Translations under genes and position numbers: made by a program | NCBI GenBank assembly: GCA_013347225.1 | Contig: CP054595.1 | Location: forward strand, 1,116,001 to 1,180,000 | Origin: Candidatus Accumulibacter similis | GTDB lineage: Bacteria > Pseudomonadota > Gammaproteobacteria > Burkholderiales > Rhodocyclaceae | Length of the DNA stretch: 64,000 bases | Reading direction: 5' to 3' | Notes under the pieces: generated by a model | The model's input: only the letters and a program-made list of their open reading frames with translations | Databases searched by the model: none | Told to the model about the DNA's origin: nothing | Shown: positions 1 through 64,000 of the stretch, one piece after another | Numbering within the stretch: position 1 is the first letter of the stretch | Layout of the letters: each line of letters starts with the position of its first letter

Positions 1-224
1 TAGGCCTGGCCGAGCGGCGAGGCGCCGCCGAGGCCGAGCAGCAGGTAGTAGCCGAGGACCGTCGGTGGCAGCACCAGCGGCAGGAGGATCGCCGCTTCGA
101 GCACCGCGCGGCCGCGCCAGGCCGACCACGCCAGCAGGCGCGCCAGCCAGACGGCCGGCGGCAGCAGCAGCAGCGCGGTGGACGCGGCGAGCTGCAAGGA
201 CAGCGAGAGCGCCAGCCAGTCCAC
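1..224 (-). CDS. modB: Molybdate ABC transporter permease ModB, N-terminal part (cut by window edge)
   Basis: Only the first 74 or so codons are present; the gene runs off the left edge. The start is read as GTG (protein begins VDWLALSLSLQL), six bases past the modA stop. Two hydrophobic segments are visible, followed by LLPLVLPPTVLGYYLL, which matches the early cytoplasmic-loop/TM region of ModB-type permeases. The position right behind modA supports molybdate (or tungstate) uptake across the inner membrane, with the ATPase ModC expected further left. The family assignment rests on a short stretch plus context. Confidence 0.75.
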   Translation of the reverse strand, partial: MDWLALSLSLQLAASTALLLLPPAVWLARLLAWSAWRGRAVLEAAILLPLVLPPTVLGYYLLLGLGGASPLGQA

Positions 225-230
225 TGCCGG

Positions 231-998
231 TCAGTCGTCTGGCAGCGCGAAACCGTGGCGCTCGAAGACGGCGCGCGCCGGCGGTTGCTGCAGGTAGTCG
301 TAGAAACGCTGCGCCTCGGCACCGGCGCGCGCCGTCAGCGCCATCCGCTGCCGCAGCGGCGGATGCCAGGCGGCCGGGATGAGTGCCGCCACGCTGCGCC
401 GGGCCAGCTCGGGCGACCGCGCCAGCGACCAGGCGACGATGCCGCCCTGTGCCGAGCCGCTGAGTGCGAACTGCGCCGCCTGGGCGACGTTCTCGCCGAA
501 CACCAACCTGCCCTGCAACCGTTCCCAGAGAGCCGCCCGTTCGAGCGCGGCGCGGGCGGCGCGGCCGTAGGGGGCATGTTCCGGGTTGGCGATCGCCAGC
601 CGCTGCAGTTTGCCGGCTGCGAGCGCGCTGGCAAGCCCGCGCAGCTCGCCATCGGCCACCACCGGCGATCCCAGCGGTACCAGCAGCGCCAGGCGGCCGA
701 TCGCGTACAGCCTGCCCTCGTCGCGCAGCAGCCCCTGCCGGGCGAGCTGCAGGATGTATTCCTCGTCGGCCGAGAGGAAGAGTTCATAGGGCGCGCCCTG
801 CGGAATCTGCCGCGCGAAGTGGCCCGACGAACCGAAGGCGAGGACGACGCGGCCGCCGCGCTCGCGCTCGAAGTTGCCGGCAATCTCGCTCAGGGCGAAC
901 TTGAGGTCGGCGGCGGCGGCGACGCTGGCCGCCGTCGCGCTGCCGGAAAGCAGCAGCAGACAGAGCAGCAGCAGGCGCTGCCAATTGCCAACCATCAT
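231..998 (-). CDS. modA: Molybdate ABC transporter substrate-binding protein ModA
   Basis: 255-residue periplasmic binding protein. It starts MMVGNWQ with a signal peptide (about residues 1-24, leucine-rich core, cut near ATAAS). The mature part opens VAAAADLKFALSEI and has the FGSSG anion-binding loop near residue 60 and the PYELFLSAD segment, all typical of ModA. Length is usual for the family. It begins five bases after the dehydrogenase stop and ends six bases before modB, so the three genes look co-transcribed. Molybdate is the likely ligand; tungstate cannot be excluded. Confidence 0.88.
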   Translation of the reverse strand: MMVGNWQRLLLLCLLLLSGSATAASVAAAADLKFALSEIAGNFERERGGRVVLAFGSSGHFARQIPQGAPYELFLSADEEYILQLARQGLLRDEGRLYAIGRLALLVPLGSPVVADGELRGLASALAAGKLQRLAIANPEHAPYGRAARAALERAALWERLQGRLVFGENVAQAAQFALSGSAQGGIVAWSLARSPELARRSVAALIPAAWHPPLRQRMALTARAGAEAQRFYDYLQQPPARAVFERHGFALPDD

Positions 999-1003
999 CG
1001 GCT

Positions 1004-1960
1004 TCAGGCCACCCGGTTCTGCGGCTCGCCGCGGGCGAACGCCTCGAGGTTGGCGGTAAGCTGGTCGGCGAGCGCCTGCATCGCCGGCTGGCTGGCCCAG
1101 GCGACATGCGGCGTCAGCAGGAAGTTCGGCAGCGCCAGCAGTTCCGTCGTCAGCAGGGGGTTGCCGGCGGTGGGCGGCTCGACGCTGAGAACATCGAAGC
1201 CGGCGCCGGCGATGCGGCCCTGCCGCAGGGCGGCGAGCAGCGCGGCCTCGTCGACGAGGCCGCCGCGGGCAGTGTTGAGCAGCAGCGCCGAGTGCTTCAT
1301 CGCCTGCAGTTCGTCGGCGCCGATCAGGTTGCGCGTCGCGGTGGTCAGCGGGCAGTGCAGCGAGATCACGTCCGCCTCGCGCAGGATCTGCGCGAACGGC
1401 GTGTAGCCCGGCCGCAGCGTCGCCGCGCCCTTGCGCTCGCTGCGCAGTACGCGCATGCCGAAAGCCTCGGCGAGGCGGGCAACGCCGCTGCCCAGGCTGC
1501 CGCTGCCGATGATCGCCAGCGTCGCGCCGAAGAGGTCGCGAATCGGATGGTCGAAGAAGCAGAACTGCTCGGCCTGCTGCCATCTGCCGGCGGCGACGGA
1601 CTGCCGGTACGCGACGAGGTTGCGCGACAGCGCCAGCAGCAGTGCGAAGACGTGCTCGGGAACCGTATGCACGGCATAGCCGCGGATGTTCGTGACGACG
1701 ATGCCGCGCGCCCGGCAGGCGTCGAGGTCCACGTTGTTGGTGCCGGTGGCGGCGACGGCGACCATCTGCAGCGCCGGCAGCGTGGCGATCAGTCCGGCGT
1801 CGAGCTGCAGCTTGTTGATGATGGCGATGGTGGCGTCCGCCAGTCGTTCGGCGACCTCCGCCTGCCGCGTGCAGGGATGCTCCAGCCAGTGATGCGGGAA
1901 CGCCGGCCGGCGGACATCGGCGACGATCGACTCGCGCTCGAGATAGACGATGCGGTGCAT
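1004..1960 (-). CDS. D-2-hydroxyacid dehydrogenase (glycerate dehydrogenase / hydroxypyruvate reductase-like)
   Basis: 318 residues. The protein shows the Rossmann motif GSGSLGSGVARL near residue 152, the NTARGGLVDE segment after it, and an HVAWAS segment near the C-terminus carrying the catalytic His, as in NAD(P)H-dependent D-2-hydroxyacid dehydrogenases. TGTNNVD near residue 92 is the substrate-side signature. It resembles the HprA/glycerate dehydrogenase branch, which interconverts hydroxypyruvate and D-glycerate, but the sequence alone does not settle the substrate. It is packed between a half aldehyde dehydrogenase (3-base gap) and modA (5-base gap), at the tail of the DabA gene train. 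Confidence 0.85.
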   Translation of the reverse strand: MHRIVYLERESIVADVRRPAFPHHWLEHPCTRQAEVAERLADATIAIINKLQLDAGLIATLPALQMVAVAATGTNNVDLDACRARGIVVTNIRGYAVHTVPEHVFALLLALSRNLVAYRQSVAAGRWQQAEQFCFFDHPIRDLFGATLAIIGSGSLGSGVARLAEAFGMRVLRSERKGAATLRPGYTPFAQILREADVISLHCPLTTATRNLIGADELQAMKHSALLLNTARGGLVDEAALLAALRQGRIAGAGFDVLSVEPPTAGNPLLTTELLALPNFLLTPHVAWASQPAMQALADQLTANLEAFARGEPQNRVA

Positions 1961-1963
1961 GGC

Positions 1964-2665
1964 TCAGTCCGCGAGCTGCCGGCCGTGGCGGCCGGCGATC
2001 TCGGCGACTCGCTTTGCCAGCTCCGGTTCGCCGGCAAACAGCAGCCGGCCGAGCGCAGGCGCCGCACAAAGACCTTCGATCGCCTCCAGGTCGCCATGCA
2101 GGACGTTGAAGGCGCCAGCCGGAAAGCCGCTCTGCGCCATCAGTTCGGCCAGCGCGACGGCGGCCGACGGGGCTTTCGGACTTGGTTTGGCGACCACGGT
2201 CGAGCCGGCCAGCAGTGTCGGGACGGCGCGCTGCAGCAGGCCCGCCAGCGGCGCCCGGTCGTCGCAGACGATGGCGACGACACCCCCGTCGCTGGCCAGC
2301 GTCGCTGCGTCGGCGGCGCGCAGCAGGCGCAGCGCCGCCTCCACCTCGGCCGCAGCGGCAGCTTCTTCCTGGCCGCTTTCTTCGGCGATCAGGCCGGCAA
2401 AATGGCTGCCGTATCCGGCCAGCGCATCGGCGAGTGTCGCCAGCAGGCGCGCGCGCTCACCGACGGCCAGCGACCGCCATGCCGGCAGCGCCGCGGTGGC
2501 GGCGTCGACGGCCGTCGCCGCCTGGCCGGCGCCGCACAGCGGCGTCCGCCGCCGGATCAGGCCGCTGCGCGGGTCGCGGACGTCGAAGAACGCGGGCGCC
2601 ATGGTCAGGAAGGCATGGCCGTTGATCCACAAGGGTACGGCCAGGATGTCGTCGGTGTCTTTCAT
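1964..2665 (-). CDS. Truncated aldehyde dehydrogenase family protein (N-terminal half only)
   Basis: 233 residues, against about 480 for a full aldehyde dehydrogenase. The visible part is the first half of the cofactor-binding domain: a WINGHAF-like opening, the AALPAWRSL...RARLLATLADAL helix region, and LLAGSTVVAKPSPKAPSAA, which carries the Lys/Pro NAD-binding signature. The protein ends shortly after a degenerate FAGE segment, just before the catalytic Glu and Cys would appear, so aldehyde oxidation is not expected. The frame is intact and tightly packed with its neighbours, so it may be a functional nucleotide-binding remnant and not a recent break. No C-terminal half was seen downstream. 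Confidence 0.75.
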   Translation of the reverse strand: MKDTDDILAVPLWINGHAFLTMAPAFFDVRDPRSGLIRRRTPLCGAGQAATAVDAATAALPAWRSLAVGERARLLATLADALAGYGSHFAGLIAEESGQEEAAAAAEVEAALRLLRAADAATLASDGGVVAIVCDDRAPLAGLLQRAVPTLLAGSTVVAKPSPKAPSAAVALAELMAQSGFPAGAFNVLHGDLEAIEGLCAAPALGRLLFAGEPELAKRVAEIAGRHGRQLAD

Positions 2666-2719
2666 CAGGTTCCTCGCAAAGATCGGTGGGGTGGCTGTCG
2701 CGCGTCGGGAAACTGCGGC

Positions 2720-4216
2720 TCAGAGACCGGCAAGTGCCGTCACCCAGGCCTCCGCGGCTGGTCGCAACAGCTCGAGGAGCGGCATCGGGTACACACCGAT
2801 GCCGAGCACCAGCGCCGCCGGCACGAGCAGCAGCGCCATTTCTCGCGGCAGCAGATCGTCGGCGGCAGCCACTTCCGCTCCTTTCGCTGGCCCGAAGAAA
2901 GCCTGCCGGAACGGCGACAGGAAAGCGGCGGCGGCGAGCACCATGCCGAACAGCGCTGCGAGGCCGGCGCCGGTATGGTCATGCAGCGCAGCGACGATGA
3001 TCAGCAGCTCGCCCGGAAAGCCGCTGGTGCCAGGCAGGCCGATGCCGGCGAGGCCGAAGAGCAGGAAGAAGGCGCCGAGTCGGGGCATGCTGCGCAGGGC
3101 GCCGCCGAGTTGCGCGACGTCGGTCGATCCGGTGCGCCGCTGCAGGAACGACAGGACCAGGAAGGCGCCGCCACCGGCGAGGCTGAAGTTGAGCAACTGC
3201 AGGAGGACTCCCTGCAGTCCGTACACCGAGAACGACGCCAGGCCGAGCAGCACCAGACCGACGTGCGCCAGACTCGAGTAGGCGAGCATGCCGCGCAGAT
3301 TGCTGTGCACCAGCGCGGCGACACCGCCATAGAGGATCGCCACGGTGCCGAATCCGGCGAGCAGCCAGTGCAGCTCGCGGGCGGCGATCGGCGCCAGCGG
3401 GATCGCCAGGCGGATCAGGCCGTAGGCGCCGAGTTTCAGTCCGACGAGGACGCCGGTCACCGCCACCGGCGCGCTGATCGCCAGCGGCGGCAGCCAGGTG
3501 TGCAGCGGCACCAGTGGCACCTTGGCGCCAAGGCCGAGCAGCAGGAGCAGGAAGACGAGGTACTGTCGTTGCTCCGGCAGTGGCCTGGCGAGCAGCGTCG
3601 GCAGGTCGAACACCGGGGCAGCGCCGCCGGCGGGCGGCAAGGCGAGTGCCAGGAAGCCGAAGAGCAGCGGCACCCCACCCGCCAGCATGACGAGGAAATA
3701 GCGGACGGCAGCGCCCTGACGGCCCGTCCCGATGCCCCACTGGCTGACGAGGAAGTAGAGCGGCGGCAGGGTGAATTCCCAGCAGAAGAAGAACAGGATC
3801 GTGTCGAGGGCACAGAAGACGCCAAGTGTTGCCGCTTCGAGGAGCAGCAGCAGGGCGAAGTGGAAGCCCGGCGAGAGAGGTGACGCGGCGGCCGTCACGC
3901 GCCACCCGGCGACGATGGCGCCACAGAAGAGCAACGCCGTTGCCGGCAGGAAGAGCAGCGACAGCCCGTCGACGCCGACCCGGTAGGCGATGCCGAGGTC
4001 GACGATCCAGTCGACAGATTCGCACAACTGGAAGCCGGGATCGGCGCCATCGAAGACGCCGACGATCAGCAGCGAGCAGAACAGCGTCAGCAGGCCGCTG
4101 CCGAGAGCGATGTGCTGCGCCAGCGGCGCCCGCCGCAGCAGCGCGCAGCCCAGCGCGCCGAGCAGCGGCAGCGCCAGCAGGGCGCTCAACAGCGGCCAGT
4201 GGACGATCTCATTCAT
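2720..4216 (-). CDS. NuoM-like antiporter subunit (proton-conducting membrane transporter)
   Basis: 498 residues, many hydrophobic helices, PF00361 family (NuoL/M/N, Mrp antiporters). Start ATG at 4216 (MNEIVHWPLLSALL), overlapping the stop of the upstream gene by 8 bases. The channel residues of NuoM are present: Glu in FFCWEFTLPPLYF, Lys in LGAKVPLVPLHTWLP, and a second Lys in LVGLKLGAYGLIR. It is thus likely competent for proton (or cation) movement. It belongs to the DabA cluster, and no genes for peripheral complex I subunits (NuoB-I) are nearby, so a role in respiratory complex I is unlikely. Confidence 0.85.
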   Translation of the reverse strand: MNEIVHWPLLSALLALPLLGALGCALLRRAPLAQHIALGSGLLTLFCSLLIVGVFDGADPGFQLCESVDWIVDLGIAYRVGVDGLSLLFLPATALLFCGAIVAGWRVTAAASPLSPGFHFALLLLLEAATLGVFCALDTILFFFCWEFTLPPLYFLVSQWGIGTGRQGAAVRYFLVMLAGGVPLLFGFLALALPPAGGAAPVFDLPTLLARPLPEQRQYLVFLLLLLGLGAKVPLVPLHTWLPPLAISAPVAVTGVLVGLKLGAYGLIRLAIPLAPIAARELHWLLAGFGTVAILYGGVAALVHSNLRGMLAYSSLAHVGLVLLGLASFSVYGLQGVLLQLLNFSLAGGGAFLVLSFLQRRTGSTDVAQLGGALRSMPRLGAFFLLFGLAGIGLPGTSGFPGELLIIVAALHDHTGAGLAALFGMVLAAAAFLSPFRQAFFGPAKGAEVAAADDLLPREMALLLVPAALVLGIGVYPMPLLELLRPAAEAWVTALAGL

Positions 4217-5711
4217 GCCGGACGAAGTACTCTGCCAGTGCCGCGGTCGCACTGTCGGTCAGTTCGAGCCAGGGTTGCGGGTAGAAGCCGGCGGCGAGCA
4301 GCACGAGCAGCGTGGCGCCGCCAACGAAGTACTCCATGCGGCTGGTGCGGGCGATGCGCGACGCCGGCAGGTCGCGCGGCCGCGGCGCGAGGAAGGCGCG
4401 CTGGAAAGCCCAGAGCAGGAAGCCGGCGGCGGCGACGTTGCCGAGCGCTGTGGCGATCGTCGGCAGGGCGCCGAAGGTCTCGATCGAAGCCTCGAGTACC
4501 AGATGCACGGCATCGAAGCCCGGTGTTCCCGGCATGCCGAGGATCGCCAGGCCACCGATCAGGAAAGCGATGGTGATGAAGGGGATGCGGTCGAAGAGGC
4601 CGCCGAGCCGGGCCAACTCGGTCGTGCCGGTGCGGCGGTACACGTAGCCGATCATCAGCAGCATCAGCGTCACCGCCAGGCCGAAGTTGACCGCCAGCAG
4701 CAGTGCGCCCTGCAATCCCGCGGGGTGCAGCGTGAACAGGCCGATGATGATCAGGCTGGTGTGGCTGACGACGGCAAAGGCCATCAGCCGGCGCAGATTG
4801 ATCTGGCGAAAGGCGAGGATGGCGGCGAAGAAGACGCCGACCATGGCGAAGGCGACGACGTAGGTCTGCCAGATCATCACCGCCTCGGCGGTCAGCGGCA
4901 GCAGGAAGCGGGCCATGCCGTAAATGCCGACCTTGACGCCGAGGAGCAGCACCGGGCCGACGGCGATCAGGCCGTAGCCCGCCGAGTTGGGGAGCCAGCC
5001 GTGCAGCGGGAACAGTGGCGTGCGGATGGCGAGGCCGTAGAACAGCAGGTAGAAGGCCACCGACTGGTACTTGCCGATCTGCGGTGTCTGCAGCAGGTCG
5101 AAGAGGTCGAAACTCCAGTGTCCGCCAAGCACGTCGACGTGGCTCCAGACGAGAACGACCGCACCGGCGACGAACAGGCCGCAGCCGAAGAACTGATACT
5201 GCAGGAAGCGCGACAGGGCGAGGTTCTCCTCGCTGGCCGAGGCCCAGCGCCAGAGCAGGTAGGCGACCAGCGCCAGTTGGACCGCCGAGGCGGCGGCAAA
5301 CCACAACAGGTTCATCGTCGTCAGCATCGTCATCTGCGCGCTTTCGATGAGCAGCAGTACGCTGAGCAGGTGCACCGGCGAGATCTGCTGCCGCGCCATG
5401 CCGTAGAACGAGAGCAGGACGCCGAGCAGGGCGGTGAGCAGGATGAACAGCACGCTGATGCCGTCGGCGGCGGCGTGATAGGCCAGCAGGTCGAAGCGTT
5501 CGGCGAACTGCATGGCGTTGCTTGAAACATCGATGCGGGCATGCAGGTCGATGGCGACGACCAGTTCGCCGATTGCGAACAGGCGACCGAGGATCAGCGC
5601 CAGATCCTGCTCGCGCATCACCAGCAGCAGCAGGCCGCTGGCCAGTGGCAGCCATTGCAGCGTCGCCAGCGGCGGGTAGCCGGCCTGCGTTGCCCAGAAG
5701 ATCTCGCTCAC
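4209..5711 (-). CDS. Divergent NuoM/NuoN-like antiporter subunit
   Basis: 500 residues, polytopic, PF00361 family by its central PLHGWLP motif and general layout. It departs from consensus where NuoM carries its TM5 glutamate: the segment reads LLWFAAASAVQLAL with no acid. The TM7 lysine motif reads AIRTPLFPLHGWLP (Arg for Lys). The later Lys in LLGVKVGIYGM is kept. It overlaps both neighbours (8 bases with the downstream NuoM-like gene, 4 bases with dabB), implying coupled translation. It may be a structural or modified antiporter module. Function is inferred from family and context. Confidence 0.8.
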   Translation of the reverse strand: MSEIFWATQAGYPPLATLQWLPLASGLLLLVMREQDLALILGRLFAIGELVVAIDLHARIDVSSNAMQFAERFDLLAYHAAADGISVLFILLTALLGVLLSFYGMARQQISPVHLLSVLLLIESAQMTMLTTMNLLWFAAASAVQLALVAYLLWRWASASEENLALSRFLQYQFFGCGLFVAGAVVLVWSHVDVLGGHWSFDLFDLLQTPQIGKYQSVAFYLLFYGLAIRTPLFPLHGWLPNSAGYGLIAVGPVLLLGVKVGIYGMARFLLPLTAEAVMIWQTYVVAFAMVGVFFAAILAFRQINLRRLMAFAVVSHTSLIIIGLFTLHPAGLQGALLLAVNFGLAVTLMLLMIGYVYRRTGTTELARLGGLFDRIPFITIAFLIGGLAILGMPGTPGFDAVHLVLEASIETFGALPTIATALGNVAAAGFLLWAFQRAFLAPRPRDLPASRIARTSRMEYFVGGATLLVLLAAGFYPQPWLELTDSATAALAEYFVRHE

Positions 5712-7254
5712 AGGATCACCACGAAGGTCGCCATGACCATCAGCATCAGGTAGCGCGGCTGTTCGAGCAGTGCTTCGATGGCATCGGCGTAATGCCCGAT
5801 CTGCCGCAGATGCCTGCCCAGCGTGCCGCCGTCACCGAGCAGCAGACGGTCCTCGAGCGCCTGCAGGCGATTGGCGAATGCGAACAGTGCACGGCCGGCC
5901 AGACCGTGGCCGCGAATCAGGTCGTCGCCGGCGATGCCACTTCCCGCACGCTCGTCGTCGCGCGGCGCGCCGAGCAGTGGATCGATGAACCGCTCGTCGA
6001 GTGCGCGCACGTCCCTGCCGAGCGCGAGGGTCGGGCGCGTCAGCAGGCTGTTGGCCAGCGGCTCGATCCAGAAGCGCTGCAGGGCCGCCGTGTAAGCCCA
6101 GCGCCAGTTCGCCAGCCAGCGCGGCAGCGGTCGTGCCGGTTGCCGCACGAGGTGCATGTAGGCCGGAGCGAGCAGGAACTGGTAGGCGCGCCAGCTGGCA
6201 TGCAGCCCGGCGTGGCAGGCTGCGAGCGAGAACAGTCCGAGACCACAGCAGAGGACCATCAGACCGACCTGGGTCACGGTTGCGAATACCAGCGCCGACT
6301 TGACGTCGCTCTGCACCAGCCCGCAGAGGCTGCCGTAGGCTGCGGTCAGCAGTCCGATCACAGCCAGCAGCGCCATCAGGTCGGGCACCTGCAGCAACAG
6401 GCCCTGCAGTCGGCACAGGAGGTAGACCCCGGCATGTACCAGCAGCGAGCCGTAGAACAGCGCCGATGACGGTGTCGGGCCTTCGAGGGCGCGGCCGATC
6501 CACGGCGTGAACGGCAACTGCGCCGACTTGACCAGCGCCGCGACGACGAAACCGGCTGCCAACAGGCGTATCGTCACCTTTCCCATGCTGCCGTCACCGG
6601 CCAGCCAGGTCCACTCGAGGGTGCCCACCGACCACACCGCGAGACCGATGCCGAGCATGAACCCGGCGTCGCCGATGCGGTTGGTGATGAAGGCATAGAG
6701 GGCGTTGCGGGTCGCCGGCGGGCGTTCCCAGGCGTAGCCGATGAGCAGCCACGAGCTGAAACCGGCGAGTTCCCAGCCGACGAAGCAGAGGACCGCATTG
6801 CCGGCGAGGACGATCAGCAGCATGCCGGCGAGGAACAGGCAGAGGCCGAGGAAGAAGCGCTGGAAGCCGCTTTCCCGGTGCAGGTAGGTGGCCGAGAAGC
6901 GGATCGTGATCCAGCTGATCAGCGTCACCAGCGTCGCCGCCGGCAGGCTGTAGGCGTCGAGGACGAAGGACAGGCGAACCGGCACCGCGCCGATGCGCAG
7001 CCAGTCGCCGAAGGCGAGATGCGTCGGCAACTCGCCGCCAAGGGCGGCGAGATCGAGCAGCACGAGCAGCAGCAGCGCGGCCAGTGTGGCGCCGCCGGCG
7101 ATGCCGGCGGTGAACGGCTCGCCGGCATCGCCACCGCCGCGGCGCAGCAACAGCCGCAGGCTGAGCAGCAGCGCCGCCAGCAGGGGCAGCAGCGGCACCA
7201 GCCAGAGGACGGTACTGACCGCGGCGAGGGGCGCGAAAAGGGTGTCGAATGGAC

Positions 7255-7258
<4 letters not shown>
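5708..7258 (-). CDS. dabB: NuoL-like subunit, probable DabB of an inorganic-carbon transporter
   Basis: 516 residues, polytopic, clearly NuoL/MrpA type: GWELAGFSSWLLIGYAWERP carries the conserved TM5 Glu, LVKSAQLPFTPWI the TM7 Lys, and SLLVHAGVYL the conserved His. It lacks the long C-terminal lateral helix of true NuoL (about 613 residues). The start (ATG at 7258, MSPFDTLF) overlaps the dabA stop as ATGA. In characterised DAB systems, the gene next to dabA is a NuoL-like DabB that couples ion flow to CO2 hydration. The same pairing here supports that role; the symbol is assigned from context. Confidence 0.82.
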
Positions 7259-10431
<3,173 letters not shown>

Positions 10432-10437
10432 TGTCAC

Positions 10438-11910
10438 TCAGGCGCCAAAGCCCGCTGCCAGCCTGGCGAGCGAAGACGCCATCAGCTGCAGCAGCGGTTG
10501 CGGATGGACACCGATGCCGACGACGCCCGCCGTCAGCAGCCACGCAGCCGCGCACTCGACCCGACCGAGGTCGGCGAACCAGGCCACGCCGGCTAGTGTG
10601 GCGGCCATCGCCCGCTCGGGGCCGGTGGACAGGCAGCGGACCGCCCGCAGCGCACAGGCGGCGGCGACCACCATCGCTGCCGAAAGCAGCAGCAGCCAGC
10701 CGCCCCAGCGGCCGTAGGCGCCGATCAGGACCTGCAACTCGGCGACGAAGCCCGCGCTCCCCGGCAAGCCGACCGCAGCCAGCAGGGCGAAGACGATGAA
10801 GGTGGCGAAGCGGGGCGCGATCCGGTTCAGCGAGCCGTAGGTCGCCAGGTCACGGCTGTGCGTCCGCTCGTAGAGCAGACCGATGAGCAGGAACAGCAGG
10901 CCGGCGGTCAGGCCATGGGCGACCATCTGCGTCAGCGCGCCGCTGAGGCCGGCCGGGTTGAGGGCAGCAATGCCGAGCAGCACGACGCCCATGTGCGAGA
11001 TCGACGAGTAGGCGATCATCGCCTTCAGGTCGGTCTGCCGCCAGGCGAGGACGGCGCCATAGACCAGGCTCAGGAGTGCCAGGAAAGCCAGCCAGTCCTG
11101 CAGCGCGAGCGCCGCCGCCGGCAGCGTGGCGACGGCGCGGATCAGTCCATAGGCGCCCATCTTGAGCAGGATTCCCGAGAGCAGGATGGAAATCGGACTG
11201 GGCGCCTCGACGTGCGCCAGCGGCAGCCAGCCGTGCAGTGGAACGATCGGCATCTTGACGCCGAAGCCGAGAAGCAGGCCGAGAAACACCAGCACCTGCG
11301 TGCGCACCGGCAACTGTGCGCCGCCGGCCGCCATGTCGGCCATGGCGAAGCTGTGGCCGGGTGCGACGTCATAGAGCAGGAGCAGGGCGATCAGCATGAA
11401 CACCGATCCGCCCAGCGTGTAGAGGACGAAGTTGAGCGCTGCTCGATGACGATTCGCGCCACCGAGGCGGTCGATGAGGAAGAAGAGGGGGATCAGCGTC
11501 AGTTCCCAGCAGACGTAGAACAGTGACCAGTCACGGGCGCTGAAGACGATCAGCAGCGCCGTCTCGAGGATCAGGAGGAGCGAGAAATACAGCTTGGCGC
11601 CACTGCGGATGCTGGTCGAGGAAAAGATGGCGACGAAGCAGAGCAGCGTCGCCAGCAGGATCATCGGCAGCGAGATGCCGTCGACCCCGAGCGCCAGATG
11701 CGAGCCGACGCGCGGATTCCATGGCCGCGTCTCGAAGAACTGGATGTCGGCCGTCGTCGCGTCGAAGCTCGCCAGCAGCAGACCGGCGCACAGCATCGTC
11801 GCAGCTGCGACGGCGCTCGCCAGGTGTCGCATCAGGTCGAAGCTGCGATTCGGCAGCAGGGCCACCAGGGCGGCACCGAGCAGCGGCAGCAGCAACAGTG
11901 CCTTCAGCAT
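10438..11910 (-). CDS. NuoM-like antiporter subunit, first gene of the DabA cluster
   Basis: 490 residues, polytopic, PF00361 family. Consensus residues are all present: Glu in FYVCWELTLIPLFFLI, Lys in GFGVKMPIVPLHGWLP, AHVEAPSPISILLSG, and Lys in LLKMGAYGLIRA. This is the most NuoM-like of the set. Its stop directly precedes dabA (which begins at the next base if GTG is used). As the first gene of the train it should carry the operon promoter upstream; a weak -10-like CATAAT is readable on the minus strand near 11979, but no convincing -35 was found. Confidence 0.87.
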   Translation of the reverse strand: MLKALLLLPLLGAALVALLPNRSFDLMRHLASAVAAATMLCAGLLLASFDATTADIQFFETRPWNPRVGSHLALGVDGISLPMILLATLLCFVAIFSSTSIRSGAKLYFSLLLILETALLIVFSARDWSLFYVCWELTLIPLFFLIDRLGGANRHRAALNFVLYTLGGSVFMLIALLLLYDVAPGHSFAMADMAAGGAQLPVRTQVLVFLGLLLGFGVKMPIVPLHGWLPLAHVEAPSPISILLSGILLKMGAYGLIRAVATLPAAALALQDWLAFLALLSLVYGAVLAWRQTDLKAMIAYSSISHMGVVLLGIAALNPAGLSGALTQMVAHGLTAGLLFLLIGLLYERTHSRDLATYGSLNRIAPRFATFIVFALLAAVGLPGSAGFVAELQVLIGAYGRWGGWLLLLSAAMVVAAACALRAVRCLSTGPERAMAATLAGVAWFADLGRVECAAAWLLTAGVVGIGVHPQPLLQLMASSLARLAAGFGA

Positions 11911-12143
11911 GGCCGGGCCACGGCTGGACGCAGCGCGTCCGCCCCCCTCGATAGTCTTCTCCGCATGCGGTGATTATGCCAGCATTGGTCGCCGCTGCAG
12001 CCTGTGGCCGCATCCCGTGGCCCCAGCGCAGGCGCCCGTGTGGCTGCTGCACCGCCTGGCGCTTGATTTTCTCGCTTCCTTCGACGACGATTGTGCCGGC
12101 ACGGGCTGCCGTCAGGGACCCGCCGTGTCACCGAGGGTTTCAG
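11911..12143. promoter_or_regulatory. Divergent intergenic region between the DabA cluster and acyP
   Basis: 233 bases without a credible gene. It must hold the promoters for the DabA train (minus) and acyP (plus). A perfect 6-bp inverted repeat with a 3-base loop (GGACGC AGC GCGTCC) lies at 11926-11940, in the untranslated leader of the first NuoM-like gene. A minus-strand CATAAT near 11979 could be a -10 box. No LysR-type T-N11-A pair could be picked with confidence. Confidence 0.4.
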
Positions 12144-12437
12144 ATGAGTCGAACGATCTGCCGCCAGTTGTCCATCCGGGGCCGTGTCCAGGGCGTCGGC
12201 TACCGCTGGTCGCTTTGTGCCGAAGCGGATCGCCTCGGTCTTTCCGGGTGGGTTCGCAATCGCCGCGACGGCAGCGTCGAAGCACTCGTCAGCGGTCCGG
12301 TCGAAGCGGTCGAAGCGCTGCTGCTGTGGGCGCACCGCGGGCCGTCGATGGCGCGCGTCGACAGCGTCGTCTGCAGCGAGGGCAATGCTGCAGAGATCGG
12401 CACGCGGACGGGTTTCGCGCAGATTGCCACCCGCTGA
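12144..12437 (+). CDS. acyP: Acylphosphatase
   Basis: 97 residues, cytoplasmic. It has the acylphosphatase signature [18 protein letters not shown] (residues 11-28, with the phosphate-binding loop and catalytic Arg) and [17 protein letters not shown] (residues 35-51, with the catalytic Asn). The enzyme hydrolyses acyl-phosphates such as carbamoyl- or 1,3-bisphosphoglycerate. Length is normal (about 90-100). Start ATG at 12144 is chosen because the family domain begins within ten residues. It stands alone on the plus strand ahead of a broken peroxidase gene. Confidence 0.92.
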
Positions 12438-12548
12438 GCCGGCGTGACGAGCAAGCGCACGAACTCGGCGAAACCACCCGGGAGACGTCCGCACTGCTCT
12501 GCTGGGAGCGCTTGCCAAATGGAACTGCTGCCGCGATGAAAACGGCCG

Positions 12549-13004
12549 GTGACGCCCGCGGCAATCTGGATCTGGCTGCGCGGTGACGACCGAGGCGAAC
12601 TCCTGCAGCGTGCGCGGCGCATCGAACAGTTCCTTGCACCGACGTTCCGTCTTGCGGAAACGCTCGATGCCTTCGTGCACGACGGTGGCCGGGATCTGAG
12701 CGGCTACGAGGATGGCACCGAAAACCCGGCCGGCGATGCGGCGACGACCGCCGCGATCATCGGCGCCGATCGGCCACTGCTGACGGGGTCGAGCTTCGTT
12801 GCCTTGCAGCGCTGGCTGCACGATCTCGCCCTTTTCGAGCAGATGCCGCCCGACGATCGCGACCTGTGCATCGGCCGCCGCCGGCGCGACAACGAGGAGA
12901 TCGCCGACGCCCTGTTCCGCTTCACCCGACCGCAGTCCGGGGCCTATTTCTGGTGTCCGGCAATGCGCGCCGGCCGGCTCGACCTGTCGCCGCTGCGCCT
13001 CTAG
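12549..13004 (+). pseudogene. DyP-type peroxidase, N-terminally truncated with internal deletion
   Basis: An open frame of 151 codons aligns with pieces of a DyP-type haem peroxidase (normally about 300 residues). It starts mid-domain (PAAIWIWLRGDDRGELL), keeps the distal GYEDGTENP motif (Asp about residue 55) and SFVALQRWLHDL. It then jumps from RRRRDNEEIADA directly to LFRFTRPQSGAYFWCP, which belongs near the C-terminus. The skipped part would contain the proximal haem His and a conserved Arg, so haem binding should be lost. Upstream, a TGA at 12537 closes the frame and no N-terminal portion was recognised. Interpreted as a pseudogene made by in-frame internal deletion plus loss of the 5' part. 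Confidence 0.8.
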
Positions 13005-13131
13005 CGGCCGTCGTCGGTCGGTGCCCAGCAGCGGTTCGGCGCGCGCTGCGCTTGCGGGCGGTTACAAAAGGGTGCACGAATGACTCCCCGTCACCGGTCA
13101 TCCGTGTCCGCAGTGCAGCGTTATTCGCTTC

Positions 13132-13521
13132 ATGAAAACGACCATTACCTGCATCTCACTGGCGCTGGGCCTGACGCTCGGCTTCTCTTCCACTGCCTTC
13201 GCCGATCATCGCCACCATCGCGGTGACTACCGCGGTGACTACCGCGGTGACTACCGGGCTGATTACCGGGGTGGCCACTACGGCCCGCGGACTTATCCCG
13301 CGTACCGCCATGACCGGCCGTACAGGCAGTCCTGGGTTGGGCCGGCAGCGGCGCTGGCGATTGCCGGTGTCGCGGTCGGCGTGGCTGCCTCGACCTACTA
13401 TGCGCCACCGCCGGTCATTGTCACACCACCGCCGGTTTACGTACCGCCGCCGCGCCCGGTCTACGTCGTCCCTGCGCCATTGCCCTATCCCCCGCCGCCG
13501 GCCCGCTACTGGGGCTACTGA
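13132..13521 (+). CDS. Exported Gly/Tyr/Arg- and Pro-rich hypothetical protein
   Basis: 129 residues. A signal peptide (MKTTITCISLALGLTLGFSS, cut near AFA-D) is followed by a His-rich stretch and four tandem GDYR-type tetrapeptides at about residues 32-47. One hydrophobic segment (GPAAALAIAGVAVGVAAS) precedes a proline-rich tail with repeats such as PPPVIVTPPPVYVPPPRP. This resembles small cell-envelope proteins seen in many Gram-negatives, whose function is not known. It is probably periplasmic or outer-membrane associated. Confidence 0.7.
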   Translation: MKTTITCISLALGLTLGFSSTAFADHRHHRGDYRGDYRGDYRADYRGGHYGPRTYPAYRHDRPYRQSWVGPAAALAIAGVAVGVAASTYYAPPPVIVTPPPVYVPPPRPVYVVPAPLPYPPPPARYWGY

Positions 13522-13610
13522 GCCGAGTCACCGCCGGTGGCGGCTGCTGGCTGAGCTGATTCCGTTGCAGCGGGCAGCGCAGCGGTCGCCCGTCCGCTGA
13601 GGACGGCGCG

Positions 13611-14513
13611 ATGGCTTCAGTCGTTTTCCGGCTGCTCTGCTGCCTGGTGTTGACGGGCGCCTTGGCGCGCCCGGTTGTCGCGGGCCCGGCGGCCTATCCC
13701 TTCAGCGTCGTGGTCGAGGCGGCGGGCGGCGGTCACCGTCTGGTCGGGCTCAATCGTGGGGCGGCGCCGGTATCGGTGCGTTTGTTGCTGGCCGACGTCG
13801 ACAATGTCCGCGCTGACGCGTTGCTGCCGGTGTATGCGGTAGTCGCGCCTGGCAGCCTGGCGGTCCTGTTGCAGGTGCGTGCCGCCGTGGCCGGACGCCC
13901 GCTTCGCTTCAGCAGTGAGGCGGTCCATGTCATCGGCAGCTACCGGGCGCAGCCCGACGAGAACTTCGCCTATCGACTGCCCTTCGCCCGAGGCCAGAGC
14001 GCCGTCGTCAGCCAGAGCCACGATGGCCCGCGGCTGACGCACGACGCGGCCGACAGCGAGTACGCGATCGATTTTGCCACGGCGGCGGGAACCCCGGTCG
14101 TCGCTGCGCGCGACGGTGTCGTCATCGAGGCCGTGTTTGCCAATCGCGTCGGCGGCAGGGATCGCCGGCTGCTCGCCAGGGCCAACGTCGTTCGCATCCT
14201 GCATGCCGACGGCAGCATCGCCAGCTACGCCCACCTGGCACACGCCGTTGCGCCAGTTGCCGTCGGCCAGAAGGTGAAGGCCGGGACGGTCATCGGCGGC
14301 GTCGGGGCGACCGGCTACAGTGGCGGTCCGCACCTGCACTTCGTGGTGCAGAAAGTGGTCGGCAACGCCACCGGCTTCGCCACCGTCTCGCTGCCCGTCC
14401 GCTTTCTGCTCGGGAATCCGCCACGCCCCGGCAGTGTGGCGTATCGCCAGCGGTTGCGGGCCGGCGAGCTGCCGACGACCATTGCCGGCAGAGCAGCGGA
14501 TCGGGATCGTTGA
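13611..14513 (+). CDS. M23-family metallopeptidase (LytM-like)
   Basis: 300 residues with a signal peptide (VFRLLCCLVLTGALARPVVAG). The N-terminal half is a beta-rich region without a clear name; the C-terminal half (about residues 130-270) is a peptidase M23 domain. Its zinc ligands are visible in RLTHDAADSEYAIDF (His and Asp) and GGPHLHFVV (His-x-His). VVAARDGVVIEAV and the AHLAHAVAPVAVGQKVKAGTVIG stretch are also typical. It should act in the periplasm on peptidoglycan cross-links or as an amidase activator. All catalytic residues are present, so it is predicted to be active. Confidence 0.88.
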   Translation: MASVVFRLLCCLVLTGALARPVVAGPAAYPFSVVVEAAGGGHRLVGLNRGAAPVSVRLLLADVDNVRADALLPVYAVVAPGSLAVLLQVRAAVAGRPLRFSSEAVHVIGSYRAQPDENFAYRLPFARGQSAVVSQSHDGPRLTHDAADSEYAIDFATAAGTPVVAARDGVVIEAVFANRVGGRDRRLLARANVVRILHADGSIASYAHLAHAVAPVAVGQKVKAGTVIGGVGATGYSGGPHLHFVVQKVVGNATGFATVSLPVRFLLGNPPRPGSVAYRQRLRAGELPTTIAGRAADRDR

Positions 14514-14654
14514 GGGGAAACGGGCGTACCGGCATGCCGTGATGGTTGCCGACGGGCGACGGATGGCGGGTTGACGGCCGGTGCACGCAGGTCCCATACT
14601 CGGCGGGGGGTTGAGGTAGCTCGTGTTCTGCACGCTTCATGGGAGGAGGTAGCC

Positions 14655-16055
14655 ATGCTTGGCATTCTCGGGATCCTGGTGTCGCTTCTGCTGTTGATCG
14701 TTCTCGCCTATCGCGGCTGGAACGTCATCCTCGTTGCGCCGATCTGTGCGCTCGTCGGTCTGCTGCTGGGCGATTTCGATGCGCCGATTCTCGCCACCTA
14801 CACGCAGGTGTTCATGCCCGCGCTGGGCAATTACCTGATCAAGTTCTTCCCGCTGTTCCTGCTCGGCGCGGTGTTCGGCAAACTGATGGACGATTCCGGC
14901 TGCGCGCGGACGATCGCCCACCAGATCGTCGAATGGACGGGCAAGGAGCGAGCGATCATCGCCATCATCCTGGCCTGCGGCGTGCTCACCTATGGCGGCG
15001 TGTCGCTGTTCGTCGTCGCCTTTGCCGTTTTCCCGGTCGCCATCCAGATGTTTCGCGAGGGCGGCCTGCCGAAGCGGCTGATTCCCGCCACCATCGCCCT
15101 CGGCTCCTTCACCTTCACGATGTCGGCGCTGCCGGGCTCGCCGGCGATCCAGAACGCCATCCCGATGCCCTACTTCCATACCGACGCCTTCGCCGCTCCG
15201 GGCCTCGGCCTCGTCGCCGGCATCGTCATGTTCGTCTGCGGCAGCCTCTGGTTGATGCTGCGGGCCCGCCGCGCCCGCGCTGCGGGCGAAGGCTTCGGCG
15301 ACGACGCGTCGCCGGCTGCCGCTGGCGCGCCCGCGGCGACGCCGCTGGGCGAGATGCCGTCCTTTGCCGTGGCCATCACACCGGTGATCCTCGTGCTGGC
15401 GATCAACTTCGTCTTCAGCAAGTATGTCATCCCCGAGCTCGACACCGCGTATCTGGCGACGCCGAAGTACGGCAAGACGACCGTTGCCGCCGTCGGCGGC
15501 ACCTGGGCAATCATCGTCGCCATGCTGACCGCCTGCGTCGTGCTGATAGCCCTCACGTGGAAACGGTTCCAGAGCGTCCGCCAGTCGCTGACCGATGGTA
15601 CTCTGGGTTCGATGCTGCCGATCCTCAATGTCGGTTCTGAGGTCGCCTACGGTGGCGTCATCGCCAGTCTCGCCGCCTTTGCGATAATCAAGGACTGGCT
15701 GATGGGCCTCACGGACAATCCGGTCGTCGGGCTGGCGATCATCGTCAACGTCCTCGCCGGCATCACCGGATCGGCGTCGGGTGGCATGAGCATTGCCCTG
15801 CAGGCGGTCGGGCAGCAGTACCTTGATCTGGCGCAGGCTGCTGGCCTCAGTCCGCAAATCCTGCACCGGGTTGCGGCGCTGGCGTCGGGGGGTCTCGATG
15901 CGTTGCCGCACAACGGCGCCGTGATCACCCTGCTGGCCATTTGTGGGCTGAATCACAGGCAGTCGTACTTCGACATCTTCATGGTGGCCGTCGCCTTTCC
16001 GCTGCTGGCGATGGTTCTGGTGATCATTCTCAACGGCCTCTTCGGCACCTTCTGA
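14655..16055 (+). CDS. GntP-family (gluconate/organic acid:H+ symporter-like) permease
   Basis: 466 residues, about 12 hydrophobic segments. The start at 14655 (MLGILGILVSLLLL) is set by a strong Shine-Dalgarno GGGAGGAGGT seven or so bases upstream; an open frame reaching further 5' is not needed. LTYGGVSLFVVAFAVFP and a re-entrant GSPAIQNAIPMPYF fit the GntP family, whose members import gluconate, fructuronate or small carboxylates with protons. The substrate is not predictable here. The next gene (a solute-binding protein) begins 11 bases later, so the two are probably co-transcribed. Confidence 0.85.
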   Translation: MLGILGILVSLLLLIVLAYRGWNVILVAPICALVGLLLGDFDAPILATYTQVFMPALGNYLIKFFPLFLLGAVFGKLMDDSGCARTIAHQIVEWTGKERAIIAIILACGVLTYGGVSLFVVAFAVFPVAIQMFREGGLPKRLIPATIALGSFTFTMSALPGSPAIQNAIPMPYFHTDAFAAPGLGLVAGIVMFVCGSLWLMLRARRARAAGEGFGDDASPAAAGAPAATPLGEMPSFAVAITPVILVLAINFVFSKYVIPELDTAYLATPKYGKTTVAAVGGTWAIIVAMLTACVVLIALTWKRFQSVRQSLTDGTLGSMLPILNVGSEVAYGGVIASLAAFAIIKDWLMGLTDNPVVGLAIIVNVLAGITGSASGGMSIALQAVGQQYLDLAQAAGLSPQILHRVAALASGGLDALPHNGAVITLLAICGLNHRQSYFDIFMVAVAFPLLAMVLVIILNGLFGTF

Positions 16056-16066
16056 GGGAGGGAACC

Positions 16067-16891
16067 GTGCGCCTTCTCACGCTCGTCCTGGCCGCGCTCG
16101 TCGTCTGTGCGCCGCATGCTCTCGCACAGGGGCAGGCGCGGGCGAAGGAACTGCGCCTGCTGGCAGCCGAACTGCCGCCCTACACTTTCCAGATTCCGCC
16201 AGCCAGTGTCAGCGAGACACCCGGTGCCGCTCATGGTCTGGTCCTCGAGGTCGTCAGCGAGATGGCGAGGCGCGCCGGCCACAGTGGCCTGATCGAGTTC
16301 ATGCCCTGGGGCGAAGCGCAGCGTCTGGCGCAGACGCAGCCGAACATCGGCATCCTGGCGCTGACGCGAACTCCCGAACGCGAGGAACGCTACCGCTGGC
16401 TGGCACGCATCTTGACCGATGACCTCATCCTGGTCGGTGGCCAGGGAATCGACGTTTCCAGTCTCGACAGGGTGCGCGAACGCCCGGTCGGCGTTCTCAG
16501 CCGTTCGGGCGCCGAGGCGCTGCTCAGGGAGCGCGGCTTCCACCGCATCAAGGCGCAGCCGGAGGAGTGGATGAACGCACGCCTGATGCAGCAGCGGCGG
16601 ATCGATGCCTGGCTGGCACCACGGCTGATGGTCATCCATGCCATGCGCGAGGTCGGCGGCAACCTGGCGGCGCTCAACTTCGGCGAGATCGTTCGCCCGA
16701 GCGAGATCTATCTCGCGGCATCAAGGGATTTGCCGGACGCCGAGGCGCTGAAATGGGAGAGGGCCCTGGCGACGATGAAAGCCGATGGCAGCTACCAGCG
16801 GATCGTCGACGAGTACAGTCGCCTGCAGATCGCGCCGATCCCCGATGAACTCCGGCGCCGCTTCGCGCAGCCCGTCTGGGAGGGCCGGTAG
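16067..16891 (+). CDS. Family 3 extracellular solute-binding protein (PBPb fold)
   Basis: 274 residues starting at GTG 16067, preceded by GAGGGAGGGAA. The signal peptide VRLLTLVLAALVVCAPHALA is cleaved before QGQ. The mature part reads LRLLAAELPPYTF...GLVLEVVSEMARRAG...PWGEAQRLAQTQPN, the layout of ABC amino-acid-type binding proteins (SBP_bac_3). No ABC permease or ATPase is adjacent, so it may be an orphan sensor-type or stand-alone periplasmic protein, as often seen in this family. Ligand unknown. Confidence 0.82.
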   Translation: MRLLTLVLAALVVCAPHALAQGQARAKELRLLAAELPPYTFQIPPASVSETPGAAHGLVLEVVSEMARRAGHSGLIEFMPWGEAQRLAQTQPNIGILALTRTPEREERYRWLARILTDDLILVGGQGIDVSSLDRVRERPVGVLSRSGAEALLRERGFHRIKAQPEEWMNARLMQQRRIDAWLAPRLMVIHAMREVGGNLAALNFGEIVRPSEIYLAASRDLPDAEALKWERALATMKADGSYQRIVDEYSRLQIAPIPDELRRRFAQPVWEGR

Positions 16892-16929
16892 GCTCCGGCG
16901 GCAGCGAGTCGCGGCGGCTGGCGGTGGCG

Positions 16930-17838
16930 ATGGCGCAGCGGACCGCCCCGGGCGTCGCCGCTTTCGCGTTGATGGTGCTGCTCTGCGCGACCTGGGGCTT
17001 CCAGCAGGTCACGATCAAGATCGCCAGCGAGGGCATCAGCCCGGTCCTGCAGGCGGGGCTGCGCTCGGCGATCGCCCTCGTGCTGCTGCTCGGCTGGGCA
17101 CTCTGGCGTCGCCTGCCGCTGCACGAAGCGGACGGCACGCTGCGCTGCGGCCTGCTGGCCGGACTGTTGTTCGCACTCGAGTTCGTCTTCATCTATCTCG
17201 GCCTGTCGTACACGACGGCGTCGCGGATGATCGTCGTTCTCTACACCGCGCCGTGCTTCACGGTTCTCGGGCTGCACCTCTTCGTCGCCGGCGAACGGAT
17301 GCGCTGGCGACATTTCCTTGGCGTCGCGCTGGCGTTCGCCGGCATCGTCCTCGCCTTCGCCGGCAGGAGCGGCAGTCGGCCGGATGCCTGGATCGGCGAC
17401 CTCCTGGGACTGCTGGCGGCGCTCGGCTGGGCGGCGACGACCGTCCTGATCCGTGCGACGCAACTGGCGACGATCAGCGCGACCAAGGTCCTCTTCTACC
17501 AGCTTGCGGTATCCGCACTGCTCATGCTGCCGCTCTCGCCACTGCTCGGCGAGAGCGGATTCGGCAACCTGAGCGTCCCGGTGCTGCTGGCGCTGGCCTA
17601 TCAGGGCGTGATCGTCGCTTTTGCCAGCTACTTGGCGTGGTTCTGGTTGCTCACCCGTTACCTGACCGCGCGTCTGTCGGTGTTCTCCTTCCTGACACCG
17701 CTGTTCGGTGTCGCTTTCGGCGTTCTCCTGCTGGGAGACAGCCTGACGCCCGGCTTCGTCGCCGCCGCGGTCTGCGTCAGCACGGGCATCGTGCTGGTCA
17801 ACCTGCCGGGCCAACGGCAGCGCGACAGGGTCGGTTGA
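16930..17838 (+). CDS. EamA/DMT-family transporter
   Basis: 302 residues from ATG 16930 (a GTG at 16924 is equally possible). Ten predicted transmembrane helices are arranged as two EamA repeats: CATWGFQQVTIKIASEGISP opens the first and GWAATTVLIRA the second. The drug/metabolite transporter superfamily exports amino acids, nucleotides or toxic metabolites. The exact substrate cannot be told. It follows the binding-protein gene by 38 bases on the same strand. Confidence 0.85.
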   Translation: MAQRTAPGVAAFALMVLLCATWGFQQVTIKIASEGISPVLQAGLRSAIALVLLLGWALWRRLPLHEADGTLRCGLLAGLLFALEFVFIYLGLSYTTASRMIVVLYTAPCFTVLGLHLFVAGERMRWRHFLGVALAFAGIVLAFAGRSGSRPDAWIGDLLGLLAALGWAATTVLIRATQLATISATKVLFYQLAVSALLMLPLSPLLGESGFGNLSVPVLLALAYQGVIVAFASYLAWFWLLTRYLTARLSVFSFLTPLFGVAFGVLLLGDSLTPGFVAAAVCVSTGIVLVNLPGQRQRDRVG

Positions 17839-18084
17839 TGGCCAGCAGGTGCCTGTCGCCGGTTGCTGCAGCGGCCGGATCGACGAGCCGATACCAGCCT
17901 CTTGGCCGGCATGATCGTGTTCGACATCGACCAGTTCAGACACTGGTCCCGCCGGCCGCTGCCCGAGTGGTTGCGCTCGGGCGACCTGCAAATGGTCTGT
18001 TCGCCGGCTCTTGCCGGCCTGGCGGATGCGCAGGGGCAGGTGGCCGCAGCCTGAGGCCCGGTGCCGGGATCGTCACGCCATCGG
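17839..18084. other. Convergent intergenic region between the EamA gene and fliR
   Basis: 246 bases between two converging genes. Short open frames exist but none has a recognisable protein or a good ribosome site. I see no strong terminator hairpin followed by a T run. Confidence 0.4.
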
Positions 18085-18870
18085 CTACGGGCGCTGCAGG
18101 GCAAAGGGGCCGAGCATCGACTGCAGGCCATGCTCGAACAGTTCCTGCAGCGGCTGTGCCAGATGCGCCAGGCCGAACATCAGGGCGGCGAAGCCGAGGG
18201 CGATGGTCAGCGGAAAGCCGATCGCCATCAGGTTGAGTTGCGGCGCGGCGCGGCCGAGAATGGCCAGCGCCAGGTTGGTGATCAGCAGCGCGACGACGAT
18301 CGGCAGCGCCAGCAACAGTCCGTATGAAAACATGATGCCGCCGCTGGCGGCGAGCTGCCACCAGGTGTCCGGCCAGAGGCGGGTGGCGCCGATCGGCATG
18401 ACGCTGAAGCTGTGCGTCAGGGTGGCGATGACCATCAGGTGGCCGTTGATCGCCATGAACACCAGCAAGGCGAGGAGACCGAGAAACTCGGAGACGACCA
18501 CGGTCTGACCGGCCGTCTGCGGGTCATAGGAGCTGGCAAAGCCGATCCCCATCTGCAGGCTGATCAGGCTGCCGGCCATGTCGACGGCGCTGAAGACCAG
18601 GCGCATCGCAAAGCCCATCGCGAAGCCGATCAGCAACTGCTGCGCGAGCAGCAGCAGTCCGATTCCCGACCCCGGGTCGAGTACCGGCATCGGCGGCAGC
18701 AGCGGCGCGACGCCCAGGGTCACGGCGAGGCCGGCGGCCAGCCGCACGCGTACCGGCAGGGCCGGATTGTTGAACGGTGGTGCCGTCGCCATCAGCGCCA
18801 GGACGCGTGCCAGCGGGAAGAAGAAGGCGACCACCCAGGCGTTGATCTCGGCGCTGCTGAGGCTGATCAT
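18085..18870 (-). CDS. fliR: Flagellar export apparatus protein FliR
   Basis: 261 residues, six or so hydrophobic helices, FliR/SctT family: begins MISLSSAEINAWVVAFFFPLAR and contains PPFNNPALPVRVRLAAGLAV and GFAMRLVFSAVDMAGSLISLQMGIGFA. It builds the export gate with FliP and FliQ inside the MS ring and completes the fliP-Q-R order. It is the last gene of the flagellar train here; flhB is not in the window. Start seven bases after the fliQ stop. Confidence 0.95.
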   Translation of the reverse strand: MISLSSAEINAWVVAFFFPLARVLALMATAPPFNNPALPVRVRLAAGLAVTLGVAPLLPPMPVLDPGSGIGLLLLAQQLLIGFAMGFAMRLVFSAVDMAGSLISLQMGIGFASSYDPQTAGQTVVVSEFLGLLALLVFMAINGHLMVIATLTHSFSVMPIGATRLWPDTWWQLAASGGIMFSYGLLLALPIVVALLITNLALAILGRAAPQLNLMAIGFPLTIALGFAALMFGLAHLAQPLQELFEHGLQSMLGPFALQRP

Positions 18871-18877
18871 CCGGGGT

Positions 18878-19147
18878 TCAGCCGATCATTTGGGGAATGC
18901 TCTCGAACAGTCGTCGCACGTAGTCGACCATGAGCTGCAGCATCCAGGGTCCGGCGGCGAGAAGAACCAGGAAGACGCCAACGAGCTTCGGGATGAACGA
19001 CAGGGTCTGCTCGTTGATCTGCGTCGCCGCCTGAAAGATGCTGACGACGAGGCCGATGAGCAGGGCTGCGAGAAGCAGTGGCGCGGACAGGAGCAAGGTC
19101 ATCTCGACCGCCTGCCGTCCGATTTCCATCACCGTCGAGGGGGTCAT
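18878..19147 (-). CDS. fliQ: Flagellar export apparatus protein FliQ
   Basis: 89 residues with two transmembrane helices (about 16-38 and 54-74), the standard FliQ size. It opens [20 protein letters not shown] and contains [23 protein letters not shown], the family signature. It overlaps fliP by four bases, so the two are translationally coupled. FliQ packs around the FliP5-FliR core of the export gate. Confidence 0.95.
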
Positions 19148-19899
19148 GCGGCGAAGCTGGCGACCAGCGACCCGAGGAGAAGATGCCAGCCATCGACCAG
19201 CACGAACAGCATCAGCTTGAACGGCAGCGCCACCATCACCGGCGACATCATCATCATGCCCATCGACATCAGCACGCTGGCGACCACCATGTCGACGATC
19301 AGGAAGGGAATGAAGATGACGAAGCCGATCTGGAACGCGGTTTTCAGTTCACTGGTGACAAAAGCTGGAATCAGCAGGCGCATCGGGATCTCGGCAGTGG
19401 ACGCGAAGCCCGGGCTTCGGCTCATGCGGACGAAGAGCGCGATATCGGATTCGCGTGTCTGCTTGAGCATGAACTCCCGCAGCGGCACGGCACTGCGCTC
19501 GACGGCCGCACTGAAGCTGATCCTGTCCTCCGACAGTGGCACGTAGGCCTCGCTGTGGATGCGGTCGAGAACCGGCGACATGATGAAGAAGCTCAGGAAC
19601 AGCGCCAGGCCGATCAGCACCTGGTTCGGCGGCGAGGTCTGGGTGCCGAGCGCGTGCCGCAGCAGCGAGAGGACGATGATGATGCGCGTGAAGCTGGTCA
19701 TCATCAGCAGCGCTGCCGGAATGAAGGTGAGCGCGGTCAACGTCAGCAGCGTCTGTACCGACAGCGTGTAAGTCTGGCTGCCGTCGGCACCGGGCGTGCT
19801 GGTGACCATCGGCAGCCCGCCGGCCTGTGCCCAGGTGGCAAGCGGCGCAACGAGGAGCAGGAGGAAGCCGAGGCGGCGGCTAAGGTCAGCCGTCTTCAT
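19144..19899 (-). CDS. fliP: Flagellar export apparatus protein FliP
   Basis: 251 residues, with an N-terminal cleavable-type signal ([17 protein letters not shown]) and four membrane helices. Signature segments are [40 protein letters not shown] and [26 protein letters not shown]. FliP pentamers form the export pore. The start overlaps the fliO stop by 14 bases, supporting an operon. Length matches other FliP proteins. Confidence 0.96.
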
Positions 19900-20368
19900 T
19901 CTTGCGCTCGGAGATGCGTTTCAGCCACTGGGCAAAGTGCCTCTCACCTTCGCCCCCGGCGTGCGGGTCACCCTTTGGCAGGGTATGCAGGGCGCGAATC
20001 TGTCCCGGTACGATGCCGACGACGATCCAGGTTTCATCGACCTCGACCAGGACGATGCGCTCGCGCGGGCCGATCATCAGCCCGCCGACGAGGCGCAGCG
20101 GTCCGCTGCCGCCGAATCCGCGGCCACCATTCAGCCGGCGCAACAGCCAGGCGCCAAGGAACAGGAGCGCCACCACCAGCGCCAGGGCGAGCGTACCCTG
20201 CAGCAGCATGCCGGTGCCGAATGTCGGCACTTCGCTGCCGGCTGGCTGCGCCAGCACGGTCGGCGGCAGCATTGTCAGCAGGGTCGCGGCACGGCCACGG
20301 CGACCAGGGTAGACGGACGAGCGTCGAGGCAAGAGGGTTGGCCCGGTGAGGATGCTGGTACACATCAT
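19886..20368 (-). CDS. fliO: Flagellar biosynthesis protein FliO
   Basis: About 160 residues from tandem ATG codons at 20368/20365; a start at 20401 or an internal start is also possible because no clear ribosome site is seen. One transmembrane helix ([22 protein letters not shown]) is followed by the FliO domain [34 protein letters not shown]. FliO helps FliP assemble. A gap of over 100 bases to the fliN stop is the loosest junction in this part of the operon and leaves the N-terminus uncertain. Confidence 0.85.
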
Positions 20369-20480
20369 AATGCAAGTGCAGTCCGGGTGAACATTCTGCA
20401 CGACTGCGATCGGCAGCGGTTCGTTCGCTGCATCGCGCGCCTCGCATCCCGCGCCCGACGGGACGGCTGCTGCAGACCCC

Positions 20481-20918
20481 TCAGTGGCCGAGTCGGCGTG
20501 CGCGTTCCGACGGGGTGACGATATCGGTCAGGCGAATGCCGAACTTGTCATTGACGACGACGACTTCGCCCTGGGCGATCAGCGTGCCGTTGACGAAGAC
20601 ATTCAGCGGTTCGCCCGCCATCGCATCGAGCTCGACGACCGAGCCATGAGCCAGCAGCAGCAGGTTGCGGATCGTCATCTTGGTGCGGCCGAGCTCGACG
20701 GCGATCTGGACCGGGATGTCCAGGATCATGTCGAGCTCGTTCATCAACGATCCCTTGCTTCCCGCTTCGTCAAAACTGGGGAAGATGCTGGCAGTCTGCG
20801 CCTTGCCCGCCGGCGCGGCTGCGGCCATCGCCTGCTCGGCCATTGCCGCTGCCCAGTCGTCGTCAAGCCCGGCGTCGTCGGTTGCGGGCGTTCCGGGTTC
20901 GTCCATTTCGCTAGCCAT
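20481..20918 (-). CDS. fliN: Flagellar motor switch protein FliN
   Basis: 145 residues starting at ATG 20918 (MASEMDEPGT), which overlaps the fliM stop by 8 bases. The N-terminal 60 residues are acidic and alanine-rich. The C-terminal SpoA/FliN domain reads LDMILDIPVQIAVELGRTKMTIRNLLLLAHGSVVELD...PLNVFVNGTLIAQGEVVVVNDKFGIRLTDI, which is diagnostic. FliN forms the bottom of the C ring with FliM. Confidence 0.95.
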   Translation of the reverse strand: MASEMDEPGTPATDDAGLDDDWAAAMAEQAMAAAAPAGKAQTASIFPSFDEAGSKGSLMNELDMILDIPVQIAVELGRTKMTIRNLLLLAHGSVVELDAMAGEPLNVFVNGTLIAQGEVVVVNDKFGIRLTDIVTPSERARRLGH

Positions 20919-21915
20919 TGTTTTCTCCCGCGGAGCTTTCCGCGCGTTCTGCCGCCAGGAAGCGCTCGACCTTGAGCGCGTACTGTCCGCCCTGCTGCCC
21001 ATAGCGGCATTCCATCAGGGGTACCCCGTCGACCAGGGCGACGACGGTCTCCGGAATCTCCAGCGGGATGATGTCGCCGGCCTTCATCTCCAGGATCCGG
21101 CGTAGACTGACGCTCGCGGTTGCCAGCGTCACCGTCAGCTCGACCTCGGCATTCTTCAACTGCTTGCGCAAGGTATTGATCCAGCGCCGGTCGGTTGTCA
21201 GTTGATCGCTCTGCATGGCGCTGTAGAGCAGGTCCCTGATCGGTTCGAGCATCGAGTACGGGAAGCAGATGTGCATGTCGGCGCTTGAACCACCGAACTC
21301 CAGCGAAAAGGTCGTGGACACGACAATCTCGGAGGGTGTCGCAATGTTGGCGAACTGCGAGTTCATCTCGGAACGGATGTATTCGAAGCCGAGGTCGTAG
21401 ACCGGTTTCCACGAGCGCGTGTACTCGGTGAAGATGACGCGCAGCAGCCCCTGGATGATGCGTTGTTCGGTGGCGGTGAAGTCGCGGCCTTCGACACGAG
21501 TGTGGAAACGGCCGTCGCCGCCGAACATGTTGTCCACGACGAGGAAGACCAGGCTGGGATCGAGGACGAACAACGCCGTGCCGCGCAGCGGTCTTGCGGT
21601 GACGAGATTGAGGTTGGTCGGCACCACCAGGTTGCGGGTGAACTCGCTGTACTTCTGGACGCGGATCGAACCGACCGAAATTTCCGCACTGCGATGAAGG
21701 TAGTTGAAGAGGCCGATTCGCAGGTAACGGGCAAAGCGCTCGTTGACCAACTCGAGCGTCGGCATGCGTCCGCGGACGATGCGCTCCTGGGTTCCCAGAT
21801 TGTAGGGGCGAGGCCCCGCAGTTCCCTCGTCAACCTCCTCGTTGGTGTCGGCTTCGCCGGTGACGCCTTTCAGCAGGGCGTCAACCTCATCCTGGGAGAG
21901 GAAGTCGGCGCTCAT
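20911..21915 (-). CDS. fliM: Flagellar motor switch protein FliM
   Basis: 334 residues. The N-terminal peptide SADFLSQDEVDALLKGVTG is the CheY-P binding motif. The middle CheC-like domain (about residues 50-230) carries the GGDGRFHTRVEGRDFT segment, and the C-terminal SpoA domain begins near residue 250. Length is normal. It lies six bases after fliL and overlaps fliN. It controls motor direction together with FliG and FliN. Confidence 0.96.
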   Translation of the reverse strand: MSADFLSQDEVDALLKGVTGEADTNEEVDEGTAGPRPYNLGTQERIVRGRMPTLELVNERFARYLRIGLFNYLHRSAEISVGSIRVQKYSEFTRNLVVPTNLNLVTARPLRGTALFVLDPSLVFLVVDNMFGGDGRFHTRVEGRDFTATEQRIIQGLLRVIFTEYTRSWKPVYDLGFEYIRSEMNSQFANIATPSEIVVSTTFSLEFGGSSADMHICFPYSMLEPIRDLLYSAMQSDQLTTDRRWINTLRKQLKNAEVELTVTLATASVSLRRILEMKAGDIIPLEIPETVVALVDGVPLMECRYGQQGGQYALKVERFLAAERAESSAGENNG

Positions 21916-21921
21916 GCGGGC

Positions 21922-22473
21922 CTACTGGATGATGAACGAGGTGAAGAGTACTTCCTTGATCGGCCAGTCCCGTTTCTTGCCCTTGCCGGCCGGGTCGAGG
22001 ACGCCGTTCATCTGTTCCCTGATTTCCTGCGCCAGGGTCTCCTTGCCTTCCTTGGTGATCAATTGCGAGGCCTTCTTGCTCGACAGGAGCAGGGTGATGT
22101 CGTTGCGCAGCTTCGGTGTGTAGAGCTTGATGTGATCGCCGACCTGCGAGTCGTCGACCTCGACCGAGACGATCAGCTGCAGGAACTGGTCACCGTTCTC
22201 CGGAACGAGGTTGACGGTGAATGCGTCGAGGGCGACGTAGACCGGTGGCGCGTTCAGGTCCACCTTCTTCTTCTTCGCCGGTTTGGCCTTCTCGACCACC
22301 GCCTCTTCGCCATCGTCCTCGTGCGCGGCGCTGCCCCGCAAAAGGAGGAAGGCGCTCAGCCCGCCGAGGCCGACGACCAGAACCACGAGCAGAATGATGA
22401 TCAGAAGCTTCTTGCTGCTCTTCGCCGGCGCAGCATCACCGATTTCAGTCGCAGGTTTGGCGTCCTTGGCCAT
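21922..22473 (-). CDS. fliL: Flagellar basal body-associated protein FliL
   Basis: 183 residues. A single N-terminal transmembrane helix (LLIIILLVVLVVGLGGLSAFLLL, about residues 27-49) is followed by an acidic/lysine linker and a periplasmic FliL domain (NLVPENGDQFLQLIVSVEVDDSQVGDHIKLYTPKLRNDI). FliL surrounds the stators and supports motor torque. Start ATG 22473; the gene sits 66 bases after fliK. Confidence 0.93.
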   Translation of the reverse strand: MAKDAKPATEIGDAAPAKSSKKLLIIILLVVLVVGLGGLSAFLLLRGSAAHEDDGEEAVVEKAKPAKKKKVDLNAPPVYVALDAFTVNLVPENGDQFLQLIVSVEVDDSQVGDHIKLYTPKLRNDITLLLSSKKASQLITKEGKETLAQEIREQMNGVLDPAGKGKKRDWPIKEVLFTSFIIQ

Positions 22474-22539
22474 GCGGCGTTTCTCTCCCTGATTACTTCA
22501 GCCATCCTTGGGCAGACGCCCCGCCATCGTGCTGCAGGC

Positions 22540-23598
22540 TCAGGCGAAGACGTCGATCATCGCCCGGCCGCGGCTTGTGGCAACCGGCGCCACGGGCACG
22601 CCGGCAGGCGGACCGGCGCCAAGTATAGCCGCATCGGGCAGCCGGTGGGTGGCGGGCGACGAATCCCCCTGTCCCTGCGACTGCTGCCCGAGGGACTGGC
22701 TGCCGACGCTGAGCTGTCCGATGTCGATGCCGGCGCTGGCGAACATCTCGCGCAGGCGCGGCATGGCCGCCTCGATGGCGTTGCGCACCTCGGCATTCGG
22801 CGACACGAAGTGCGCCGTGGCGCCGTCGCGGTCGAGGTGCAGGCTGATCTCGATGACGCCCAGTTGCGCTGGGTGGACAGTGATCTGTGCGCCCTGTTGC
22901 GCGTTGTTGGCAAACCAGAGCAGTTTCTGACCGAACTCGCTTGCCCAGGACGGGTCACGCAGCGGCGTCTGCAGGCTGTGTGCGGCTGCGGGTGTGGCGG
23001 CAGCGCCGGCCGCCGCATTGCCGGCGGTGGTCGGCGGTGCTGTGGACTGTACGGGCAGCGCTGGCTCCAGCGGCTCGCTCTCTGCTGCCGCAGCCGGCGC
23101 GCGCGGCATGGCGGCGAGGTCGGGGACGGCAAAAGTTGCCGCCTTGAGGCGGGCGTCGGTTGCCGCTGCCGGTAGCTGCCTGCTGTCGGCGGTCGGCCGC
23201 AGCGGTTCCGTTGCGCCTGTTCCGCTCTGGGCAGGCAGCAAGGCGGCCAGGGTTTCGCCAGCGGCGGCACCCTGGCCGGCGATCCTTTGGCCATCGCCGC
23301 CGCCGTTGCCGGCGGCGGGCGGGCGGTATGACGTCTGTGGCAGCTGCTGGCTCAACACGAGGATGTCGACGGCAGCGGTCGGCGCGACGGTTTCGGCTGC
23401 AGGCTGCGGAGCGTCGGCGATGTCTGTTGCCGGCGCTGCTGCGCTGGCGGTCATCGCCGGCACGGCGAGGAGTATGCTGAAGAAGTCGTTGCCGAGAGCC
23501 GCTTCATCGGCGCGCGTGCTGCGCACTTCGGCCTCGTCGGCGGCAGCGGGGCGGCCCGGCTGTGCGACGAGTGCCGCGCTGACGATGCTGATGGCCAT
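22540..23598 (-). CDS. fliK: Flagellar hook-length control protein FliK
   Basis: 352 residues from ATG 23598; upstream codons of the same frame belong to the promoter region. The long N-terminal part is Ala/Pro/Gln-rich and low complexity, as in other FliK proteins. The conserved C-terminal domain (about residues 240-320) contains PSWASEFGQKLLWFANNAQQGAQITVHPAQLGVIEISL and is followed by a Gln/Ser-rich tail. FliK is the exported molecular ruler that switches export from hook to filament. A consensus sigma54 promoter lies 36-51 bases before the start. Confidence 0.92.
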   Translation of the reverse strand: MAISIVSAALVAQPGRPAAADEAEVRSTRADEAALGNDFFSILLAVPAMTASAAAPATDIADAPQPAAETVAPTAAVDILVLSQQLPQTSYRPPAAGNGGGDGQRIAGQGAAAGETLAALLPAQSGTGATEPLRPTADSRQLPAAATDARLKAATFAVPDLAAMPRAPAAAAESEPLEPALPVQSTAPPTTAGNAAAGAAATPAAAHSLQTPLRDPSWASEFGQKLLWFANNAQQGAQITVHPAQLGVIEISLHLDRDGATAHFVSPNAEVRNAIEAAMPRLREMFASAGIDIGQLSVGSQSLGQQSQGQGDSSPATHRLPDAAILGAGPPAGVPVAPVATSRGRAMIDVFA

Positions 23599-23633
23599 GA
23601 CGTTTCCCTTTCGCGAGCTTTCGCCGTACTTGA

Positions 23634-23649
23634 AGCAAGTGCCGTGCCA
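23634..23649 (-). promoter_or_regulatory. Sigma54 promoter upstream of fliK
   Basis: On the minus strand the sequence reads TGGCACGGCACTTGCT, an exact fit to the sigma54 -24/-12 consensus TGGCAC-N5-TTGCW. It lies between the fliJ stop and the fliK ATG, pointing into fliK. It should make fliKLMNOPQR a separately started, RpoN-dependent unit activated by FleR (encoded nearby). Confidence 0.88.
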
Positions 23650-23657
23650 AGCTCTGG

Positions 23658-24104
23658 TTACTGCTCGTGCCGGCCGTCGCTGCCGCGCGCGGCAAACTCG
23701 TCCTGCAGCTTCTGCTCGTTTCGCAGTTCCCGCCGGGCCTCGCCGGCACGGTGACGGTCGGAGAGCGTGTCGAAGGCGTTGAGGCGGCTTCGCTGGTTCT
23801 GCCACTCGGCCTGCCCGGCGGCGGTATGCGCCGCCTTCAGGGCTGCTGCCTGCTCCTGCTGTCGCACAGCCTCGTCGAGGCGGTCAAGGAATTCCTGGTA
23901 GTTGCGCCATTCCGGCTGGCCCAGGCCGTCCTGTACCGCCTGGCGGAAGCGAGCGGTGTATTCGTCGCGATACTGAAGCAACATCGCCAGTGTCTTGCGG
24001 GCGTCCCTTTCGGCAGCGATCAGCGCGGCCAGGCGCTGCGTCGCCGCATCGTTGCGGTTGCGCATGAGGTCGAGGACGGATTGCAGGGGAAAGGGTCTGG
24101 ACAC
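23658..24104 (-). CDS. fliJ: Flagellar export chaperone-like protein FliJ
   Basis: 148 residues, almost entirely charged heptad-like alpha helix (LQSVLDLMRNRNDAATQRLAALIAAERDARKTL...), the form expected for FliJ, which inserts as a coiled coil in the FliI hexamer of the export ATPase. Size and position after fliI are as usual. It starts 49 bases after the fliI stop. The last residues are Asp/Arg/His-rich. Confidence 0.9.
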   Translation of the reverse strand: MSRPFPLQSVLDLMRNRNDAATQRLAALIAAERDARKTLAMLLQYRDEYTARFRQAVQDGLGQPEWRNYQEFLDRLDEAVRQQEQAAALKAAHTAAGQAEWQNQRSRLNAFDTLSDRHRAGEARRELRNEQKLQDEFAARGSDGRHEQ

Positions 24105-24153
24105 GCTGGCTCCGTTGACCGGTCCTCACAACCAAAGAGGAGGCAAGGGCATT

Positions 24154-25587
24154 CTAGCCCGTTGGCGCGGCCTGTGCCGGGCCGAACAGGTCGTGCAACT
24201 GGGCGATACTGCTGGCCAGGTCGGCACGCTGCCCCAGGCTCTGCTGCAGGAGCCCTTCGAAGCGCGGGTAGATGGCGATCGCCTGGTCGAGCTGCGGGTC
24301 CGAGCCGGCGGCATAGGCGCCGACACTGAGCAGGTCGCGCGAGCGCTGATAGCGCGAGAAAAGGCTCTTGAAGCGCCTGATCTGGTCGAGGTGCGAGGGG
24401 CTGACGAGGTTGGTCATGGCGCGCGAGATCGACTGCTCGATGTCGATCGCCGGATAATGTCCGGCGTCGGCGAGCGTGCGCGAGAGGACGATGTGGCCAT
24501 CGAGGATGGCGCGGGCGGCATCGGCGATCGGATCCTGCTGGTCGTCGCCCTCGGCCAGTACGGTGTAGAAACCGGTGATCGAGCCACCACCATCGCGGCC
24601 GTTGCCCGCTCGTTCGACCAGTTGCGGCAGGCGGGCAAAGACCGACGGCGGGTAGCCGCGGGTCACCGGCGGCTCGCCGATGGCAAGCGCAATCTCGCGC
24701 TGTGCCATCGCGTAGCGGGTGAGGGAGTCCATGATCAGCAGCACGTGTCGGCCGCGGTCGCGGAAATACTCGGCGATGCTGGTGGCGTAGGCGGCTCCCT
24801 GCAGGCGCATCAGCGGGCTGACGTCGGCTGGGGCGGCGACGACGACGGCGCGCTGCAGCCCTTCTTCGCCGAGAATCTGTTCGATGAACTCCTTGACTTC
24901 GCGGCCCCGCTCGCCGATGAGGCCGACGACGATCACTTCGGCGGCCGTATAGCGGGCCATCATCCCGAGGAGGACGCTCTTGCCGACGCCGGAGCCGGCG
25001 AAGAGCCCCATGCGCTGGCCGCGACCGACGCTGAGGAGCGCGTTGATGGCGCGGACGCCGACGTCGAGTGCCTGTTCGATCGGTGCCCGCGACATCGGGT
25101 TTACCGGCCGGCTCTGCAGCGGGCGCAACGATCGGGCATTGAGCGGCCCGAGTTGGTCGAGCGGGCGCCCAGCCCCGTCCAGGACGCGCCCGAGCAGCGA
25201 TTCGCCGACCGGGACGAGCTTCGCACGGTCGATCGAACGTCGTCGTGCCGGCGGTGGCTGGCCGACTCGTGGTGGTCCGTTGGGGGTTTCGAGAGCCACC
25301 ACCCGGGCGCCCGGCGAAAGCCCGTAGACGTCTTCGGTCGGCATCAGGAACAGGCGCTCACCATGAAAGCCGACCACTTCCGCTTCGATCGGCGAGCCGC
25401 CGGACGGCATGACCCGGCATGAGCTTCCCAGCGGCAGCTTCAGTCCCGAGGCCTCCATGACGAGGCCGTTGATGCGTGTCAGGTGGCCGCTGGGCAGCAG
25501 CGGGCTGACCTGCGTCGCTGCCTGGCGGCAGCCGGCGATGAAGGCCCGCCAGGCGTCGAGGTGCGGATTGCCGGTGGCTTCAGTCAT
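24154..25587 (-). CDS. fliI: Flagellum-specific ATP synthase/export ATPase FliI
   Basis: 477 residues, F1-beta-like ATPase. Walker A AGSGVGKS is at residues 197-204, the Walker B region is [27 protein letters not shown], and [19 protein letters not shown] is typical of type III export ATPases. It unfolds and feeds substrates to the export gate with FliH and FliJ. Start ATG 25587 lies 15 bases after the fliH stop. All catalytic motifs appear intact. Confidence 0.96.
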
Positions 25588-25602
25588 CGCCTGCGGTCGG
25601 CG

Positions 25603-26328
25603 TCACGGTTGCGCCTTGAGCCACTCGGGGCTGACGCCGATGGCTTCGATGATTCGTCGCCAGCGCGTCTCGACGGTCGCATCGACTTCGCTGGCACCGA
25701 GTTCGACGCGACAGCCGCCGGCAGTCAGCGTCGCGTCGTCGATGATCCGCCAGTTGCCGTGCGCGAGTTGTTCGCCCAGCCGTTCGCGTACCAGCACGGC
25801 ATCGTCGGGGTGCAGGAAGAGTTGCGGCTGACCATGATGCGGATGCAACGCCGTCACGGCCTCCCGGACCAGCGGCAGGATGAGCTGCGGTTGCAGGCGC
25901 AGGCTCTGCCGCATCACCTGATTGGCAATCTCGATCGCCAGTGTCAGCAACTGGTCGGCGATATGCTGCTCGATGCCGGCGATGGCCTGTGTCAGATTGT
26001 CCAGCACGGTTGCCAGCCTCGCCGCGGTTGCCTGCGCCACGCCGTGCCCTTCGGCATGGCCGGCGGCGTAGCCGGCCGCCTGTGCCGCGGCGAGGACGCG
26101 CTCGATTTCCTCGGCCGTCGGCTGGACTGCTGCAGGCTCGGCAGGCAGGGCGGCCGGCGGTACCTCGGCGGCCGTTGTCGTCCTGTCGGTCGCTGGCTGT
26201 TCGCCAGCGTGCGCTGCCGCTTCGACCGCTGGCCCGGCAGCGGATTCGGCGGTGGCCGGGCGATCGAAGGCCGTGACCTGCCAGCGCCGATAGGCGGAGA
26301 CCTTCCCGTCTGGCATCACGTCGCTCAC
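25603..26328 (-). CDS. fliH: Flagellar export ATPase regulator FliH
   Basis: 241 residues. The N-terminal half is Ala/Glu-rich, with AAQAAGYAAGHAEGHG (about residue 90), the GxxxG-type repeat common in FliH. The C-terminal half matches the FliH/V-type ATPase E-subunit fold (ADQLLTLAIEIANQVMRQSL...VTALHPHH...VLVRERLGEQLAHGNWRIIDDATLTAGGCRVE). FliH dimers bind FliI and dock it on the C ring. It sits 13 bases after fliG. Confidence 0.92.
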   Translation of the reverse strand: MSDVMPDGKVSAYRRWQVTAFDRPATAESAAGPAVEAAAHAGEQPATDRTTTAAEVPPAALPAEPAAVQPTAEEIERVLAAAQAAGYAAGHAEGHGVAQATAARLATVLDNLTQAIAGIEQHIADQLLTLAIEIANQVMRQSLRLQPQLILPLVREAVTALHPHHGQPQLFLHPDDAVLVRERLGEQLAHGNWRIIDDATLTAGGCRVELGASEVDATVETRWRRIIEAIGVSPEWLKAQP

Positions 26329-26341
26329 TGGCAGCCCATTC

Positions 26342-27340
26342 TCAGATCATTTCGCCGCCGCCCGAGGCGCCGAGGACGATCTGGCCTTCGTCGGCCAGCC
26401 GGCGGACGACCTTGAGAATCTCCTTCTGTTCGGCTTCGACCTCGGAAAGCCGCACTGGGCCGCGCGACTCCAGATCTTCGCGCAACATTTCCGAGGCGCG
26501 CTGCGACATGTTGCGGAAGATCTTCTCGCGCAGCGCTTCGTTCGCACCTTTCATCGCCAAGATCAGCGACTCGGACTGAATCTCGCGCAGCAGCAGTTGG
26601 ATGGCCCGATCATCCAGATCCAGCAGGTTCTCGAAAACGAACATTTCGTCGAGGATTTGCTGCGCCAGGTCCGGATCGTACTCGCGGATCGAGTCGAGCA
26701 CGGCAGTTTCGTTGGCGGTGCCCATGAAATTGAGCATCTCGGCAACCGTCCGCACGCCGCCCTTGGCGGCCTTCGTCATGCTGGCGGAACCGGAGAGCAG
26801 GCGCAGCATGACGTCGTTGAGTTCCCGCAGGGCCTCCGGCTGGATTCCCTCGAGTGTCGCGACACGTAGCACCACGTCGTTGCGCAGGCGTTCGGAGAAC
26901 TGGTTGAGGATGTCGCTGGCGTGGTCATGCGCGAGATGCACCAGAATCGTCGCGATGATCTGCGGGTGCTCGTTGCGGATCAGGTCGGCGACGGTCGGCG
27001 CATCCATCCATTTCAGTCCTTCGATGCCATTGGTGTCGCCGGGTTGCAGGATGCGCGCGATCAGGTTCGACGCCTTGTCGTCACCGAGCGCCTTGGTCAG
27101 CACCGAGCGCACGTAGGCGTCAGTGTCTACGTTTACCGCAGCCGATTCCTCGGCCGATTTCTGGAACTCGCTCAGTACCTCTTCGACGCGCGCGCGCGGA
27201 ACCGACTTCAGCGTCGACATGGCTTGGCCAAGTTTGTGCACCTCCTTCGGACCCAGGTGCCTGAGCACTTCGGCGGCGTAGTCCTCGCCAAGGGCGATCA
27301 GCAGGATGGCGCTCTTCTCGACGCCGTCTTCAGCCGGCAT
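26342..27340 (-). CDS. fliG: Flagellar motor switch protein FliG
   Basis: 332 residues with the three FliG domains. It opens VEKSAILLIALGEDYAAEVLRHL (FliF-binding N domain). The middle domain contains NEHPQIIATILVHLAHDHASDIL with its EHPQ motif. The C domain contains MFVFENLLDLDDRAIQLLLREI, with the conserved charged motor face that meets MotA. It overlaps the end of fliF by 11 bases. Length and order are standard. Confidence 0.97.
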   Translation of the reverse strand: MPAEDGVEKSAILLIALGEDYAAEVLRHLGPKEVHKLGQAMSTLKSVPRARVEEVLSEFQKSAEESAAVNVDTDAYVRSVLTKALGDDKASNLIARILQPGDTNGIEGLKWMDAPTVADLIRNEHPQIIATILVHLAHDHASDILNQFSERLRNDVVLRVATLEGIQPEALRELNDVMLRLLSGSASMTKAAKGGVRTVAEMLNFMGTANETAVLDSIREYDPDLAQQILDEMFVFENLLDLDDRAIQLLLREIQSESLILAMKGANEALREKIFRNMSQRASEMLREDLESRGPVRLSEVEAEQKEILKVVRRLADEGQIVLGASGGGEMI

Positions 27341-29060
27341 TGGCGCCCGTCCATTGCTTGATGATGTTGGCTACCGCCTGCGGGTCCTGCTGCGCGATCG
27401 CGCGCACCGCAGCGAGTTGTCTTTCGAGCAACTCGCTTGCCGTCGGGACATGTTCGCCGCTGCCTTCCTCTTCGCCTTCTTCTTCGGCACGGATGTCGAT
27501 CTGGCTGCCGATGGTCTTCTCCGTGGCTGGCGGTCCGACCATCGTCCGCATCAGCGGTCGCACGACACCCAGCAGGAGGTAGGCGATGATGGCGGCGATG
27601 ACCCCGTACTTGACGAGTTCCTTTGCCAGCGACAGGGTTTCCGGGTCGCGCCAGAGCGGAACGCCATCGTCCTTCTCGATGGCGGTGAACGGCGCATTGG
27701 CCACCGAGATCGTGTCGCCCCGGTCCTTGTTGAAACCCATCGCCTCCTTGACGAGATCGCTGATCTGCTTTAGCTCGGCGTCGGGCAGCGGTTTGCTGAC
27801 GGACTTGCCGTCCTTGGCGGTTTCCTTGCGCTGATTGACCACCACCGCTGCCGACAGGCGCTTGATGCTGCCGATCGACTGTCTGACGTGGCGGATCGTC
27901 TTGTCGACCTCGTAGTTGGTCGTCGAACTCTTGCTCGTGGTCAGCGGCTGGCCGACGCTGGCGATCGGCGCCTGCACGCCGGCGGCATTGATCTGTCCCG
28001 GCAGCGGCGTCGGTGCGGCCCCGGCGGCTGGCGGTACCGCCGGTTGCGTCAATGGTGCGGTTGCCGGTACCGGCGGCTGGTTGCTGAGCGCGCCGGGAAC
28101 TCCCTGCGCCGTCGGGCTGGTGCTGGCGCTTTCGTTCGTCTGTTGGCTGCGGATGCTGATCTCCGGCGGCGTCGTGTTCGGGCGATGCGTCTCGGCTGTG
28201 TGCTCGCTCTGCGAGAAGTCGATGTCGGCGGCGACCTGCACGCGTGCGTTTCCAGCGCCGACGATCGGCGTCAGGATGTCCTCGACGCGCCTGATGATGC
28301 TGGCTTCGATCTCGTTGACATACTTCACCTGCGTTGGGTCGAGACCGGCTTCGAGCAGCTTGCTCTTCATCTGTGACAGCAGCGTGCCGCTCTGGTCGAG
28401 CAGCGTCACGCTCGCGGGTGACAGTTGCGGCACGCTGGCCGCAACCAGGTTCTGGATGCCGGCGATCTGCGCTGCGTCGAGCGAGCGGCCGGGGTAGAGC
28501 CTGAGCATCACCGAGGCCGACGGCTTGAGTTCCTCGCGCATGAATACGCTCGGCTTCGGGATGGCCAGATGCACGCGCGCCGCTTCGACCGCGGCAATCG
28601 ATTGCACGGTGCGCGACAGTTCGCCCTCGAGTCCGCGCTGATAGTTGAGCTGTTCGGCAAACTGGCTGATGCCGAACTTCTGGCTTTCCATCAGCTCGAA
28701 GCCGACTGCTCCGCCGCGCGGCAGTCCCTGCGACGCGAGTCGCAGGCGGACGTCGTGGACGCGGGCGGCGGGGACAAGGATCGCGCTGCCCGCGTCGTTG
28801 AAGCGGAACGGCACGTTCATCTGCTCGAGCGCGGCAATGATCGCGCCGCCGTCGCGTTCGCCGACGTTGGAGAAGAGGATGCGGAACTCGCTTTGCCGGA
28901 ACAGCGTCGCCGCCGCCACGAGCAGGGCGATGAGCGCGGCGATGGCAACCATCAGCACGACCTTCTGCCGGTTGTCCAGGCGTGCCAAGGCGGCGCGTGC
29001 ACGTTCCAGCGGAGCGCTCGCGACTGTTGCTTCGGTGGTTTCGGTTCCGGCTGCCGCCAT
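27330..29060 (-). CDS. fliF: Flagellar MS-ring protein FliF
   Basis: 576 residues from ATG 29060 (a TTG at 29099 in frame is less likely). Two membrane helices bracket the periplasmic part: VVLMVAIAALIALLVAAATLF near residue 40 and VIAAIIAYLLLGVVRPL near residue 480. Between them are the YscJ/FliF ring-building motifs (LFSNVGERDGGAIIAALEQMNVPFR, VHLAIPKPSVFMREELKPSASVML). A Pro/Ala/Gln-rich insert is at about residues 300-360. The C-terminal tail binds FliG. It is the first gene of the minus-strand flagellar train, divergent from fleS. Confidence 0.96.
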   Translation of the reverse strand: MAAAGTETTEATVASAPLERARAALARLDNRQKVVLMVAIAALIALLVAAATLFRQSEFRILFSNVGERDGGAIIAALEQMNVPFRFNDAGSAILVPAARVHDVRLRLASQGLPRGGAVGFELMESQKFGISQFAEQLNYQRGLEGELSRTVQSIAAVEAARVHLAIPKPSVFMREELKPSASVMLRLYPGRSLDAAQIAGIQNLVAASVPQLSPASVTLLDQSGTLLSQMKSKLLEAGLDPTQVKYVNEIEASIIRRVEDILTPIVGAGNARVQVAADIDFSQSEHTAETHRPNTTPPEISIRSQQTNESASTSPTAQGVPGALSNQPPVPATAPLTQPAVPPAAGAAPTPLPGQINAAGVQAPIASVGQPLTTSKSSTTNYEVDKTIRHVRQSIGSIKRLSAAVVVNQRKETAKDGKSVSKPLPDAELKQISDLVKEAMGFNKDRGDTISVANAPFTAIEKDDGVPLWRDPETLSLAKELVKYGVIAAIIAYLLLGVVRPLMRTMVGPPATEKTIGSQIDIRAEEEGEEEGSGEHVPTASELLERQLAAVRAIAQQDPQAVANIIKQWTGANAG

Positions 29061-29165
29061 GCCAGCGTTCGAGTCAAGAACCTGCCCGAAGGCAGGCAAA
29101 AAGCGAAAAAGGGCTGATAATTACTCTGCTATTGTAGCCGTTTCTGGATTTGGACCTTCAATTCG
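29061..29165. promoter_or_regulatory. Divergent fliF/fleS control region with a leader hairpin
   Basis: 105 bases between two divergent operons, AT-richer than its surroundings. At 29081-29096 CCTGCC-CGAA-GGCAGG forms a 6-bp hairpin; on the minus (fliF) strand its loop is the very stable UUCG and it lies about 20 bases before the fliF ATG. A TACAAT -10-like box occurs on the minus strand near 29137. No sigma54 or FliA consensus was found here, so fleSR and fliF may use sigma70-type promoters. Confidence 0.5.
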
Positions 29166-30344
29166 ATGATCGAAGCCGGGCAACCGTCAGCTCAGGAGGG
29201 CAGAGCGCAGGAACTGCAGCGCGCATTCGACGCCTTCAACCAGGTGTCGCAGGCGCTGACGATGGCCTATCAGGGACTGCAGGGCCGCGTCGAGTCGTTG
29301 ACGATCGAACTCGCGACGGCCAATGGCGAGCTGCGCCGGCAGCACGACGCCAAGGAGGCTCTGGCAGAACGTCTGCGGTTGCTGCTCAACGCCTTGCCGG
29401 CCGGAGTCATTGTTCTCGACGGCGACGCGCGCGTCACTGAAGCCAATCCGGCGGCGCGCCGCATCCTCGGGGACGATCTCGTCGGCGAACTCTGGCCGAC
29501 GCTGCTGGGCGGTTTGCTGGTGCCGACCGAAACCCCGGCGGAGTGGCAGTCCGGCGGCTGCCGGGTGGCGATCGTCGAGAGCCCGATCGATTCGATGGGC
29601 GGACGGATCATCCTGGTGCACGATGTCACCGCCGCGCACAGCCTGAAGGCCGAACTGGAACGTAACCAGCGCCTGGTGGCGATGGGCGAGATGGCTGCGT
29701 CGCTGGCGCATCAGCTGCGCACGCCGCTGGCGACTGCGCTGCTGTACAGTGCGAACCTGTGTCAGCCCGAACTGGCGGATGCGGCCCGCATCCGTTTCGC
29801 GGAGAAGACGACCGCGCAGCTCAGGCGTCTCGAGCGTCTGATCCGGGAGGTCCTGCTCTTCGCCCGTGGCGAGCGAGCGGGCAGTGACCGGCTGCTGGTC
29901 GGTCAACTGCTGGCGGACGTCGCGCAAACGGTGCAGCCACTGTTCCGCGAGAAGAACGTCGCCTATCGGGTAGACTGCCAAGCCGCGCAGGAGCAGCTCT
30001 GCGGCAGCCGCAAGGCGCTCGCGGGGGCGCTGGTGAATCTGCTGGAAAATGCCCTGCAGGCCTGCTCTGCGGGTGGCGAGGTGACGCTCACGGCGTGCGC
30101 TGCCGATGGGCAGTTGCGCATCGGTGTGCGCGATACCGGGCAGGGGATCGCTCCCGAGGTACAGGCACGGGTGTTCGAACCCTTCTTCACCACTCGCGCG
30201 CAGGGAACCGGGCTCGGACTGGCGATCGCGCTCGGCGTTGCGCGCGCCCACGGCGGCAGCATCAGGCTCAGCTCGGCCCTTGATCAGGGGTCGGAGTTCG
30301 TGCTCGTGCTGCCGATCGAAACGACAATGCGGCAGGAGGGTTGA
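29166..30344 (+). CDS. fleS: Flagellar sensor histidine kinase (FleS/FlrB-like)
   Basis: 392 residues, no transmembrane segment, so cytoplasmic. An N-terminal coiled coil (residues 10-70) leads to a PAS-like domain (LLLNALPAGVIVLDGDARVTEANPAARRIL). This is followed by a HisKA box AASLAHQLRTPLATALLY with the phospho-His, and an HATPase domain with N box NLLENALQAC, G1 DTGQGIAPE and G2 GTGLGLAI. It is encoded just ahead of fleR, which it should phosphorylate. This pair controls class III flagellar genes in Pseudomonas and Vibrio. The symbol is given by homology and context. Confidence 0.88.
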   Translation: MIEAGQPSAQEGRAQELQRAFDAFNQVSQALTMAYQGLQGRVESLTIELATANGELRRQHDAKEALAERLRLLLNALPAGVIVLDGDARVTEANPAARRILGDDLVGELWPTLLGGLLVPTETPAEWQSGGCRVAIVESPIDSMGGRIILVHDVTAAHSLKAELERNQRLVAMGEMAASLAHQLRTPLATALLYSANLCQPELADAARIRFAEKTTAQLRRLERLIREVLLFARGERAGSDRLLVGQLLADVAQTVQPLFREKNVAYRVDCQAAQEQLCGSRKALAGALVNLLENALQACSAGGEVTLTACAADGQLRIGVRDTGQGIAPEVQARVFEPFFTTRAQGTGLGLAIALGVARAHGGSIRLSSALDQGSEFVLVLPIETTMRQEG

Positions 30345-30349
30345 GGCGG

Positions 30350-31705
30350 ATGGACGTGATGCGCAGGGGGTTGCCGATCCTCGTCGTCGAGGATGACGCG
30401 GCGCTGCGCGAGGCGGTGTGCGACACCCTCGAACTCGCCGGGCAGCCCGTGCTCGCCGCCGGCGGCGGCGAGGAGGCGCTGCAGATCCTCGTCGGCAGCG
30501 AGGTGTCTCTCGTCGTCAGCGACGTGCGCATGCTGCCGATGGATGGCATCACCCTGCTGAAGGAGATCCGCAGTCGCTTGCCACCGTTGCCGGTCGTCCT
30601 GATGACGGCGTTCGCCGACGTCGACCGGGCGGTCGAAGCGATGCGGGCCGGCGCCTGTGATTTCCTCCTCAAGCCCTTCGAACCGCAGGCACTGCTCGCC
30701 CACGTACTGCGTTACCGTCTGCCGGAGAGGCTCGATGAGCAGGGGGTGATTGCTGTCGACGCGGTGACGAAGAACCTTTTCGCGCTCGCCAGGCGTGTGG
30801 CGCAGACCGACACGACGGTGCTGCTGAGCGGCGAGAGTGGCGTTGGCAAGGAAGTGGTGGCGCGCCATATCCATCAGTGCTCGGCACGCTGTGCGGGTCC
30901 TTTCGTCGCCATCAACTGTGCGGCGATTCCCGACAGCCTGCTCGAAGCGACGCTCTTCGGACATGAAAAGGGCGCCTTCAGCGGCGCACAGAGTGCCCAG
31001 GCCGGGAAGTTCGAGCAGGCGCAGAATGGTACGCTCCTGCTCGACGAGATCACGGAGATGCCGCTGGGGCTGCAGGCCAAGCTGCTGCGGGTTCTGCAGG
31101 AGCGCGAGGTCGAGCGGGTCGGCGGCAAGAAGGCGATCGCCCTCGACATCCGCATCATCGCCACCTCCAATCGCGACATTGCCGCTGCCGTAGCCGGTGG
31201 CCTCTTTCGCGAGGATCTGTTCTACCGGCTGAACGTCTTTCCGCTGCTCATTCCCGCACTGCGTCAGCGCGCCGGCGACATCGTGCCGCTGGCGCGGCAC
31301 TTCCTGGCGGCGCACGGCAGCCGCGCCGGTCGGTCCGGGCTGCGTCTCGCGGCGGCGGCCGAGAGAGTCCTGCTGCACCACTCCTGGCCTGGGAACGTGC
31401 GCGAGCTGGAGAATGTCATGCAGCGCGCGGTGATTCTGGCCGCGGCAGAAGTCGTCGAGGTCGATGCGTTGCTGCTGGGCACGCCGCGCCCAGCCGACCC
31501 GGCAGCGGCAGCGGTGATGCCGGCGCCGGCGGCCGCCAGCCGGCAGACCGCCGAGCTGCGCGACGTCGAGCGGCAGCACATCCTCGATACCCTGGCGGCT
31601 GCCGGTGGGTCGAGAAAGCTGGCCGGGCAGCGCCTCGGGATGCCCGAAAGGACGCTGCGCCACAAGCTGAAGCAGTACCGCGACGAAGGCTTCCTCAAGC
31701 CCTGA
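30350..31705 (+). CDS. fleR: Sigma54-dependent flagellar response regulator (FleR/FlrC-like)
   Basis: 451 residues from ATG 30350 (GGCAGGAGGG ribosome site upstream). The receiver domain (about residues 5-120) has the phospho-Asp in VVSDVRMLP. The AAA+ domain has Walker A GESGVGKE, a GAFSGA loop (the sigma54-contacting GAFTGA loop with Ser for Thr) and LLDEITEM as Walker B. The C-terminal Fis-type helix-turn-helix (LAGQRLGMPERTLRHKLKQYRDEG) completes the NtrC layout. It likely activates the RpoN promoters seen before fliE and fliK. Confidence 0.92.
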   Translation: MDVMRRGLPILVVEDDAALREAVCDTLELAGQPVLAAGGGEEALQILVGSEVSLVVSDVRMLPMDGITLLKEIRSRLPPLPVVLMTAFADVDRAVEAMRAGACDFLLKPFEPQALLAHVLRYRLPERLDEQGVIAVDAVTKNLFALARRVAQTDTTVLLSGESGVGKEVVARHIHQCSARCAGPFVAINCAAIPDSLLEATLFGHEKGAFSGAQSAQAGKFEQAQNGTLLLDEITEMPLGLQAKLLRVLQEREVERVGGKKAIALDIRIIATSNRDIAAAVAGGLFREDLFYRLNVFPLLIPALRQRAGDIVPLARHFLAAHGSRAGRSGLRLAAAAERVLLHHSWPGNVRELENVMQRAVILAAAEVVEVDALLLGTPRPADPAAAAVMPAPAAASRQTAELRDVERQHILDTLAAAGGSRKLAGQRLGMPERTLRHKLKQYRDEGFLKP

Positions 31706-31746
31706 GGATCCTTCACCGCCCCTTGGGCGACAAGTGGCGTCACCAG

Positions 31747-31762
31747 TGGCGCAGTTCTTGCT
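31747..31762 (+). promoter_or_regulatory. Sigma54 promoter upstream of fliE
   Basis: TGGCGCAGTTCTTGCT keeps the invariant GG and GC with the required 10-base spacing and differs from TGGCAC-N5-TTGCW by one base. It lies 32-47 bases before the fliE ATG and just after fleR, so it should drive fliE under FleR/RpoN control. Confidence 0.82.
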
Positions 31763-31793
31763 TTTATGGATCAGGCAGTCGTTGGAGGAAACA

Positions 31794-32123
31794 ATGGATC
31801 ACAAGGGTATCGATCAGGTACTGAGCGCGTTGCGAGCAGGCTCGGTTGCGGCTTCCGGGCGCGGCGCCCCGGCGCCCGCCACGGCTGCCGCCGGGGCGCC
31901 GACGGACTTTGCGCAGGTTCTGCAGGCATCGCTGGCGCAGGTAAGCCAGACGCAGCAGCGCGCCGACGCGATGGCGGCAAGTTTTGCCGCTGGCAATGGG
32001 GGCGCCGATCTGCACGACGTGATGATCGAACTGCAGAAAGCCAGCATATCGTTTCAGGAAATGGTCCAGGTGCGCAACAAACTCGTCTCTGCGTATCAGG
32101 ATGTGATGAACATGCAGGTCTGA
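31794..32123 (+). CDS. fliE: Flagellar hook-basal body protein FliE
   Basis: 109 residues. Start ATG 31794 follows a good GGAGG at 31784-31788. The N-terminal part is Ala/Pro-rich; the conserved C-terminal part DLHDVMIELQKASISFQEMVQVRNKLVSAYQDVMNMQV is diagnostic for FliE, the adaptor between the MS ring and the rod. Here it is on the opposite strand from fliF-R and sits behind fleSR, with its own sigma54 promoter. Confidence 0.95.
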   Translation: MDHKGIDQVLSALRAGSVAASGRGAPAPATAAAGAPTDFAQVLQASLAQVSQTQQRADAMAASFAAGNGGADLHDVMIELQKASISFQEMVQVRNKLVSAYQDVMNMQV

Positions 32124-32283
32124 GAGCCGGGCAAGGGATCGTCGGCAGCAGCCGACGGGACCGGGCGGCGAGCCCGCGGACCGAAGTCGCTAGCCGATGC
32201 GCGTGGGCACAAGCGCACGTGCTGGGCCGGGCGGCGGATACCCAGGCGGCGCACGTGCGCTCCTCGATGCCAGAGGGCTTGAG

Positions 32284-32540
32284 TTTTCGCATGCTGGCAC
32301 CCATAATGTCCCGCATGGTCGTAATTCCGGCAAACCGGATGCGTTCTGGACGCGGGTTCGATTCCCGCCACCTCCACCACTGCGGGGGTGTACTGGTTTC
32401 GACAGGGCGAGTGATGGCGAGCAGGCGACCCGAAAGGCGACGGACGTAATCCGAGCAAATCCATAAACGCCAACGATGAGCGTTTCGCACTGGCCGCTTG
32501 AGGCCTGCTGAGGGCGTAGCCGTCCAATAAACAGAATGGC
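32284..32540 (+). ncRNA. ssrA: Permuted two-piece tmRNA (transfer-messenger RNA), tag ANDERFALAA
   Basis: The tRNA-like 3' part comes first. T-arm GCGGG-TTCGATT-CCCGC is at 32352-32368, the acceptor strand CACCTCC at 32369-32375 and ACCA at 32376-32379. After only four bases (32380-32383), GGGGGTG (32384-32390) begins the other piece and pairs with it, including the G3-U pair that alanyl-tRNA synthetase recognises. CAGGGCG (32403-32409) pairs with CGTTCTG (32342-32348) as helix P2 across the two pieces. The resume codon GCC starts near 32469; the frame reads A-N-D-E-R-F-A-L-A-A then TGA. tmRNA rescues stalled ribosomes and tags products for proteolysis. Both outer ends are approximate. Confidence 0.93.
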
Positions 32541-32542
32541 TA

Positions 32543-32567
32543 TCGGCGGGGGCTTCGGCCCCCGCCG
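32543..32567 (+). terminator. Terminator hairpin after the tmRNA gene
   Basis: CGGCGGGGGC-TTCG-GCCCCCGCCG is a perfect ten-pair GC stem with a UUCG loop. There is no long T run behind it (TCATTGG), so it may end transcription less cleanly or protect the precursor 3' end. Confidence 0.75.
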
Positions 32568-32585
32568 TCATTGGTCGGGACGGTT

Positions 32586-32615
32586 GGAGGCACCGGCAGA
32601 CGAGGCACCGGCAGA
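32586..32615. repeat. Two tandem copies of a 15-base unit
   Basis: The unit GAGGCACCGGCAGAC occurs twice without spacing in the 240-base non-coding stretch (32568-32808) between the tmRNA terminator and the next gene. Nothing else was recognised in that stretch. Confidence 0.7.
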
Positions 32616-32808
32616 CGACGGCAGGGCCGGAATTGCCGCAGGCAGGCAGTCGGGAAGGCGCAGCGCGTGGCTGGCCGAGTGTGGCGGTGTGGCTACGGTG
32701 TCCTGGCGGAGCCGCTGCGGCAGCGCCCGCGTGCACGCGGCCGTTGCCGCGTCGGCGAAGCGGCGCCCGCGCTCGCCTCCGGCCGGATGGTGCTGGTCAG
32801 CTGGCCGT

Positions 32809-33180
32809 TCAAGCCTCTTTGGCGGTGGCCGCCTGTTGCCGACGCGGCTGAGCGTTGTCGTCGAAGCCAGTGAGCTGCGACTCGATTCCGTCGAAACTGC
32901 TGGCGGTGGCCGGTTTCAGGCGCGACAACCGTCGCAGCAGGCGCTGCTGGGCAAAGGTTTCGGTCGGGTCCGGCTTGCCGAGCACATACTCGGACCCGCG
33001 CCGGGTGGTCACGACCATCGAATTGCTGTCGAGGCTGTAAGCGGTGATCGGCGAGGTCCGGATGTGTGAGGACGATGGAAAGCGCGGGTTGCTCCCGTAG
33101 ACGCGTCCCTCGATGCACACCAGTTCTTCGCCACCGCGGGTGACGAGATCGAGCATCTTCCAATTGTTCAGGATATTCAT
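32809..33180 (-). CDS. Hypothetical protein
   Basis: 123 residues from ATG 33180 (MNILNNWKMLDLVTRGGEELVCIEGRVYGSN). The first 65 residues look like a compact beta-rich domain (VCIEGRVYG..., TAYSLDSNSMVVTTRRGSEYVLGKPDP). The rest is a charged, Gln/Ala-rich tail. There are no membrane segments and no signal peptide. I do not recognise the family; the ordered composition and different codon pattern from shadow frames suggest a real gene. It is convergent with the tmRNA gene. Confidence 0.6.
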   Translation of the reverse strand: MNILNNWKMLDLVTRGGEELVCIEGRVYGSNPRFPSSSHIRTSPITAYSLDSNSMVVTTRRGSEYVLGKPDPTETFAQQRLLRRLSRLKPATASSFDGIESQLTGFDDNAQPRRQQAATAKEA

Positions 33181-33689
33181 GGCGTTGCCCCAATCCAGGC
33201 GAGACGAGAAGAGCCGAAGGCAGGTGCGATTGTACGCCATCTCTGGTTTCCGTGGACCGTTTCGCGGTCCGGAACCCCAGAGGTGCATTCTCGGCGCCGA
33301 CGGGCATATGAAAAAACGGCCATCATCTTCTCGCAGGACACTGCAAATTTTTGATATGTGGAGTGGTTGCAGCCGGCTTGCGCAGGCCGTCAGCGAGCGC
33401 CAAGCGGAGCTTCCGCACGCGTGCCACCTGCCCGGGCCGCGCTCCGCGGACCCCAGTGCGGCGCCAAGAGCAATGGCAGCGAGCAGGGCTCGCTGCCGCG
33501 CGCCGTACTGTACCAACAGACAGCAAGAACTGTGCTAGCCGTGATGCTGATGCCGAATGGCCCATTAAAGCAGCGACCTGGCCGCAGTGGATGGCAACTG
33601 ACAGGAATCGGGTGTAAAGTTTATCGACAGGCGGCGCATGGCCCTCGGTTCTGCCAGCCGTCTGACTGCCATCCGCGCGGCGGCCCCTG
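33181..33689. other. Gene-poor, comparatively AT-rich intergenic stretch
   Basis: About 500 bases with no credible gene. It should hold the promoter of the minus-strand hypothetical gene: the part near 33300-33350 is AT-rich (runs of A and T). A hairpin GGACCG-tttcg-CGGTCC lies near 33254-33271. TAAAGTTT near 33615-33622 equals the -35 half of a FliA (sigma28) promoter, but its -10 half is poor. No repeats, attachment sites or transposon ends were seen. Confidence 0.4.
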
Positions 33690-35246
33690 TCAACCACGCC
33701 GACGGCCATGCGGCCGGCTCGGACGTGGGCGCCGACCGGGCAGCAGGTGCGCGCATTCGTCGTCGCCGAGTGCTTCGATCCGGCCAAGCTGGCGTGCGAG
33801 GACGCTCAGGTCGGCTTCGGAGGCTGCTTCGGAGGCTTCTTGCCCCTTGGCGAGGCGGCCGCGGATGCGTGTGGCAAGCTGGCCTGGCGTTGCCGATGGC
33901 GCGACGATGAAGAAGGCGGCGCCGGCCTCGTTTGCCAGGCGGTGGAAGCTGTCGCGCCGGCGACGTTCGAGGAAGGCGGCGTCTACGATGACCGACCAGC
34001 CGGCGGCGAGCAGACCCGACGCCAGCTCGCGCAGCCGCTCATAGGTGCGCTCGCTGGCGTCGCTGGAATAGATGCCGCCGTCCACCGGCGAGCCGCTGCT
34101 GGCACTGGCGGCGAGCCCGAACAGCCGCTTGCGCTCGACGTCCGAGCGCAAGCGCAGGGTGGCCGCCGCGCCATCTGCCAGCAGCAGGTCGCGCGAGGCG
34201 CTCGTCTTGCCGCAGCCAGCGACGCCATGGGTGATGGTCAGGCGGAGCGGTGGCGGTTCCATGAGGCGCTCCGCGAGCTCAAGGTAGCCGGCTGTCTGAC
34301 CGTCATCGCCGCCATCCTGGCGGCTGCGGATGGCGGCGACCTTGGCCCGCACGAGCGCGCGATAGACGGCGTAGAAACGCAGCACCTGAGCCGCGTCGTA
34401 GTCGCCGTTGCATGTCAGCCACTCGTTGAGCAACCAGCAGGCGAGACCGGGCTGGCCGTGATCGAGGAGGTCGACGTAGGTGAAGGCGAGCTCACTGGCC
34501 ACGTCGATGCAGCGCAGTTCCTCGCTGAACTCGATGCAGTCGAAGAGGGTCACCCGATCATCGATGACGACCAGATTGCCGAGGTGCAGGTCTCCGTGGC
34601 ACTCACGAATCCGGCCGTCTGCCTTGCGCGCAGCGAAGTGTGCCTGCAGGCGGGCGAACCCGGCTTGCGTCCAGTCACGCAGACGCGCCAGGCGCGCCCC
34701 TGCCGCGTTGCCGGGCAGAAGCTCCCGCAGTTCGTCGAAGTTGGCCAATGCCGGCGCAAGTACTTGTTCGGGTTCGCCGAAAGGCGTGTCGGGCGGGGCG
34801 GTTGCCGCGCTGGCGTGGAAGGCGGCGAGCGTTTCTGCGAGATCGGTGACCCGCTGTCGTCCGAGCTGACCGCGGGCGCACAGTCGGTCGAGGCGGCCGT
34901 CCTCGGCGAAGCGGCGCATCCTCACCGCGTACTCGATGGCCTCGCCGGCACCGCCGATCCGCGGATCGGCCGGCTCGCCAACGATCGGCAGGACCGCCAG
35001 GTAGAGCTGCGGCGCAAAGCGGCGGTTCAGTCGCAGTTCGGCCTCGCAGCACGCACGGCGCCGCTCGAGCGTACCGTAGTCGAGGAAGGGCAGGACGACC
35101 GGCTTCTTGATCTTGTAGGCGAAGTCGCCTGCCAGAAGCAGCCACGACGCATGCGTTTCGATCAGCTCGACATTCGCCGCCGGGTGTGGATAGCGCGCCG
35201 GGTCGAGCAGAGCCTTGATCAGCGGCGGCAGTGGCGACGACGACAT
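33690..35246 (-). CDS. Bifunctional aminoglycoside phosphotransferase-like / P-loop kinase fusion
   Basis: 518 residues, cytoplasmic. The N-terminal part (about 1-330) is a kinase of the APH fold: IRECHGDLHLGNLVVIDDRVTLFDCIEF holds the catalytic HGDLHxxN and metal-binding Asp. The C-terminal part (about 340-500) is a separate P-loop kinase with Walker A HGVAGCGKTSASRDLL and the lid-like IRGRLAKG. This two-domain arrangement (COG2187 plus COG0645) is found in many proteobacteria; its substrate is not known. Antibiotic resistance should not be assumed. It is followed three bases upstream by the P-type ATPase gene, so they may share an operon. Confidence 0.85.
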   Translation of the reverse strand: MSSSPLPPLIKALLDPARYPHPAANVELIETHASWLLLAGDFAYKIKKPVVLPFLDYGTLERRRACCEAELRLNRRFAPQLYLAVLPIVGEPADPRIGGAGEAIEYAVRMRRFAEDGRLDRLCARGQLGRQRVTDLAETLAAFHASAATAPPDTPFGEPEQVLAPALANFDELRELLPGNAAGARLARLRDWTQAGFARLQAHFAARKADGRIRECHGDLHLGNLVVIDDRVTLFDCIEFSEELRCIDVASELAFTYVDLLDHGQPGLACWLLNEWLTCNGDYDAAQVLRFYAVYRALVRAKVAAIRSRQDGGDDGQTAGYLELAERLMEPPPLRLTITHGVAGCGKTSASRDLLLADGAAATLRLRSDVERKRLFGLAASASSGSPVDGGIYSSDASERTYERLRELASGLLAAGWSVIVDAAFLERRRRDSFHRLANEAGAAFFIVAPSATPGQLATRIRGRLAKGQEASEAASEADLSVLARQLGRIEALGDDECAHLLPGRRPRPSRPHGRRRG

Positions 35247-35249
35247 GCC

Positions 35250-37928
35250 TCAGCTCCGCCGGCCGCGGCGCAGCCAGGCCTTGCGCAGCTCCTCGAGCGC
35301 GCCCATCAGGATGGCACAGCCGGCAGCGAGGAGCCAGCTGTCCCTGCCGATCGCCGCCGTACCGAAGAGCCAGTTGCCAGCCGGCGTGTAGAGGATGAAC
35401 AGGATCACCGCCAGCTCGGCGGCGATGCCCAGCAGCAGGTAGCGATTGCCGCCCAGGCCGTAGCTCAGGATCGACTGCCGCGGGTGGCGGCAGAGGTACA
35501 GGTTCATCATCTGCATGACGACGATCGTCGCCAGGCAGGCGGAGGTTGCCTGCAGGTAGAGCGGGTCGAGGCGGTCGAGCGTCTGTCCGTGCTGCCAACC
35601 GGCGGCATCGAGGACGAAGAAGAAGGTCAGCATCGCAGCCGTCGCCTCGAGGACACCGAGAAAGAGGTAGGCACGGGCGAGCAGGCTCCACGACAACAGC
35701 CGTTCGCCGTGCTGGCGCGGGGGGCGTTGCATCACCGCGGGGTCGGGCTTTTCGGCGCCGAGCGCCAGCGCCGGCAGCATGTCGGTACCGAGGTCGACGG
35801 CCAGGATCTGGATGATGGTCAATGGCAGCGGAATGCGGAAGAGGACGAAGGCCAGGTAGGGTACCAGCTCGGGGATGTTCGAGCTGAGGATGTAGGTCAG
35901 GAACTTGCGGATGTTCTCGAACACCGCGCGCCCTTCCTCGATCGCCGCGACGATGCTGGCGAAGTTGTCATCGAGCAGGATCAGGTCGGCAGCCTCCTTG
36001 GCGACGTCGGTGCCGCTGATGCCCATGGCGATGCCGATGTCTGCCGACTTCAGCGCCGGCGCGTCGTTGACGCCATCGCCGGTGACGGCGACTATCTCGC
36101 CCTTGTTCTTCAGCGCTTCGACGATGCGCATCTTCTGCTCGGCGGCGACGCGGGCGAACAGGACCTCCGGCGCATCCAGCGCCAGTTGCAGTTGCGTCGG
36201 CGACATCAGCCGCAGTTGCTCGCCGCTGATCACCAGCGGTGCTTCGCCGCTGATGAGGCCGATCTGGCGGGCAATCGCCAGCCCGGTACGCGGGTGGTCG
36301 CCGGTCACCATGATCGTCCGGATGCCGGCTTCCTTGCAGCGGGCGATCGCTTCCGGCACCTCGCGCCGCGGTGGATCCTCGAGGCCGATCAGGCCGGCGA
36401 GAACCATCCCCTGCTCTTCTTCGGGCAGACCCGGCTGGTCTACGGCACGATGGGCAAAGGCGAGCACGCGCAGCCCCTGGCTCGCCATCTCGTCCTGCGC
36501 CGCCAGCAGGCGGGTGCGCGCGGTGGGATCGAGTGGCACGATGCCGGCATCGAGTCGCACGCAACTGCAGCCGGCGAGCACCGTCTCGAGCGCTCCCTTG
36601 CAGTAGAGCATGCGGCCCTGCGGCGTGTCGCAGATTACCGACATGCGCTTGCGATCGGTATCGAAGGCGATCTCGGCGATGCGACTGAAGCCGGCCAGGT
36701 CACCAGCAACCTGGCGGCCGACCGCGGCCAGCGCGATCTCCATCGGATCGCCACGCAGGGTCTGCCGACCCTCCTCATCGACCTCCTTCAGATTGTGGCA
36801 GAGCGCTGCGTTGACGAACAGCGCGCGGTGGTCGAGCAGCGCCGGTCCGCGCTGTGCCAGCTCGGCGCAGGGCAGCATGCCGCCGCCGATCCAAAGTTCC
36901 TCCGCCGACATCCGGTTCTGCGTCAGGGTGCCGGTCTTGTCGCTGCAGATCACGGTCGTCGAGCCGAGCGCCTCGACCGCCGGCAGATGGCGCACCAGCG
37001 CGTTGCGCCTGGCCATTCGCTGTGTTGCCATGGCCAGCGACAGAGTGACGGTCGGCAGCAGTCCTTCGGGCACGTTGGCGACGATGAGGCCGATGGCGAA
37101 GAGCAGGTTCTCCCAGGTCGGCAGCCCGATTGCCTGGCCGACGAGGAACAGGAGGACACCCATGCCGGTGGCCAGACCGGCGACGATGCGCGACAGGCGG
37201 GCGATCTCGCGTTGCAGCGGCGAGCTGGCTTCGCCGGCGGTTTGCGTCAGGTGGGCGATGCGGCCGAACTCGGTGCGCATGCCGGTGGCGTAAACGACGC
37301 CGCGTGCCTGCCCGGAAACGACCGAGGTGCCGGCGAGAACGATGTTTTTCGCCTGCAGTGGCGATTCCTCGCCGGAGGGTTCGAGCGTGCGCGCCTTGGC
37401 GAGCGACTCGCCGGTCACCGTTGACAGGTTGACCCGCAGGCCGGAAAGCTCGATCAGGCGGCAGTCGGCCGGGACGAAGTCGCCCTCTTCGAGAAGGACG
37501 ATGTCCCCCGGTACCAGCTCGCTGGCGAGAATGCCGCTGATCTCACCGGCGCGCAGCGTCTTCACCCGCTGCGGCAGCAGGCGGCGCAGGGCAGCGACCG
37601 CCCGCTCCGCCTTGTACTCCTGCCAGAACGAGAAGGCACCGTTGATGACGATGACACCGACGATGGCCAGGCCGAGCCTGGCCATTCCCTGTCCCGGGTC
37701 GAAATGCTCGGCAGCGAACGACAGGCCGGCAGCGATCCACAGGACAATGGCGAAGAAATGGGTGAACTCCTGCGCGAATCGCAGCAGGAGGTGCCTTTGC
37801 TCGACCTCCTCGAGGAGGTTCGGGCCGAACTCGCGGAGCCGGCGCGCCGCCTCGCCGGCAGCCAGTCCGGTGGACGAACTGTTCAGGCTGGCCAGAGCCT
37901 GCTCCACAGTCAGCGAATGAACCCGCAC
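35250..37928 (-). CDS. Cation-transporting P-type ATPase (Ca2+/Na+/K+ type II-like)
   Basis: 892 residues. The family signatures are present: actuator TVTGES near residue 170, phosphorylation site SDKTGTLTQNRM with Asp at residue 330, and GDGVNDAPALKSADIGIAMG in the hinge. The N-terminal cation-ATPase domain and a six-helix C-terminal domain (FLTYILSSNIPELVPYLAFVLFRIPLPLTIIQILAVDLGTDMLPALALG) place it among type II pumps (calcium, sodium or proton). There is no N-terminal heavy-metal CxxC domain. It lies in the inner membrane and sits in a possible three-gene unit with the kinase fusion downstream and the CorA-like gene upstream. Confidence 0.9.
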   Translation of the reverse strand: MRVHSLTVEQALASLNSSSTGLAAGEAARRLREFGPNLLEEVEQRHLLLRFAQEFTHFFAIVLWIAAGLSFAAEHFDPGQGMARLGLAIVGVIVINGAFSFWQEYKAERAVAALRRLLPQRVKTLRAGEISGILASELVPGDIVLLEEGDFVPADCRLIELSGLRVNLSTVTGESLAKARTLEPSGEESPLQAKNIVLAGTSVVSGQARGVVYATGMRTEFGRIAHLTQTAGEASSPLQREIARLSRIVAGLATGMGVLLFLVGQAIGLPTWENLLFAIGLIVANVPEGLLPTVTLSLAMATQRMARRNALVRHLPAVEALGSTTVICSDKTGTLTQNRMSAEELWIGGGMLPCAELAQRGPALLDHRALFVNAALCHNLKEVDEEGRQTLRGDPMEIALAAVGRQVAGDLAGFSRIAEIAFDTDRKRMSVICDTPQGRMLYCKGALETVLAGCSCVRLDAGIVPLDPTARTRLLAAQDEMASQGLRVLAFAHRAVDQPGLPEEEQGMVLAGLIGLEDPPRREVPEAIARCKEAGIRTIMVTGDHPRTGLAIARQIGLISGEAPLVISGEQLRLMSPTQLQLALDAPEVLFARVAAEQKMRIVEALKNKGEIVAVTGDGVNDAPALKSADIGIAMGISGTDVAKEAADLILLDDNFASIVAAIEEGRAVFENIRKFLTYILSSNIPELVPYLAFVLFRIPLPLTIIQILAVDLGTDMLPALALGAEKPDPAVMQRPPRQHGERLLSWSLLARAYLFLGVLEATAAMLTFFFVLDAAGWQHGQTLDRLDPLYLQATSACLATIVVMQMMNLYLCRHPRQSILSYGLGGNRYLLLGIAAELAVILFILYTPAGNWLFGTAAIGRDSWLLAAGCAILMGALEELRKAWLRRGRRS

Positions 37929-38057
37929 GCGCGCGAACTCTCGTTGCGATCAGTCCTACAATCTACACCCTGGGCGGCAGGAAAGCACCACCGCGCGACA
38001 ACCGTTCCCCGCTTCCGGCTCCGGCAAGGCCCGCTGGGCAGGGTCTGGCGCTGCCGG

Positions 38058-39719
38058 TCAGCCGTTGCCCGGCCGTCGCCTGTTGCGCCAGACGGCGGCC
38101 AGCGTCGCCAGCTTGTCGCCCGGCGCCAGGCGCTCGTCGGACAGTGCTTCGAGAAAGTCCGACAGCCGTTTCGAGCGGACTATCGCGAAGCCCGTGAGCA
38201 GGGCCGAGAGGATGAAGACCAGGGCGAAGAAGGCGAGGCGCTCCGGCAGCGGTTCCTGGGCCGCGTCGATCAGGTTCATGCCGAGGAAGCCGGTGCTGAT
38301 CGTCGCGATCAGACCGGCGGTGGTGACCACGGTCAGCCGTACGACCGTGTTCGCCTGCCGGCGCAGACTGTCGCTGTCGAGGTATTGGCTCATGTCCTGG
38401 ATTTCCTCGCGCAGTTCGGCGTACAGGCGCTCGGTGCCGAGGTGTCCGCGGGTCATCGCGAACAGCGCCCGCGCCTGTGCCTGGTCGGAGATCTCGGTGA
38501 ACCAGTAACGGTGGGTGAAGCGCAGGAAGACCTCGAGCACTTCGCGGATGTCGCGCTTGAAGGTCTTGACCGACTCCGCGTTGCCGATCTGCAGCCGGTT
38601 GAGCGCCGTCACCAGGCGATCGGCAAGCATCAGCAGTGCCGCTTTGTGGAAGTGGGGAATCAGTGCCAGGAGAAAGAACTGGTGACGGAACTGCCCGAGC
38701 AGCCCGTTCTCGGCGCCGGTGAAGTACGCGTCGCGGGCGCTGCCGACCATGATGAACGCGTGACCGCAGGAGAGCAACCGGGTGCCGCTCTGCTCCGCCT
38801 GCGGATGCCAGTAGCGGTCGTAGCAGAAGCGCGCCTCGAAATCCTCGAGGTGCTGGTCGGAGCAGGGCAGCGAGCCGCTCCTGCCGGGACCGCTGACCAG
38901 CACCAGGCGGGCGAAGTCGCCGCGATCGAGGCTGCGCGGCTCGTCCATCGCCAGATAGGCGAGCAGCGGCATGCGGTGATACTCGATCTGCCGGTAGCGC
39001 ACCGGCCCCTCCTCGTCCGAGTGGTGAAGAACCAGCGGCCGCAGGAGGAACTCCCAGTGCGACGAGATGCAGGGGGCACGGAAGCGGCTGACGAAAGCCA
39101 GGTACTTGCTGCGCTTCTCGTAATCCGAGGTGGCCAGCACCTGGCCGTCGGCGGCGAGCCACTCGCTGCGCCGCAGGCAGTGGCCACCGCTGCCATCGTC
39201 GTCCCAGTACGGCGGATAGGCGCGGCCGAAACGGTAGAGCGTGTCCTGTACCTGCCGCAGGTCGAGATCGTCGGCGGCGATCTCGACGACGAGGATGACG
39301 ACGTCGATGTCGTGGAAGAAGTACAGGTCGAGGTGGACGATGTCGAAGCAGAGCGGTGTTTCTCTGTCCTTGAAACTCATCCGCACCTGCGCCACGTCGT
39401 CGCGGCGAAAGACACGGATCGGCGATCCCCCGTGCTGCGGACTGCCGTCGTCGCCGCCTCCTTCACCGTAGAGGAAGCGCTGCACGTAAGGCAGGAAGGT
39501 CACGAATTCGCTGTAGTGACGTTCCTGGAACTGCTCGGGATCGCCGGAGAACTCATCGGCCAGCTCGCGCCACGGCTGGCTGACACCGGCCTGCGTCAGC
39601 AACTGGTGGTGCTGCCGCAACGGGCTGCCGGCAGGCAGCGGCATCAACTGCAGCGGCCAGAGCAGGATTTGCCGGAAGTGCCGGACCGATCGTTCCTGTT
39701 GTTGGTTGGCGTTGTCCAT
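38058..39719 (-). CDS. CorA-like membrane protein with large N-terminal domain
   Basis: 553 residues. The last 100 residues have two membrane helices (VVTTAGLIATISTGFLGMNLI and LAFFALVFILSALLTGFAIV) with a GMN triplet at the end of the first, the hallmark of CorA-type divalent-cation channels. A long helical stretch (about 340-450) precedes them, as in CorA. The N-terminal 330 residues are longer than in typical CorA (about 320 residues in all) and have a beta-rich section (CFDIVHLDLYFFHDIDVVILVVEI). Likely a divergent Mg2+ or other metal transporter of the inner membrane. Transport is inferred from the GMN and topology only. Confidence 0.72.
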   Translation of the reverse strand: MDNANQQQERSVRHFRQILLWPLQLMPLPAGSPLRQHHQLLTQAGVSQPWRELADEFSGDPEQFQERHYSEFVTFLPYVQRFLYGEGGGDDGSPQHGGSPIRVFRRDDVAQVRMSFKDRETPLCFDIVHLDLYFFHDIDVVILVVEIAADDLDLRQVQDTLYRFGRAYPPYWDDDGSGGHCLRRSEWLAADGQVLATSDYEKRSKYLAFVSRFRAPCISSHWEFLLRPLVLHHSDEEGPVRYRQIEYHRMPLLAYLAMDEPRSLDRGDFARLVLVSGPGRSGSLPCSDQHLEDFEARFCYDRYWHPQAEQSGTRLLSCGHAFIMVGSARDAYFTGAENGLLGQFRHQFFLLALIPHFHKAALLMLADRLVTALNRLQIGNAESVKTFKRDIREVLEVFLRFTHRYWFTEISDQAQARALFAMTRGHLGTERLYAELREEIQDMSQYLDSDSLRRQANTVVRLTVVTTAGLIATISTGFLGMNLIDAAQEPLPERLAFFALVFILSALLTGFAIVRSKRLSDFLEALSDERLAPGDKLATLAAVWRNRRRPGNG

Positions 39720-39766
39720 CGCTTCCTCCGGGGCCGGTAGCCGAAAGCCGGTCTCTCGACCGGCCT

Positions 39767-40684
39767 TCAGCCGCCGATCTCAGCCAGCAGCCGGCTGATC
39801 ATCCGTTCGGCCTGCTGCAGGTAGCCACCGCCGAACAGATTGAGATGGTTGAGCACGTGGTAGAGCTGGTAGAGCAGTTTGCGCTGGGCGCAACCGGAGG
39901 CCAGTGGCCAGGCTTCCCGGTAGGCGGCGTGGAAGCTGTCCGGGAAACCGCCGAACAGCTCGCTCATCGCCAGGTCCGTTTCGCGATCGCCCCAGTAGAC
40001 GGCCGGATCGAAGAGCGCGAGCCGGTCGCCGTCGTCGAGCGCGGCGTTACCGGACCAGAGATCGCCGTGCAGCAGACTCGGTCGTGGCCGATGATCGACG
40101 AACAGCGCCGGCAGCGCGTCGGCCAGACGTTCGCCACTGGCGATCAGCCTGGCATGCTGGCGATTCCGCTTGGCCAGTTCCAGTTGCGGCAGCAGCCGCT
40201 GGCGGGCGAAGAAGAGCGGCCAAGTCGGCTGCGCGGCGTTCAACTGCGGGCTGCTGCCGATGAAGTTGTCGCGTGGCCAGCCGAAGTGGCTGCCCGTGAT
40301 GCGGTGCACCGCCGCCAGCGCCTGGCCGGCGGCAGCGCCCGCTGCATGGCCGCGCAGGGGGGCGAGCGCCAGATGCTCGAGTACCAGCCAGGCCTGCCGG
40401 CCACTGATTCCGTGCCCCCAGACGCGTGGGACACGCACCGCCGGACAGGCCGCCAGCGCTGCCAGGCCGTCGGCCTCGGCGGCGAACATCGCCGCCAGGC
40501 GGGCGTCGTTGAGCTTGACGAACCAGCGGCGCTGGCCTCTGCGCACCACCAGGGTGCGCGAAATCGATCCGCCGCCGACTTCGCTGACCGAGTCGAGCGC
40601 GGCAGCGCTGTCGCCATCGGCGCCGGTCAGCGTGCGCAAGGCGGTGTCGAGATCGGCGTCGAGCAGTTGATGGCTGGAGATCAT
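39767..40684 (-). CDS. Fructosamine kinase family protein
   Basis: 305 residues from ATG 40684 (MISSHQLLDADLDTALRTL), close to the 290 expected. Kinase motifs: VGGGSISRTLVVRRGQRRWFVKLN (nucleotide loop and Lys), SLLHGDLWSGNAALDDGDRLALFDPAVYWGDRETDLAMSELFGGF (catalytic HGDLWSGN and DPAVYxGDRE), and the ending FLLYQLYHVLNHLNLFGGGY-like stretch. The family phosphorylates ketosamine adducts formed by sugars on proteins (deglycation repair). The assignment to the family is firm; the physiological substrate is not. Confidence 0.9.
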   Translation of the reverse strand: MISSHQLLDADLDTALRTLTGADGDSAAALDSVSEVGGGSISRTLVVRRGQRRWFVKLNDARLAAMFAAEADGLAALAACPAVRVPRVWGHGISGRQAWLVLEHLALAPLRGHAAGAAAGQALAAVHRITGSHFGWPRDNFIGSSPQLNAAQPTWPLFFARQRLLPQLELAKRNRQHARLIASGERLADALPALFVDHRPRPSLLHGDLWSGNAALDDGDRLALFDPAVYWGDRETDLAMSELFGGFPDSFHAAYREAWPLASGCAQRKLLYQLYHVLNHLNLFGGGYLQQAERMISRLLAEIGG

Positions 40685-40963
40685 TCCGCTCGCGACAAGG
40701 TTGGGTGGAGTGGCCGTGCGCATGCGGCGGGCGACTCGCGCCGCGTCGGCGGTTGGCACACCCGGCGCGCTGGTCGGCAGCCGGTAGCACGGACCGGGTT
40801 TACGGACGCCGGCGAGTATGGTCTGATAGGAACCCCGCGCCGGCATGCAGCGGCACCGACGGTCGACCGGGGGGCTGCTCGTGCGCTGCCCGTCGGCGAA
40901 GCATGGCCCGGGCGATCACCTTCCGGTGTGCTGCCGACGTCTTTCAATCCAGGAGTCAAAGCC

Positions 40964-41290
40964 ATGAAGATTCGCCTGCTTCTCGTTTCCGCCCTGTTCG
41001 CGATCGGCGTTGCCGGTTGTGGTGAAGATGCCAAGAAAGCCGAGGCCGCCAGGGCCGAGGCCGCAAGACTCGCAGCCGAAGCCAAGCAGAAGGCCGACGA
41101 AGCCGCGAAGAAGGCCGGCGAAGCCGTCGGGGCCGCCGCCGAGGCGACCAAGGAGGCTGGCAAGGAGGCCGTGGCGGCAACCAAGGAGGCCGGAAAGGAA
41201 ATGGTCGTCAAGGCCGCCGATGCGACCAAGGACGCTGCGGATGCGACCAAGGAAGCTGCCGACAGGGCGAAGGCGGCAGTCGGAAAGTAA
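40964..41290 (+). CDS. Small Lys/Ala/Glu-rich lipoprotein
   Basis: 108 residues. The signal peptide MKIRLLLVSALFAIGVAGC ends in a lipobox (GVAGC), so the Cys at residue 19 should be lipidated. The rest is one long amphipathic helix built from repeats of the type KEAxxA / ATKEAGKEA / DATKDAA (residues 25-105), resembling apolipoprotein- or LEA-like repeats. It may be a periplasmic membrane tether or stress protein. A likely ribosome site AGGAG lies about 10 bases upstream of the ATG. Confidence 0.75.
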   Translation: MKIRLLLVSALFAIGVAGCGEDAKKAEAARAEAARLAAEAKQKADEAAKKAGEAVGAAAEATKEAGKEAVAATKEAGKEMVVKAADATKDAADATKEAADRAKAAVGK

Positions 41291-41381
41291 GGCTCGTTTC
41301 GTCCCCTGTCGGCGGCGGTCCGGGCTCGCCCGCCGCTGCTTGCCGGCGCGAGCCGTACGGCGGTGCCCGCTGGAGACCGCC

Positions 41382-42836
41382 TCATCGTCGACCGCCCGGC
41401 AGGGTTGCCGTGCCCGGGCGCCCCGCCGCTTCTGGCCGCAGGTAGTCGAAGAACAACCGGTCGGCGCCGAGCATGTGCTTCGTCACCACCTCATAAGCGA
41501 GGAACTGGAATACGTCGCCGACCCCGCGCGTGCCGCTGCGGTAGTGGTCGAGCAGGCGATGCGCCTCGGCTGTCAGCGCCTGGTGCAGCAGCAGGTGTTC
41601 GGCGGTAGCCGGGAAGCCGGCGGCGCCGATGACCGCCTCCTCGTCGCGGAAGTGCTCGACGACATCGGTCAGCAACTGGTCGACGATTGGGCCGAGCTGT
41701 TCCGCCGGCTGGTCGGAGAGCATCGCCGCCAGCAGGCGGTTGGCGTCGGCAAAGAGCTGACGGTGGCCGCGATCGATGATCTCGTTGCCGCATTCGTATG
41801 CGGCGCGCCAGACGAGCTGCACGAAGTTGGCGACCACGTAGCCGCCGCTGCCCGATTGGCCCGCCAGTTCAGGCGCGACCCGGACCTGGTTGCGGCCCTC
41901 GCTCTTGGCGCGGTAGAGCGCCGCGTCGGCGCGTGCAAACCACTCTTCCCAGCTCTCGCCGGTTGCGCATTCGGCGACACCGATGCTCACCGTGACGTTG
42001 TCGACGGTGGCGAAGTGGGCGGTTGCGACTTCCCGCCGCAGCCTTTCGGCAACCGCTGCAGCGGTTGCCCGCGCGGTATTCGGACAGAGGACGACGAACT
42101 CCTCGCCGCCCCAGCGACTCAGCGAGTCGACCTTGCGCAGCGCCGCCTGCAGCAGCGCCGTCAGGCGCTGCAGGACGGCGTCGCCGACGGCATGGCCGTA
42201 TTGATCGTTGATCGGCTTGAAGCGGTCGACGTCGATCAGCAGCAGGCAGAGCGAATGGCCGTAGCGCGCCATCCGCTCCATCTCGCTGTGGACGCTCTCC
42301 TCCAGACGGCGCCGGTTCCACGCTCCGGTCAGGCGGTCGGTGCTGGCCACCAGCTCGAGTTCGATGACCATCTGCTGCAGGTCGCGATTCGCCTCCTGCA
42401 GGCGCCGCAGCGTCTCCGGGATCGCCAGCGACGCCTGCTGCCGCGCCGGTTCGACCAGCGATGCGATTGCCTGCAGCGTCCGGTCCGGGGCCAGGATCGC
42501 CATCTTCAGCCACGAATAGTGCCGGTTCTGACCGCTGCACGCGAGCTCGACGTCGGCCCAGGCGGACGCCTCGCCGGCGAGGATTTGGCGGTCACATTCG
42601 GCGAGCAGGCTGCATGCCGCCGCTGGCATGAGCTCCTCTTCCGACCTGCCGGTCAGGCGTTCGCCCGGTCGACAGAGCAGTTCTTCGATCGCCGGGTTGG
42701 CCAGGCGATAGCGCCCGTCGAGCCCCTTGAGCGCGAAGCCGACGGCGCTGGTCGGCATCAGCAGCCGCAGCAGCCCCGCCATCGGCACCAGTGCCTCGCC
42801 GACGACTTCGTCGACCAGCAGCGTGCCGCCGCTCAC
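41382..42836 (-). CDS. Diguanylate cyclase with PAS and C-terminal bacteriohemerythrin domain
   Basis: 484 residues from GTG 42836, chosen for its strong GGAGGAG 8 bases upstream. Order: PAS-like domain (about 20-130; VGFALKGLDGRYRLANPAIEELL), GGDEF domain (about 165-325) with active site RWGGEEFVVL and an RxxD inhibitory site (RKVD) five residues before. Then comes a hemerythrin fold with diiron ligands suggested by DRGHRQLF, HFRDEEAVI, HLLLHQAL and AYEVVTKHM. It should make c-di-GMP in response to oxygen or redox state sensed at the di-iron centre. No membrane segments. It follows another GGDEF gene on the same strand. Confidence 0.88.
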   Translation of the reverse strand: MSGGTLLVDEVVGEALVPMAGLLRLLMPTSAVGFALKGLDGRYRLANPAIEELLCRPGERLTGRSEEELMPAAACSLLAECDRQILAGEASAWADVELACSGQNRHYSWLKMAILAPDRTLQAIASLVEPARQQASLAIPETLRRLQEANRDLQQMVIELELVASTDRLTGAWNRRRLEESVHSEMERMARYGHSLCLLLIDVDRFKPINDQYGHAVGDAVLQRLTALLQAALRKVDSLSRWGGEEFVVLCPNTARATAAAVAERLRREVATAHFATVDNVTVSIGVAECATGESWEEWFARADAALYRAKSEGRNQVRVAPELAGQSGSGGYVVANFVQLVWRAAYECGNEIIDRGHRQLFADANRLLAAMLSDQPAEQLGPIVDQLLTDVVEHFRDEEAVIGAAGFPATAEHLLLHQALTAEAHRLLDHYRSGTRGVGDVFQFLAYEVVTKHMLGADRLFFDYLRPEAAGRPGTATLPGGRR

Positions 42837-42963
42837 GCGCCCGTCTCCTCCGCGCGGCCGCAGGGCCGCAGGACGGAGCCGGCCGTCGGCCCGCCCCCGG
42901 GCTGGCGCGGCGCGGGTCCGGCGCCATTCACGTTCCACCGTCCCCAACCGACGAGCGCCGTGT

Positions 42964-44028
42964 TCACTGACCGGCCTTCGCCTCAGGACGCGGAGCCAGG
43001 ACGACGCGGTTGCGTCCCTGCATCTTGGCTGCGTACAGCGCGCGATCGGCCCGGTTGACCAGATCGGTCGCCGACTCCCCGGCGATACGATCGGCGACGC
43101 CGATCGAGACCGAGATGTTGCCGACCACAAGCTCGCGGTCGCCGCTGCGCCGGACGCGGCTGGCGGCGACCAGCGCGCGCAGCGCCTCGGCGAGGCCGAC
43201 GGCACCACCACGTGGCGTGTTCGGCAGGACGACGGCGAACTCTTCGCCACCGTAACGCGCGGCGGTGTCCTTGCCCTTGACGTTGGCGCGCAGGATCTGC
43301 CCGACGGTGGTCAGGACGCGGTCACCGAAGACATGTCCCAGGCTGTCGTTGATCTTCTTGAAGTGGTCGAGATCGATCATCAGCAGGCAGGGGCCAATGG
43401 ATTGCGCTGACTCCTCGGCCAGGCAGGCCGCGAGCGCGAGGTCGAATCCCTTGCGGTTGGTGAGGCCGGTGAGGGTGTCGATCAGCGCCTCTTCGCGCGC
43501 GCGTGCCACCTCTTGCCGCAAGCGTTCGGTTTCGCTCAAGCTTTCTGCAAGACGGGTCCTCAGGGTGCTGATCGCTTCCTGCATCTGCCGCGTGCCGCGC
43601 AGGATGTCCTCGACGCCGCTGGCGAGCGCGCCGCTGCCGGTCGCCGGAGCGATCAGTTCCTCGTTCCAGCGCGCCAGCGTATTGCCGAAACGCGCCGCCT
43701 CGTCGCCGGCTGCTGCCGTCGACTCCGAAACATGGCCAACGAGCTGACTGACGCTGTCACCGATGCGCAGCGCCGTCCTGGCGTCGAGCTCGCTGATGTG
43801 CCGGGCATGGAGATCGTCGATCTTCTGGTCGTTGAGCCGCCCCCCGCCCTGCAGCAGCGAGTCGAGCTCTCTGCGAAGGGCCGGATTGGCGCCGGACACG
43901 TACTCGTACCACACCGTGTAGCTCGTCGGGTGCATGCCGGCATCGTGCTGCGTCATGTGCTTGAGTGCCAGCCGCAGGTAGTCCGTACTCTGGGCGGCGC
44001 TGTGTCGGTACTTCACCCCGTCCTCCAC
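42964..44028 (-). CDS. Diguanylate cyclase (GGDEF domain) with helical N-terminal domain
   Basis: 354 residues, soluble. The N-terminal part (1-180) is mainly helical with a coiled coil ahead of the catalytic domain (TLRTRLAESLSETERLRQEVARAREEAL). The GGDEF domain (about 185-345) has ARYGGEEFAVVLP and the phosphate-binding KGFDLALA region. The residues before it read KGKD, so the canonical RxxD product-inhibition site is absent. It is predicted to be an active c-di-GMP synthase. The N-terminus (MTQHDAGMHPTSYTVWYEYVSGAN) matches a family of cytoplasmic GGDEF proteins common in betaproteobacteria. Confidence 0.9.
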   Translation of the reverse strand: MEDGVKYRHSAAQSTDYLRLALKHMTQHDAGMHPTSYTVWYEYVSGANPALRRELDSLLQGGGRLNDQKIDDLHARHISELDARTALRIGDSVSQLVGHVSESTAAAGDEAARFGNTLARWNEELIAPATGSGALASGVEDILRGTRQMQEAISTLRTRLAESLSETERLRQEVARAREEALIDTLTGLTNRKGFDLALAACLAEESAQSIGPCLLMIDLDHFKKINDSLGHVFGDRVLTTVGQILRANVKGKDTAARYGGEEFAVVLPNTPRGGAVGLAEALRALVAASRVRRSGDRELVVGNISVSIGVADRIAGESATDLVNRADRALYAAKMQGRNRVVLAPRPEAKAGQ

Positions 44029-44106
44029 TTCCAGACCGGTTCGACCGTGGATCCTGGCATGTCTTCCCCTTCGCTTCGTTGTTGTTCGGCGAGCCAGAGC
44101 GTCGCT

Positions 44107-44557
44107 TCAGATGCGGCCCTGCAGCAGCAGTTGCTCGACTTCCGCAGCCGGCAGCGGGCGGCTGAACAGGTGCCCGTGGAGTTTGTCACATTGCGCCCGG
44201 CGCGCATCTTCGACCCCCTTCGCGGATGACTTCGAGGTCGAAGCTGCGGGCCATCGCGATGATCGCCGTGCCGGTGACCATGATGATCGGCAGGCGGGTC
44301 ATGTCCAAGCGTTGGCGGACCCGCCGGCAAAGCTCGAAGCCGTCCATCCCCGGCATGTCGACGTCGAGCAGCAGCAGGTCGGGAGCGAGCGTCGACAGCA
44401 GTCCCAGCGCCGCGCGCGCGTTGCTCGCTTCGTCGACGACGAAGTCGAACTGGGAGAGCGTCTCGTGGGAGAGCGTCTCGTACTCGAGCAGTCGCATCAC
44501 TTCATCGTTGTCGACGATCAGTGCGGTCGCCTGCCGCGTTGACTGCGGTGTCGGCAT
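44107..44557 (-). pseudogene. Receiver domain fused by deletion to the tail of an EAL domain, with a frameshift
   Basis: The gene starts MPTPQSTRQATALIVDNDEVM and has a receiver domain with phospho-Asp in LLLLDVDMPGMDG up to LPIIMVTG. It then reads straight into AIIAMARSFDLEVIREG, which is the penultimate helix/strand of an EAL phosphodiesterase. After EG the frame is wrong: five C (44214-44218; G on the gene strand) where four would continue as EGVEDARRAQCDKLHGHLF and SRPLPAAEVEQLL, the proper EAL end, finishing at the stop 44107-44109. So a REC-(...)-EAL protein lost its centre in-frame and then (or by sequencing error) gained one base. The EAL catalytic motifs are missing in any case. Confidence 0.85.
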
Positions 44558-44558
44558 G

Positions 44559-44909
44559 TCAGTGGTCCGGGCTCCTCAGGGCTGCCAGTGCCGCGAGCAC
44601 ACGCGGCAGGTGCGATTCTACGTCAGCCAGCAGGGTTTTCGCTGCTTCGACGTCGCTGCCGCTGCCAAGTCTTTCGATCTCTCGGCAGAGAGTCGGCAAC
44701 TGTTCGGCAACGGCATTGGCGCTGCCCGGTTTCAGCGCATGTGCTGCGCGCAGCAGGGCGTCGGGGTTGCCAGCGGCACCGGCAGCTGGCAGTTGCGCGA
44801 GGTGTGCCCGCGCGTCGCCGACATATGTGGCGACCACCTTCTGCACCAGGAGTTCGCCGTCAGGGTCCGGGCGCCGGCCAATCGCGTCGGGCGCGCGCGG
44901 GTCGATCAC
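44559..44909 (-). CDS. Orphan histidine phosphotransfer (HPt) protein
   Basis: 116 residues from GTG 44909. The helical bundle carries AAHALKPGSANAVAEQLPTLCREIERLG (about residue 55), where the His of AHALK is the phospho-acceptor of HPt domains. The opening IDPRAPDAIG is the usual start of the HPt module at the end of hybrid kinases, so this may be the surviving tail of a larger sensor kinase. It sits one base after the damaged receiver gene, and its GTG overlaps the stop of an upstream unexplained frame (GTGA). It may relay phosphate to a regulator elsewhere. Confidence 0.75.
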   Translation of the reverse strand: MIDPRAPDAIGRRPDPDGELLVQKVVATYVGDARAHLAQLPAAGAAGNPDALLRAAHALKPGSANAVAEQLPTLCREIERLGSGSDVEAAKTLLADVESHLPRVLAALAALRSPDH

Positions 44910-45934
44910 CTCGACGTCAGCAGCCGGTCGTTCAGGTGGAGATAGTCATAGCCGGTCAGCACCACGATGCCGATCCGGAACGCGCTGCCGGCGGTGAGCA
45001 GGTTGCTCCGTTGCAGCTTCGTCGCGAGCCAGCAGCGCCGCGCTGTGGCTCGTCGACTGCCGGGGGATTCGTCATCGATGCCTCCTTGAGGCCGCTGACC
45101 TGCTGTCGTCGCTGCTCGTCGGCGGCGACGCATCCACTGGGCCAACGGCAGGGTGGTGAGCAACTTGCGGGTGTCTCCGTCTCCAAGCTCCTGCCCGGCA
45201 ACGGCCGTTGCATGATCGGTCGCGAGTCGCAAGGCCGGCTGCCGCGTTGGGCGGACAGTGGGTCGCGCGCTGCGCCGGGGCAGGCGATGCCGGCCCGTGG
45301 AGCGTCGATCGCCAGGCTCGCTCGATCCTTCTTCTGGTTGGAGAATGAAGAATGCTGCCAGCGACACGCCGGCCGATGCTCCGTCCGGGAGTGCTGCCCA
45401 GGGTCTCGTGCCTGGCGCCACCCCTGCTGGCCGAGGAAGCGGCGATGCCCGACGCATCTGCCGCTATCGATCTGAGTCGCGAAGACCTGCTCGCCGTCTA
45501 GATCACGAGTGCGGCGCGCAAGCCGCAGTGGCCGTCCGACGTCGCGGCGGCTGTGACCGGCTGCCGACCAGTGGGCAGGCGCATCCTGGGGCCACGGATG
45601 CTGGCTGGCTCGTCCCCTGGATCGGCTCGCGGTGGGGCGTGACCCCTGCCGACGTTCGCCGGAGGACCCAAGGCGGTCTTCTCGTGGCGCGCGACGAATG
45701 GGCCACGTCCGGCGGGTCGGCGGCCGCACTGCAGACTGCGTCGCCGCGGGCGACTGGAAATCCCGGGAGCAAGCAGCGAACGGCGCACGACCGGCGACCT
45801 CGATTTGCAGATCCGCCTTCTCCAGGGCGAGCGGCAGCATCTGATCTGGAGTCTTGGTTACCGCTACTCACGCCGCTTCCGTGGCGGTCGGCAGGAGCGT
45901 CCGTTTGCCCGCCGGCCGGCGCCGCGGTCCGCTT
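44910..45934. other. Decayed region with no intact gene
   Basis: About 1 kb between the HPt gene and the HDOD/GGDEF gene. Open frames here read as low-quality Arg/Pro/Ala translations. On the minus strand just ahead of the HPt start, a frame ends AFRIGIVVLTGYDYLHL and NDRLLTSR, which looks like real protein but whose family I do not recognise. On the plus strand there are receptor remnants (listed separately). The whole looks like genes wearing away. Confidence 0.6.
45352..45900 (+). pseudogene. TonB-dependent receptor remnants
   Basis: From ATG 45352 the frame gives a degenerate signal/leader and then IDLSREDLLAV, a TAG stop at 45499-45501, and ITSAARKPQWPSDVAAAV. This is the start of a TonB-dependent receptor plug (usually ...DLLAVEVTSASRKPQ..SD.AAAVFV), with the stop where a Glu codon (GAG) is expected. 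Plug similarity is lost afterwards by frame changes. At 45784-45865, back in the first frame, GDLDLQIRLLQGERQHLIW and SLGYRYS match a beta-barrel strand of the same receptor type. Only about 180 codons remain of roughly 700, so this is a heavily deleted pseudogene. Confidence 0.65.
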
Positions 45935-47851
45935 TCAGGCGGCGCTGCTGGTGGCGCAGTGCGTCCTGCCGCCGGCGAACAGGCAGACGCGGTTGCGGCC
46001 GGCCTTCTTGGCTGCGTAGAGGGCCTTGTCGGCGGCGCGCAGCATGTCGTCGGGCTCCTCCATGCCGTCCTCACGGTTGGCGACGCCGATGCTGACCGAA
46101 CTCGGAATCTGAACGTTGGCGACCGTGATCCGCAGTTCACGGACCATCCGGCGCAGGCGTTCGGCGGCCAGCAGGGCGGCGCGGGGGTCGGCGTCGTGGC
46201 ACACCAGCAGGAACTCCTCACCGCCGATGCGGCTGACGCTGTCGTCCTTGCGGGCCGCCGCCTGGATCGCTCGCGCGACCGCCTGCAGGACCTGGTCGCC
46301 GATGGCATGTCCGTGCTGGTCGTTGATGGCTTTGAAATGATCGACATCGATCATCAGCGCCGCCACGGGCTGGCCGGTGCGCTGCGAGGCGCTCCAGAAG
46401 CGCTGCAGTGCGTCCATTCCGGCGCGCCGGTTGGGCAGCCCGGTCAACAGGTCGGTCATTGCCGCATGCTCCAGGCGGCGATTGCTGACCGCCAGTTCGG
46501 CGGCGAACTGCTTGAGCTGCGCGCGGTCGTGCTCCCAGGCCTCGAGCAACTTGGTGTAGTGCTGTGCGGCGCGCATGCGCGCACTCAGTGCTCGCATATT
46601 GACCGGTTTGGTGACGTAATCGTCGACCCCGGCTTCGAAGGCCTGGATCAGCTTCTCGTCCGTCTCCTCGCTGGTCAGCATGATGACGTACATCGACTGG
46701 CCCCAGTCGGTGGCGCGCAACGCGCGGCAGAAGTCGAGGCCGTCCATCACCGGCATCAGCGAGTCGGTGATGACGATCTGCGGCAGCACCTCGACGGCGA
46801 CCGCGAGAGCGTCACGACCATTTTCGGCGGTGAAGACGGTGCAGTCGAGGAGGTGCGAGAGCAGGTCCTCGGTCAGCATGCGGCTGGTCGGTTCGTCCTC
46901 GACCAGCAACACCCGCTTGCCGGCTGCGCCGGTGGCCGTTTCCTGCTCCCGGCGCGCGAGCGGGGTGTTCGCCATGGCGTCGAAGGATGGCAGCGGCGTC
47001 GCGGGGAGTTTGAGTAACTCGGCCCATTCCTGCCATTGGCTCACCACCTGATCGAAGACCTCGCCAAGGGCCCTCGCATCGAGGCCGATCTTGCCGCCCA
47101 GGAGCATGAGCTCGGCGATGTGGCCATTGCGTTCAGCCACCGGCGAACGTCCGAGATCGGCCATGCGCCGTGCCTGGAAGAAGAGTTGCACAAGCTGATG
47201 GGGTCGCGAGCCCTGGCTGAAGCCGGCTGCTTCGGGCCGCTCATGGTGGCAGACGGGCTCGGCGAGGGCACGGGGAATGCCGCAGTCGGCGAGGACGGCA
47301 GCCGTCACCTCGTTGTGATCGGCGCCCAGACGTTCGCGCTCGCGGGCCCGCAGCGCCTCGCCGCCGAGTTGCTCGGCCAGCACGGTCGCGTAGTCGGCGG
47401 GGTAGGCAGTCGCCAGTACCAGCGAGCCGATCTGCGCCAAGAGACCACAGGCAAACAGTTCGTCCGCCGAAGCAATCCGGGTCAAGCCGCCCAGTTCGTG
47501 ACAGGCGACCGCCATCAGCAGCGAATGCGACCAGAAGGCGGCGTGGTCGAAGGCGCTGCCGTTGCCCTCGAGATACTGGTCGACGAGCGAGAAGCCCATG
47601 GCCACCTGCCGCACCGTGCTCATGCCGAGGCGCAGCACGGCTTCCCGGATCGATGCGACGGGACGGCCACCGGAACGTGCCGAATTGCACAGACGCAACA
47701 GACGACTCGACAGGGCCGGGTCACTCTGCACGACCTTGGCCACCTCGTCGAGCGTCGCGTCCTCGCGCCGGCAGATCTCGAGGACAGCCAGCGCGACGCC
47801 TTTCGGGCTGGGCAGCCGGCCGCTGAGTCGAAGCTGTTCGATGCTGTTCAT
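45935..47851 (-). CDS. HDOD - receiver - GGDEF signalling protein
   Basis: 638 residues from ATG 47851 (AGGAAAGA ribosome site). The HDOD domain (about 8-210; LPSPKGVALAVLEICRREDATLDEVAKVVQSDPALSSRLLRL) is followed by a receiver (about 315-430) with phospho-Asp in IVITDSLMPVMDG and Lys in DDYVTKPV. A coiled linker leads to a GGDEF domain (about 465-625) with SRIGGEEFLLV and an RxxD site (RKDD). It should make c-di-GMP under control of phosphorylation of the receiver. The HPt protein encoded nearby could be its phosphodonor. No membrane segment. Confidence 0.9.
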   Translation of the reverse strand: MNSIEQLRLSGRLPSPKGVALAVLEICRREDATLDEVAKVVQSDPALSSRLLRLCNSARSGGRPVASIREAVLRLGMSTVRQVAMGFSLVDQYLEGNGSAFDHAAFWSHSLLMAVACHELGGLTRIASADELFACGLLAQIGSLVLATAYPADYATVLAEQLGGEALRARERERLGADHNEVTAAVLADCGIPRALAEPVCHHERPEAAGFSQGSRPHQLVQLFFQARRMADLGRSPVAERNGHIAELMLLGGKIGLDARALGEVFDQVVSQWQEWAELLKLPATPLPSFDAMANTPLARREQETATGAAGKRVLLVEDEPTSRMLTEDLLSHLLDCTVFTAENGRDALAVAVEVLPQIVITDSLMPVMDGLDFCRALRATDWGQSMYVIMLTSEETDEKLIQAFEAGVDDYVTKPVNMRALSARMRAAQHYTKLLEAWEHDRAQLKQFAAELAVSNRRLEHAAMTDLLTGLPNRRAGMDALQRFWSASQRTGQPVAALMIDVDHFKAINDQHGHAIGDQVLQAVARAIQAAARKDDSVSRIGGEEFLLVCHDADPRAALLAAERLRRMVRELRITVANVQIPSSVSIGVANREDGMEEPDDMLRAADKALYAAKKAGRNRVCLFAGGRTHCATSSAA

Positions 47852-48008
47852 TCTTTCCTGGCTCTGCCCGGCTGTCATCGGTCGCTTGCAGTCTACCGGT
47901 CCTGCCCGGCTCGCCACAAGCAAAACCTTAACCTCGTCGCAGGTTGGCGCCAAGCCACTGTGGCAACCGCGCCTTGCTGCCGTCGCCTGTGCCTGCTTGC
48001 GGCGAAGG

Positions 48009-49343
48009 CTAATCGCGGATCACCCGCATCGCTCGCCAGAGCAGCGCGCCGAGCAGTGCGGATGCCAGCAGCAGGCTGCCGACCGAGGCCAGCCAGAAGC
48101 CGCCGACGCCCATCGGCTGCGGCGAATGGAAGGCGAGCCACCAGCCGCCGAACAGTCCCACGCCCCAGAAGCAGAGGACATGCACGAACATCGGTGCGAA
48201 GGTGATGCGGTAGCCGCGCAGGGCATGCGCGGCGATCGTCTGCACGGCGTCGAAGATCTGGTAGCAGGCGACATAGCCGAACAGCCCGAGAGCGACTGCC
48301 TGCACCGCAGGATCATCGGTCCAGACCGCGGCCAGCGGCGTCGCCAACAGCCAGAGGATGATGCCGAGCAGCGTCGACAGGCTGCCGGCGAGCAGCAGCC
48401 CGGCGCCTATCGATTGGCCGGCACGTTGCCAGTCGCGTGCGCCGGCCGCTTGGCCGACCTGCGCCAGCGTTGCGATGCCCAACGCCAGCGGCAGCATGTA
48501 GCAGATCGCCGCCAGGTTGGCGACGATGCGATGGCCGGCAACGACGGTCGCGCCGAGCTGGGCGACGAAGAGCGCCATCAGCGTGAACGACGAGATCTCG
48601 ACGAAATGCGAGAATCCCATCGGCAGCCCGAGCCGCAGCAGGCGCGCCAGCGGTTCGCGCTGTGGCAACTGCCAGCCGGCGAACGGGCGGTACGGCCGCA
48701 GTGGCTTGCCGCAGCGCAGGTAGGCGGCGGCACTGCAAAGGGAGAAGATGGCGACGGCGACGTTCGACAGACCGCAACCGACGACTCCGAGCGCTTCGCC
48801 ACCCCAGGCGCCGGTCACCAGCAGCGAGGCCAGAACCGCGTGCAGCAGCGTGCTGCCGAGACTGATCAGCAACAGCGGTCGCGGTCGCCCGAGGGCGTTG
48901 CAGAAGGCATGAAAGGTGCGGTAGAGCAGGATCGCCGGCATGCCGAGCGCGAGCAGCGCGAGGTAGTCACGGGCCTTCTCCTCGACCGCCGGGTCGATCC
49001 GTGACAGCGTCAGCAGCGGTGCCGGATGGAGCAGCACGAAGACACCCGGGATCGCCAGCAGCAGCGCCAGCCACAACGCCTGCTGCAGGGCAGCGGCGAT
49101 GTCGCCGTCACGACCGGCACCGTGCAGATGGGCGACCGTCGGCGCCAGGGCCTGCAGCACGCCGACGAGCGCGAAGACGACCGAGACGTAGATGCCGCCG
49201 CCGACGGCCACCGCAGCCAGGTCGTCGGTACCGTGGTGGCCGAGCAGCGCGGTGTCGATGACCATCATCCCCATCGAACTCAACTGGGCGAGCAGCATCG
49301 GCAGCGCGTGCGCGAGGAGGCGGCGGGAGTGGTCGATGAGCAT
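48009..49343 (-). CDS. MATE-family efflux transporter
   Basis: 444 residues, about 12 transmembrane helices in two six-helix halves, MATE/NorM family. Segments typical of the family: LPMLLAQLSSMGMMVIDTALLGHHGTDDLAAVAVG near the start and GFSHFVEISSFTLMALFVAQLGATVVAGHRI at the start of the second half. It likely exports cationic drugs or metabolites against H+ or Na+. Stands alone on the minus strand, divergent from paaK. Confidence 0.92.
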   Translation of the reverse strand: MLIDHSRRLLAHALPMLLAQLSSMGMMVIDTALLGHHGTDDLAAVAVGGGIYVSVVFALVGVLQALAPTVAHLHGAGRDGDIAAALQQALWLALLLAIPGVFVLLHPAPLLTLSRIDPAVEEKARDYLALLALGMPAILLYRTFHAFCNALGRPRPLLLISLGSTLLHAVLASLLVTGAWGGEALGVVGCGLSNVAVAIFSLCSAAAYLRCGKPLRPYRPFAGWQLPQREPLARLLRLGLPMGFSHFVEISSFTLMALFVAQLGATVVAGHRIVANLAAICYMLPLALGIATLAQVGQAAGARDWQRAGQSIGAGLLLAGSLSTLLGIILWLLATPLAAVWTDDPAVQAVALGLFGYVACYQIFDAVQTIAAHALRGYRITFAPMFVHVLCFWGVGLFGGWWLAFHSPQPMGVGGFWLASVGSLLLASALLGALLWRAMRVIRD

Positions 49344-49534
49344 CGGGCCGGCTGCGGGTTGGAAGGTCGTTCAGCGTACCCGATTTCGCCGCCGCTGCGG
49401 CTGTGCGGCGGCATCCGGCGGCGGCCCCGGGGGCGCTGCCGGAGAAAAAAGCGCCCGATCGCGATCCTGCTGGTTGAAAGGTACCCGTGTATCGGCTAGG
49501 GTTTCGGCTTTCGCCGTTCCGGGAGATCAGGAAG

Positions 49535-50848
49535 ATGGTCGCTGCCAGTCGTGTCACCGCCTACGAACCGATCGAGACTGCCAGTCGAGACGAGATAAGT
49601 GCGCTGCAGCTCGAGCGCCTGCGCTGGTCGCTGCGCCACGCCTACGACCATATCGAGCATTACCGGCGCAAGTTCGATGCGCAGGGCGTTCACCCGGACG
49701 ATCTGAAGACGCTCGACGATCTCGCGCGCTTCCCCTTCACGAGCAAGGACGACCTGCGGCAGAACTACCCGTTCGGGATGTTCGCCGTGCCGCGCGACCG
49801 CGTCGTGCGGGTGCACGCCTCGTCGGGAACGACCGGGCAACCGACCGTCGTCGGTTACACGCAGAACGATATCGACATGTGGGCGACGCTGATGGCGCGT
49901 TCGATCCACGCCGCTGGCGGCCGCCGCGGCGACATGGTGCACATCGGCTATGGCTACGGCCTGTTCACCGGCGGTCTCGGTGCGCACTATGGTGCCGAGC
50001 GTCTCGGCTGCACGGTCATCCCGATGTCCGGCGGGCAGACCGAAAAGCAGGTGCAGTTGATCAATGATTTCAAACCCGACATCATCATGGTGACACCTTC
50101 GTACCTGCTCAACCTGGCGGACGAGTTCAAGCGGCAGCGAATCGATCCGACGGCGAGCGGGCTGCGCGTCGGTCTCTTCGGCGCGGAACCGTGGACCAAC
50201 CAGATGCGTGTCGAGATCGAGAGCACCTTCGCCATCGATGCCATCGACCTCTATGGGCTCTCCGAAGTGATCGGTCCGGGTGTCGCCAGCGAGTGCATCG
50301 AGAGCAAGGACGGGCCGGTGATCTGGGAGGATCACTTCTACCCCGAGGTGATCGATCCGCTGACCGGCGAGGTGCTCCCGGAAGGCCGACACGGCGAGCT
50401 GGTCTTCACCTCGCTGTCGAAAGAGGCGCTGCCGATGATCCGCTACCGCACGCGCGACCTGACCTGCCTGCTGCCGCCAACGGCGCGCTCGATGCGGCGG
50501 ATCGACAAGATCACCGGCCGTTCGGACGACATGCTGATCGTCCGCGGCGTCAATGTCTTTCCGTCGCAGATCGAGGAATTGATCCTCAAGCAGCCGAAGC
50601 TGTCGCCGCACTACCTGATCGAGGTCTGGCGCGACGGCCATCTCGATTCGGTGGCCGTCGATGTCGAACTCAAGCGGGAGTACCGCTACCTGCCGGCGGT
50701 CGACAAGGAGCACGTCGCGCACTCGCTGCAGCGGCACATCAAATCGTTCATCGGCATTTCGACCGAAGTGCGCATCGCCGACATCGGTGGCATCGAGCGC
50801 TCGCTCGGCAAGGCGCGGCGGGTCATCGACCGGCGGCCGCGCGAGTAG
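49535..50848 (+). CDS. paaK: Phenylacetate-CoA ligase
   Basis: 437 residues from ATG 49535 (ribosome site GGGAG/AGGAAG just upstream), the standard PaaK length. The AMP-binding loop VHASSGTTGQPTVVGYT, the YGLSEVIGPGVASEC motif, and the C-terminal KITGRSDDMLIVRGVNVFPSQIEE hinge identify the adenylate-forming PaaK family, which activates phenylacetate (or a related aryl acid) with CoA and ATP. No other paa genes (ring epoxidase, hydratase) are present in the window, so it may serve anaerobic aromatic metabolism or a salvage role. Confidence 0.92.
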   Translation: MVAASRVTAYEPIETASRDEISALQLERLRWSLRHAYDHIEHYRRKFDAQGVHPDDLKTLDDLARFPFTSKDDLRQNYPFGMFAVPRDRVVRVHASSGTTGQPTVVGYTQNDIDMWATLMARSIHAAGGRRGDMVHIGYGYGLFTGGLGAHYGAERLGCTVIPMSGGQTEKQVQLINDFKPDIIMVTPSYLLNLADEFKRQRIDPTASGLRVGLFGAEPWTNQMRVEIESTFAIDAIDLYGLSEVIGPGVASECIESKDGPVIWEDHFYPEVIDPLTGEVLPEGRHGELVFTSLSKEALPMIRYRTRDLTCLLPPTARSMRRIDKITGRSDDMLIVRGVNVFPSQIEELILKQPKLSPHYLIEVWRDGHLDSVAVDVELKREYRYLPAVDKEHVAHSLQRHIKSFIGISTEVRIADIGGIERSLGKARRVIDRRPRE

Positions 50849-50985
50849 CAGCGGACGGCGAGGCGCCAGTGGCAGTCTCGTCGCGTCTGCCTCCGCGTGT
50901 TATCTTTGCGCCTGGACGGCCATGCAGGCACGCCGTCCCGCCCTGCACCATTGCCACCGCCACCTGGGAGCTTCCAGCGCGCGCC

Positions 50986-51816
50986 GTGAATCTCGTCTTT
51001 GATGGTCCCGGCCAGCCCATCGGGCTGGTACCGCACAGCCTCATCGCCCTGCTGCCGCTGGGTGTCTGGGCCTATCGGCGCTTCGTCAGCAAGCGGGGCA
51101 GTTCGCTCGTCTGGCTGCTGGCCGCTGTGGGGAGCCTTCTGCTGCTCAACGGGATCGTGCTCTGGGACCAGTTGCGGGTGCGGCGGATGGACGAGGAAGG
51201 CACCCTCCAGGTCACGCGCGGCACGGTCACGCAGAGCTGGCACATCGTCTCGCGTGAGCGTGACTGGACGCGCAGCACGCTGAGCTACACGACCACGGTC
51301 AGCGAGGGCTTCGACGCCGGCGGCGTGCGGTTCCGCTGGAACGTTGGCGACAGTTTCTCGCCCGCAACCTTTTCGAATGCGGGCGAGCCGCCGCTCTCTT
51401 TTCCACAAGGCACCGCGGTCGAAGTCAGCTGGTTCGTCGATCCCGCCAGTCAGGACGAGCGCCGCATCGTCCGTCTGCGCATGGGTCTGCCGGGTGAACG
51501 GGCAACTTCTGCCGATGCTGAATTCGCGGCGGTGATTGCCGGATTCGTCGCTGCGCTCGAGTCAGGAAACGGCGCGAGGCTGTCGGAGCTGATGCACTTT
51601 CCGGTGAGCCTCGGCGGACACCTGCTCGGTCCCGAGCAGGCGGAAAGCTTGTGGGCAGCGCTATCGATGCCCGCGCTGCACACCTGCCTGCAAACGGCCG
51701 TGGCAGACGACGTCTCCGACGGATCACGGCGCATCGTCTGCCACGGCGTGACGCTGGTCTTCGCGCGTACGGCTGCCGGCGCGTGGCGGCTGCGCGAGCT
51801 GCACCAGGGATCCTGA
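50986..51816 (+). CDS. Hypothetical membrane-anchored protein
   Basis: 276 residues from GTG 50986 (start uncertain). Two hydrophobic segments near the N-terminus (SLIALLPLGVWAYRRF and LVWLLAAVGSLLLLNGIVLW) lead to a soluble domain of about 200 residues. Its first part (GTVTQSWHIVSRERDWTRSTLSY..., VRFRWNVGDSF) recalls DUF3592-type beta domains. The last part (IAGFVAALESGNGARLSELMHFPVSL...) looks like a small alpha/beta module. Function unknown. It follows paaK on the same strand after 137 bases. Confidence 0.65.
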   Translation: MNLVFDGPGQPIGLVPHSLIALLPLGVWAYRRFVSKRGSSLVWLLAAVGSLLLLNGIVLWDQLRVRRMDEEGTLQVTRGTVTQSWHIVSRERDWTRSTLSYTTTVSEGFDAGGVRFRWNVGDSFSPATFSNAGEPPLSFPQGTAVEVSWFVDPASQDERRIVRLRMGLPGERATSADAEFAAVIAGFVAALESGNGARLSELMHFPVSLGGHLLGPEQAESLWAALSMPALHTCLQTAVADDVSDGSRRIVCHGVTLVFARTAAGAWRLRELHQGS

Positions 51817-51949
51817 TCCCGGCACGCGGCCCGGGGGGAAACGGCGCCAGCCTTTCCCGGCACGGCAAGGAGTGGCGCGCGGCGCGGGACCGTGTGCGGA
51901 GGTCGAACCAACTACGCCCAAGAGAGGGCATTGCGGAAGGGATTCGTCC

Positions 51950-52327
51950 ATGATGAGCAACGTTGCCCCCCGACTGCTGGCCGGTCTCCTGGCGCTTTGC
52001 CTCGTGTCCGTTGACGTCGCAGGTGCTGCCGGGAGGGCTGGCGCGCTGCAGGGCGAATACGAGTTCCATGGCCGGACGCGCGTCGACCCGCCTCCGGGCG
52101 AGCCACACGATACGCATCTCGGGCTGGTGCTCGAAGGTGCGGTGGCGCGCGACCTCTATCGCCGCATGCGGGTGCGCAGCGTGCGCGACCCCTGTCTCGA
52201 TGATGGTTCGCGCAGCAAGATTCAGGGCCCGCTGCGCTGCAGCGAGATGGCCAGCGGGCGGCACTGGCGCTGCGAGTTTGCGATCCAGCTCGATACGCTG
52301 GCGCTCGTTGCCGACGGCGTTTGCTAG
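51950..52327 (+). CDS. Secreted hypothetical protein
   Basis: 125 residues from ATG 51950 (or 51953). A signal peptide (LLAGLLALCLVSVDVAGAAG) is followed by a short mature domain with three Cys (VRDPCLDDG, PLRCSEM, HWRCEFAI) and a final Cys at the C-terminus, suggesting disulfide bonds in the periplasm. I do not recognise the family. The gene is convergent with the TIR gene, 64 bases between stops. Confidence 0.65.
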   Translation: MMSNVAPRLLAGLLALCLVSVDVAGAAGRAGALQGEYEFHGRTRVDPPPGEPHDTHLGLVLEGAVARDLYRRMRVRSVRDPCLDDGSRSKIQGPLRCSEMASGRHWRCEFAIQLDTLALVADGVC

Positions 52328-52391
52328 TCGAGCCGACAGGCAGGTACGCCGTCGGCGAGCGGCGGCCGTGTCCACGCCATTGGCGGGACCT

Positions 52392-53720
52392 CTATGGCGC
52401 TGCGCTTTCGTCGTCCCGCGCCAGACTGCCGACGTGCGTTGCCGACTGGCGCAGTCTGTCGAGGTCGCCTTCGGCGCAGTCGATGTAGCTGTAGATGCCG
52501 ATGATCGGTGGCAACTCGCGCTCGGAGTACAGGCGCAGCGTCCGGATCATCGATTGCCGCGTGCTGTACTCCTTGAGCTTGGCGCACTGGAACTCGTCCC
52601 AGCAGACTGGCGAAGCGGTGTAGTCGGGCGAGAGGATGGCGATGAAGTGGCGCGTCCTGTTGACCGCGTCGGAGATGATCCTGAGCCACTGCCCGCCGAC
52701 CGGGATCGATTTGCGATCGTGGAAGACGCGTGCCGACGGCGCGCACTGCTGCAGGGCGCGAACGAATTCCGCGACTTCGCGCTCCTGGCGGTGCGCATAG
52801 CTGATGAAAAAATCGTAAGCGCCAGCGTCGTCATCGGCGACAGCCGCCGCTGCGGTTTCGCCCGGGCCTGCGGCCACCGGTGGGCGGCGATCGATGCGCG
52901 CGAAGAGGCGCTGCAGCAGTTCCTTCTCGTCGTCCGCGGCGGCGCCCAGGAGATCCTGGCGCAGGTGTTGTTCGCAGGTGGCGACCATCTGCTCGGCGAG
53001 CCGCTGCAGCGGCACGCGGTCGCCCGTCGGCGCCCGCCCGGCCGCTGCACGGCCGCCGGCGAGCCGCTGCTGGTGACGCTGCCGCGATGCGGCAAACAGG
53101 GCGGCGGCGGCAGTCGCTTTCTCCCCCGAGAAGGCGACGATCTTCAACTGCCGGATCGGCAGCCCCTGTTCGAGCCAGAAGATCGCGGCGTCGAGCAGCC
53201 GCGGCAGCAGGTCCTCGAGTGCGACCTGCTGGTTGCCGGTCGCCAGCAGCGGCATGGCGACGCGGTCGATGTCGAAGCGGCGCTGGCCGTCGCGGTCGGG
53301 GATGATGAAGTTGTTCAGGCAACGGAAGACGAAGCCGACGCGGTCCTCGATGTTCGCCCGCTCGTTGCCGGCGTCGGCGACGAATGCCGGATACAGCGGC
53401 TCGAAGCAGATGATGCGGCGAAAGTTGAATCGGCTGGCAAGCTCCGGCGACAGCGTCTGCGACAGCCAGCAGCCGAGGCGGACGCGCTCATCCTCCTCTT
53501 TCCGGCGGGCGATTGCGCGCATGTCGAGACCACGCTCGAAGAGGCTGCTGAACAGCGTTCCGGGGTTCGGCGTATAGCTGTCGGGAAAGGCCGAGACGAC
53601 CAGCGCGTCGACCGCGTGCGTCGGCGGAATCGCCGCCAGGTCGCCGGCAAGGAGCTGGATGCTGGCTTCCTGCCCGTCACCCCGGTGGGGCAGCACCGTC
53701 AGTTCGTCAATGATCTGCAT
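52392..53720 (-). CDS. Macro-like domain fused to a TIR domain
   Basis: 442 residues, soluble. The C-terminal TIR domain (about 302-440) begins AYDFFISYAHRQ, has a BB-loop region FHDRKSIPVGGQWLRIISDAV, and CWDEFQCA with Glu at residue 376 at the position of the catalytic Glu of NAD-cleaving TIRs. The N-terminal 200 residues look like a macro domain: LLAGDLAAI (21-29), AVDALVVSAF (36-45) and RVAMPLLATGN (153-163) match its nucleotide-binding strands. Such domains bind ADP-ribose-type products of NAD cleavage. A Gln/Arg linker joins them. The ATG overlaps the end of a small upstream ORF by 14 bases. A role in phage defence or NAD signalling is inferred; the TIR call is firm, the macro call moderate. 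Confidence 0.8.
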   Translation of the reverse strand: MQIIDELTVLPHRGDGQEASIQLLAGDLAAIPPTHAVDALVVSAFPDSYTPNPGTLFSSLFERGLDMRAIARRKEEDERVRLGCWLSQTLSPELASRFNFRRIICFEPLYPAFVADAGNERANIEDRVGFVFRCLNNFIIPDRDGQRRFDIDRVAMPLLATGNQQVALEDLLPRLLDAAIFWLEQGLPIRQLKIVAFSGEKATAAAALFAASRQRHQQRLAGGRAAAGRAPTGDRVPLQRLAEQMVATCEQHLRQDLLGAAADDEKELLQRLFARIDRRPPVAAGPGETAAAAVADDDAGAYDFFISYAHRQEREVAEFVRALQQCAPSARVFHDRKSIPVGGQWLRIISDAVNRTRHFIAILSPDYTASPVCWDEFQCAKLKEYSTRQSMIRTLRLYSERELPPIIGIYSYIDCAEGDLDRLRQSATHVGSLARDDESAAP

Positions 53721-53946
53721 GCACTACCTCCTGCAACGCGGTGGGCCAACCGATGGCGACCGTATGGTAACGCAGCCGCGCCAGCCGCGGGTCCTCCTTG
53801 CGGGTGCCGGTCAGTCGCTGCTGCCGTGCCAGTTGCTCGTGCCGCTCCCGACTGCTCACGAGCGCGCTGTCGCGCCGGTCCGGGCCGTGCGCCGGGCAGG
53901 CCCTGCCGATGGCCGCTGCCTTGACTTTCGCCTGCTGCGCCGACAC
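53707..53946 (-). CDS. Small hypothetical protein coupled to the macro-TIR gene
   Basis: 79 residues from GTG 53946 (TTG 53952 is also possible). It is highly charged with many Arg and Gln (SAQQAKVKAAAIGRACPAHG, SSRERHEQLARQQRLTGTRK) and mostly helical, with no signal peptide. Its stop lies inside the start of the TIR gene (14-base overlap), a sign of translational coupling. I do not recognise a family; it could be a partner or adaptor of the TIR protein, or a remnant. Composition does not look like a shadow of another gene, because nothing else is coded here. Confidence 0.5.
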   Translation of the reverse strand: MSAQQAKVKAAAIGRACPAHGPDRRDSALVSSRERHEQLARQQRLTGTRKEDPRLARLRYHTVAIGWPTALQEVVHADH

Positions 53947-54112
53947 GCGCAAGCGGTGGATCGACGGTTAGAATGCCGGCAGGGGTGGCGTCGAGGACAG
54001 CGCCGCCGTTCTTTTGCCGTTCCCTGTACCAATATCCGGCAGCGCCATCCGGTGGGGATCGTACCGAGGTCGCCCGATGCGAACGCAGCCGGAGTCTGTG
54101 GAGCCCCCTGTC

Positions 54113-54328
54113 ATGCGCAAACTGATCATTGGTCCGCTGATCGCCTACCTGACGGGCCTGCGCTTTCCGTTCCTGTTCGGCATAGCCGCCGTGCTGTTCG
54201 TCGTCGACCTGTTCGTTCCCGACGTCATTCCCTTTGCCGACGAGATCCTGCTCGGCCTGGGCGCTGCCCTCCTTGGCGCGTGGAAGGAGAAGCGGCAGGA
54301 GCGCGGGTCGCGAGCCGGCCCGTCTTAG
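54113..54328 (+). CDS. DUF6116 small membrane protein
   Basis: 71 residues: MRKLIIGPLIAYLTGLRFPFLFGIAAVLFVVDLFVPD... with one or two hydrophobic helices and a PFADEILLGLG motif, followed by a basic WKEKRQERG tail. These are the marks of the small DUF6116 inner-membrane proteins of beta/gammaproteobacteria; function unknown. A possible -10 box TAGAAT lies near 53970. Confidence 0.8.
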   Translation: MRKLIIGPLIAYLTGLRFPFLFGIAAVLFVVDLFVPDVIPFADEILLGLGAALLGAWKEKRQERGSRAGPS

Positions 54329-54560
54329 GAGCACGCGTCAATCGCGGCGCGGCCGGTTCGAGGTGTTGGCATCCGGCCGGCGGTCGTCTCCAGCCCGGTA
54401 GCGATCCTGTCCCCGGCTGTCTGGAATGCGCTTGCCAGATGGTCGAGCCAAGGTCTATGCTCTATGACTGGTGCCGGTCTGATCGCCCGGCCGCCGTGAG
54501 CAGCGCTTCCTTCGTTGCTGGCGGGTTTGCTCGTTAGTCCCATTTCGTGCCCGAGGATGC
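54329..54560. other. Intergenic stretch before the DUF3300 gene
   Basis: 232 bases with no recognisable gene. It should hold the promoter of the DUF3300-DUF2950 pair, but no strong -35/-10 set or operator was identified. Confidence 0.35.
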
Positions 54561-56015
54561 ATGATGAAATCGACCTGTTCACGACCCGGCGCGCTGCTGA
54601 CGGCGCTCGTTTTCGCCTTTTCGCCGGCGCTGGCGCAGCAGCCGCCGGCGGCATCGCCCGCTGCCGCCGCCACGCCCGTCGCGAAGACCTTTTCGCAGCA
54701 GGACCTGGATCGGCTGCTGGCGCCGATCGCCCTCTACCCCGATGCGTTGCTGGCGCAGATCCTGATGGCGTCCACCTATCCGCTGGAGGTCGTCGAGGCA
54801 GCGCGCTGGGCGAAGGCCAATCCCAAGGTGACCGGCAAGGCGCTTGAGGATGCGATGGCGAAGCAAACCTGGGATCCCGCCGTCCGGTCGCTGACCGCGG
54901 TCCCGCAGGTCCTGCAGCAGATGAACGAGAATCTCGACTGGATGCAGAAACTGGGCGATGCCTTCCTCGCCCAACAGCAGGACGTGATGGACACCGTGCA
55001 GGGCCTGCGTGCGCGGGCCGATGCCACCGGCAACCTGAAGACCAGCGCGCAGCAGGTGGTACGGACGGAGGTGCAGGGCAGCCAGAAGATCTACGTCGTC
55101 GAGTCGCCGAAGCCGGAGGTCGTCTACGTGCCGACCTACAACCCGACCGTGGTGTACGGGAGCTGGTGGTATCCGACGCCGCCGTATTATGTGTACCCAC
55201 CGGCCTACGTCTACCCGCCGGGACTCGCCTTCGCCACCGGCGTCGTCGTCGGCGCGGCGATCTGGGGCGCCTGCAACTGGGGTTGGGGGCGCGGCAGTGT
55301 CGATGTGAACGTCAATCGCTACAACTCGTTCAACCGCACCAACATCAGCAACAGCAACTGGAACCACAACGTGGCCCACCGCGGCGGCGTCGCCTATCGC
55401 GACCCGAACGTCGCCCGGCAGTACAACCGCGGCGGCAACACGCAGGCTGCCCAGGCGCGCGAGCAGTTTCGCGGCCGCGCCGAGAGCGGACGGTCCGAAC
55501 TGAAGGGAATGGACCGCGCCGAACTGAACGATCGCGTGCGGTCGGCTGACGATCGCTCGCGGGAGAACCTCGGGGGTCGTGGCGAGGTGGGCCGTGGTGA
55601 CGGTGGTCGCGGTGGTGATCGCGCTTCTGCCAGCGATCGCCTGCAGGGCGGCGATCGTGGCGCTGCCGCAGGCGGGCGTGACCGTGCCGACGGCGGTGCT
55701 GCGCGCGCCGATGCCGGTGATCGTTTCGGCGGCGGCGACCGACAGCACGGCTCGGGCTTCGGCGACCGTGGCGGCGGTTTTTCCGGGGTCGGCAACGGTG
55801 CTTCGACGCGTGCGGCGAGCCAGCGCGGCAACGCCAGCCGGGCGGACATGGGCGGCAGCCGCGGTGGCGCCAGCTTTGGTGGCGGCGGCGGTCGCAGCGG
55901 TGGCGGCGCCAGCTTCGGCGATGGCGGTGGCCGGGGCGGCGGCGGCTTCGGCGGTGGCGGTGGCGGTGGCTTCGGCGGTGGTGGTGGCCGCGGTGGTGGC
56001 GGTCGTGGTCGCTAG
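54561..56015 (+). CDS. DUF3300 protein with long glycine-rich tail
   Basis: 484 residues. A signal peptide (ALLTALVFAFSPALAQ) is followed by the DUF3300 domain (about 45-230): FSQQDLDRLLAPIALYPDALLAQILMASTYPLEVVEAARWAK and PEVVYVPTYNPTVVYGSWWYP, both diagnostic. From about residue 320 the protein turns into Arg/Asp/Gly-rich repeats and ends in nearly pure Gly runs (FGGGGGGGFGGGGGRGG). It is probably periplasmic or cell-surface; role unknown. DUF3300 genes are often found beside DUF2950 genes, as here (37-base gap). Confidence 0.88.
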   Translation: MMKSTCSRPGALLTALVFAFSPALAQQPPAASPAAAATPVAKTFSQQDLDRLLAPIALYPDALLAQILMASTYPLEVVEAARWAKANPKVTGKALEDAMAKQTWDPAVRSLTAVPQVLQQMNENLDWMQKLGDAFLAQQQDVMDTVQGLRARADATGNLKTSAQQVVRTEVQGSQKIYVVESPKPEVVYVPTYNPTVVYGSWWYPTPPYYVYPPAYVYPPGLAFATGVVVGAAIWGACNWGWGRGSVDVNVNRYNSFNRTNISNSNWNHNVAHRGGVAYRDPNVARQYNRGGNTQAAQAREQFRGRAESGRSELKGMDRAELNDRVRSADDRSRENLGGRGEVGRGDGGRGGDRASASDRLQGGDRGAAAGGRDRADGGAARADAGDRFGGGDRQHGSGFGDRGGGFSGVGNGASTRAASQRGNASRADMGGSRGGASFGGGGGRSGGGASFGDGGGRGGGGFGGGGGGGFGGGGGRGGGGRGR

Positions 56016-56052
56016 GCAACGCCGGTCCCCATTTCAAGCGGAGAGGAAAACG

Positions 56053-57006
56053 ATGAAGTTCAAGCAGATGATGCGGTCACTTGCCATTGCCGCGCTGATC
56101 GCGACGGCGCCGGAGCTGGCAGCCACGCCGGCGGCGGTGAAGCCGGGCGTCGTGCAGCAGCAGGGCTATGCCACTCCCGAGGACGCTGCCCGCGCACTGG
56201 CCGACGCCGTGCGGGCGGAGGACCAGAAGGCGTTGCTGGGGGCGGTTGGTCCGGCAGCGAAGAGCTGGCTGGCGAGCGGCGATACGGTGGCCGATCGCGC
56301 CGAGTGGCAAAGATTCCTCGCCGCCTACGATCGCAAGCATGGCATCAGCCCGCTGAGTGATGGCCGCGCGCTGCTGCTGGTGGGCGAGGACGACTGGCCC
56401 TTCCCGGCACCGCTGGTGCGCCAGGGTGAGCGCTGGTTCTTCGATGCCGATGCCGGTCGGGAGGAGATCCTCAGCCGTCGCATCGGCCGCAACGAACTCG
56501 ACACCATCCAGACGCTGCTGGCGATCGTCGATGCACAACGCGAATATGCCGCCGGCGATCTCGACGGCAACGGCTCGCATGACTATGCCCTTCGTGTCGT
56601 CTCCAGCGACGGGACGCGTGACGGCCTCTTCTGGCCGGTTGCTGCCGATCAGCCGGCAAGCCCGCTGGGGCCGCTGGTTGCCGAGGCGACACGCGAAGGC
56701 TATCGTGCGAGTGCAGCCGGCGGTCGCCCGCGCGCCTATCACGGCTATCGTTACCGGATCCTGATCGGCCAGGGCCCGGCGGCGTCGGGCGGCGCCTACA
56801 GCTATCTCGTGGATGGGCGCATGATCGGTGGTTTTGCCGTCGTCGCCTACCCGGCGAGCTACGGCGTCTCCGGCGTGATGAGCTTCATCGTCAATCACGA
56901 AGGCATCGTCTACCAGAAGAATCTTGGCCGCAACAGCGAGGTGGTGGCGACGAAGATGCAGCGGTTCAATCCCGACGCAGGCTGGACGAAGGTGAAGGTC
57001 GAGTAG
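56053..57006 (+). CDS. DUF2950 exported protein
   Basis: 317 residues. Signal peptide MRSLAIAALIATAPELAATP; the mature part begins with YATPEDAARALADAVRAEDQKALLGAVGP (alpha/beta start typical of DUF2950). It contains FFDADAGREEILSRRIGRNELDTIQTLLAIVDAQREYA and YHGYRYRILIGQGPAASGGAYSYLVDG, both family signatures. The start ATG follows GAGAGGAAAACG. It is presumed to act with the DUF3300 protein encoded just upstream. Biochemical function is not known. Confidence 0.88.
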   Translation: MKFKQMMRSLAIAALIATAPELAATPAAVKPGVVQQQGYATPEDAARALADAVRAEDQKALLGAVGPAAKSWLASGDTVADRAEWQRFLAAYDRKHGISPLSDGRALLLVGEDDWPFPAPLVRQGERWFFDADAGREEILSRRIGRNELDTIQTLLAIVDAQREYAAGDLDGNGSHDYALRVVSSDGTRDGLFWPVAADQPASPLGPLVAEATREGYRASAAGGRPRAYHGYRYRILIGQGPAASGGAYSYLVDGRMIGGFAVVAYPASYGVSGVMSFIVNHEGIVYQKNLGRNSEVVATKMQRFNPDAGWTKVKVE

Positions 57007-57191
57007 CGCGCACTGCGCGCGGGCAGTGCGGCCGATAGGCGGGAGCGGATGGCGGGCCGGGCGTCGTCGAGTTCGCATGCGTCCTGCTCGACGCCCACGG
57101 CTACACAATCAGTACACGGCGGCGTCAGGCGAACGTGGACAGCGGCCGGCCAAATCGGCCATAATCCGCCGAACTTTCGACGCCGCTCGCC

Positions 57192-57722
57192 ATGAAGTTC
57201 CTCTTCGACCTCTTTCCCGTCATCCTGTTCTTCATCGCCTACAAGGCCTACGACATCTACGTCGCGACCGCGGTCGCCATCGCCGCCACGTTCGCGCAGA
57301 TCGGCTGGCTGTGGTTCAGGGGTCGCAAGATCGACACCATGCTCTGGGTGAGCCTGGTGATCATCAGTGTTTTCGGTGGCATGACCCTCGTGCTGCACGA
57401 CGAGGATTTCATCAAGTGGAAGCCGACGGTGCTCTACTGGGCATTTGCCGCGACTCTGCTCGGCGGCTCGCTGTTGATGAAAAAGAACCTCATTCGCCTG
57501 CTGCTGGCCGAGCAGATGCAACTGCCGGAGGTCGCCTGGGAGAAGCTCAACTGGTCTTGGATTGCCTTCTTCGCTTTCATGGGAGTGGCCAACCTGCTCG
57601 TTGCGTTCAATTTTTCGACTGATGACTGGGTCAACTTCAAGCTCTTCGGCGGCATCGGGCTGATGCTGCTCTTCGTGCTCGCGCAGGGGCTGCTGTTGTC
57701 GAAGTACATCGAGGAGAAGTGA
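57192..57722 (+). CDS. yciB: Inner membrane-spanning protein YciB (septation protein A family)
   Basis: 176 residues with five membrane helices, the standard size. [27 protein letters not shown] and [24 protein letters not shown] are characteristic. YciB is linked to cell envelope and septum formation in enterics (the family also includes intracellular septation protein IspA of Shigella). It is followed two bases later by yciI and then bolA, the usual order in betaproteobacteria. Confidence 0.94.
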
Positions 57723-57724
57723 CG

Positions 57725-58027
57725 ATGTTCTACATGATCGTTGGTGAGGACCGTCCCGGCTCGCTGGCCGAACGGCTGGCGGCGCGGCCGGCGCATGTCG
57801 AACGGCTGCAGGCGCTGCAGGCCGAAGGTCGCCTGCTGCTGGCCGGCCCCTGCCCGGCGATCGACTCGCCGGACCCGGGGCCGGCCGGCTTTACCGGCAG
57901 CCTGATCGTTGCCGAGTTCGCCTCGCTGGAGGCGGCTCGCGCGTGGGCCGACACCGATCCCTATGTCTCCGCCGGCGTGTACGCTGATGTCACCGTCAAG
58001 CCATTCAGGAAGGTTCTGCCGACGTGA
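57725..58027 (+). CDS. yciI: YciI family protein
   Basis: 100 residues from ATG 57725 (a GTG six bases earlier would overlap yciB). [31 protein letters not shown] and the ending [22 protein letters not shown] show the YciI/YCII fold with the conserved His and Asp. The family is dimeric with a putative active site; function in this organism is unknown. It overlaps bolA by four bases. Confidence 0.92.
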
Positions 58028-58344
58028 GCGACGCGGCCAGGGTCGTCGGCGATTCTGCCGACGTCGTCGGGCTCATCCGCCAACGCCTTGCGGCACTGGC
58101 GCCGACCCGCCTAGAGCTGATCGACGATTCCGCCCGGCATGCCGGTCACGCCGGCGCCAGGAGCGGCGGCGGGCACTACCGTCTGCTGATCGTCGCCGCA
58201 GCCTTTGCCGGGCAAACGCGGTTGCGTCGACACCGCCTCGTGCATGCGGCACTTGGTGAGCTGATGCACGACAGGATTCACGCCCTGAGCGTGCAGGCGT
58301 TGAGTCCACAAGAGGCTTCGTCGGCGGCCGAACCGACCGTCTGA
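58024..58344 (+). CDS. bolA: BolA family protein
   Basis: 106 residues starting at GTG 58024 (GTGA overlap with yciI). The BolA domain is seen in [64 protein letters not shown], with the conserved His and HRLVHxAL motif. BolA proteins work with monothiol glutaredoxins in iron-sulfur handling and in transcription control under stress. The gene ends 48 bases before the peptidyl-prolyl isomerase. Confidence 0.92.
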
Positions 58345-58392
58345 ATAGATTCACCCTTTACCCCAACCCTCGGAAAACAAGGAAACCCACAA

Positions 58393-59190
58393 ATGCACAA
58401 GCTTTCAAAACTGGCCGGCGCGTTGCTGCTCGGCGCTCTCGTCTCGCTGCCGGCCGTTGCCCAGAAAGCTCCCGCCGGTGGGGCGGTGGCAACGGTCAAT
58501 GGCGTTGCCATTCCACAGAGCATTGCCAATGCCTTCGTCGCCGAGCAGGAAGCACAGGGGGCACCGGATACGCCGGAACTCAAGAACGCCGTCCGCGAAG
58601 AACTGATCCGTCGCGAACTGCTGGTCCAGGAAGCGAAGAAGCTGGGCCTCGACAAGAAGCCAGATGTCGCCGCACAGGCCGATCTCGCACGGCAGGCGAT
58701 CTTCATTCGCGCCTTCGTCCAGGACTATGTCAAGAAGCATCCGATCAGCGACGAGCAGCTCAAGGCCGCCTACGACCGGGTCAAGGGCCAGATGGGCAAT
58801 ACCGAGTACAAGGTGCGCCACATCCTGGTGGAGAAGGAAGACGATGCCAAGCTGATCATCGGCAACCTGAAGAAGGGCGCCAAGTTCGACGAGCTGGCCA
58901 AGCAGTCGAAGGATCCGGGGTCACGTGACAAGGGTGGCGACCTCGGATGGAGCAGCACGGCGAGCTACGTGAAGCCCTTTGCCGATGCCGTCGTCGGCCT
59001 CGCCAAGGGCAAGTACACCGAGGTGCCGGTGAAGACCGATTTTGGTTACCACGTCATCCTGGTCGAGGACAGTCGTCCGCTGACGCCGCCCACCTTCGAC
59101 CAGATCAAGCCGCAACTGGCACAGCGACTGCAGCAGGATCAGTTGCAGAAGCTGATCGTCGAACTGCGTGGCAAGGCCAAGATCCAGTAA
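58393..59190 (+). CDS. Periplasmic parvulin-type peptidyl-prolyl cis-trans isomerase
   Basis: 265 residues. The signal peptide LAGALLLGALVSLPAVAQ precedes a helical chaperone-like N domain (about 30-130). A parvulin (rotamase) domain (about 135-230) has YKVRHILVEKEDDAKLIIGNLKKGAKFDELAKQSKDPGS, GGDLGWSS, and FGYHVILVEDSRP. It likely helps fold outer membrane or periplasmic proteins. The layout is that of the PrsA/PpiC-like enzymes common in betaproteobacteria downstream of bolA. Confidence 0.92.
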   Translation: MHKLSKLAGALLLGALVSLPAVAQKAPAGGAVATVNGVAIPQSIANAFVAEQEAQGAPDTPELKNAVREELIRRELLVQEAKKLGLDKKPDVAAQADLARQAIFIRAFVQDYVKKHPISDEQLKAAYDRVKGQMGNTEYKVRHILVEKEDDAKLIIGNLKKGAKFDELAKQSKDPGSRDKGGDLGWSSTASYVKPFADAVVGLAKGKYTEVPVKTDFGYHVILVEDSRPLTPPTFDQIKPQLAQRLQQDQLQKLIVELRGKAKIQ

Positions 59191-59213
59191 CCGCCGGCCA
59201 GACGGGCAGGCAC

Positions 59214-59240
59214 AGGCGCCGGTGGTCGAGGCGCCTTTTT
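59214..59240 (+). terminator. Rho-independent terminator after the isomerase gene
   Basis: AGGCGCC (59214-59220) pairs with GGCGCCT (59230-59236) around a nine-base loop, followed by TTTTT (59236-59240). It ends the yciB-yciI-bolA-isomerase unit and separates it from convergent purL. Confidence 0.88.
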
Positions 59241-59256
59241 CGTGCGCTGCCGCCTT

Positions 59257-62200
59257 CTAGCCCAGCCAGCGCCGGGCATTGCGGAACATCCGCAACCACG
59301 GCGAGTCGTGCCAGCCGCGCGCCTCCCAGTCCGCCGGATGCCATGACATCTGCACGGTGCGGAAGACGCGCTCGGGGTGCGGCATCATGATCGTGAAGCG
59401 GCCATCGGCGGTGGTGAAGCCGGTCGCGCCGCCCGGCGATCCGTTCGGGTTGTACGGATGGACTTCGCTCGGCCGGCCGTGGTGATCGACGTAGCGCATC
59501 GCCACCAGCGCCCGCGCCTCGTGTTCGTGCGAGCTGAAAACGGCGCGCCCTTCGCCGTGCGAAACCACCACCGGCAGCCGGCTCCCGGCCATGCCGGCGA
59601 AGAAGAGCGATGGCGAGTCCGGCAGCTCGACGAGCGAAAAGCGTGCCTCGAACTGCTCGACGCGGTTGCGCTCGAAGCGCGGCCAGGCCTCCGCGCCGGG
59701 AATCATTCCCCGCAGCGCGCTCATCATCTGGCAGCCGTTGCAGACGCCGAGGGCGAAGGTTGCCGGACGCGCGAAGAAGGCGGCGAAGTTGTCGCTTGCG
59801 CGCGCGTTGAAGAGGATCGTCCTTGCCCAGCCCTGGCCGGCGCCGAGCACGTCGCCGTAGGAGAAGCCGCCACAGGCGACGACGCCACTGCAGTCGGCGA
59901 GGTGCGCGCGGCCGGCGAGAAGGTCGCTCATGTGCACATCGACGGCGGCGAAGCCGGCACGGTCGAAGGCGGCCGCCATCTCGACGTGTCCATTGACGCC
60001 CTGCTCGCGCAGGATGGCGACGCGCGGGCGGGCGCCGCCGTTGATGAACGGCGCCGCGACATCGTCGGCCGGATCGAAGCTCAGGCTGAACGAGAGTCCC
60101 GGGTCGTCGCCGTCGAGCAGACGGTCGTACTCCTCCTGCGCGCATTCGGGGTTGTCGCGCAGGCGCTGCATGTGGTAGCTGGTCTCCGACCAGGCGCGCT
60201 GCAGGTCGACGCGCTTCTCGTCGAGTACCGCGCGTGCGTTGCGGATGATGCGGATGCGGTCCCAGGCGTTCGGGGCACCGATGAACTGGCTGCAGGCGCC
60301 GAGCCCGGCGGCGCGCAGGATGCCCATGACGCGGCCGCGCTCGCTGCGGCGAATCTGCACGACGGCGCCGAGTTCCTCGCAGAACAGCGCCCGCAGCAGC
60401 AGCTCGAAGGAGCGGCCACGGAGCAGATCGGGGCGCTTCTCGTTGCCGTCCACGTCGTTGCTCAGCGGGTCGTAGCAGAGTCCGTCGGTGTCGAGCGAGA
60501 CGCCGCAGCGGGCAGCAAACGCCATCTCGCAGACGGTGGCGAAGAGGCCGCCGTCGGAGCGGTCGTGGTAGGCGAGCAGGAGGCGCTCGCCGGCGAGACG
60601 ACGCACGGCGGCAAAGAAGGCCGGCAGCAGGGCGGCATCGTCGACGTCGGGAGTCTCGGTGCCGGTCGCCGAATGGACCTGCGCCAGAGCCGAACAGCCG
60701 ACGCGGTTGCGGCCGCGACCGAGGTCGATCAGCAGCAGGTCGGTCTCGCCGGCGTCGAGGACGAGCTGCGGCGTCAGCGTCCGCCGGGAATCGGCGACCG
60801 GCGCGAAAGCGGTGACGATCAGCGACAGCGGCGAGACGACCTGCCGCTCGCTGCCGTCGTCGGGGTCGCGCCAGGAGGTGCGCATCGACAGCGAATCCTT
60901 GCCGACCGGGATGGCGATGCCGATGCTCTGGCAAAGGTCGGAGACCGCGCGCACGGTGTCGAACAGGCGGGCGTCCTCGCCCGGAAAGCCGGCGGCAGCC
61001 ATCCAGTTGGCCGACAGCTTGACATCGCCGAGGCTGTCGATGTCGGCGGCGGCGATGTTGGTCAGCGCCTCGCCGACTGCCATGCGGCCCGAGGCGACGG
61101 CGTCGATCGTCGCCACCGGCGTCCGCTCGCCGATGGCGAAGGCTTCGCCGAGGTAGCCGTCAAAGGACATCAGGGTCACCGCGACGTCGGCACAGGCGAC
61201 CTGCCACGGCCCGACCATCTGGTCGCGCGCACTGAGGCCGCCGACGCTGCGGTCGCCGATGCTGATCAGGAAGCTCTTGTCGGCCACCGCCGGCAGCCGC
61301 AACACGCGGTATGCCGCCTCGCGGAGATCGAGTTCGCCGACCTGCAGGGGCAGCGGCAATGGCGGCAGGCGGGCGGCGCTGCGCGCCATTCGCGGCGGCT
61401 TGCCAAGCAGCGCGGCCATGTCCATGTCCACCGGATCGTTGGCGAAGTGGCTGTCGCTGAGCAGCAGCCGGTTGCCGGCAGTGGTTGCGCCGACGACGGC
61501 GAAGGGGCAGCGCTCGCGAGCGCAGATGGCCGAGAACTCGTCGAGCCGGCCGGGCGGGATCGCCAGCACGTAGCGCTCCTGCGCCTCGTTGCACCATATC
61601 TCCGCCGGCGACATTCCCGGTTCCTCGATCGGCACCGCGCGCAGCTCGAAGTGCGCCCCGCTGCCGGCACCGTGTGCCAGTTCGGGCAGCGCGTTCGAGA
61701 TGCCGCCGGCGCCGACATCGTGCAGCGACAGGATCGGGTTGCCGTCGCCGACCGCCGAACCATCGCCCGCCGGCGCTCCCCGTTGCCAGCAGCGATCGAT
61801 GACCTCCTGCGCCCGCCGCTGCATTTCCGGGTTGCCGCGCTGCACCGAAGCGAAGTCGAGATCCTCGGCGTTGCTGCCGGTGCTCATCGAGCTCGCGGCA
61901 CCACCCCCGAGACCGATCAGCATTCCCGGGCCACCAAGCTGGACGAGGAGCGTGCCCGGCGGCAGCGTGCCCGCCTTGAACGACTGCTCGGCGGCGATGT
62001 TGCCGATGCCGCCGGCGATCATGATCGGCTTGTGGTAGCCGCGCAGCAGCGGTCCGTCAGCACTGCCGGCGAACTGCTCGTAAGTGCGGAAGAATCCGGC
62101 CAGGTTCGGACGGCCGAATTCGTTGTTGAACGCTGCGGCACCGATCGGGCCTTCGAGCATGATCGCCAGAGGCGATGCGATGCGTGCCGGGCGGCCGTAG

Positions 62201-63267
62201 GCAGCGGTCGGGGTTTCCCAGGGCTGCGGCAGATCGGGGATGCCGAGGTTGGAAACCGCGAAGCCGCACAGCCCGGCCTTCGGCTTCGAGCCGCGTCCGG
62301 TCGCACCTTCGTCGCGAATCTCGCCGCCGGCGCCGGTCGCCGCGCCCGGAAACGGCGAGATCGCGGTCGGGTGGTTGTGCGTCTCGACCTTGGCGAGAAT
62401 GTGCATGAGCTGCTCGCGGTAGCCGTAGCGGCCGTCGGCGTCCGGCTGGAAGCGGCGTACCGTCGCTCCCTCGATGACCGATGAGTTGTCGGCATAGGCG
62501 ACGACGGTGCCTTGCGGGTGCCTGCGGTGCGTTTCCCGGATCATGCCGAACAGCGTCTCCGCGCGCGGCTCGCCGTCGACGGTCCACGAGGCATTGAAGA
62601 TCTTGTGCCGGCAATGCTCCGAGTTCGCCTGCGCGAACATCATCAGCTCGACGTCGGTCGGATTGCGCTGCGCGCGGCGAAAGAGATCGACGAGGTAATC
62701 GACCTCGTCCTCGGACAGCGCCAGCCCGAGCAGGCCGTTCGCCTCGATCAGGGCGGCACGCCCACCGGCGAGCAGGTCGACGCTGCGCAACGGTTGCGGC
62801 GCGAAGTGGCGGAACAGTTCGCCAGCCTGCGCGAAGTCGTCGAGCACGGTCTCCAGCATCCGGTCATGGAGCAGGCCGGCGATGACCGACCGCTCGGCGG
62901 AGTCCAGGACCTGCCGCCGGCCCGCCAGGCGGAAGGCGATGCCGCGCTCGATGCGCTCGATCCACAGCAGGCCGCTGTTGTGCGCGATATCCGTCGCTTT
63001 CGACGACCAGGGCGAGATGGTGCCGATGCGCGGCGTGACCAGCATGAGCTCGCCCTGCGGCTCGTCGTCGGCCGGACGCTCCTCGAGCAGTGCCGCGAGC
63101 TGCCGGCGATCGTTTGCCGCGGGTGGTTCGTGGCTGGCAACGAAATGCCAGTGCTCGGCACTGACGATCCGCACTCCCGCGACTGCCAGCGCGAGTCGTT
63201 GCTGCAGGCCCTGCAGGCGGAATGACGAGAAGGCGGCGGCGCCGCGGAGATACAGGAGTTTGGCCAT
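59257..63267 (-). CDS. purL: Phosphoribosylformylglycinamidine synthase (FGAM synthase)
   Basis: 1336 residues, the large single-chain PurL of proteobacteria. The N-terminal region is followed by two AIRS-type synthase domains ([34 protein letters not shown] is the ATP/FGAR site) and a C-terminal glutaminase. Its catalytic triad is visible: Cys at about 1176 in [13 protein letters not shown], and His/Glu in MPHPERVF (1297, 1299). It makes FGAM from FGAR, glutamine and ATP in purine synthesis. The start [17 protein letters not shown] matches the family. The gene is divergent from nnr. Confidence 0.97.
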
Positions 63268-63523
63268 GGCGGGCTGTGCTCAGGGGGCAGGCAGGCTGCG
63301 TTGCGGGAAGCCGCGATTATAGCTGACCCGCCATGCTTGCTGCGGCGCAGCATGATCTGCCGCCGGCGACCGTGCAGCGGTGGCCAGGCGGCGCCCCGCT
63401 GCCGCCATTGCCCGCTGGCGCGCCGGCTGCATTAGAATCCGGCGGACAGCAGCCAGGCGTCGAGCGTACAGCCGCACGCGGCCGCCGTCTTCTCGTGCTC
63501 ATCTCCCAGCTCCGGAGACCGTG

Positions 63524-64000
63524 ATGAAAACAGGGACCCCCTCGCAACCTCTGTATCGTTCCGAGGCGTTGCGCCGAGTCGAGACGCTGGCTGCCGAGCA
63601 GCCGCTGATGCAGCGCGCCGGACTCGCCGCTGCCGAGCTGGCGACCTCGCTCTGCCGCCTGCAGGGGGCGGCGCTGCTGATCCTCGCCGGGCCCGGCAAC
63701 AACGGCGGCGATGCCTTCGTCGCCGCCCGTCACCTGCGCGAACGCCACTTTGCCGTCAGTCTCGTCTTTGCCGGCGAGGTCGGCCGCCTGCCGCCGGACG
63801 CTGCGGCGGCCTGCCGACGATTCGTCGATGACGGCGGCGAGCTGCTCGACAGCATTCCGGTCGGCAAGCGCTGGGCGATGATCATCGACGGTCTCTTCGG
63901 CATCGGACTGCAGCGGCCGATCGCCGGTCGCCATGGCGAACTCGTCCTGGCGGCCAACACGCTGGCCGCCCGCGACCGCTGTCCGCTGCTCGCGCTCGAC
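63524..64000 (+). CDS. nnr: NAD(P)HX repair enzyme Nnr (epimerase/dehydratase), N-terminal part (cut by window edge)
   Basis: 159 codons from ATG 63524 to the right edge, open to the end. The YjeF_N epimerase domain is seen: QPLMQRAGLAAAELATSL, then LLILAGPGNNGGDAFVAARHL (the NNGGD motif binds the nucleotide) and WAMIIDGLFGIGLQRP with its conserved Asp. It should convert hydrated NAD(P)H back to usable form; the ADP-dependent dehydratase domain is expected beyond the edge. A ribosome site GGAGACC lies just before the start. Confidence 0.9.
   Translation, partial: MKTGTPSQPLYRSEALRRVETLAAEQPLMQRAGLAAAELATSLCRLQGAALLILAGPGNNGGDAFVAARHLRERHFAVSLVFAGEVGRLPPDAAAACRRFVDDGGELLDSIPVGKRWAMIIDGLFGIGLQRPIAGRHGELVLAANTLAARDRCPLLALD

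What the first reader, a model, noticed from the sequence alone, without database searches (positions are those of the whole stretch)
52392..53720. Macro-like domain fused to a TIR domain: candidate NAD-linked immune protein
TIR domains with the Glu seen here cleave NAD+ or make cyclic ADP-ribose signals in Thoeris-type and plant-like immunity, while macro domains bind ADP-ribose products (some Thoeris ThsA effectors are TM-macro proteins). Having both in one chain could mean a self-contained sensor-effector or product-controlled NADase. The N-terminal match (GDLAAI, VDALVVSA, VAMPLLATGN) is by eye.
Basis: partly seen in the sequence, partly recalled or inferred. Interest (0 to 1): 0.8.

Follow-up and report, generated by a model that had tools for sequence, protein, structure and literature searches.

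The report
Macro–TIR fusion: ADP-ribose-gated NAD killer
This bacterial protein joins a macro domain that Pfam does not recognise, a fold that in relatives often grips ADP-ribose, to a TIR domain that keeps the glutamate and three more active-site residues of a known NAD-destroying anti-phage enzyme, so it likely acts as a suicide switch in which an ADP-ribose-type signal would turn on NAD destruction.

The parts
52392..53720 (-). macro-TIR gene, 442 aa
   Evidence: 227 homologues at E<=1e-3
53085..53720 (-). N-terminal macro domain, residues 1-212 (SAFP variant, no NAAN/GGG motif)
53640..53645 (-). G26-D27, aligned to the GD of AF1521; in EcThsA an Asp (D83) holds the adenine N6
   Evidence: alignments; D27 in 110 of 120 listed homologues, N in 4, S in 1, gap in 5; EcThsA D83 from PMC11204291 section 7. 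That D27 equals D83 is inferred, not aligned directly
53229..53261 (-). V154-Q164, loop VAMPLLATGNQ (glycine loop, ligand loop 2 of macro domains)
   Evidence: aligned to AF1521 IAFPAVSAGIYG; A160, G162, Q164 each 120 of 120
52821..53084 (-). variable linker, residues 213-300, largely helical in the model; fastest-evolving part
   Evidence: identity 0.36-0.72 to five Accumulibacter orthologues against 0.69-0.93 (macro) and 0.75-0.93 (TIR); pLDDT <50 at 229-235 and 283-299
52431..52820 (-). TIR domain, residues 301-430
52593..52595 (-). E376 codon, predicted catalytic glutamate, aligned to Cat1 E74
   Evidence: alignment; E in 117 of 120 listed homologues, gap in 3; Cat1 E74 lines the NADase site, PMC12162218 passages
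50849..54560 (.). 3.7-kb interval between the paaK-like gene (49487-50848 +) and the DUF3300 gene (54561-56015 +) that holds the gene; the same interval is 186-306 bp in carrier-free genomes

Best explanation
The gene encodes a two-part protein, an N-terminal macro domain and a C-terminal TIR domain with a conserved NADase-type glutamate, that likely works as a nucleotide-gated NADase effector: an ADP-ribose-type signal is predicted to bind the macro domain, bring TIR domains together and thereby switch on NAD+ destruction that would arrest the infected cell. Shown here by computation: both domains, four conserved NADase site residues, the macro fold with its GD and glycine-loop positions kept and the MacroD NAAN/GGG motif absent, the patatin, TPR-S and DNPH1-like neighbours in Bacteroidota-type loci, and the insertion at a conserved site in Accumulibacter. 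Inferred: the ligand, the gating, the NADase activity and the anti-phage role. In Bacteroidota the small DNPH1-like protein is a candidate signal maker (inferred) and the CapV-like patatin a second killer (inferred). In Accumulibacter, where the gene stands alone, the signal would have to come in trans or be the TIR's own product, which would make the switch self-amplifying.
For: Macro fold. Sequence profile A6: 26 PDB hits at E<=1, 25 macro domains by name or title and one viral polyprotein chain (6qzu) that I recall as macro, best whole-sequence E=7.5e-5. HHalign against 27 canonical macro ORFs: 159 columns, Prob 75, E=2.5e-5, colinear. TIR closest by sequence to Cat1, a sensor-plus-TIR NADase: S307, D335, S370, E376 align with Cat1 site residues S7, D33, S68, E74 and are kept in 120, 119, 117 and 117 of 120 listed homologues. 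Ligand-binding domain plus TIR is the combination of known gated TIR effectors (Cat1, TIR-STING, TIR-SAVED; PMC12162218 passages, PMC11204291 discussion). Defence macro domains of ThsA bind ADPR-type nucleotides and oligomerise (PMC11204291). Of 13 Bacteroidota-type macro-TIR loci, a CapV-like patatin is on the same strand in 10, a TPR-S protein in 7, a DNPH1-like protein in 4; the L028 patatin matches CapV at 1.4e-23 and PADLOC phospholipase effectors at 5e-55. The macro family is reused with other effector-type domains: ART, DUF4145, C13 peptidase. Full-length gene in 5 of 25 Accumulibacter-genus genomes, closed site in carrier-free genomes.
Against: No ligand, NADase or phage result. The other three same-chain site residues of Cat1 (H8, N9, N10) align with Y308, A309, H310 and differ, and K121/Y122 were not aligned. 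Domain order is reversed relative to Cat1, whose TIR is N-terminal. PMC11204291 says ligand-driven oligomerisation had so far been reported for no macro domain other than ThsA's, so macro-driven TIR assembly has one precedent. The profile match to macro domains is carried mostly by the C-terminal third (positions 104-192), with single-stretch E-values of 0.0057 at best among the five alignments shown. In Accumulibacter there is no linked signal maker. The DNPH1-like partner is in only 4 of 13 loci, and 3 of 13 (L031, L032, L055) have no patatin. Loop 1 differs from canonical macros (SAFP for NAAN), so ADPR binding could be lost or altered. Only 4 of 16 N-domains touch PF01661, best E=0.0066. 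No relative in plasmids, phages or IMG/VR, so mobility is only inferred.
Confidence: 0.48

Rival explanations
1. The macro domain is a built-in brake: it binds or hydrolyses ADPR-type products of the TIR and so limits NAD loss or clears the signal.
For: Macro domains in TIR anti-phage systems were predicted to regulate them by potentially targeting cADPR (PMC9503650, passage). In two fusion families the linked enzyme uses NAD (TIR, ART).
Against: The NAAN/GGG motif of MacroD-type macros is replaced by SAFP and a glycine-poor loop. The fusions to DUF4145 and C13 peptidase are not known to make ADP-ribose, so a product brake would make little sense there.
Confidence: 0.18
2. The macro domain reads ADP-ribosylated proteins or nucleic acids, for example those made by phage ADP-ribosyltransferases, and triggers the TIR when it sees them.
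For: Closest folds include macroH2A and PARP9/PARP14 macro domains, and the MacroH2A-like class binds ADPR metabolites and ADP-ribosylated proteins without catalysis (PMC11204291 section 7).
Against: Fold similarity does not tell free from conjugated ADP-ribose; AF1521, macroH2A and PARP rows are tied in Z. No direct evidence either way.
Confidence: 0.15
3. The TIR is the signal maker rather than the killer: it produces a cADPR-like or base-exchanged nucleotide for the patatin or another effector, and the macro domain is a receptor for infection or for assembly.
For: CapV-like phospholipase in 10 of 13 Bacteroidota-type loci; TIRs of Thoeris make such signals (PMC12847820 passages).
Against: In Accumulibacter the gene is alone, with no linked effector seen. 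The nearest TIR by sequence, Cat1, is a depleting NADase.
Confidence: 0.13
4. The protein is not immune: it is a metabolic NAD/ADP-ribose sensor or regulator.
For: Accumulibacter neighbours look like housekeeping genes (several named by eye). No link to mobile elements was found.
Against: Patchy, at a site that is closed in carrier-free genomes, less conserved than its neighbour paaK (78, 78, 76, 65% against 98, 99, 96, 91%), and linked to CapV-like patatin in Bacteroidota-type loci.
Confidence: 0.06

Closest known systems
Cat1 (CARF-TIR effector of type III CRISPR-Cas)
   Same: A sensor domain joined to a TIR; best PDB sequence hit for this TIR (E=2.1e-7); site residues S7, D33, S68, E74 match here
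   Different: Sensor is CARF for cyclic oligoadenylate; TIR comes first; site residues H8, N9, N10 differ here. A CRISPR link was not looked for
Type II Thoeris (TM-macro ThsA with ThsB TIR)
   Same: Uses a macro domain and a TIR, NAD-derived signalling (PMC11204291, PMC12847820)
   Different: Two proteins, and the macro carries a membrane domain; here one chain that starts directly with the macro domain, and the macro is inferred to drive a TIR
TIR-STING and TIR-SAVED effectors of CBASS
   Same: Ligand-induced TIR assembly is the model for the proposed gating (PMC11204291 discussion)
   Different: Sensors bind cyclic nucleotides; no CD-NTase among the six L028 neighbours scanned
macroH2A1.1, AF1521, PARP9/PARP14 macro domains
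   Different: SAFP in place of the NAAN of canonical macros, glycine-rich loop 1 missing; invariant C84-W85, F106-E107, R133, N136 look untypical by inspection only
CapV-like patatin CBASS effectors
   Same: The L028 neighbour matches CapV (E=1.4e-23)
   Different: Lies with macro-TIR and TPR-S genes; no CD-NTase among the L028 neighbours scanned

Membership tests
Macro domain superfamily | Macro alpha/beta fold | tested here: met
Macro domain superfamily | Sequence homology to known macro domains | tested here: met
   Profile A6: 26 PDB hits at E<=1, 25 macro by name or title (two are macroH2A carrier fusions, 5iit and 7d3y), one (6qzu, viral polyprotein) recalled as macro; best 7.5e-5. A3: 6 hits, 5 by name and the same 6qzu, best 0.042
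Macro domain superfamily | Pfam PF01661 above its cut-off | tested here: not met
   No hit for this protein; 4 of 16 N-domains match, best E=0.0066; the two whose bits were shown, 14.1 and 15.7, are under the cut-off of 22
MacroD-type ADP-ribose hydrolase | NAAN and GGG motif | tested here: not met
   SAFP and a PTPG-type loop at these positions; that the motif marks MacroD-type macros is recalled
TIR NADase | TIR domain above Pfam cut-off | tested here: met
   PF13676 59.5 bits against 28
TIR NADase | Conserved catalytic glutamate | tested here: met
   E376 aligned to Cat1 E74; 117 of 120 listed homologues E, 3 gaps; required in all examined TIR NADases (PMC10022894 passage)
TIR NADase | Other Cat1 site residues | tested here: inconclusive
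   S7, D33, S68 kept; H8, N9, N10 replaced by Y308, A309, H310; K121 and Y122 not aligned
TIR NADase | NAD+ cleavage | not testable with these tools
   needs an assay
Thoeris | Separate ThsA effector and ThsB TIR genes side by side | tested here: not met
   Macro and TIR are one chain; in Accumulibacter no partner gene is kept beside it
Thoeris | PADLOC ThsA or ThsB model | tested here: inconclusive
   Only local TIR matches to ThsB models, E=0.0071 and 0.042
CARF-TIR (Cat1) | CARF sensor domain | tested here: not met
   N-domain is macro by profile and model
CBASS | CD-NTase in the operon | tested here: inconclusive
   Pfam of six L028 neighbours shows none; other loci were not fully annotated
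Anti-phage defence system | Protects from phage | not testable with these tools
   needs a challenge assay

The most novel reading that the evidence does not exclude
A previously unrecognised macro-domain sensor family (SAFP macros) plays for ADP-ribose messengers the role that CARF and SAVED play for cyclic nucleotides: one sensor gating several killers (TIR NADase, ADP-ribosyltransferase, DUF4145, C13 protease). In the solitary Accumulibacter form the TIR's own ADP-ribose product re-binds the macro domain, making a self-igniting, all-or-none NAD-collapse switch in a single protein.
Probability: 0.27. Interest if true: 0.86.

Novelty: new variant of a known kind. Interest (0 to 1): 0.66.

Why it matters
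The gated TIR effectors met in the papers read here sense cyclic nucleotides. A macro-gated TIR would show that an NAD-derived messenger can be the input and NAD the substrate of one protein, linking Thoeris-type signalling to Cat1-type killing. The family also adds a reusable macro sensor and a candidate patatin/TPR-S/DNPH1-like/macro-TIR operon, both testable in laboratory E. coli.

Tried and rejected
Rejected: filing it as Thoeris (one chain, no partner gene); the 'two-gene unit' (the small plus-strand gene at 51872-52327 is missing in L021 and L025); a phage or plasmid home (tblastn 0 records in plasmids and phages; IMG/VR pattern scan: 5 stretches, 0 relatives); a trans partner inferred from TPR-S (PF20308 matches in 24 of 25 Accumulibacter genomes, carriers and non-carriers alike).

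A first HHalign run was faulty: for minus-strand loci I translated the wrong strand; it gave Prob 0.2 and 0.5. One search repeated it with macro ORFs from 27 of 30 loci; 3 loci without a NAAN-type motif were dropped, so the NAAN comparison is against macros chosen for having it. It gave Prob 54.7 (A3) and 75 (24 N-domains).

Sampling shows rarity: 1 of 398 Pseudomonadota genomes, the own one; 8 of 294 in the family of G436, of which 5 are macro-TIR, 2 macro-ART (G602, G653) and 1 a marginal match at 8e-4 that I did not read (G664); 2 of 395 in its phylum, one of them the macro-DUF4145 protein. In these three searches only about 8-11 first-look candidates per genome were scored, so misses are possible. 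In one search only 7992 and only 7998 candidates were scored.

A2 holds the window protein and 87 of the 120 homologues listed; 33 were left out by eye to thin the set, about ten of them fragments or odd (P0081 has a scrambled-looking TIR middle). Because of that choice I recounted the key residues over all 120. A1 used 28 rows. In one search, 42 of 68 rows bear an ART Pfam label, 3 DUF4145, 1 C13, 1 an Ig-like domain, 21 none; all 68 match the N-domain profile and 7 of 68 were scanned with Pfam (P0189's Ig/PKD hits are under cut-off).

Papers seen: PMC11204291 abstract, sections 7 and 12; PMC12162218 abstract and passages; PMC12847820, PMC10022894, PMC9503650, PMC7159879, PMC8195603 passages only; all others in search listings only (24 papers: 10: 1, PMC7824862, not opened). 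Burroughs and Aravind 2020 and Burroughs 2015 are recalled and not held. That no macro-TIR fusion is named in print rests on searches (0 papers each) and 89 in an open-licence library only.

Full report
The gene. Minus strand 52392-53720 encodes 442 aa. The genome belongs to the Candidatus Accumulibacter group: named relatives carry the gene at up to 89% identity. Pfam finds only TIR (PF13676 6e-16, PF01582 1.7e-6). PADLOC gives TIR-region matches, best PDC-S66 at 1.2e-8 over residues 290-370; NCBIfam matches are far under cut-off. A protein search counts 227 relatives at E<=1e-3 and lists 120; the 87 that I aligned with it (A2) are colinear over both halves.

What kind of macro. The GD segment (G26-D27) and the VAMPLLATGNQ loop align with AF1521. 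Over the 120 listed homologues A160, G162 and Q164 are unchanged in 120, G26 in 115 (5 gaps), D27 in 110 (4 N, 1 S, 5 gaps). In EcThsA the adenine N6 is held by D83 and the pyrophosphate by G218 and T220 (PMC11204291 section 7); that D27 and G162 do the same here is inferred. The NAAN and GGG loop of MacroD-type macros is replaced by SAFP and a PTPG-type loop. This speaks for a binder, but activity was not tested.

The TIR half. Best PDB sequence hit is Cat1, a CARF-TIR NADase (2.1e-7). Read off that alignment, S307, D335, S370 and E376 pair with Cat1 S7, D33, S68 and E74, which line its NADase site; H8, N9 and N10 of that site pair with Y308, A309 and H310 and differ, and K121 and Y122, given by the second TIR, are outside the alignment (PMC12162218 passages). 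S307 is kept in 120 of 120, D335 in 119, S370 in 117 (2 gaps, 1 H), E376 in 117 (3 gaps). In Cat1 the site forms between stacked TIR domains after the sensor binds its ligand, and self-association is called critical for TIR NADases (PMC11204291 discussion). This is the model for the proposed gating. In Cat1 the TIR comes first; here it comes last.

Accumulibacter setting. Of 25 genomes of the genus (own included), 5 carry a full-length orthologue (G000, G003, G014, G023, G024) and 4 others a second macro-TIR subfamily, 39-42% identical over the macro part (G009, G015, G018, G022). In the three carriers where the paaK-like and DUF3300 genes lie on one contig with measurable distance, they are 2407, 3715 and 3718 bp apart; at four sites in three carrier-free genomes (G013 twice, G017, G021) they are 186-306 bp apart. 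So the gene sits in an inserted stretch at a conserved spot, or was lost cleanly from it. Other genomes had the pair apart, on different contigs or not found, and tell nothing. The protein is 78, 78, 76 and 65% identical to its orthologues in G003, G014, G023 and G024, whose paaK-like protein is 98, 99, 96 and 91%; only this one neighbour was compared. dN/dS is 0.27-0.51 in 15 pairs; the linker changes fastest.

Bacteroidota setting. I read 13 macro-TIR loci (L026-L036; L055, L056). A patatin lies on the same strand in 10 of 13 (L026-L030, L033-L036, L056): upstream in nine, downstream in L036; three small ORFs lie between in L026, and a TPR-S gene or a TPR-S and a DNPH1-like gene lie between in seven. 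The TPR-S protein is in 7 of 13, the 226-245-aa protein in 4 of 13. In L028, Pfam and PDB name them: patatin PF01734 3.5e-33 and CapV 1.4e-23; PF13281 1.7e-25 and PF20308 TPR-S 2.4e-21, with a TIR-effector-like N-terminus (PADLOC 1.5e-4); 12 of 14 PDB hits of the 226-aa protein are DNPH1/Rcl nucleotide N-hydrolases, best 7.9e-4, its Pfam hits being below cut-off. L030 and L033 look like close relatives, as do L027 and L028, so the loci are not all independent. PMC9503650 groups TIR, DrHyd and SLOG domains as one clade that may bind or process nucleotides (passage), and PMC11204291 reports ThsB subfamilies with an NDT-like active site. That the 226-aa protein makes the signal is a guess from this.

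A reused macro module. A search with divergent members found 68 proteins, all 68 matching the N-domain profile. Fusions: ADP-ribosyltransferase (Pfam label in 42 of 68; checked in L053, L054, P0140, P0144, P0159, P0168), also with DUF6508 in the same chain (P0144) or in the next gene (L053:8119-8508, L054:10984-11373); DUF4145 in L070 and P0133; a C13 peptidase ahead of the macro in P0186. Two partners use NAD+ and two are not known to, which fits a sensor better than a product brake.

Judgement. The architecture is sure; the macro identity is well supported; the catalytic glutamate is conserved; gating by an ADP-ribose-type ligand and a role against phage are inference (0.48). It would work like Cat1 or TIR-STING with a macro sensor, and is a member of neither. 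I found no paper that names a macro-TIR fusion in an open-licence library (0 papers each), which does not prove absence. Novelty: new variant of a known kind.

Noticed in passing
L053:6905-8107, L053:10359-11564, L054:9761-10972: Same macro domain fused to an ADP-ribosyltransferase domain; the first and third are followed by a DUF6508 gene (fused in P0144). 42 of 68 proteins bear an ART label.
   Followed up: partly
L070:988-2064 (-): Macro domain fused to DUF4145 (1.4e-5, above cut-off), with a PF01661 hit under cut-off (0.015).
   Followed up: partly
P0186 (593 aa): C13 peptidase domain followed by the macro domain at 398-590.
   Followed up: partly
L057:281-1381 (-), L058:8548-9627 (-), L059:4391-5452 (+), L060:8551-9597 (-): Second macro-TIR subfamily in four Accumulibacter genomes that lack the first; in L058 a TIR-AAA-TPR gene lies at 4000-7443.
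   Followed up: partly
L027-L030, L033 (downstream of macro-TIR): A further TIR protein (with a carboxypeptidase-regulatory-like domain in L028) and an outer-membrane-like protein follow the macro-TIR gene; a second TPR-S protein follows in L028-L030, L033 and L034.
   Followed up: no
window 32287-32592 (+): ARAGORN calls a tmRNA marked with an asterisk, tag ANDERFALAA; probably the permuted two-piece form (recalled).
   Followed up: no
L032 (Spirosoma validum), 1902-5024 (-): A large protein with similarity to the macro-TIR query (5.3e-7) lies about 5 kb away in a locus with TPR- and TIR-looking ORFs (by eye).
   Followed up: no
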